The position numbers and the translations under genes were made by a program. A DNA stretch of 15,070 nucleotides from a bacterium (GTDB lineage Bacteria; UBA9089; CG2-30-40-21; SBAY01), in contig JBFLYA010000088.1 of assembly GCA_040757115.1 (NCBI GenBank), positions 1-15,070 of the forward strand, written 5' to 3'. Each line of letters opens with the position of its first letter. Position 1 is the first letter of the stretch. A model generated the notes under the pieces. It was not told the DNA's origin, made no database searches, and saw nothing but the letters and a program-made list of their open reading frames with translations. Shown one piece after another: positions 1 to 15,070 of the stretch.

Positions 1-1617
1 GTATTTCAACGCCTGTTCCAATTCCCCCATATCGCTATAAACTATGCCGATATTGCCCAGGTCAGAAGCCTCTCCCGACAGATACCCTATCTGCTTATGG
101 AGCTCAAGAGCCTGCTTATGGTATTTCAACGCCTGTTCCAATTCCCCCATATCGTAATAAACCGAGCCGATATTGCCCAGTTGATTAGCCTCTCCCTGCA
201 GATACCCTATCTGCTTATGGAGCTCAAGAGCCTGCTTGAAGTATTTCAACGCCTGTTCCAATTCCCCCATATCGCGATAAACTATGCCGATATTGCCCAG
301 GTCAGAAGCCTCTCCCTGCAGATACCCTATCTGCTTATCTATCTCAAGAGCCTGCTTATGGTATTTCAACGCCTGTTCCAATTCCCCCATATCGCTATAA
401 ACCAGGCCGATATTGCCCAGTTGATTAGCCTCTCCCTGCAGATACCCTATCTGCTTATCTATCTCAAGAGCCTGCTTATGGTATTTCAACGCCTGTTCCA
501 ATTCCCCCATATCGCGATAAACCAGGCCGATATTGCCCAGGTCAGAAGCCTCTCCCTGCAGATACCCTATCTGCTTATCTATCTCAAGAGCCTGCTTGAA
601 GTATTTCAACGCCTGTTCCAATTCCCCCATATCGCGATAAACCAGGCCGATATTGCCCAGTTGATTAGCCTCTCCCTGCAGATACCCTATCTGCTTATCT
701 ATCTCAAGAGCCTGCTTTAGGTATTTCAACGCCTGTTCCAATTCCCCCATATCGCGATAAACCAGGCCGATATTGCCCAGGTCAGAAGCCTCTCCCTGCA
801 GATACCCTATCTGCTTATCTATCTCAAGAGCCTGCTTGAAGTATTTCAACGCCTGTTCCAATTCCCCCATATCGCGATAAACCAGGCCGATATTGCCCAG
901 GTCAGAAGCCTCTCCCTGCAGATACCCTATCTGCTTATCTATCTCAAGAGCCTGCTTGAAGTATTTCAACGCCTGTTCCAATTCCCCCATATCGCGATAA
1001 ACCAGGCCAATATTGCCCAGGTGATTAGCCTCTCCCTGCAGATACCCTATCTGCTTATCTATCTCAAGAGCCTGCTTGAAGTATTTCAACGCCTGTTCCA
1101 ATTCCCCCATATCGCGATAAACCAGGCCAATATTGCCCAGGTGATTAGCCTCTCCCTGCAGATACCCTATCTGCTTATGGAGCTCAAGAGCCTGCTTATG
1201 GTATTTCAACGCCTGTTCCAATTCCCCCATATCGCGATAAACCAGGCCGATATTGCCCAGTTGATTAGCCTCTCCCTGCAGATACCCTATCTGCTTATCT
1301 ATCTCAAGAGCCTGCTTGAAGTATTTCAACGCCTGTTCCAATTCCCCCATATCGCGATAAACTATGCCGATATTGCCCAGGTCAGAAGCCTCTCCCTGCA
1401 GATACCCTATCTGCTTATCTATCTCAAGAGCCTGCTTATGGTATTTCAACGCCTGTTCCAATTCCCCCATATCGCTATAAACCAGGCCGATATTACCCAA
1501 GGCAGAAGCCTCTCCCTGCAGATACCCTATCTGCTTATCTATCTCAAGAGCCTGCTTGAAGTATTTCAACGCCTGTTCCAATTCCCCCATATCGCGATAA
1601 ACCAGGCCAATATTGCC
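1..1617 (-). repeat. Tandem 120-bp repeat array encoding near-identical TPRs
   Basis: Thirteen complete 120-bp units plus part of a fourteenth begin at 1, 121, 241 and so on to 1561, with no indels, so the frame is kept. On the minus strand each unit encodes a TPR with the canonical G8, Y11, G15, A20 and A27 (core NIGLVYRDMGELEQALKY). The units differ at only a few places: TPR positions 2-3 (NQ, NH, SD or SA), 9 (L, I or S), 12 (R, S or Y), 24 (H, F or L), 30-31 (ID or LH) and once at position 38. The array continues left of the window. Copy number should be treated with caution, because short-read assemblies collapse such arrays. Confidence 0.97.
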
Positions 1618-2355
1618 AATGACTGTTGCTTCATTTCTGTAAATTTTGGCTCTTTTAAACAGTGGCAGGGCTATTTCATAATACCTTAGCGCATCCTGGA
1701 AATTTGAAAGCTCCTGGTGAAGGTAGCCAATCTCAAAAGCCAGGTCAGCCTTTGCTTCTTCAGATAACGACTCTGCCTGAGTTCTGAAGGTTTCTGTCAG
1801 AGAGGCAAGCCTCTGCTCATTTTCCGAAGGTTCTTCTGCCTTTTGAGCAATTTCCCGGCGAACCTTTGCCTCATCTCCAAACCGGAAGACACCTGACTTA
1901 AATGTATAAAAATCCGGGGCTTTAAAGATAACCAGGTTTAAGAGAGAATCATCTACGAAGAATATCAGACTGAGATTTTGCTGACCGATTTTATCTCGGT
2001 TAAGGTTTATCCCCTGCAGAAACCGGCTAAGGCTCGGCTCATCTTCCCTGATAGAGACAATATCCCGGATTAAAAAGACAGGTTTCAAACAGGGTTTGGG
2101 CTTGGTTAAAAAGTACTGCTCAATTTTGGCAAAGGGGTCAATTATGGTTGGCGACAAAAAGATAGAATAGCAATCAAACTCCCTGGCCATCTCACTTGCG
2201 ATTCTCTCAGCCAGTTCATTTTCTACATCCGAAGTTTCACAACTAATAAAAAAAAGGCAGCCCCGGTTTTTAAAAAGGCGGAGTTGATGAAAGAGGCGGG
2301 GAATCTGAAGTTCATCCTTTTTACGAAAGACAACTGTTTTATCAGGCTTTTTCAT
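1..2355 (-). CDS. TPR repeat protein with a degenerate STAND-like NTPase head (3' end beyond window)
   Basis: 785 codons are open from ATG 2355 to the window edge with no stop; the C-terminus is missing. Residues 1-160 look like an inactivated P-loop fold: a hydrophobic strand near 33-38 (CLFFIS) followed by CETSDVENEL where a Walker A would be, KPVFLIRDI (91-99) at the Walker B position without the acidic pair, and APDFYTFKSGVF (146-157). I recall a closely similar APDF-W-x-SGVF phrase from bacterial TPR proteins with STAND-type heads (memory, not searched). Residues about 170-200 form a charged linker, 203-242 a diverged TPR, then near-identical 40-residue TPRs. The start overlaps the upstream ATPase by 14 nt, which implies coupled translation and a shared function. 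A role as a target-binding sensor or scaffold paired with the ATPase is inference. Confidence 0.85.
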   Translation of the reverse strand, partial: MKKPDKTVVFRKKDELQIPRLFHQLRLFKNRGCLFFISCETSDVENELAERIASEMAREFDCYSIFLSPTIIDPFAKIEQYFLTKPKPCLKPVFLIRDIVSIREDEPSLSRFLQGINLNRDKIGQQNLSLIFFVDDSLLNLVIFKAPDFYTFKSGVFRFGDEAKVRREIAQKAEEPSENEQRLASLTETFRTQAESLSEEAKADLAFEIGYLHQELSNFQDALRYYEIALPLFKRAKIYRNEATVIGNIGLVYRDMGELEQALKYFKQALEIDKQIGYLQGEASALGNIGLVYSDMGELEQALKYHKQALEIDKQIGYLQGEASDLGNIGIVYRDMGELEQALKYFKQALEIDKQIGYLQGEANQLGNIGLVYRDMGELEQALKYHKQALELHKQIGYLQGEANHLGNIGLVYRDMGELEQALKYFKQALEIDKQIGYLQGEANHLGNIGLVYRDMGELEQALKYFKQALEIDKQIGYLQGEASDLGNIGLVYRDMGELEQALKYFKQALEIDKQIGYLQGEASDLGNIGLVYRDMGELEQALKYLKQALEIDKQIGYLQGEANQLGNIGLVYRDMGELEQALKYFKQALEIDKQIGYLQGEASDLGNIGLVYRDMGELEQALKYHKQALEIDKQIGYLQGEANQLGNIGLVYSDMGELEQALKYHKQALEIDKQIGYLQGEASDLGNIGIVYRDMGELEQALKYFKQALELHKQIGYLQGEANQLGNIGSVYYDMGELEQALKYHKQALELHKQIGYLSGEASDLGNIGIVYSDMGELEQALKY

Positions 2356-3658
2356 TTTGTTTAATCTTCCTGTATTCTTCTACATCTGATATTAATAAAG
2401 GATGGATATCGCACCATTCATCACCATTCATATATTCGAGGGCAAACAGGGAATGGAATAATTCTAAAGCTTCTACCCTATCCGGGCTGAGGAGTCTCTT
2501 GTGGTCATATATTTCAAGCAATATATCATAATAAGTACGGTTAAGGGCACGCTTTTTATTTGCCCGCTCTTCATTGATAGCTGTTTCCATGTCAACAGTA
2601 TCAATCTTTTTACCGCCCTGGACCCTTGAATAACTTGAGGCAGAGGCAATAAGATCAATTAAGGTACGGAACACACCCCCACTGGCATCTACAGCCATAT
2701 TCAAGGCATTGTCTTCAATCAAATCCTTTTCCATCCGCTTAAACACAAGCTGTCGCAGGGTTTCTCTATGTTTTATAGCTTTTTCATCTTCTTTGCCATC
2801 TCTATCTTTCAACCTCAGATTACGCAGGACCTTTTGCCGCCCAATCTTGCTAACAATCACCGCACTCTTTGGTGAATAAATCATTGAGATAGGAATAGTA
2901 AGCAAGGCACTGCACTTAATATCGCCAATAATATTTCCCTCTTCAAAGAAAAGCTTTTCTGCCTGTGTGGGACCAGTCTTGTCCAGATCGTCTATAATCA
3001 GCAATATATCACGTGGTGTAATTGATAGTTTGATATTAAGGATAATATCGTTGACTAAATTACGCAGGTCAGTAACCTTAACCCTGTAAAATTCACGAAT
3101 CTGTTTGCGTGTTTCAGACTGCAGTCGTACTTTTGCGAAAAAGTCAGCACCCAGTCTTACAAAAGGGAATTTGAAACCCGTCTTTGCCTCTACGCCTCCT
3201 CCAATTTCACCATTTCTTGCTTTTGTAGTAGTCTTTTCGATTTGCAACTTGTCGGTGAAATAGCCCTCCATCTCTTTTAAACGCTCTTGCAAATATCCCG
3301 GCAGAGTAGTGTTTGTTTTTTCTGCCTTCTCTAAAATCTTAAAGGTCATAGTGAGCAAAAAGTCAATAATATCTATATCATTAATATCAAGCACTTCATT
3401 GGCGCTGTATTTAACCACTAAATACTTTGCATTAATTGCTTCATCATAGTCAATCTTGTTCAGTTCAGTTGACTTACCATTGCCCGGATGTCCACCAAGG
3501 AGAAATTTTAGCCCCCGGTTAGTGGTCAGAAGGTCATCTTTGATTATCTCAATCTCCTTTCGTTCTGTCTCCACATACCAGGGATCATCTTTTGGACAAA
3601 GGGGTTTCTGGCTATCGAAACAATTTATCACATCATCCAATTTAGAAGCCTTTGACAT
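2342..3658 (-). CDS. P-loop ATPase (AAA/KAP/STAND-like) paired with the TPR protein
   Basis: A 438-residue predicted ATPase. Walker A is GGHPGNGKST (55-64) and Walker B is ILLIIDDLDK (218-227). A sensor-like strand (ALLTIPISM) lies at 251-259. The C-terminal part (about 375-430, including LEYMNGDEWCDIHPLL) resembles a winged-helix domain of the kind that follows many AAA/STAND ATPase modules. Residues 146-175 are glycine-rich and then hydrophobic (NGEIGGGVEAKTG, then FKFPFVRLGADFFAKV), an unusual insert between the Walker motifs. ATG 3658 has AGAGGTG five bases upstream and a strong promoter just before it. The 3' end overlaps the TPR gene by 14 nt. I do not recognise a named family. A nucleotide-driven switch acting with the TPR partner, possibly in defence, is inference; ATP binding is well supported by the motifs. 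Confidence 0.88.
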   Translation of the reverse strand: MSKASKLDDVINCFDSQKPLCPKDDPWYVETERKEIEIIKDDLLTTNRGLKFLLGGHPGNGKSTELNKIDYDEAINAKYLVVKYSANEVLDINDIDIIDFLLTMTFKILEKAEKTNTTLPGYLQERLKEMEGYFTDKLQIEKTTTKARNGEIGGGVEAKTGFKFPFVRLGADFFAKVRLQSETRKQIREFYRVKVTDLRNLVNDIILNIKLSITPRDILLIIDDLDKTGPTQAEKLFFEEGNIIGDIKCSALLTIPISMIYSPKSAVIVSKIGRQKVLRNLRLKDRDGKEDEKAIKHRETLRQLVFKRMEKDLIEDNALNMAVDASGGVFRTLIDLIASASSYSRVQGGKKIDTVDMETAINEERANKKRALNRTYYDILLEIYDHKRLLSPDRVEALELFHSLFALEYMNGDEWCDIHPLLISDVEEYRKIKQNEKA

Positions 3659-3677
3659 TTAGCACCTCTTATATTAT

Positions 3678-3706
3678 ATTCTACCAAAAAATTAAGATTA
3701 TGTCAA
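3678..3706 (-). promoter_or_regulatory. Sigma70-type promoter of the ATPase/TPR operon
   Basis: On the minus strand: TTGACA (3706-3701), a 17-bp spacer, then TAGAAT (3683-3678). That is a perfect -35, a 5/6 -10 and ideal spacing. Transcription should start about 3670, giving a leader of only 10-15 nt that contains the AGAGGTG ribosome site for ATG 3658. The promoter lies between the gene and the palindromic element at 3725-3935, so the element did not remove it. Confidence 0.75.
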
Positions 3707-3724
3707 TCAAATTTTGCATTTCCC

Positions 3725-3935
3725 GTAACTATTCAGCCACAGATGGACACAGATGAAACACTGAAAATTCGTAATCCGTGTCCGTAGTTAGGCTCAAGGT
3801 TGAAGGCTGATGGCTGAAAATTCAGGTATAGTGCCTCCTGTCTCCTCTCCTTCTCCGTTTCCCCTTTTCTCATCTGTCTTCTGACCTCTGTATTTATCCG
3901 TGTTAATCCGTGTTAATCAGTGGCTGAATAGTTAC
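3725..3935. mobile_element. GTAACTATTCA-type palindromic element, 211 bp, non-coding
   Basis: Perfect 16-bp inverted ends: GTAACTATTCAGCCAC at 3725-3740 and its complement at 3920-3935. The similarity continues inward as diverged CACAGATGGACAC / CACTGATTAACAC words on both arms, so the whole unit can fold back. It has no transposase and no credible gene. The outer 11 bp equal those of the element at 4964-5430. No target duplication is visible (left flank CATTTCCC, right flank AAATCTAT), so it may be old or rearranged. Confidence 0.75.
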
Positions 3936-3979
3936 AAATCTATATCCTGAATTCCCTTTTATGTTACCATAAACAGGTT

Positions 3980-4066
3980 CTACTGTAGGGCCTTTGGGGT
4001 CAGACCAGCCAGGATAGCAATGCCAATAAAATTCAAATAATCACCCTTGCCGACCAGAATTTCCTC
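3980..4066 (-). pseudogene. Possible gene fragment encoding a hydrophobic C-terminal tail
   Basis: In a frame different from the overlapping nucleotidyltransferase tail, 28 codons read EEILVGKGDYLNF then IGIAILAGLTPKALQ and stop at 3980. This looks like natural protein (a polar turn followed by a membrane helix) rather than random frame, but it has no start of its own. It begins inside the 14-bp sequence shared with the DUF6922 ribosome site at 4939-4952, so it may be the tail of another gene joined here by recombination. I do not recognise the family. The rest of 3936-4040 holds nothing else I can identify. Confidence 0.25.
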
Positions 4067-4679
4067 CCCATTTAATTTCTTTTACTTCTGACTCAAAAAA
4101 ATCTTTTACTTTCGCCCAATCGATTTCAATCAACAGGTTAGGCATAGGTTCTTTGTCAGCATCATCAAAATAAGTTAAACTTTTAAGAATGTGAATAATA
4201 TTATAATTTACACTTTTATATTTTTCTCTAAAAAATCCTAATATTTCCCTGAGATGTCTTTTTTGTTGACAAATGACATATAAATCAATAAAATCTCTTC
4301 GACTTCCTCTTGAGGAAATAGCATCCATCTTCATACAAGCAATATCTAAAATATCTGCTACTTTTATGCCCATAAAATCTTTAGTTGAAAACAAAAGTGG
4401 ATAGGGATATTTAAAAAAACTAACTTTTGTTCCTTCAAATATTCCTATAACTGTATTAGGTGACTTTTTTTCCAATATAAAATCACCTTTTTCTATAAGT
4501 CTTTCTATACATAAATTAGTATCAATATCCATTGGTGTAAAGAAATCTAAATCCAATGATTGACGATGTCCTAATTGTAACGCTACTCCTGTTTCACCTA
4601 CTAAATAATAATCCTTACATAGTAATCTTAATAATTCCATATTGGACTTTGTTGCTTTTGAAATGACCTTTTCAAACAT
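4041..4679 (-). CDS. AbiEii/AbiGii-type nucleotidyltransferase (toxin-like)
   Basis: 212 residues. The segment YYLVGETGVALQLGHRQS (24-41) runs into LDLDFF (42-47) and matches the AbiEii nucleotidyltransferase core, with D43 and D45 as the expected metal ligands. GIKVADILDIACMKMDA (104-120) and GSRRDFIDLYVI (125-136) are the usual downstream motifs. The family normally has GGTAL-AL; here the second glycine is glutamate (GETGVAL), which might affect activity. AbiEii-type toxins transfer nucleotides to RNA targets; the substrate here is unknown. ATG 4679 has GAGGAAA upstream. It overlaps the DUF6922 gene by 52 nt, as in other pairs of these two families. The last eight residues (GGNSGRQG) follow a natural-looking end (KEIKW) and may be read-through into joined DNA. 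The gene is visibly more AT-rich than the housekeeping genes. Confidence 0.85.
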   Translation of the reverse strand: MFEKVISKATKSNMELLRLLCKDYYLVGETGVALQLGHRQSLDLDFFTPMDIDTNLCIERLIEKGDFILEKKSPNTVIGIFEGTKVSFFKYPYPLLFSTKDFMGIKVADILDIACMKMDAISSRGSRRDFIDLYVICQQKRHLREILGFFREKYKSVNYNIIHILKSLTYFDDADKEPMPNLLIEIDWAKVKDFFESEVKEIKWGGNSGRQG

Positions 4680-4933
4680 AAAATTTCCTCTTTATTTAGG
4701 TCAAAATATAGGCGCCAGAAATTAGCACTTTTAGGAGATAGTCTTCGAGTGTGCAAAAGTGTATTTTTAATTAGCTGTATAGAAAAACTCTTTATCATCC
4801 AGAAAATAGCCTTTTCATCTCCATATTCTAATATTCGCTCAATGATAAAGTTAGAATAGTTATCTTTATTTAGAGCTTCGAATGATATATCCCAGAAATA
4901 TTTTTTTAAATATTTAGGCAACCTATTACTCAC
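4628..4933 (-). CDS. DUF6922-type protein, probable antitoxin partner
   Basis: 101 residues. LPKYLKKYFWDISFEALN (5-22), IIERILEYGDEKAIFWMIKSF and RRLSPKSANFWRLYF match, from memory, the small DUF6922 family that commonly precedes AbiEii-like nucleotidyltransferases. It starts with GTG at 4933 behind a strong GGGGAGGA site. The 52-nt overlap with the toxin-like gene implies coupled expression. No helix-turn-helix is evident, so its role as an antitoxin is inferred from position. The promoter region was remodelled by the element at 4964-5430, which sits 31 bp upstream of the start. Confidence 0.8.
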   Translation of the reverse strand: MSNRLPKYLKKYFWDISFEALNKDNYSNFIIERILEYGDEKAIFWMIKSFSIQLIKNTLLHTRRLSPKSANFWRLYFDLNKEEILCLKRSFQKQQSPIWNY

Positions 4934-4963
4934 CTATCTTCCTCCCCATTTATAAATTTATAG

Positions 4964-5430
4964 GTAACTATTCAGCATACCAAGCAACTAGGAAGTAGGT
5001 AGTAGGTAGTAGGTAAGTAGGAAAGGGATAAAGGATGTGCACGGTATTCCTCTTCTGGGGACAATGTCTCCCCTTTCCTACTCTCCTACTTCCTACTTTC
5101 AGGGAAATCCCCCATTTCACTGATGCATTACCTTAGTTCTTCAAGAGATCCCTGGCTTATATTATAGGCATTTAACTTATTCTTTATGCCTTGTTTCTTA
5201 AAACTTTCTGCAATATTTGCTGGAATAGAAACAGCCGCTTTGCACATCTGTTGCACCAATCCATATTTTTCTTCAGTTGGGAAGTTTTTGGTTATTTCGT
5301 ATATTCTTATCACTAAATGATGGCTTTTTTGCCATACTACAAGTTGTCTAAAATCATCTAACTTCTCATTCATTTTCTTTCCCTTTCCTACTTCCCTACT
5401 CTCCTACTTTCCTACAGGGTGAATAGTTAC
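4964..5430. mobile_element. IS66-like non-autonomous element carrying a four-helix-bundle gene
   Basis: The ends are perfect inverted 11-mers: GTAACTATTCA at 4964-4974 and TGAATAGTTAC at 5420-5430. They are flanked by a perfect 8-bp direct repeat, ATTTATAG, at 4956-4963 and 5431-5438, which marks a transposition event. Ends beginning GTAA with 8-bp duplications are, as I recall, features of the IS66 family. Inside are AGTAGGTAGT-type words on the left arm (4986-5027), their complements at 5070-5100 and again at 5378-5415, and one truncated gene (5128-5373). It has no transposase, so it must have moved in trans. Confidence 0.85.
5128..5373 (-). CDS. 23S rRNA-intervening-sequence-type four-helix-bundle protein, short
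   Basis: 81 residues of the S23/IVP four-helix-bundle family: FRQLVVWQKSHHLVIRIYE (8-26), FPTEEKYGLVQQM, KAAVSIPANIAESF and the third-helix start SLEELR. Family members are normally about 115-125 residues and continue past EELR with another helix; here TAA follows EELR at once, so the fourth helix is missing. The ATG has AGGAAAGGG upstream, provided by the element's own repeat arm. The family is named from insertions in 23S rRNA genes and is related to the Avd accessory protein of diversity-generating retroelements, but neither an rRNA nor a reverse transcriptase is present here. The gene lies wholly inside the transposable element. Whether the shortened product folds is unknown. Confidence 0.8.
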   Translation of the reverse strand: MNEKLDDFRQLVVWQKSHHLVIRIYEITKNFPTEEKYGLVQQMCKAAVSIPANIAESFKKQGIKNKLNAYNISQGSLEELR

Positions 5431-5478
5431 ATTTATAGTAAGTATTAACCAGAAGTTCACATTAGTATTGTGGATAGT

Positions 5479-5538
5479 GGATAGTTGATAGTTGATGGTT
5501 GATAGTCTATGAAACTATCAACTATAAACCATCAACCA
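5479..5538. repeat. Imperfect inverted repeat downstream of ftsB
   Basis: The arm ending GATGGTTGATAGT at 5506 pairs with 5514-5538 (ACTATCAACTATAAACC...). About 21 of 25 positions match around a 7-nt loop. It starts 28 nt after the ftsB stop on the transcribed strand. It has no T-tract and no GC-rich stem, so it is not a standard intrinsic terminator, though it could mark the 3' end of the eno-ftsB message. No end repeats of the element families are seen. Confidence 0.5.
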
Positions 5539-5566
5539 TGTTTTTAGCCATAGTAATTACCATTTG

Positions 5567-5881
5567 TCATTTTTCTTCTTCTTTAGGGACAAACTTAACT
5601 TTTTTCTCCCCCTGTCGCATCATTCCCATTTGTCTGGCTAAATCCTCTATTCGGGTTGAGTCATTTTTTAATGCCGTTTTTTCCTTATCCAGAGCCTTAT
5701 TCTTCTCCTCTATTTCTCGTATTTGTCTGGTTAAAGTTGAGACTTGCCGCTTCTGATGAAAAATAGTGAGGATATTATTCATTCCACCAATGAATAATAT
5801 GATAAAGATTATAGTTAAAACTAATAATTTTTTTTGTCTGGTCTTTTTCTTTTTCCGAGGAAAGGTTATTTCGAATTCCAT
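5567..5881 (-). CDS. ftsB: FtsB/DivIC-family septum formation protein
   Basis: 104 residues with the family architecture: a basic N-terminal cytoplasmic tail (RKKKKTRQKK), one membrane helix at about 19-37 (LLVLTIIFIILFIGGM), then a coiled coil at about 43-85 rich in E, K and Q, and a short tail beginning at ARQMGMM. FtsB/DivIC proteins bridge division proteins on the outer face of the inner membrane. It follows eno by 49 nt with a GGGGG site before ATG 5881; the eno-ftsB order is common in bacteria and supports the assignment. The symbol is by family: FtsB and DivIC are hard to tell apart by sequence. Confidence 0.82.
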   Translation of the reverse strand: MEFEITFPRKKKKTRQKKLLVLTIIFIILFIGGMNNILTIFHQKRQVSTLTRQIREIEEKNKALDKEKTALKNDSTRIEDLARQMGMMRQGEKKVKFVPKEEEK

Positions 5882-5930
5882 TGTTTCCCCCAGTTTTAAT
5901 TTTGGATTTTAATTCACTACTGCCTACTAA

Positions 5931-8757
<2,827 letters not shown>

Positions 8758-8782
8758 TTTTGCTCCCAAAAAACTTATTGCT

Positions 8783-8836
8783 CAGTGAAGAGTAATTCAG
8801 TGAACAGAGGGCAGTAAAACTCTTTACTCTTCACTG
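8783..8836. repeat. Inverted repeat at the element insertion site
   Basis: A perfect 13-bp inverted pair: CAGTGAAGAGTAA at 8783-8795 and TTACTCTTCACTG at 8824-8836. The right arm contains the left copy of the 8-bp target duplication of the element at 8837-9241. With the element removed, atpC's end and this stretch form a gap of about 80 bp holding a possible stem-loop, perhaps a weak terminator or processing site. It lacks a T-tract. Confidence 0.5.
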
Positions 8837-9241
8837 GTAACCGTTCACCGCACAGACGCAGAGAAACAGAGAGGAAAATATCTTTTTTTCGTGTTTTTCG
8901 CGTTTTTCGATGTTCAAAAAGGCTGGTAAGCGTTCAGGTGGTGTAACAAAAGGAGATGTGGAGATTAAGGAGATAGGGAGATATTATTAAAAAAATTGAA
9001 ATTAATAGAAACTAATAGAAATTTATGGAAATTTGTTGTTTTCCACAATCAATTTCTACCTATTTCTATAAATTTCAATCTATTTCTATTATCTTATCTC
9101 CATATCACTCTTATCTCCTTATCCCCTTTCTTACACTTTTGATATATAGCCTGAACGGTTACCGTCCCGAAAATCTCTGTCTCTGGTGAATAGATTTTAA
9201 TTTTTTCTCTGCGTCTCTGTGTCTGTGCGGTGAATAATTAC
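8837..9241. mobile_element. GTAA-ended palindromic element, 405 bp, with 8-bp target duplication
   Basis: The left end GTAACCGTTCACCGCACAGA (8837-8856, similarity continuing to about 8873) pairs with the complement of 9204-9241 (GTAATTATTCACCGCACAGA). The direct repeat CTTCACTG flanks it exactly (8829-8836 and 9242-9249). It has no open reading frame of note. The interior is low-complexity (GAGATAAGGAGAT and AATTTCTA words) and contains a second inverted pair (next entry). It belongs with the 4964-5430 and 3725-3935 elements by end sequence. Confidence 0.8.
8926..9162. mobile_element. Inner inverted-repeat unit nested in the 405-bp element
   Basis: GTAAGCGTTCAGG at 8926-8938 pairs with CCTGAACGGTTAC at 9150-9162 (12 of 13). 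The arms continue as diverged GTGTAACAAAAGGAGAT / GTGTAAGAAAGGGGAT words and a central AT-rich fold. GTAAGCG is very close to the typical IS66 end. No target duplication (AAAGGCTG left, CGTCCCGA right), so it may be an older insertion or the two units may have recombined. Confidence 0.55.
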
Positions 9242-9243
9242 CT

Positions 9244-9498
9244 TCACTGTTCACTTTCTATCTTATCGGCTAAGATAATAACTTTATCTGGTAAGACTTC
9301 GCAAAACCCATTTTCGATTTCAAACTTTTTTTGTTCTTTTTCACGATTAATTTGTAATCTACCGCTGCCAAGCGTAGTTAAAAGGGGTGCGTGGGAAGGT
9401 AAAACCCCAAATTCTCCTAAACTCCCCGGGCAGGTAATTGAATTTGCGTCACCTTCTAAAATTAATTTTTCTGGGGTAATCAGTTTAAACTCTATCAT
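9244..9498 (-). CDS. atpC: F1 ATP synthase epsilon subunit, short form
   Basis: 84 residues covering only the N-terminal beta-sandwich: MIEFKLITPEKLILEGDA, the signature GEFGVLPSHAPLLT (28-41), and the closing strand DKVIILADKIE. Typical epsilon subunits are 130-140 residues with a C-terminal two-helix domain that inhibits ATP hydrolysis; this one ends where that domain should begin. Short epsilon subunits are known in some bacteria, such as Chlorobi (from memory). The start codon follows the atpD stop directly (TAG-ATG), so translation is coupled. The stop codon lies within the 8-bp duplication of the adjacent element; since duplicated target is original sequence, the short form predates that insertion. 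Confidence 0.93.
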   Translation of the reverse strand: MIEFKLITPEKLILEGDANSITCPGSLGEFGVLPSHAPLLTTLGSGRLQINREKEQKKFEIENGFCEVLPDKVIILADKIESEQ

Positions 9499-10965
<1,467 letters not shown>

Positions 10966-11022
10966 TTAGTTAGCAATTTTTATCTAACTTCTGTTTTCTA
11001 TCTCCTGATTTCTCTAAACCAT

Positions 11023-11051
11023 AGTTTATACTAAAATAATCATATTGTCAA
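11023..11051 (-). promoter_or_regulatory. Promoter for atpDC
   Basis: On the minus strand: TTGACA (11051-11046), then either TATAAA at 11030-11025 (15-bp spacer) or TAAACT at 11028-11023 (17-bp spacer). It lies just after the DUF3307 stop at 11068 and gives a leader of about 100 nt before atpD. The leader contains short word repeats (GGTAATTGG-like, 10930-10965 plus strand) but no clear structure. Confidence 0.6.
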
Positions 11052-11067
11052 TATTTTTTTGCAACCA

Positions 11068-11778
11068 TTATCCCCAGACAAACATCTTTAATATTAATCC
11101 AAAAATTACGGCAATAGATGTACTGGCAATACTGTCAAACAAACTATATTCTTCTTCTCTTTCTTTGGAAATGACCATTCTGGCAATAAGGATAGTGGGG
11201 ATGAAGAGAAAGAATAGACTGGGCATAAGAATTAAAGTCATAATCAATAGTCGCTCGATTATTCCGTATCTTTTAGTCTTTAATGCCTGAGATGAGTAAT
11301 CCTCACTAATCATCTTCTTTAAATAATGAATAACTATTGCCCCAAAATAGCCACCGGCAATAAATCCACTTGCCGTTAAGAGTATAATTTTATCCTCCAG
11401 CACGCCTCTTGTAAATTCAGGTATTTTGATGGCAGATTCAGGGATAGAAAGAATAATTAAGGTAATAAACCACATAACAATTATATGTAGAGACTGGTCT
11501 AACAAAAACATCCAGAGGTTATCTGTCTGTGTGTTAGTCGTAATGACTATTCGGAGATAATCAATCAGGAAATGGGAGATTATCAAGATAAAGATTGCCA
11601 GCCACATCTTGAGACAAAGGATATAAGGAAACAAGAAAGGAATAGCCATTATTCCCACAATTCCACAGTGGAGTAACACACCCCATTTACTCCTTACCTT
11701 CAATTTGAATAATTCATTAAATTGTAATGGATAATCTGCGATTAAATGAACTAATAATAATTGATAAAAAATAATCAT
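11068..11778 (-). CDS. DUF3307 domain membrane protein
   Basis: 236 residues. The N-terminal half matches DUF3307: LLLVHLIADYPLQFNELFKLK (7-27), LLHCGIVGIMAIPFLF, ISHFLIDYLRI and FLLDQSLHIIVMWF, with the H-x3-D, H-x3-D and DQ-x2-H pattern typical of that family. Several membrane helices follow to the end, including a C-terminal pair (LLIMTLILMPSLFFLFIPTIL). Function is unknown for the family. GGAGGG precedes ATG 11778. Removing the element at 11804-11967 brings its start within about 30 bp of the HD-GYP gene's stop, so it probably belonged to that operon. Confidence 0.8.
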   Translation of the reverse strand: MIIFYQLLLVHLIADYPLQFNELFKLKVRSKWGVLLHCGIVGIMAIPFLFPYILCLKMWLAIFILIISHFLIDYLRIVITTNTQTDNLWMFLLDQSLHIIVMWFITLIILSIPESAIKIPEFTRGVLEDKIILLTASGFIAGGYFGAIVIHYLKKMISEDYSSQALKTKRYGIIERLLIMTLILMPSLFFLFIPTILIARMVISKEREEEYSLFDSIASTSIAVIFGLILKMFVWG

Positions 11779-11803
11779 TTTCCCTCCCTCGCTACTCTAA
11801 TCT

Positions 11804-11967
11804 TGACCCATAAGTTTTACTGGACAATGTTACATTCATTCACAATTCGCAATTCACCATTCACAAATTCTTCCCTAAATTTCCTTAATAATGGTGGATG
11901 GTGAATTGTCAATTGTGAATTGTGAATTATCACTCTTCACGGTGTCCAGTAAAACTTGTGGGACAGG
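11804..11967. mobile_element. Palindromic element with CCCA(T/C)AAGTTTTACTGGACA ends, 164 bp
   Basis: CCCATAAGTTTTACTGGACA at 11807-11826 pairs with the complement of TGTCCAGTAAAACTTGTGGG at 11943-11962 (19 of 20). The inner arms are CACAATTCGCAATTCACC-type words with their complements. A 7-bp direct repeat CTAATCT flanks it at 11797-11803 and 11968-11974. No gene. The right edge is uncertain by two bases. Confidence 0.7.
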
Positions 11968-11976
11968 CTAATCTCA

Positions 11977-13170
11977 CTACTCTCTACTCACTACGGTAAT
12001 CAATCCTTCTTCATACGCCTGCAAAAATGCCTTGACTACATCAGGGTCAAATTGGAATCCAGCCTGCTCCTTTAATTCATCTAAAGCCTGTTGATGTGGT
12101 AACCCCTGACGATATGGTCTATCTGAGGTCATAGCATCAAAAGTATCGGCAATGGCTAATATTCTCCCCATTAGAGATATCTCTACATCTTTTACCCCAG
12201 AGGGATACCCTTTTCCATCATATCGCTCATGATGTTGGAAAACACCAGGAATAATAGCATCTAACTGTTTTATTGGCTTAATAATCTCTTTTCCAATACC
12301 GGGATGTCTTTTTACCTCGGCAAATTCTTCCTCTGTCAATCTACCAGGTTTTTTAATGATAGATTCATTAATACCTATCTTGCCAATATCATGAAGTAAT
12401 CCTGCCAATCTAATGGTTTCTTTTTCATTTTCATTCAAATTTAATTTCATTGTAATTGCTTGAGAATATTGCATTACTCGTTCACTATGGCCTCTGGTGT
12501 AAGGGTCTTTGGCTTCAATCGTGGTCACTAAGGCTTTGATACTATTAAAAAATAACTCTTTCAGGTCTTCATACAACTTCGCATTTTCAATCGCAATCCC
12601 CTCTTGATTAGCCATTGCCTGCAATAATTCTAAATCAGCGGTTGAAAATCCCTCATCCCCAATTTTATTGATTGCCTCGACTACTCCAATTACCCTATCT
12701 TTAATTAATAATGGCACACATAGAAGTGATTTCGTCACGAACTTAATTTCTTCATCAATCTTTCGATAAAATCTCGTGTCCTGACTAACATCTTTGATGG
12801 AAAGGGGCTGTTTGTTTTTAACTACCCAGCCCGCTACTCCCTCAGTAATAGGTAATTTAATCTTTTTTAACTCATTCTTTTTCTCGCCAATAGCAACCTC
12901 AAAAACAAAATGCTCATCTTCGATTAACATTAACGAAGATGCCTCTGCTTTCATCAGTTTAGTCGTCAGTTCCATAATCAAGGGTAATAATTCCTTTATT
13001 TGCAATGTCGAGGTGACAATTTGACTGACTTCAATTAATGATTCTAAATTATAGACTCGTTGACAGATATTTTTAAAAGATTTCTCAAATGCGTTAAACT
13101 TTTCGCTTGTCCCAATTTTTCCCATTAGCTCTTCTAATTGCCTTTGGGCTAATTTTATGTCATCTTTCAT
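11977..13170 (-). CDS. GAF domain plus HD-GYP cyclic-di-GMP phosphodiesterase
   Basis: 397 residues from ATG 13170. Residues about 45-197 are a GAF sensor domain (LIEVSQIVTSTLQI ... GVAGWVVKNKQPLSIKDV ... SLLCVPLLIKDRVIGVVEAINK). Residues about 205-390 are an HD-GYP domain with the metal-binding H260-D261 (LLHDIGKIG) and HHERYDGKGYP (313-323). Such enzymes hydrolyse cyclic di-GMP, the GAF domain presumably sensing a small ligand. A TTG at 13239 would add 23 residues, but those codons come from the end of an inserted element; ATG 13170 has AGAGG upstream and is preferred. Before the insertion this gene lay 14 nt after the epsI stop. Confidence 0.93.
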   Translation of the reverse strand: MKDDIKLAQRQLEELMGKIGTSEKFNAFEKSFKNICQRVYNLESLIEVSQIVTSTLQIKELLPLIMELTTKLMKAEASSLMLIEDEHFVFEVAIGEKKNELKKIKLPITEGVAGWVVKNKQPLSIKDVSQDTRFYRKIDEEIKFVTKSLLCVPLLIKDRVIGVVEAINKIGDEGFSTADLELLQAMANQEGIAIENAKLYEDLKELFFNSIKALVTTIEAKDPYTRGHSERVMQYSQAITMKLNLNENEKETIRLAGLLHDIGKIGINESIIKKPGRLTEEEFAEVKRHPGIGKEIIKPIKQLDAIIPGVFQHHERYDGKGYPSGVKDVEISLMGRILAIADTFDAMTSDRPYRQGLPHQQALDELKEQAGFQFDPDVVKAFLQAYEEGLITVVSRE

Positions 13171-13215
13171 ATCTGATATAACCTCTATTGGGGGATATTT
13201 GTCCCCATCATAAGA

Positions 13216-13434
13216 TCTTATCGTTACCCACAAGTCCAAATATAGTTAATTGACAATTATCAATTAGCCATTATCAATTCACAATTAATATTTGATGTTG
13301 ACAAAATTAACAAATAATGGTCAATTGTTAATTGTAAATTGTCAATTGTTAATTATTGGGGGTTGCATATCTCTGTTATTTCACAGTACTTCCCCTCAAA
13401 AATCTTCCCTCTCAAGATGTGGGTAACGATAAGA
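13216..13434. mobile_element. Palindromic element, 219 bp, inserted in the 3' end of epsI
   Basis: Perfect 17-bp inverted ends TCTTATCGTTACCCACA (13216-13232 and complement 13418-13434), flanked by a perfect 8-bp direct repeat TCATAAGA at 13208-13215 and 13435-13442. The interior is AT-rich inverted words (TTGACAATTATCAATT and similar); no gene. TTACCCACA also occurs at 14956. It supplies the present last codons and stop of epsI and an artificial upstream extension of the HD-GYP frame. Confidence 0.85.
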
Positions 13435-14059
13435 TCATAAGATATTTATCAAGTAACGGAGCTATCTCTTTAATAAAATTCTCCTCGATGGTGTCTATGT
13501 TATCTATTTTCCCCTTTTCAACAAGACTACTGATTCTAATCATCGCGGCAACACTATCTTTTCGTCTTATTTGATCAAAAACTATATTCAATTGTTGAAT
13601 ATAATAACTATGCGTATTCCTTTTACCAACTCTAAACCAGTAGATTGTAAGGAATTCGGTATCTTTTTCTTTAATATATAATTTATTACATCCAATCTTT
13701 CCGTGATTAATTTGAATTTGAACTATCTCTTTTTTAAGGAACTGGGTCCCTCCCCCTGTAAGACAAATCTCTGGTGGATGAAATGCCTCTGGATTGACAC
13801 TACTTGCCACGATAAAAAGTAAAACCGTATCTCCCTTTGTATTTGTGTATGCTCGCAGAAGTAAATCACTCTTCCTTAACATCTTATAAACCCTCTCTTC
13901 AATAGGGTAGTCCTCACCCTTCCATTCACCAATTATTTTTGGAAAATGTTTTAGATTGGTCTCTCGAATCGGTGGTGAAGGTAAAGAAAGAAAAATTATA
14001 ATTAATAACGCCACTGATAATAAAACTATGACTATAGTATAATTTTTTTTAGTTTCCAT
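13412..14059 (-). CDS. epsI: EpsI-family exosortase-associated protein (DUF3485), 3' end altered
   Basis: 215 residues. A signal-anchor helix (YTIVIVLLSVALLIIIFLSL, 7-26), then FPKIIGEWKGEDY, FHPPEICLTGGG (the family's H-x-PE-x-C motif) and LTIYWFRVGKRNTHSYYIQQLN, all typical of EpsI. Proteins of this family accompany exosortases and act in export or assembly of surface polysaccharide; the precise step is unknown. The ATG overlaps the exosortase stop by 11 nt. The last residues (ILSLPTS) are encoded by the end of the 219-bp element. With it removed the frame continues LMMGTNIPQ and stops at 13185, 14 nt before the HD-GYP start. The change is confined to the extreme C-terminus, so function may survive. 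Confidence 0.87.
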   Translation of the reverse strand: METKKNYTIVIVLLSVALLIIIFLSLPSPPIRETNLKHFPKIIGEWKGEDYPIEERVYKMLRKSDLLLRAYTNTKGDTVLLFIVASSVNPEAFHPPEICLTGGGTQFLKKEIVQIQINHGKIGCNKLYIKEKDTEFLTIYWFRVGKRNTHSYYIQQLNIVFDQIRRKDSVAAMIRISSLVEKGKIDNIDTIEENFIKEIAPLLDKYLMILSLPTS

Positions 14060-14897
14060 TTTTTCCCTCTTTATGCCAGGTTAAAACCTTTCCAATTGCT
14101 CCTAATCCTATTAAGGCGATGATAAATACCAATAATCCGGCGAGGGTATGCGTTGGTTCTGTTAATGCAGCCTCATGACCATAGACATAAGTGATGAGTG
14201 TCAGGAAAATTATTCTCACGATATTAGATAAAATAGCCACAGGCACAGCAGAGAAAAATAGAATAATTCTCCTTAAAAATGATATAGATAAAATATTGGC
14301 AAATAGTGTCCCTAAGGCTAAAAGTGTAATTAAAGATCTGAGTCCACTGCACGGTTCACCAACTTCAAGGAAATCATCCGGTAAATTTATTCTTGCTCCT
14401 TCCATAGATACCGGGATACCCATTAAATTTATAGAGACAGTCGCCCAGTAGGTTGCAAACATCTTAAGATGAAATGTTAAAAAAAGAGTAAATACCTCCG
14501 GCAGAGGAACCATAAAAACCAGGAAACTTATTGGGAAAATAAGTTTCCTGGTCATTTTAGCCCCTAAAAGATATAAACATAGTCCAAAAATGACAATAAT
14601 AAGTGAAAAGCCGCTGACAAAGTCTATTAAAAAACAACGGCTTACCAGATGAATTAATAATCCTGCACAAAATAGTATTAATCCTTTTGCACAGGAGATA
14701 ACTGGTATCTTTTTTAACTCATCCTTCATTTTCCAGATTAAGAATAAGGAGATAATGGGAATTAATGGACCATGAGTATAGTTTGACTCCCCTTCTAAAT
14801 ATTTATATTTCATCCAGAAAAAGGTTGGTAAATAGACGAGGATGACCAAAATAACCACTATCCAAACTTTTATCTTTGACCAGATAATCATAACCAC
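14049..14897 (-). CDS. Exosortase
   Basis: 282 residues, multi-pass inner-membrane transpeptidase of the exosortase/archaeosortase family. Catalytic residues are visible: C183 in GEPCSGLRSL, R228 in LSNIVRIIF and H250 in PTHTLAG. THGPLIPIISLFLIW (41-55) is the usual N-terminal signature. About eight membrane helices. These enzymes process proteins with a PEP-CTERM-like sorting tail for export; no such substrate lies in the window. ATG 14897 follows AGGTGG with a short 2-nt gap; an in-frame ATG at 14891 has better spacing and is possible. The first visible gene of the set, coupled to epsI by an 11-nt overlap. Confidence 0.92.
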   Translation of the reverse strand: MVMIIWSKIKVWIVVILVILVYLPTFFWMKYKYLEGESNYTHGPLIPIISLFLIWKMKDELKKIPVISCAKGLILFCAGLLIHLVSRCFLIDFVSGFSLIIVIFGLCLYLLGAKMTRKLIFPISFLVFMVPLPEVFTLFLTFHLKMFATYWATVSINLMGIPVSMEGARINLPDDFLEVGEPCSGLRSLITLLALGTLFANILSISFLRRIILFFSAVPVAILSNIVRIIFLTLITYVYGHEAALTEPTHTLAGLLVFIIALIGLGAIGKVLTWHKEGKNGN

Positions 14898-14948
14898 CTA
14901 CTCTTTTCCTAGTGCTCTGTCGCTACTCAATTGATGTTCTCCTTTGGC

Positions 14949-15070
14949 CTAATCATTACCCACATCTTTTAGTGGACAGATTTGATAGAAATTCCAAATT
15001 CCAAGCACCAAATTCCAAATAAATTCCAAATTCCAAGCACCAAATCCCAAACACCAAATTCCAAAGTTTA
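14949..15070. mobile_element. Left part of another palindromic element (runs off the window)
   Basis: TTACCCACATCTTTTAGTGGACAG at 14956-14979 (shown for its two conserved parts) combines TTACCCACA of the 13216-13434 element with a TTTTA-TGGACA like that of the 11804-11967 element. It is followed by AAATTCCAAGCACC words to the window edge. No gene is visible in 14898-15070. The partner end would be outside the window. Confidence 0.5.

Follow-up and report, generated by a model that had tools for sequence, protein, structure and literature searches.

Introduction

Receptors built on near-identical repeats have been described in both fungi and bacteria. Repeats of high internal conservation (HIC) are those that are more than 85% identical to one another across 100 aa or more, and in fungal NLR genes with TPR repeats the number of repeats is polymorphic and the sites under selection map to the concave face (PMC4986451). 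In the HNWD genes of Podospora the positively selected codons 7, 9, 25 and 27 lie around the constrained codons 8 and 26 (PMC1805685). In bacteria, near-identical WD40 and WRAP beta-propeller sensors carry their diversity at interaction hotspots, and a role in innate immunity has been inferred for them (PMC5587647, PMC9218822).

The locus described here resembles the HIC NLRs of Podospora anserina (HNWD het-d and het-e with WD40 repeats, and NB-ARC/TPR genes) in its near-identical repeats, its changes in copy number and its few variable codons. Unlike these it is bacterial, its NTPase is a separate, overlapping gene, the N-terminal domain (N-domain) in cis has no Walker A motif, no effector was identified, and it is known from its sequence and not from an allorecognition phenotype. 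It differs from the prokaryotic WD40 and WRAP proteins in being a TPR solenoid, with an AAA+/STAND-like ATPase as operon partner and a predicted pseudo-AAA+ N-domain, and not a TIR protein. The bacterial antiviral STAND proteins (Avs/bNACHT) and APAF-1/CED-4 likewise combine a STAND-like NTPase switch and a repeat sensor at the C-terminus, but here the system is split over two genes, no effector domain was identified, and the likeness seen is one of fold. The VMAP-ternary and DGR-diversified conflict systems follow the same logic of an ATPase and a hypervariable sensor, with TPR or beta-propeller parts (PMC7159879; PMC10907252); unlike them, the window has no recognised MoxR-vWA couple and no DGR target.

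The combination as such is already known, from fungal NLRs with HIC TPR, ANK or WD repeats (PMC4986451) and from prokaryotic WD40 proteins with variable hotspots (PMC5587647, PMC9218822). The literature searched yielded no description of the layout in two genes, nor of the adaptor domain with its exchangeable sensors. Since the known HIC receptors share the combination, and the two-gene layout and the adaptor with exchangeable sensors differ, the locus is best seen as a variant of the known HIC repeat receptors.

Gene pair and surroundings

The window, the whole stretch of 15,070 nucleotides that was analysed, is also the whole of contig C88 of genome G000 (4.3 Mb, 462 contigs, 99.87% complete). 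Its left end is occupied by a TPR protein gene on the reverse strand (1..2355, ATG at 2355), 785 aa long with the 3' end cut by the contig edge, the frame being open past base 1 (Pfam TPR_12, 5.6e-137). The protein begins with an alpha/beta domain (aa 1-165, 1861..2355, reverse strand), followed by a helical linker and a degenerate TPR ahead of the array (aa 166-242, 1630..1860, same strand), where helices start from residue 162 and a Pfam TPR_9 match starts at aa 211. An AlphaFold2 model of the N-domain (201 residues, mean pLDDT 83.8, pTM 0.73) matched ORC2/Cdc6, NSF, TnsC and Trip13 with Z up to 11.7 and an rmsd of 3.6 over 151 residues. The Walker A motif (GxxxxGK[ST]) is absent from the N-domain in 13 of 13 homologues. 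The prediction is an AAA+ fold without Walker A, a pseudo-ATPase or adaptor. The N-domain sequence had no match among solved structures and the domain none in plasmid and phage collections.

The partner gene lies upstream, with a 14-bp overlap into the TPR gene (2342..3658, reverse strand). It encodes a 438 aa AAA+/STAND-like ATPase with a winged-helix region, the Walker A motif GHPGNGKS and a Walker B-like LLIIDDLDK. Its model (pLDDT 78.6, pTM 0.78) matched the fold of Cdc6/ORC with Z 16.5, and those of TnsC (Z 15.3) and CED-4 (Z 14.4) over most of the length. Pfam gave no match to the window ATPase itself, and diverged members of the family match AAA_16 and AAA_22. The model thus predicts an NTPase fold of the STAND/ORC type, either AAA+ or STAND, supplied in trans; the intact NTPase is a separate gene and not fused to the repeat sensor. 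A PADLOC search gave no convincing match, the best for the ATPase being mad8 (0.003) and PDC-S20 (0.0039) and the best across the ATPase family mad8 (1.2e-4), and the matches of the TPR protein were mostly to generic TPR models. No Pfam effector domain was found in either gene; paralogues carry cyclase domains.

Upstream on the same strand follows a gene for an AbiEii-type nucleotidyltransferase (4041..4679, Pfam AbiEii 1.1e-9), whose link with the gene pair is unproven, overlapped by a gene for a DUF6922 protein (4628..4933, reverse strand, Pfam PF21956 6.3e-13), the two resembling a toxin-antitoxin pair. Toxin-antitoxin-like genes are nearby in two further contexts: in G003 a nucleotidyltransferase and HEPN pair lies downstream of the TPR gene (L034 6545-7547), and in G001 the contig has a Fic-domain gene (L033 4150-5532). 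This is compatible with the setting of a conflict system and is proof of nothing.

The rest of the window contains a second TPR protein of 526 aa (7189-8769), between enolase-like and ATP synthase genes, with ordinary diverged repeats that contrast with the near-identical array at 1-1629. A signalling protein with GAF and HD (HD_5) domains is encoded at 11980-13239, and an exosortase gene (EpsH family) overlaps a DUF3485 gene at 13412-14897. Short tandem repeats with periods of 7, 14 and 32 bp lie upstream of the exosortase gene at 14989-15065, near the right contig end.

The near-identical TPR array

Tandem Repeats Finder reported a period of 120 bp in 13.5 copies, with 93% matches and no indels, at 1..1617. 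In TPR register the array covers aa 243-785 (1..1629, reverse strand) and has 13.5 or more 40-aa units, each of which reads A-x2-x3-L-G-N-I-G-x9-V-Y-x12-D-M-G-E-L-E-Q-A-L-K-Y-x24-K-Q-A-L-E-x30-x31-K-Q-I-G-Y-L-Q-G-E. The TPR profile PF13424 matched with 446.7 bits against a curated cut-off of 30.1. The mean pairwise amino acid identity of the interior units was 0.906 (about 91%), and 0.892 in the array of G001 and 0.854 in that of G003, all above the 85% over at least 100 aa that defines HIC repeats. At the nucleotide level the units of the window differ by 6.4%. The preliminary description had noted the near-identity of 13 units also at silent sites, which holds with one correction: silent variation is low yet present, at codons 4, 5 and 7 of the unit interiors.

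The variable columns are those named earlier, 2, 3, 9, 12, 24, 30 and 31, to which we add column 38, with a single substitution. Several of the alternatives differ by more than one base (AAT-CAA or TCT-GAC; TTC, CAT or CTA; ATA-GAT or CTC-CAT). Twelve of the 13 unit states are distinct and four of the ten block pairs show all four-gamete combinations, which means that the alternatives reassort between units, as had been proposed. Over the whole TPR unit pN/pS is about 0.8 in the window and 0.5-0.9 overall, i.e. below 1, so the claim of diversity is limited to the variable columns only. The variable codons also carry much silent variation, which is what old multi-base alleles, and not recurrent new mutation, would be expected to give.

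The same description had called the variation ligand-facing, and this can be kept in part. The concave positions of a TPR are 2, 5, 9, 12, 13, 33 and 34 (PMC1261162); columns 2, 9 and 12 belong to this set and columns 3, 24, 30 and 31 fall outside it. Three of seven is not a significant enrichment in the window array (P = 0.13). If singletons are counted, enrichment appears in G001 (P = 0.02), in G003 (P = 0.02) and in the pooled arrays (P = 6e-4), but the pooled value without singletons is again 0.13, and because of this dependence we do not claim a concave-face enrichment. HIC receptors have diversifying selection confined to interaction-face codons; here there is a nonsynonymous excess at predefined columns (see below), but only those three of the seven columns are concave.

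Assembly of the arrays

The first base of the window is also that of the contig and falls inside the array; the assembly thus cuts the array, and the units counted are a minimum. Exact repeats reach 192 nt in G000, 118 nt in G001 and 74 nt in G003. With 192 nt the unit order in G000 could be misassembled from short reads; judged by these lengths the array of G003 is the firmest and the unit order of G000 the least firm. A contig carrying pth (C311) was considered as the continuation of the G000 array and rejected, as it has no array sequence. A search of G000 and G001 for a C-terminal cap resembling the one in G003 turned up internal units only.

G000 also contains dozens of copies of a MITE-like interspersed element of about 250 bp with the terminal inverted repeats GTAACCGTTCAG...CTGAACGGTTAC. 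In G001 this element stands directly after the TPR array, whose reading frame stops in it (L033, G001:C203 3289-3560), and this is either a real insertion or a misjoin. The TPR arrays of two related pairs are broken by runs of N (L099, G155:C57, 2357-4206, and L054, G001:C61, 1687-3550), consistent with assembly gaps in repeats.

Evolution of the array across genomes

Orthologous overlapping pairs of ATPase and N-domain genes were found in G001 (same genus), G003 (another genus of the same family) and G007 (same order), with N-domain amino acid identities to the window of 96%, 77% and 72%. The array is not identical among these relatives. G000 has at least 13.5 units, G001 about 10, G003 nine full units and a terminal cap unit, and G007 a single TPR unit followed by an unrelated tail. 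In G006, which has a diverged pair, only a remnant of the array is kept, and a deletion appears to have fused the end of the ATPase to the TPR protein at around its residue 190.

The comparison of repeats rests on three arrays (G000, G001 and G003), all from draft genomes. The N-domain DNA of G000 and G001 is 97.4% identical (dS 0.05), and the array units differ between these two genomes as much as inside one of them. Unit states are not conserved by position, the best-offset match being 0.57 as against 0.64 for permuted order. The variable-column set is found again in G001 and G003; the codons are the same, the silent background is in part specific to the species, and the orthologues have the same alternatives in other combinations. 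Columns 2, 3, 12, 24, 30 and 31 vary in both G000 and G003, and the codons AAT-CAA, TCT-GAC, ATA-GAT and CAT are common to the two, while silent sites (e.g. codons 7 and 27) differ by lineage. Of the polymorphic sites that are shared, 14 are nonsynonymous and 2 silent, while of the remaining ones 10 are nonsynonymous and 16 silent (P = 0.003), and the polymorphic columns overlap between genomes with P = 5e-5 to 0.003, values that are optimistic because sites within a unit are linked. A tandem-duplication signal between adjacent units was lacking in G000 and G003 and weak in G001 (P = 0.025).

To compare nonsynonymous and synonymous differences per column without circularity, columns were defined in one genus and tested in another, and unit order was not used. 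At the columns defined in G003, mean pN was 0.245 in G000, against a mean pS of 0.029 elsewhere (P = 1e-4), and 0.228 in G001, against 0.044 (P = 4e-5). At independently defined columns pN is therefore 5-8 times the pS of other columns in these two genomes. The reverse test, with G000 columns in G003, was weaker (pN 0.308, pS 0.179, P = 0.016). The suggestion that repeats are homogenised and shuffled while alternatives are kept is supported by these comparisons, as the same codons occur across genera in unit states that are unconserved by position.

The N-domain and its sister arrays

Diverged pairs of ATPase and N-domain genes were found in G002, G004, G006, G013 and G014, and also in G049 and G155 outside the phylum, an uncultured one taken here to be Desantisbacteria. 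The C-terminal parts carried by the N-domain in the diverged pairs are a class III cyclase with a STAND/NACHT-like NTPase and WD40 arrays, a cyclase with an NB-ARC-like domain and TPR, an NB-ARC-like domain with TPR, or TPR alone. By heading such varied parts, the N-domain looks like a common adaptor for exchanged sensor and signalling modules. G000 itself encodes a large protein of the first kind on contig C40 (1575 aa, L097 2140-6873), with a near-identical WD40 array, and similar proteins are found in G001 (L080 1564-6297, contig C96) and at L075, L078 and L098.

The WD40 arrays of G000 and G001 have 13 blades each, with similar terminal blades. Their entropy is concentrated at columns 5, 7, 23 and 25 (P = 6e-4 in G000 and 5e-5 in G001), with column 13 also high, and blade states do not match by position (0.23 in register and 0.27 all-against-all). 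The four columns flank the invariant V6 and D24, which is the pattern of selected codons in Podospora HNWD with the same spacing, shifted by two (PMC1805685).

Discussion

Together with the ATPase gene, the TPR gene probably forms a two-gene signalling or defence system, of which it would be the sensor half. We give about even chances to the more specific reading that the array is the recombination-shuffled sensor or binding arm of a split, NLR-like switch. In such a switch the ATPase, with its intact Walker A and its ORC/Cdc6- and CED-4-like fold, would be the nucleotide switch, and the TPR protein would dock on it via the pseudo-AAA+ N-domain. The long TPR superhelix would bind one target or a set of targets, conceivably foreign or non-self, and binding may lead to a signalling output. 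Where stretches are identical, unequal crossing-over or gene conversion between them would keep the scaffold uniform, change the number of units and re-deal a few old alternatives, and selection for new binding surfaces would keep these alternatives in play across species. The NLR-like reading is supported by the company of the N-domain, since cyclase, STAND-NTPase, NB-ARC-like, WD40 and TPR parts are the vocabulary of NLR-like proteins. It is weakened in that neither an effector domain in either gene nor a good match to a catalogued defence system was identified, by the pN/pS below 1 over the whole unit, and by columns 24 and 30, which are not classical ligand-contact positions.

An alternative is that the array is simply young or constantly homogenised, and that the variable columns merely tolerate change, with no selection for diversity. 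High internal identity is common, found in about 20% of prokaryotic WD40 proteins (PMC5587647), and repeats are generally under strongly relaxed purifying selection early on (PMC5120217); a whole-unit pN/pS of 0.5-0.9 and a variable set with only three of seven columns at classical contact positions also agree with this. Relaxed constraint predicts, however, silent variation at least equal to the nonsynonymous, and not the 5-8 times lower level observed in G000 and G001, and the same multi-base codons in two genera with a diverged silent background are too specific for independent tolerated changes. We find this explanation unlikely, though not negligible. It is rather improbable that the TPR superhelix is a housekeeping scaffold for assembly or cargo of the ATPase, with columns 24, 30 and 31 tuning packing or pitch and not recognition. 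By sequence, the nearest natural TPR proteins of solved structure include two scaffolds, LGN/Pins and kinesin light chain, but they are eukaryotic and their repeats are diverged. In a canonical TPR, columns 24 and 30-31 fall within helix B, which would suit such a role. The array is nevertheless lost or degraded in relatives (G007 and G006), and unit states that change position between sister species are unlike a fixed scaffold.

Unit order, unit number and part of the mosaic could also come from the draft assembly of a repeat, possibly from mixed strains. Genes of this kind are not reliably assembled from short reads (PMC12222747), the contig starts inside an array with a long exact repeat, and in G001 the array runs into an interspersed element of high copy number, where a misjoin is possible. 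The same alternatives are found in three genomes, however, the G003 array has a complete C-terminus and no exact repeat longer than 74 nt, the unit haplotypes span less than 100 bp and the column tests do not depend on unit order, so that an artefact of this kind is very improbable. A dedicated diversifying process, which the preliminary description had left as a possibility, finds hardly any credence with us, whether it is a retroelement (DGR) or silent donor cassettes. Reverse-transcriptase genes are present in the genome, but the two hits are on other contigs (C42 and C231), and no copy of the TPR unit, as template or donor, was found outside the array in the assembled G000 genome; the nearby reverse transcriptase and template repeat of a DGR target were thus not found, and both sources were rejected. 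Each column also has two to four fixed alternatives and not random bases at template adenines. Repeat recombination of the ordinary sort, together with selection, suffices as an explanation.

The shuffled sensor arm of a split switch is thus the reading that we carry forward. It is a more tentative proposal, and one we would sooner doubt than assert, that the locus belongs to an undescribed family of two-gene receptors, with an AAA+/STAND-like ATPase and a pseudo-AAA+ adaptor that takes interchangeable TPR or WD40 sensors, their repeats being shuffled under selection that keeps diversity. Such a family would be a bacterial counterpart of the fungal allorecognition NLRs, having reached the same WD40 contact codons. 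If this is true, repeats would be shuffled and their alternatives maintained in a bacterial ATPase system too, a process already known from fungal receptors for self and non-self, and the type of sensor, TPR or WD40, would be exchangeable on one adaptor domain. The locus would then offer a defined gene pair for testing how sensors diversify by recombination without a retroelement, and a further link between bacterial and eukaryotic NLR-like signalling.
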